DNA from: Thermogutta sp.
GTDB taxonomy: Bacteria > Planctomycetota > Planctomycetia > Pirellulales > Thermoguttaceae
Direction: 5' to 3'
DNA length: 12,295 nucleotides
NCBI GenBank assembly: GCA_012798155.1
Contig: JAAZNR010000363.1
Coordinates: 1-12,295, forward strand
Part shown: one piece after another, positions 1 through 12,295 of the stretch
Position numbering within the stretch: position 1 is the first letter of the stretch
Layout of the letters: every line of letters begins with the position of its first letter
The notes under the pieces: generated by a model
What the model was told of the DNA's origin: nothing
Database searches by the model: none
The model's input: only the letters and a program-made list of their open reading frames with translations
Translations under genes and position numbers: made by a program

Positions 1-110
1 GCCCGGTCTGTCTTTGAAACGCAGAGGGCGCAGAGGGCGCGGAGAAACGAGAATTGGTAGCCGCAACTCTGCGTTCTTTCCGGCTCTGCGTTTCTAGCCC
101 TTCATTCCCC
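1..110. repeat. Intergenic repeat, copy 1 (may start left of the window)
   Basis: The first 20 bases (gcccggtctgtctttgaaac) recur exactly at 245, and the two copies stay similar through a shared ttggtagccgca core to a shared ttcattcccc end. This copy holds nested inverted repeats: aaacgcagag (17-26) pairs with ctctgcgttt (84-93), and cgcagag (29-35) pairs with ctctgcg (67-73). The transcript or single strand could fold into a long hairpin. It carries no coding signal. It is probably a dispersed genomic repeat; its family is not identified. Confidence 0.75.
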
Positions 111-136
111 GAAGGCCAATACTTTCCAGTTTCCGC

Positions 137-179
137 CGGGTGGCTGGGGTCGTAGCGTAGCGAAGCCCCCAGTCACCCG
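137..179. repeat. Strong stem-loop between the two repeat copies
   Basis: Bases 137-149 (cgggtggctgggg) pair with 167-179 (ccccagtcacccg) along all 13 positions, with a single G-T mismatch that would be a G-U wobble in RNA. The loop is 17 bases. There is no T-run on either side, so it does not look like a classical intrinsic terminator. It lies about 275 bases beyond the leuC stop and may be a REP-like palindrome. Confidence 0.6.
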
Positions 180-244
180 TCTTCGCGCTGCTTCCGCCAC
201 CGGCTGATGTCGGCGGCGAGTTCTTCCGCTGCACTCATGCTCTT

Positions 245-342
245 GCCCGGTCTGTCTTTGAAACACAGAGGGCGCGGAGAAACAACAATTGGTAGCCGCA
301 CTCTGCGTTCTCCGCGTTCTTTGCCTTTCCTTTTCATTCCCC
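245..342. repeat. Intergenic repeat, copy 2
   Basis: This is the second copy of the element at 1-110, in the same orientation. It shares the first 20 bases, the ttggtagccgca core and the ttcattcccc end, but is about 12 bases shorter. It has lost one gcagagggc unit and carries its own cagag / ctctg pairing. The loss of one internal unit suggests slippage within the short repeats. With copy 1 it accounts for much of the non-coding 1-453 stretch; I see no gene there. Confidence 0.75.
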
Positions 343-453
343 AACGCCGTTTACGTGCCTGCTGCCGACCCGTGAACGGTTACAAAGACGGTAAGCGGGA
401 TCGCCTTGGGACCTGCCGGGAACCCCGGCCCGGAGCGATGACGGCGCGGCGTG

Positions 454-1887
454 TCAGCCGCCGTCCCAGGTGCGAATGTCCACGAACTTGCCTGCGATGG
501 CGGCCGCCGCGGCCATGGCGGGCGAAACCAAATGGGTGCGGCCGCCGCGTCCCTGCCGTCCCTCGAAATTACGATTGCTCGTGGCGGCGCAGCGTTCTCC
601 CGGCTCCAGCCGATCGGGATTCATGGCCAGGCACATGCTGCAACCCGGCTCGCGCCACTCGAAACCCGCCTCGCGGAAGATGCGATCCAGCCCCTCTTTC
701 TCCGCCATGCGCTTGACGAGGCCGCTGCCGGGCACCACCAAGGCGTGCACGTGCCGGGCAACCCGCCGCCCTTTGGCGACGGCCGCCGCCGCCCGCAGGT
801 CCTCGATGCGACCATTGGTGCACGAGCCGATGAAAACCTTATCCAAGCGAATTTCCCGGATCGGCATACCGGGTTCCAGGCCCATGTAGCGGAGCGCATC
901 CTCGGCCGCCTTGCGATCCACCGGATCCTTGAACTGGGAGGGAGAGGGCACGACGTCGTTCACGCCCACGACCTGCGCCGGATTCGTCCCCCAGGTCACC
1001 TGCGGCTGAATGACTCCCGCCTCGAAGACGACGGAACGATCGTAAACGGCCCCGGGATCGCTGGGCAACTGCCGCCAGCGCTCCACGGCCCGCTCGAAGG
1101 CCTCGCCTTGCGGAGCGAAAGGACGCCCCCGCAGATAGCGGAAGGTCGTCTCGTCCGGTGCGATCAATCCCGCCCTGGCCCCGGCCTCGATCGACATGTT
1201 GCAGACGGTCATCCTCTCTTCCATGGAAAGGGCGCGAATCGCCTCGCCCGTATATTCCAAACCGTACCCCACTCCGCCGCGCGTGGTCAAACGGCCGATG
1301 AGGTAGAGAATCAAGTCTTTCGCCGACACGCCGGGTCCCAGCCGGCCGTTGACGCGGACCTCCATCGTCTTGGGTCGGTACTGCAAGAGCGTCTGGGTGG
1401 CCAGCACGTGCTCGACCTCGCTGGTGCCGATCCCAAACGCCAAGGCCCCGAACGCCCCATGGGTGGCCGTATGGCTGTCCCCGCACACGATCGTCATGCC
1501 GGGCTGGGTGAAACCAAGCTCGGGGCCGATCACGTGCACGATCCCTTGATTCTCATGATTCAGGTCGTACAGCCGGATGCCGAACTCCTCGCAATTCCGC
1601 CGCAACGTGTCGATCTGCTGCTTGGAAATGGGATCGGCGATGGGCAGCGACCGGTCGGTCGTCGGCACATTGTGATCGACTGTGGCCACGGTCCGCTCCG
1701 GGCGGCGGACCTTTCGCCCCGCCAAACGCAAACCCTCGAATGCCTGCGGACTCGTGACTTCGTGTACCAAATGGAGGTCGATGTAAAGGATGGCCTGCTT
1801 ACCCTCCTCGGCGTAGACCACATGCTCATCCCAGATTTTCTCGAGAATCGTCCGAGGTCGCGAGGCGGAAATCATGATCCGAAACAC
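454..1887 (-). CDS. leuC: 3-isopropylmalate dehydratase large subunit (LeuC)
   Basis: LeuC isomerises 2-isopropylmalate to 3-isopropylmalate in leucine biosynthesis, as a cytosolic heterodimer with LeuD. The 477-residue product has normal family length. It shows the aconitase-family pattern: [10 protein letters not shown] near residues 70-79, [13 protein letters not shown] at 135-147, and the [4Fe-4S] ligands Cys356 (GSCTNGR) plus Cys416 and Cys419 ([12 protein letters not shown]). The end, [20 protein letters not shown], is typical of LeuC. The GTG start at 1887 is preferred because AAGAAGGG sits just upstream on the coding strand (1891-1898); an ATG four codons in (1875) would be too far from it. 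No leuD lies on either side within the window, so the small subunit must be encoded elsewhere or further left. The assignment is firm; the exact start is less so. Confidence 0.97.
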
Positions 1888-2192
1888 TTACCCTTCTTTT
1901 GAAATCACCCTGAATATCACATTCCGTTCACCGCACCGAACCTCCGGCCGCCAAAAGACCGAAGCCCACGGCTGCCAAAGGCAGGATGCCGATGCACGGT
2001 TTCTCATCACCGGCGGCGGCCCATGCCGGCTGGAAGCTCCCCCGTGCCCCACCCTTTACGGGAGCGCCGCTCGGCGTCCGCCGAAACCTTGATTTTAGCC
2101 TGCGACCGTCCCACCGGGCAGGATACCGTGTCGAACACGACAGGAACGCGGAAAGGTGACTTGCGGGTTGGCACCGCCGGCGAATCGAAGGC
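1888..2192. other. Intergenic region upstream of leuC
   Basis: These 305 bases lie between the kinase stop and the leuC start and should carry the leuC promoter, reading leftward. I see no convincing -35/-10 pair, T-box, attenuator or RNA gene. The only regulatory sign I trust is the purine-rich ribosome-binding stretch next to the leuC GTG. A minus-strand open frame here has a hydrophobic end but no start codon of its own. Confidence 0.5.
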
Positions 2193-3911
2193 TCACTTCG
2201 CCGCGGCGCCGACGGTCGAAACGGGCTGTTCCGGCGGGTACGAAGTCGGCGACTGGCGAGGGCGGTCGAGTTGCCGTTCTTTCCACCATGCGGCCGCCCG
2301 CTCGCGAGTCCACCGTCCCGCGGCCTCGCACCGAGCCAGGGCTTCGCGCAAATCATTCGCCGTCTGGAAGCGATCGCCGGGGTTCTTTTCCAAACAGCGA
2401 AGCACGATCCGGGTCAGGTCCTCAGGCAAATCGGGTCGCAAATCGCGGGGAGAGACGACTTCGGCCTGTATGTGGGCAAGGATCACGCGAATCGGTTTGT
2501 CGGCTTCGAAGGGCGGCCGGCCCGTCAAGGTGAAGTACGCCACCGCCCCCAACGAGTAAATGTCGCTGCGGGGGTCCAAGTCGGTATTGCCCATCGCTTG
2601 CTCGGGCGACATATACAGCGGCGAGCCGGTGACGGAGCCTTCCGCGGTGAGGCTCAAATCCTTCATCTCCGCAATCGGCTTGACCAATCCGAAATCCAGG
2701 ACCTTAACCACGTCGAAGACCCCGCCTCGCTGCGCCACGAAGATATTGGACGGTTTGAGGTCGCGGTGAATGAATCCCAACTCATGGGCCTCGCGGATCG
2801 AGTCGCACGCCTGGCTCAAGAGAAAGATGACCCGCTCGGGCGGAAGCGGACCGAACTCGCGCACCAACGCCCCCAAGTCCAACCCGGGAAGATACTCCAT
2901 GACGTAATAGAACACGCCGTCGCCGGTCAGACCGTAATCGAAAATCTCGACCGTATTCCAATGGGAAAGCCGGGCCGTGGTGCGGACCTCCCGCTCGAAA
3001 CGCGCCAAAGTGCGCGGATCACCCATCCGCTCGGGACGGATCAACTTGACCACGCACGGCCGCTTCAAGAGCACATGCTCCGCCAAATAGACCTCGCCCA
3101 TCCCGCCGCCGCCCAACCGTTCGCGGAGGCGATACTGGCCGAACTGGTGGGCCTCGAACGACTCGCGACGTAAGGATTGGATGGAATCGACGCCCAACAC
3201 CGCCATGATGCCGGAAACGATGAACATCAACGGGATCACCGTCATGTGCTCCATCCGCATGGCCTGCGCGATGTCGGGATGAAACAACCGACCCGCAACG
3301 AGGATCAGAATCGGCACGGCCGCCAGGATTCCGATCACCAGGGCTGCCCGCCGAACCGTATTGGGGATGAACAGGGCATAAGCGAAGATCAACAGCATCC
3401 AGCTTCCGCTGTTGAACTCGAAAAAGCCTCGCTCCTGACAGGAGTGGGCCATGGCGAACCACGAGCCGTAGGCCAAGAATAGGGCCGGGACCGCGAACGC
3501 CGCCAATTCCAGCGAACGGATGGCGCGGTAATTCCCTTGGCATTTCCCCCACGTGAGCCAGGCCCCGGCTCCGATCAGAAACGACGTGCACAGGACATGG
3601 AACGCCAAGTTGTAACGCTCCCAGGCGACATCGGGCTGGAACAGCGGGAGTTGCCAAAGGAGGAATATCGCGAAGGCGGCGGCCATGATCCACACGGCAA
3701 GCCGCAAGCGGCGGTGGAGCACGGCATGAAGCGCGCACGTCCAGTCCTCCGGCGACCCGGAAACCAAGCGAACCGCAGGGCACTTCGGCTCCGCGACCTT
3801 GACGGCGCCTTGCGATGCGGAATCCCCGCCGGCAGCCGTGCTGTCGCGCGGCGCCATGTCGAGCGTGGGTTCATCGCCCGCGGGTCTCAAAGTCGGTGAA
3901 TCGGAGGCCAT
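2193..3911 (-). CDS. Membrane-anchored Ser/Thr protein kinase with N-terminal six-helix domain
   Basis: Hanks-type kinase of about 572 residues. After a polar N-terminus (1-65) come six likely membrane helices near 70-88, 100-121, 136-154, 170-184, 189-207 and 223-241, then a cytoplasmic kinase domain from about 260 to 528. Kinase landmarks are all present: Gly loop LGGGGMGEVY (267-272), Lys289 (VVKLI), helix-C Glu308, HRDLKPSN (catalytic Asp384, Asn389), DFG (406-408) and SPE (435-437), so it should be active. Most bacterial receptor kinases place the kinase first and a single helix after it; here a multi-helix membrane domain comes first and may be the sensor. The ATG at 3911 was chosen because the protein then begins MASDS; a TTG at 4022 would extend it through a hairpin. 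Neither start has a clear ribosome-binding site. Signal and substrates cannot be read from the sequence. Confidence 0.93.
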   Translation of the reverse strand: MASDSPTLRPAGDEPTLDMAPRDSTAAGGDSASQGAVKVAEPKCPAVRLVSGSPEDWTCALHAVLHRRLRLAVWIMAAAFAIFLLWQLPLFQPDVAWERYNLAFHVLCTSFLIGAGAWLTWGKCQGNYRAIRSLELAAFAVPALFLAYGSWFAMAHSCQERGFFEFNSGSWMLLIFAYALFIPNTVRRAALVIGILAAVPILILVAGRLFHPDIAQAMRMEHMTVIPLMFIVSGIMAVLGVDSIQSLRRESFEAHQFGQYRLRERLGGGGMGEVYLAEHVLLKRPCVVKLIRPERMGDPRTLARFEREVRTTARLSHWNTVEIFDYGLTGDGVFYYVMEYLPGLDLGALVREFGPLPPERVIFLLSQACDSIREAHELGFIHRDLKPSNIFVAQRGGVFDVVKVLDFGLVKPIAEMKDLSLTAEGSVTGSPLYMSPEQAMGNTDLDPRSDIYSLGAVAYFTLTGRPPFEADKPIRVILAHIQAEVVSPRDLRPDLPEDLTRIVLRCLEKNPGDRFQTANDLREALARCEAAGRWTRERAAAWWKERQLDRPRQSPTSYPPEQPVSTVGAAAK

Positions 3912-3974
3912 CGGATAGGAAGGAAGGAGTAAGCCTACGTTACGCGAAACCGTCTCCCGTGATTTACGTGAGAT

Positions 3975-4011
3975 TTTCCCGCCCGGTTTCCCAAAACCGG
4001 CGGCAGGGAAA
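3975..4011. other. Bulged stem-loop between bioB and the kinase gene
   Basis: The arms tttccc-gcc-cggttt (3975-3989) and aaaccg-ggc-gggaaa (3994-4011, with a 2-base and a 1-base bulge) can form 15 base pairs around a 4-base loop. It lies about 115 bases past the bioB stop and about 65 bases before the kinase start. It could end bioB transcripts or shape the kinase leader, but it has no following T-run. Confidence 0.45.
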
Positions 4012-4124
4012 TAGCCTGTCAAGTTGGATTCGCCGAACGGCCCCGAATCTTGGCCGCCCCCCGCCTGTTTGGTCTCGGATCCTGTATTTGTGAAAACACG
4101 CTTGGCGCGGCCCGCTTCATGCCC

Positions 4125-5153
4125 TCAACTATGGGGATCCAGGACCACTTCCATGCCCAGCGCCTCGATCATCCGGTAGTCTTCCTCGGGCGGCCGGCCT
4201 TTCGTCGTCAGGTAGTCGCCCACGAATATCGAGTCGGCGGGGAACAAACCCAGGGGTTGAAGGGGGCCTAGATGGAGTTCGCGCCCGGCGGCAATCCGGA
4301 GGGTCGAAGTAGGGCCGGCAAAACGCAACAGCGATAACACCTTCAAACAATAGAGCGGTGATAGGTCGCCCTGGTTCTCCATGGGCGTGCCGGGAATGGG
4401 TATCAAAAAGTTGATCGGAAGGGATTCGGGCCGCAATTCGCCCAATTCCATGGCGAAATCGACCACGTCATCGAGGGATTCTCCCATCCCCACGACGCCG
4501 CCGCAGCAAAGCTCCAGCCCCGCCTCTCTCGCCGCGCGGAGCGTGGCCAGCCGGTCCTCATACGAGTGCGTGGAACAGATTCGATCGTAGAACCTGCGGC
4601 TGGTGTTGAGGTTGTGGTTGATGCGATCCACGCCTGCCGCCTTGAAGCGATTCGCCTGCTCGCGGTTCAGAAGCCCCGGCGAAACGCAAATTTTGATGTT
4701 CCACCGGGACTTGATCTCGGAGACGACCCCGCAAATGGCGTCCAGCTCGCCCGGGTTGGGCGAACGACCCGAGATCGCGATGCAGTACATCGTCGCCTGG
4801 CGTTCCACGGCCGCCTGAGCACCCCGCAAGAGCTCCCCCCTATCAACCAGCGGATATTTCCTAATTTCCGCGGAGGAGATCCGCGACTGGGAGCAGTAGG
4901 CGCAATCCTCCGGGCAGATCCCGCTTTTGGCATTGATTAGCAAATTGAGCCGCACCAAATTACCGTGATAGCGCAGCCTAACACGGTAGGCGGCCGCCAG
5001 TATCTCCAAGATCTCTTCGTCCGGGGCGTTGAGGACGGCCAAACCCTCACCCCGGGTTAGCTTTCCCCCCTCAAGAACCTTATCCGCGATCTCTCGCCAA
5101 CGCGAGGAAAAGTCTTCCCGTCGTCCCGTCGAAAGCACATTAGTGGTCGTCAT
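4125..5153 (-). CDS. bioB: Biotin synthase (BioB)
   Basis: BioB is a radical-SAM enzyme that inserts sulfur into dethiobiotin, the last step of biotin synthesis. The 342-residue product has normal length. The SAM-binding [4Fe-4S] motif is CPEDCAYC (Cys80, Cys84, Cys87). The ligands of the sacrificial [2Fe-2S] cluster are all found by alignment to the known enzyme: Cys124 (MYCIAISGR), Cys156 (KICVSPG), Cys216 (LELCCGG) and Arg286 (TLRIAAGRE). Substrate-site patterns NHNLNTS (179-185) and INFLIPIPGTP (247-257) are also intact. The ATG at 5153 fits the family but has no obvious ribosome-binding site. No other bio genes are adjacent, so it is a stand-alone gene here, transcribed divergently from the operon at 5733. 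Confidence 0.97.
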   Translation of the reverse strand: MTTTNVLSTGRREDFSSRWREIADKVLEGGKLTRGEGLAVLNAPDEEILEILAAAYRVRLRYHGNLVRLNLLINAKSGICPEDCAYCSQSRISSAEIRKYPLVDRGELLRGAQAAVERQATMYCIAISGRSPNPGELDAICGVVSEIKSRWNIKICVSPGLLNREQANRFKAAGVDRINHNLNTSRRFYDRICSTHSYEDRLATLRAAREAGLELCCGGVVGMGESLDDVVDFAMELGELRPESLPINFLIPIPGTPMENQGDLSPLYCLKVLSLLRFAGPTSTLRIAAGRELHLGPLQPLGLFPADSIFVGDYLTTKGRPPEEDYRMIEALGMEVVLDPHS

Positions 5154-5215
5154 AGGGCAAAATCCGAGGGGTTGTCATAGGGTCGTGTGTTCCCATATTG
5201 TACGCCGCGCGACCC

Positions 5216-5245
5216 GAACGACCAACGCCGGAACGACCAACGCCG
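5216..5245. repeat. 15-bp perfect tandem duplication upstream of bioB
   Basis: The unit gaacgaccaacgccg occurs twice in direct succession (5216-5230 and 5231-5245). It lies 63-92 bases upstream of the bioB start codon, so the doubled unit could be a duplicated regulator site or simple slippage. Confidence 0.8.
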
Positions 5246-5356
5246 GCAAGACGTGCCAAAGGCGGACGGATCGCGCTTACCGGAAAACGTGGACGGTCGT
5301 CATCAGAAAATCCACTCCGCTTTTTTTCCACCCCCAAAGCGGGGCTGGAGCAAGAC

Positions 5357-5412
5357 CGTCTGCCGTGGCTGCGGCGGCGAGGCAATCCGCCGCCAATGCC
5401 CATTGGCAGACG
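5357..5412. repeat. Two-tier inverted repeat upstream of the channel operon
   Basis: The outer arms cgtctgcc (5357-5364) and ggcagacg (5405-5412) enclose inner arms gcggcgg (5371-5377) and ccgccgc (5387-5393). All 15 pairs are perfect. The loop and spacers are 9, 6 and 11 bases. It could be a structured leader RNA of the operon that starts at 5733, or part of an antisense transcript. Confidence 0.55.
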
Positions 5413-5732
5413 AAACCCATTGACCGCCAAGATCGGTTTCTGGTATTTACCTTTTCACGATTCGACTGAGAATGCGCCGCGGAATGCCCTGCCCTTCAGG
5501 AACCGGAGTCCGCGCCGCCTGAAGCAGTCGTTTTCTCCCGGCGTTTTCTTCCGGCTGAGATGAAGGATTTGCCGGAGCCGTTGACGATACAGCGACCGGT
5601 CCACAATACGTAGCGTTCAGCCGCCGAGCTAACCACAACCATTAGTAGTTCCGAGGTCACATCGCAAGCGGCCCGATTTACTCGATCGGCCGCGGCGCCG
5701 TTGATTCCCTATCTCGTTGAACATCGCGATCC

Positions 5733-7052
5733 ATGACAACCAAGCCGGCCACCGATCGGACCACCCAGCATCTTGGAAAATCGATTCTCAGCTCGCCCTT
5801 GATCTGGGGCACGGCAGCCTATCTCTTCTTCCAATGGCTGTTGACTACCCATTTGCCGGGAATCGAGTTCCTCCGCCGCTACACCGCAAGCCATCCCATC
5901 GAGCACGTCGAGACCTATTTGTTCTTCTTCGGCCTCACGTGGCTGGGCATCCGCTTTCTCAACATCTCCGCCCAGCGGCAACGGCTTTCGCGATTGCGAT
6001 TGCCGAAGCGCGTCGTATCCGATGACATCGAGCAGGAGGCTCAGGCCGTCTTGGAATACCTTGAGCGACTCCCGCCGGTCTTCCATGCCGACTACCTGGT
6101 GCAGCGTTGGAAACAGGTACTTCAAATCATTCTTCGCGGCGACCAGTCGCCCGAAGACTACCTCGCCGTACTCAATGAGCAGGACGCTCAGCGGCGGTAT
6201 GGCGCCTACGCGCTCCTCCGGTTGATCGTTTGGGCGGTACCGATCCTCGGTTTCTTGGGAACCGTGGTCGGCATCGCGCTGGCCCTCGGTAACCTGTCGC
6301 CCAGCGAACTGGAAAAGACGCTCCCGCTGGTCATGTCCGGGCTGACGGTGGCTTTCGACACGACGGCCCTGGCGCTGGCTTTGTCCATGATTTTGATGCT
6401 GGCCCAATTCCTCGTGCAGCGATGGGAGGACGGCTTGCTGGATCGCGTCACGCGCCGCACCGAGGAGGAAATCCTGCATCCCTTCGCCGCCAAGAGGGCG
6501 GCCGGTCCCGAAGCCGAGGCCGTCCGGACCGCGCTTTCGCACTGGAGCGACGCCGCCGGGGAATGGGTCCGGCTTTCCGCTCAAGCCTGGGAACAAAGCC
6601 TTCACCGCGTGGAAATCCGCTGGCAAGAGGGCATCCAAGACACCGGCGAGTCCTTCCGCAACGATCTGGGCGCGGCATTGGAGGCCGGCCTCCGCGGTTT
6701 CGCGCGAGAGTTGGCCGAAATCCAAAACGCAAGCTCGGCGGAACGGCTGGAAGAAAGCCGCCGGCGGGAATCCTTGATCGCCGCGCAACTGGACAAGCTC
6801 GAAGAACTGACCCTTCGTTTGAAAGAACAGACGGAGGCCTGGATCTCATTATCCCGGAGCGGAGCGGATCTGCGAAAACTCGAGGAGGCACTGCACCGGA
6901 ACTTGACGGCGGTGGCCTCGGCCAAGCACTTTGAGCAGGCATTGGTAACCCTGGCCGCGGCCGCCAGCCTCTTGAGCGCGCATTTGCAGCGAGAATCCGC
7001 CGAAGAAGCCTTTCGATCGGATGTCATCCGTCCCACGAGCGAGGCCGCATGA
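5733..7052 (+). CDS. MotA/TolQ/ExbB-family ion-channel subunit with coiled-coil tail
   Basis: Proteins of this family form the pentameric inner-membrane stator that passes protons or sodium ions and moves a TolR/ExbD/MotB partner. Four membrane helices are predicted in the 439-residue product: 22-40, 59-78, 161-187 and 199-228, which is MotA-like topology rather than the three of TolQ. The last two carry the family signatures PILGFLGTVVGI (170-181, pore Thr177) and GLTVAFDTTALALALS (203-218, Thr210/Thr211). A mostly helical, Glu/Arg-rich region (about 260-425) follows; by topology it is cytoplasmic and it likely forms a coiled coil. The ATG at 5733 has no clear ribosome-binding site. The stop overlaps the next start (ATGA), so the two are probably translationally coupled. 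The channel assignment is good; the process it powers is unknown. Confidence 0.88.
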   Translation: MTTKPATDRTTQHLGKSILSSPLIWGTAAYLFFQWLLTTHLPGIEFLRRYTASHPIEHVETYLFFFGLTWLGIRFLNISAQRQRLSRLRLPKRVVSDDIEQEAQAVLEYLERLPPVFHADYLVQRWKQVLQIILRGDQSPEDYLAVLNEQDAQRRYGAYALLRLIVWAVPILGFLGTVVGIALALGNLSPSELEKTLPLVMSGLTVAFDTTALALALSMILMLAQFLVQRWEDGLLDRVTRRTEEEILHPFAAKRAAGPEAEAVRTALSHWSDAAGEWVRLSAQAWEQSLHRVEIRWQEGIQDTGESFRNDLGAALEAGLRGFARELAEIQNASSAERLEESRRRESLIAAQLDKLEELTLRLKEQTEAWISLSRSGADLRKLEEALHRNLTAVASAKHFEQALVTLAAAASLLSAHLQRESAEEAFRSDVIRPTSEAA

Positions 7053-8833
7053 GGCGACGCCCCTTCCTCCACTCGATGCACGGGCGGGAGGGCAATCCGG
7101 TATCGCTCTTCCCCTTCTTGGCCGTGCTCATCTGCACGATGGGCACGCTCATTCTGCTATTGGTGGTTTTGGTCCGCCAAGTAAGACTTCAGGTCGAGCA
7201 TCGTCAAGTCGCGCAAGAGGCGACGGCCGAACTCCCTTCCCCTGCCCAATTGGCGCAACTCCGCGAGGATCTGATCTGGCAGCAGGAACAAATCCGAGCG
7301 GCACGGCAGGCCACCCAAGAGCAATTGAACGTCGCCCGCGCCTTGCTCGGACACAGCGAAGAATCGATTCGCCGATTGCGTGCGGAGCTGGCGGCGCTGC
7401 AGAACAAACTGCAATCTCTGGGACATTCCGACCCTGATGCGGACGCGGAATCGTTGCGGGAGCAAGTCCGCGAAACGGAGCGAGAGATCGCCGAGATGGA
7501 ACGGCAACTTGCGGAGCGCGGCAAGCCGACGCCCCAAACGGTGTCTTATGCAGTCGTCCCCTATTTGGGAAAGCACGGCACCGCTCGCCGCCCGATTTAT
7601 CTCGAGTGCCGCGGCGACGCTATCGTCTTGCAGCCGGAGGGGGTGGAGTTCGTGTTGTCCGATTTTCTCGGTCCGCTGGGGCCGGGGAATCCGCTCGACG
7701 CCGCACTCCGCGCGGCCCGGGAATTCCTCGTGCGATCGGGACAAGTCGATCCCACGCGGGACGGCGATACCTACCCGCTGCTGCTGGTCCGCCCGGACGG
7801 AATCGAAGCCTTCTACGCCGCCCGCGCGGCACTGACCTCATGGGGTACCGAGTTCGGCTACGAATTGATCGAAGCGGATTGGACGATCGCGTATCCTCCG
7901 CCCCAGCCGCAATTGGCCGCCGCGGTTCGTGAGGCCGTCGAGACCGCCCGAGAAAGGCAAGAGTTTCTGGTGCGGGCCGCTCCCGGCCGGTACGGAAAGG
8001 GCGCGCCGAAGTATCGCCTCTCCCCCTACATCGGCGGCGCGATGCGAGAGACCGACGGCGGTGATGATGCGACGGAAGACGGCCGCTCGAACGCCGGATC
8101 AGCCGGCTTCTCCGCAGCGGCGGACGCGCATGACGGCAGGTCCGCCGGCGCCGACCCTCTGCCGTCGGACACCGATTCCAGGCCGACCGGGCCGATCGCG
8201 GCAACGCCCCATCCGGCCGTCGGAAACGACTTCGGCGGCATCCCCGACGATACCACCGGACAATCCGCCCGTGGCGGCAGGGGGGCGGAGGACGCCGCCG
8301 GCGGCCAAGAGGTCGCCGCCGGGACTCCAGAGGGCCTCCATTCTCAGCGTGAAAAACCGGCCTTCGGCGCAAGCGGCGGAACTTACAACAGCAGCCTACA
8401 GCCCGGAACTTCCCAAACATCGGCCGAACGGCCGGCCGGCGGCTCCGGCGGTCTCGGCGGCGACCCCGACGTTAAACCCTTGGCGGGCAGTCGCGGTGCC
8501 GGTTGGGCCGTTCCCGACCACGAGCGCTGGGCGATCCCCGTCACCCGGCCCATCCGGGTCGAGTGCTACGCCGATCGCATCGTCTTAGTACCGGAAAAGG
8601 GGCTGGGTCACACCAGGGTCTTCACCTTCGAAGAGGGGCCGGCATCGGCCGTCGATCGTCTGGCTGAGAGCGTGAACGAGTACGTGAAATCTTGGGGAAT
8701 CGCCGGAAACGGGATGTACTGGCGGCCCGTATTGACTGTTCGAACGGCCCCCGACGCCGCACCGGTCTTTCGCAGCTTGCGAATCCTCTTGCAAGACAGC
8801 GGCTTGGAGATCGAGCCGGCCGGGGATCGTTAG
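7049..8833 (+). CDS. TolR/ExbD-like partner lacking the proton-carrying Asp, with two ExbD-like domains
   Basis: This 594-residue protein has one N-terminal membrane helix (about 18-42, SLFPFLAVLICTMGTLILLL), a coiled coil (about 60-158) and two related globular domains at about 180-280 and 498-590. The domains share RPIxxECxxDxIVLxPE (181-197 and 500-516) and a later PxLxVR...L...G.E stretch. Between them is a roughly 160-residue Gly/Ala/Asp/Pro-rich linker with no predicted fold. By topology everything after the helix is outside the inner membrane. It overlaps the channel gene by four bases and precedes a second, Asp-bearing partner. The helix has no acidic residue: where that partner has FLD, this one has FLA. 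I infer a structural or regulatory subunit of the channel complex. The family is not one I can name; ATG 7076 is an alternative start. Confidence 0.85.
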   Translation: MRRRPFLHSMHGREGNPVSLFPFLAVLICTMGTLILLLVVLVRQVRLQVEHRQVAQEATAELPSPAQLAQLREDLIWQQEQIRAARQATQEQLNVARALLGHSEESIRRLRAELAALQNKLQSLGHSDPDADAESLREQVRETEREIAEMERQLAERGKPTPQTVSYAVVPYLGKHGTARRPIYLECRGDAIVLQPEGVEFVLSDFLGPLGPGNPLDAALRAAREFLVRSGQVDPTRDGDTYPLLLVRPDGIEAFYAARAALTSWGTEFGYELIEADWTIAYPPPQPQLAAAVREAVETARERQEFLVRAAPGRYGKGAPKYRLSPYIGGAMRETDGGDDATEDGRSNAGSAGFSAAADAHDGRSAGADPLPSDTDSRPTGPIAATPHPAVGNDFGGIPDDTTGQSARGGRGAEDAAGGQEVAAGTPEGLHSQREKPAFGASGGTYNSSLQPGTSQTSAERPAGGSGGLGGDPDVKPLAGSRGAGWAVPDHERWAIPVTRPIRVECYADRIVLVPEKGLGHTRVFTFEEGPASAVDRLAESVNEYVKSWGIAGNGMYWRPVLTVRTAPDAAPVFRSLRILLQDSGLEIEPAGDR

Positions 8834-8896
8834 TATTCGACGTCGGGCAGCGCATACTGCCGCCCGCATGATGGCGACGCGCCAATCGCAACAGCC

Positions 8897-8904
8897 GAGG
8901 AAGG
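8897..8904 (+). promoter_or_regulatory. Ribosome-binding site deciding the start of the third operon gene
   Basis: GAGGAAGG lies 5 bases before the ATG at 8910, a normal Shine-Dalgarno distance. The upstream ATG pair at 8868 and 8871 has only cgcccgc-type sequence in front of it. This favours 8910 as the true start. Confidence 0.6.
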
Positions 8905-8909
8905 CACGG

Positions 8910-9935
8910 ATGCAGGCTCCGGAACAAGAGCAGGAACTGACCGCCGGTTACGACTCCTTTTTGGACATCGTGACGAACATCGTCGGCATTCTGATCATCT
9001 TGGTGATGGTCGTGGGAGTTCGTGCCTCCAAGCTCCCTCCGGCCTCGCCTCCAACCGAAAACCTCCCGGAACGATACGCTCGCGACATCGAGGAGCTTCG
9101 TCGCCAAAAAGACGCCGTGGAATCGCTGCGAACGGACGTACTGCGGATCCATGAGGCGATCCGGCAGGTGGAACTCGACCGCGCGGCGCGGGAGTTCGAA
9201 CGCCGCAATCTGGCCGGCTTGGTCGCTCAGCTCGGCAAGGCGATTCAGGAACGGGCGGCCCAAGCCTCCGAGCGGGAACGGGAATTGATGAACCTGCAAA
9301 CCCAACTAGCCCGGTCGCGAAGCCGAGCCGACCAATTGCGCCGTGAACTGGAAGCAAGTGCGAGCATCAACACCGACAGCGTCGTGACGCTGGTCAATTA
9401 CCCGACTCCACTCAGCGTCCCCGCCGATGGGGAGGAGCTGCACTTTCAAATCCGTAACGGCCGCGTGGCGCACATCCCTTTGGACCGCCTGCTCAAGGAA
9501 CTCGTCGCCGACGCCAAACAAAAAATCTACCGCCTGCTGGAGGTCCCGGAGGTCTCCGGCACGGTCGGACCGCTGGGCGGTTACCGGCTGCAATACGTCC
9601 TGGCGCGGCGCAACGTCCGCATCGAGGACCCCGGAGGCGACGGCGTCCAAGGAGCCATGGTGCAACTGAGGCGCTGGGTCTTGCAGCCCGTCGCGGACGT
9701 CGGCGACCCGGCCGAAAAGGCACTCGACGATACTTCGGAGTTCCGCCGACGCCTCGCCGGCTATCAGCCCGAGAAGACGATCGTCACGATCTGGTGCTAC
9801 CCGGACGGCTTCGCCGACTTTCGCAGGCTCCGAGATTACCTCCATCAGGAGGGCTTCAGCGTGGCCGGCCGCCCTCTCCCCGATGGTTATCCCATCACGG
9901 GTTCGCCCAACGGTTCCAAGTCGGCGGCGCAATGA
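8910..9935 (+). CDS. TolR/ExbD/MotB-like partner with conserved membrane Asp
   Basis: From the ATG at 8910 the product has 341 residues; starting at 8868 would add 14. A short cytoplasmic N-terminus leads into one membrane helix (about 17-37, FLDIVTNIVGILIILVMVVG). Asp19 is at its mouth, matching the proton-binding Asp of TolR/ExbD/MotB. A long Arg/Glu-rich coiled coil (about 52-151) follows, then a globular domain (about 158-326). In this domain HFQIRNGRVAHIP and IVTIWCYPDGFADFRRLRDY resemble the strand-strand and strand-helix pieces of the repeated domain in the previous gene. It follows that gene by 76 bases (34 from the alternative start) in the same direction, so it is almost certainly the third gene of the operon. 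It is the best candidate for the ion-translocating partner of the channel subunit. Confidence 0.87.
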   Translation: MQAPEQEQELTAGYDSFLDIVTNIVGILIILVMVVGVRASKLPPASPPTENLPERYARDIEELRRQKDAVESLRTDVLRIHEAIRQVELDRAAREFERRNLAGLVAQLGKAIQERAAQASERERELMNLQTQLARSRSRADQLRRELEASASINTDSVVTLVNYPTPLSVPADGEELHFQIRNGRVAHIPLDRLLKELVADAKQKIYRLLEVPEVSGTVGPLGGYRLQYVLARRNVRIEDPGGDGVQGAMVQLRRWVLQPVADVGDPAEKALDDTSEFRRRLAGYQPEKTIVTIWCYPDGFADFRRLRDYLHQEGFSVAGRPLPDGYPITGSPNGSKSAAQ

Positions 9936-10190
9936 CGGCGTAACCGACGCGAAGGGATTTCTCGCGGCAAATCCGCTTTCTTGAAAAATCCGCGTGCGCC
10001 GTGGCCGCCGAAGGCATTCTTGTATACAGAAGCGGCTATCCGGAGCGGCGGCCCGCTGGACATGACGTCGCGCGGTCTTCCGCCGGGTATCTGCGATACT
10101 GCCACACCTGTGCGTGGAGGGTTGATCGTAGGAGCCTACGCCGCCACCCAGCCGGTCGGGGGGTTGCTGGGCTTCTCTCCGGATTTTGCT

Positions 10191-10364
10191 TCTGACTGGA
10201 CTTTTGCAAATTGTGGTGACAAGTTCTCGTCCGCCTTGGAAGAGGGTTATGGTGAGGGCAATTAGCCGCGAAAACGGCTTGCCGTGATTGCCCAACTTCA
10301 CCAAGCCCTCGCCCGCTGCCCCTCTCAGAGGGAGAGGGGAGCAGTTTGCAAAAGTCCAGTTCTG
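10191..10364. mobile_element. MITE-like element with 16-bp terminal inverted repeats
   Basis: actggacttttgcaaa (10195-10210) is perfectly inverted as tttgcaaaagtccagt (10345-10360), giving a 166-bp element. The bases immediately outside are tctg on both sides (10191-10194 and 10361-10364), a candidate 4-bp target duplication. Inside are further palindromes: ggtga-gggcaat with attgccc-tcacc (around 10250-10310), and cccctctc/gagagggg just before the right end. It encodes nothing, so any movement would need a transposase supplied from elsewhere. The gcttct/agaagc flanks may extend the inverted repeat instead of marking a duplication. Confidence 0.55.
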
Positions 10365-10445
10365 AGAAGCATTTTCAAATCCGCTAACCGCCAATGGGAC
10401 TCCGGCGGTCGAGTTAACGGCGAGTCCCGATGAAGACCTTTTCGG

Positions 10446-10451
10446 GGAGGG
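10446..10451 (+). promoter_or_regulatory. Strong ribosome-binding site of the phosphatase gene
   Basis: GGAGGG ends 4 bases before the ATG at 10456 and is the best Shine-Dalgarno match in the window. It fixes this start. It also lies inside a 9-codon upstream frame (10430-10459) whose stop overlaps the ATG. Confidence 0.8.
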
Positions 10452-10455
10452 TACG

Positions 10456-11793
10456 ATGAGATTCCTAACTTGTTGCCTCGCGACGCTGACGCTGTTTTTG
10501 GCCCTGCCTTGCGCGGCTGCGGAGCAAGGTCGCCAAGGTCCGCCTCGTAACGTCATCCTGTTCGGATGGGACGGCGCACAGCGTGCCCACGTGCAGGAGT
10601 GCTTGCAGCGGGGCGAGTTGCCGACCCTGAAGCAGCTCAGCGAAGAGGGTGCGTTGGTAAACATCGATGTCATCACGGGGGCTACCGACACGAAAGCCGG
10701 CTGGACGCAGATTCTCACCGGCTATCACCCCCAGGTTACCGGCGTTTACAACAACGGCCAATTTCGCGACGTCCCTCAAGGACTGAGCGTCTTCGAACGG
10801 CTCAAAGCACAATTCGGTCCCGACTTCGTTTGCGCCGCCGTGATCGGCAAAAGGGAGCACTGCGGCGAAATCCGCGAGCCTTTTAAGCGCAAACTGACGG
10901 ATGAGGAGGCCGCCCGGATTGAAGAGGAGATGCAACAGCAACAGGAGCGTCGGCGGCAGCAGCGCCGGACGGCGCAAAGCGGTCAAGCGAAACCGGCGGC
11001 CGCTCCGGCACCCGCTCAGCCGGGGACTCAACCTCGTGCCGGCGCCGGGCGCCGCGGCGCGGCGGGAAAACCCGCTCAGCCCGGCGCCGGTCGCCAGGTC
11101 ATCGGCCGAATCGTCGAGGAAAACGGCGAGAAGTATTTGGTGTTCGAAGGCTCGCCGTACTACACCATGCACCAGGCCTGCGACGTTTGGGAGTACGGCT
11201 TGATGGAGGACGAGAAGGTCGGCACACGGGCCCTGGAACTGCTGGAGAAGTACAAGGATAAGCCTTTCTTCTTCTTCGTCCATTTCGCGTCGGTGGATCA
11301 CGACGGCCACCGCTACGGCGAGAACTCGAAGGAATACAATGACGCCTTGATTTCCAACGATGAGTGGACGGGCAAAATCATCGCGAAGCTCAAGGAGTTG
11401 GGCCTGTACGACCAAACGCTGGTCTATGTGACGGCCGATCACGGCTTCGACGAAGGCAAGACCTCGCACGCCTACGCGCCCTATATCTTTTTGGGCACGA
11501 ACGATCCCCTGGTCCGGCGCGACGGCATGCGGCAGGATATCGCCCCGACGATCCTGGCCCGCTTCGGCGTCGATCTCAGCGGACTACAGCCGCCGTTGGA
11601 CGGCGAACCGTTGACGCAGCCGGCGACCAAGCCGGTGCAAAAGGCGCCCGAGACCAAGCCCGTCGCGAAGGGGCCGAAAACCCCGAAAAAGCCCGGCCCG
11701 GCCGCATCGGGCGGTAAAGCCGCCCAACCCAAACAGGGCGCCAAGAATCCACGCAAAGCAGGCGAAGCCGCCGCTCAGCCCGCCGTCAAGTGA
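10456..11793 (+). CDS. Secreted alkaline-phosphatase-superfamily hydrolase (phosphodiesterase/phosphatase-like)
   Basis: The 445-residue product starts with a Sec signal peptide (1-22, cleavage near AAA-EQ), so it is exported. The metal ligands of the superfamily are in order: Asp39 (FGWDG), probable nucleophile Thr84 (GWTQILTGYHP), Asp281 and His285 (VDHDGHRYG), Asp328-His329 (TADHGFDEG) and His338 (SHAY). This matches two-metal phosphodiesterases/nucleotide pyrophosphatases and phosphatases better than sulfatases, because the Cys/Ser of sulfatases is replaced by Thr. Two additions are odd: a Gln/Arg then Ala/Pro/Gly-rich insert (about 150-215) inside the catalytic domain, and a basic Lys/Pro/Ala tail (about 386-445) that looks disordered. 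The substrate is not predictable. It is probably a single-gene unit, with a stem-loop 44 bases after the stop. Confidence 0.88.
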   Translation: MRFLTCCLATLTLFLALPCAAAEQGRQGPPRNVILFGWDGAQRAHVQECLQRGELPTLKQLSEEGALVNIDVITGATDTKAGWTQILTGYHPQVTGVYNNGQFRDVPQGLSVFERLKAQFGPDFVCAAVIGKREHCGEIREPFKRKLTDEEAARIEEEMQQQQERRRQQRRTAQSGQAKPAAAPAPAQPGTQPRAGAGRRGAAGKPAQPGAGRQVIGRIVEENGEKYLVFEGSPYYTMHQACDVWEYGLMEDEKVGTRALELLEKYKDKPFFFFVHFASVDHDGHRYGENSKEYNDALISNDEWTGKIIAKLKELGLYDQTLVYVTADHGFDEGKTSHAYAPYIFLGTNDPLVRRDGMRQDIAPTILARFGVDLSGLQPPLDGEPLTQPATKPVQKAPETKPVAKGPKTPKKPGPAASGGKAAQPKQGAKNPRKAGEAAAQPAVK

Positions 11794-11836
11794 CGCTCCC
11801 ATCGCTTCGCGGAGCTTGGGAATCGCAACCCTGACG

Positions 11837-11876
11837 GGGCGGCCGCCGCAGCCCGAATCGGGACGTGCGGCCGCCC
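11837..11876 (+). terminator. Stem-loop downstream of the phosphatase gene
   Basis: gggcggccgc (11837-11846) and gcggccgccc (11867-11876) form a perfect 10-bp GC-only stem around a 20-base loop that itself contains ccc/ggg pairing. It starts 44 bases after the phosphatase stop and faces the convergent gene at the right edge, so it could serve both strands. The following bases (tatcttccc) are only weakly T-rich, so termination is inferred, not shown. Confidence 0.5.
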
Positions 11877-11889
11877 TATCTTCCCGCGG

Positions 11890-11967
11890 ATTACCGGGCA
11901 GGACTTGGCGAATTGCCCGGCAGGACCTGGGGAATTACCCGGCGGATTATCGGCCAGGACTTGGATC
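11890..11967. repeat. 22-bp degenerate tandem repeat array
   Basis: Three 22-bp units start at 11890, 11912 and 11946; a 12-bp partial unit starts at 11934. Each has an att-(a/g/t)-c-c-g-g-c core followed by caggac(t/c)tgg. Units 1 and 2 differ at four or five positions. The last unit lies inside the 3' end of the convergent minus-strand gene and includes its TAA stop. Three contiguous units with no spacers are not a CRISPR array. Confidence 0.75.
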
Positions 11968-12295
11968 GGCCACGACGCAGTCGATCCAGGGAAGCCTGCG
12001 CCGAAGCCTTTCCAGCCCCTTCGCCAAGGACTGCGGCGCCGAAATGATGAGGCGTTTGGCCCCTATCCCGCCCGGCTTGGGCTGAAGACTGAAATACCAG
12101 TCGAGATAGCTGAGAGGACGGCGGTAACAGGCCTCCAGGAGCGATTCCACATCACGTTCGCGCGGTAGTTCCCCTCCCTCGCCGAGTTCGATCACGATCC
12201 ACAAGGTACAGTGGGGATTGTGCTCTAGCACGAATTCGACCCAGCGACGCATGGCGGCGCCGTGCCGGGGGAAATCTCGCGACAGAAATCGCAGA
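11947..12295 (-). CDS. Hypothetical protein, 3' end only (5' end beyond the window)
   Basis: An open minus-strand frame enters from the right edge and ends at TAA (11947-11949). The visible 115 residues run without a stop to the window boundary, so the start lies outside. The Met at 12252 has no ribosome-binding site and is probably internal. Codon third positions are mostly G or C, as in the neighbouring genes, which supports real coding. Readable stretches include FLSRDFPRHGAAMRRWVEF, LWIVIELGEGGELPRERD, YLDWYFSLQPKPGG and IDCVVADPSPGR. I do not recognise the family. The alternating aliphatic strands (LWIVIEL, RLIISAP, DCVVAD) suggest an alpha/beta fold. The gene converges with the phosphatase gene, and its last codons overlap the tandem repeat. 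Confidence 0.65.
   Translation of the reverse strand, partial: LRFLSRDFPRHGAAMRRWVEFVLEHNPHCTLWIVIELGEGGELPRERDVESLLEACYRRPLSYLDWYFSLQPKPGGIGAKRLIISAPQSLAKGLERLRRRLPWIDCVVADPSPGR

Follow-up and report, generated by a model that had tools for sequence, protein, structure and literature searches.

The stretch of Thermogutta DNA analysed here (12,295 nt, hereafter the window) contains three open reading frames (ORFs), A, B and C, that run in the same direction on the plus strand. A sequence-only reading had described them as three co-directional genes, the first two overlapping by ATGA, and the coordinates, strand and overlap are all confirmed. Gene A (5733..7052) encodes a 439-aa channel subunit of the MotA/TolQ/ExbB family, assigned by a PF01618 match and with at least 120 relatives. 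Gene B (7049..8833) encodes a 594-aa protein that its sequence rows and AlphaFold2 model present as a shaft protein without an ion-carrying Asp, and gene C (8910..9935) a 341-aa shaft protein that bears an Asp. The ATGA shared by the end of A and the start of B lies within GCATGAGG, and the spacing of -4 recurs in 50 of the 62 public loci that yielded both genes. The ORF of C was listed from 8868, but its start is probably at 8910, because the listed relatives (326-349 aa in 118 of 120) and the window's own database copy (341 aa) fit a length of 341 aa; the gap between B and C is 34 bases for the listed ORF, or 76 with the later start.

Upstream of A, on the minus strand, a Pfam scan of the window proteins identifies leuC-like, Ser/Thr kinase-like and bioB-like genes; a phosphodiesterase-like gene follows C, and the remaining neighbour is one partial ORF with no Pfam match. 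The scan, covering eight proteins, finds no OmpA-type domain, TonB/TolA, nuclease or helicase, so that the absence of these from the vicinity, as first read, holds for the proteins scanned. TPR and vWA domains are likewise absent by Pfam from the window proteins, at this one locus, as are Agl/Glt genes, and none of the Zorya effectors ZorC, ZorD and ZorE adjoins A-B-C in the window by Pfam, the PADLOC search having covered A, B and C. The kinase-like protein (2193-4022) has a hydrophobic N-terminal part, maybe a membrane domain, and the protein at 10456-11793, phosphodiesterase/sulfatase-like, has an insert rich in Ala, Gln and Pro. Between C and the latter, some 166 bases at 10195-10360 are flanked by 19-nt inverted repeats with 95% complementarity. 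With 40 of 105 candidate copies scored, this element occupies at least 40 places in its own genome including the window copy, the other 39 at 93-97% identity, and it is a high-copy, MITE-like element.

Protein A matches PF01618 over residues 154-233 with 43.8 bits against a curated cut-off of 22.9. Its four helices were assigned by eye from the sequence, and the pore helices (6219..6413, residues 163-227) carry the motifs WAxPILGFLGTVVGI and GLxVAFDTTALAL. Within these, T177 is kept in all 178 rows that have a letter there, T210 and T211 both in all 179; by motif, the three are the putative ring residues of the pore. A had been read as a channel subunit with the family pore motifs, and the profile score and conserved Thr residues bear this out. 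The cytoplasmic tail (6435..7049, residues 235-439) is 205 aa long with only 3 Pro, is probably helical, and varies little in length across relatives (median 207, quartiles 205-208).

The AlphaFold2 model of B has one N-terminal helix, a long coiled coil and then tandem alpha/beta domains. The membrane helix (7100..7183, residues 18-45, SLFPFLAVLICTMG) has Ala at residue 25 (A25, 7121-7123), the site of the Asp in C. The coiled coil (7241..7522, residues 65-158) is modelled as helices H65-126 and H129-158. Domain 1 (7592..7867, residues 182-273) has the order beta-beta-beta-alpha-beta-alpha-beta in the model and stands at a steady distance from the membrane helix among relatives (median 136, quartiles 136-139). 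A disordered linker (8057..8461, residues 337-471, pLDDT <50), rich in G, S, A and P, leads to domain 2 (8549..8818, residues 501-590), which matches domain 1 by HHalign (P 91). Linker length ranges from 54 to 400 among relatives.

Protein C is likewise modelled as an N-terminal helix, a long coiled coil and an alpha/beta domain. Its membrane helix (8952..9029, residues 15-40, DSFLDIVTNIVGILIILVMV) contains D19 (8964-8966), and the coiled coil occupies residues 54-151 of the model (9069..9362). The alpha/beta domain (9432..9902, residues 175-331) has an inserted beta-meander, and the chain ends in a conserved tail, GSPNGSKSAAQ (9900..9932, residues 331-341). The spacing from helix to domain is close to constant in relatives (median 121, 5-95% range 118-128). 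The proposed layout of a single helix, a coiled coil and a globular domain thus fits C, with its one domain, and fits B up to the coiled coil, after which B has two domains in tandem.

The Pfam, NCBIfam and PADLOC libraries searched offer no family name for B or C. Neither reaches a cut-off in Pfam or NCBIfam, and their weak matches there and in PADLOC fall on the coiled coil (in Pfam, mostly so). PF02472 (ExbD/TolR) gives no match to either at E up to 1; in a PF02472-type search of the window's own genome, contigs C536 and C878 alone were matched. Searches of PDB sequences with the B and C profiles returned coiled coils, and HHalign comparison of the helices and domains of the window-family B and C with ExbD gave E values of 0.01-0.18, not significant. 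For both monomer models pTM is low (0.40 and 0.52), and comparison with PDB folds gives no match that stands out, the VIA rows being middling; for B, Foldseek finds no PDB match at E <= 0.001. The domain order of B is similar to that of ExbD in a structure comparison, a tied result from a low-pTM model. In C, SFLD(I/V) resembles the P-L-I-D-V of ExbD, with a profile comparison that is not significant. The description of B and C as TolR/ExbD-like partners has to be qualified, in that PF02472 matches neither, B lacks the Asp and B has two domains.

At E <= 0.001, 452 protein relatives of A, 1471 of B and 1113 of C were found among 8000 candidates scored for each, and 120 of each were listed. A scan of GTDB genome contigs gave 357 relatives of C, from which the best 80 loci, all planctomycete, were taken. 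A was found in 62 and B in 75 of these 80, many contigs being too short; where the contig extends more than 4.5 kb upstream of C, which is so at 52 loci, A lies upstream in 48 and B in 50, in the same order, as the check proposed with the sequence-only reading had looked for. Two of the 52 have neither A nor B upstream (L034, L062) and two have B without A (L019, L064). A was searched for in seven genomes (L019, L064, L071, L025, L060, L034 and L062) and found in six, at the locus or on another contig; it was not found in the L019 genome.

C is present in 238 of 297 sampled genomes of the class, and in 214 of the 260 that are of good quality. Within the window's order, 81 of the 82 genomes sampled gave a match with an E value no higher than 8e-46, a hand count that assumes listing by kinship, 39 genomes without a match being outside the rows listed; in the single miss, G436, A and B lie at the cut end of a contig. 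Among the 20 listed class genomes without C, B is lacking in 16, partially matched in two (G314, G317), weakly matched in G257 and, in G436, cut, while 19 have an A-like match, distant except in G436. A phylum-wide sample gave C matches in 21 of 246 genomes, the 15 strong matches coming without exception from the class.

When the 80 loci were searched for an effector among the neighbours, no neighbour cluster occurred in more than 12; ORFs under 90 aa were dropped, genes were called as longest ORFs, and some clusters are antisense artefacts. In 12 of 44 eligible loci (L009, L011, L043 and others) a co-directional QueD gene, often accompanied by QueC, precedes A by no more than 2.5 kb; we take this neighbourhood as one of position and not of function.

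Taken with the profile searches, in which B and C rise above cut-off in no unrelated family, as the original reading anticipated, the co-occurrence of A-B-C in order marks a real, widely kept and unnamed three-gene set and gives good support to a machine of the MotA/TolQ/ExbB type.

The membrane helices of B and C are homologous (HHalign P 86.7, E 4e-6), and the alignment places A25 of B on D19 of C. All 199 rows of C that have a residue at this site have Asp. Site 25 of B is Ala in 176 rows, Val in five, Asp in four and Ser in one, so that 182 of 186 are not Asp. The rows, which combine database relatives, genome loci and the window, are partly redundant, and gap rows (10 for B, 2 for C, up to 5 for A) are left out of the fractions. 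Since C has no significant match to ExbD, D19 is called a putative ion site from its position, its invariance and the adjoining channel. Ordinary ExbD ORFs taken from the window's own genome and from relatives of the same order served as a control, and 41 of 41 have the Asp, which in eight tandem pairs is present on both members. Two of the 41 duplicate a single contig (L107 and L129), leaving 39 distinct, and the control profile is biased, its 15 seeds having been picked by a motif that contains Asp. D209 of A was considered as a stand-in for the missing Asp of B and was rejected, since B can have Ala when residue 209 of A is Asn, Ala or Gly.

The four B rows with Asp at site 25 come from L019, L025, L064 and L071. 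In the three of these genomes where A was found, it is divergent, GTVxGI being changed to GTV(V/L)HF and AFDTT to AFNTT, as would be expected of a pore-facing site 25 in B. Asp-type B and the changed channel are confined to one clade and so count as one event; the channel of this clade falls inside type I in the tree described below, with weak support. The divergent channels L144, L145 and L146, in genomes with Asp-type B, have His after GTV(V/L).

The genome to which the window belongs has other motor genes, with MotAB-like genes, a MotA-like one among them, on contig C204 and two sets of ExbB with a double ExbD on C536 and C878, so that A-B-C would be an extra machine. In a tree of 36 rows with a weak backbone, A groups apart from the MotAB-like and ExbB sets (midpoint root, long outgroup branches); L099, without the cutting motif, and L147, where no channel ORF was found, were left out.

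Two related kinds of set were found in Planctomycetota. Both share the gene order of the window. Type II has Ser at the B site in 6 of 6 and Asp in C in 7 of 7; its A, B and C are homologous to those of the window by HHalign, with P 95.7 to 98.6 for the domains of B and C and for their helices. It differs in a zinc-ribbon-like start on A and in having one domain in B where the window's B has two; strong matches to it occur at 11 places in 10 of the 246 genomes. By eye, the type II channels L095, L096, L097, L098, L103 and L110 start with a zinc-ribbon-like CxxC...CPYC. Type III has Asp in both partners, at four loci where both were seen (L094, L148, L166, L167). An Asp in both partners therefore exists in related sets, and the uneven state belongs to types I and II. 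One type III set (L094) is on contig C185 of the window's own genome, where the channel and its two Asp partners are followed by an ORF with a GYF-like start, by eye.

We consider it on balance probable that the three proteins make up a single ion-driven motor of the MotA/TolQ/ExbB kind, with a B-C axle and the Asp on C only. For this predicted motor we infer the ring number, the B-C pairing, the ion, rotation, the target and the job. Five A subunits would form a ring in the inner membrane, and one B and one C helix would form the axle within its pore, a plausible 5:1:1 stoichiometry. Ion uptake and release would be the work of a single Asp, that of C. Above the membrane, the coiled coils of B and C, of about 95 residues each (roughly 14-15 nm), would make a shaft into the periplasm ending in alpha/beta domains, B adding a second such domain on its flexible linker. 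The coils of both are fixed in length among relatives, unlike the variable linker of B. The shaft itself would hand force to the cell wall or the outer membrane, which would make a TonB or TolA unnecessary.

The job is probably envelope housekeeping, perhaps Tol-like. The set is near-universal in its order, vertically kept and free of effectors, and it occurs in bacteria without TolB, which together suggest such a role. TolB_N was found in 0 of 20 relatives, against 3 positives among the 14 named genomes of the control; TonB_C was found in 5 of 20 relatives. For the same reasons of near-universality and missing TolB_N, and because B and C are unnamed in the libraries searched, A-B-C is a candidate missing piece of planctomycete envelope biology. 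As to essentiality, MotA, TolQ, ExbB, Tol-Pal and biopolymer are not mentioned in the main text of PMC10632474, a source of Planctopirus limnophila transposon data, and the terms looked for were likewise absent from PMC12283558. The picture in all its parts, with an axle of one B and one C inside five A, only one Asp to carry ions and hence five ions per turn, a self-transducing shaft and an essential Tol-like job across Planctomycetia, is offered tentatively and is doubtful as a whole.

The same proteins could be arranged otherwise. The axle might be a C homodimer (A5C2), with B a peripheral force transducer in the manner of TonB or TolA whose linker and domain 2 reach the outer membrane. The missing Asp of B would agree with this, and the succession of helix, coil, domain, flexible linker and domain suits a tether. 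The helix of B is, however, homologous to that of C, its coil length is fixed as in C, and it has Asp at site 25 in four genomes, three of which yielded an A, each time with the changed channel; by eye it also has no His of the SHLS kind described for transducers in the part of PMC12204202 consulted. These points make the arrangement rather unlikely in our judgement. Separate A5B2 and A5C2 rings, with the B ring passive or regulatory, have been discussed for AglRQ and AglRS, and the parts of PMC9389320 consulted describe the pairing of these two unlike axle proteins, AglQ and AglS, as hetero- or homodimers, as unsettled. Here, though, an A5B2 ring would be without any Asp for 182 of 186 B rows, and the locus has one A gene, then one B and one C, so that we think two rings improbable.

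Two further readings would give the genes a familiar identity. The best curated matches of A, all weak, include ZorA2 (PADLOC, E 7e-8), and the A profile matches the solved type II ZorA 8vvi, tail included (E 0.002), as a Zorya-like anti-phage system with its effectors missing might do. The scores of A on the curated ZorA profiles are nevertheless far below the cut-offs (19.6 of 700 bits for NF041792, 14.4 of 100 for NF033915), B and C have no OmpA-type domain, and no effector is found among the scanned window genes. Defence systems have a patchy distribution, unlike A-B-C, which is near-universal in its order, and we give this reading very little weight. An ordinary flagellar, Ton or Tol stator set would belong to the same superfamily, but the genome has separate sets of these kinds on C204, C536 and C878, and A stands apart from them in the tree, subject to its midpoint root and long branches; this seems to us the least credible of the alternatives.

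The one-motor reading with the uneven B-C axle can be set beside the systems already described. Flagellar MotAB differs in that the OmpA-type domain of MotB is absent, by Pfam, from B and C. With ExbBD/TonB and TolQRA the set has in common the channel family of A, the Asp site in C and, as a tied result, the domain order of B and ExbD; it differs in the lack of an adjoining TonB or TolA, in its two unlike shafts with long coils and in the 205-residue tail of A. Ordinary ExbD pairs of the clade have Asp in both members, whereas the window's B has none. Zorya ZorAB also has a MotA-type ring protein with a long cytoplasmic tail, but ZorB keeps the Asp and binds peptidoglycan through a dedicated domain, in the account given in the sections of PMC11890865 consulted, and neither B nor C combines the two. 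GldLM likewise has a shaft that reaches far into the periplasm (18 nm in GldM) and may pass on force directly, as described in part of PMC9389320; GldM, in contrast, is a homodimer, and the likeness is one of description.

AglRQS, as presented in the same part of PMC9389320, resembles A-B-C in joining one channel to two MotB/TolR-like partners, but AglQ and AglS are both said to carry the Asp, which B does not, and Agl/Glt genes are absent from the window. Current models of 5:2 motors have 10 ions per turn, and five would need an entirely new model (PMC9389320, same part). A natural one-Asp axle, if true, would make the questions of ions per turn and of unlike axle pairing testable.

In the literature searched, with subscription papers and preprints outside its scope, no description of the A-B-C set was found, and a survey of MotA relatives mentions, in the portion consulted, other proteins of unknown function (PMC12505986). 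The suggestion that the system is undescribed holds for the set itself and has to be narrowed in one respect, since published PVC clusters combine a tolQ-like gene with two unlike tolR-like genes, a TPR gene and a vWA transducer (PMC12204202, in the part consulted). These clusters come from the same superphylum and likewise pair one channel gene with two unlike single-helix partners, but the window proteins have no TPR or vWA domain and B and C do not match PF02472. A channel with two unlike TolR-like partners is thus already published for PVC bacteria, and the uneven shaft is the new point.
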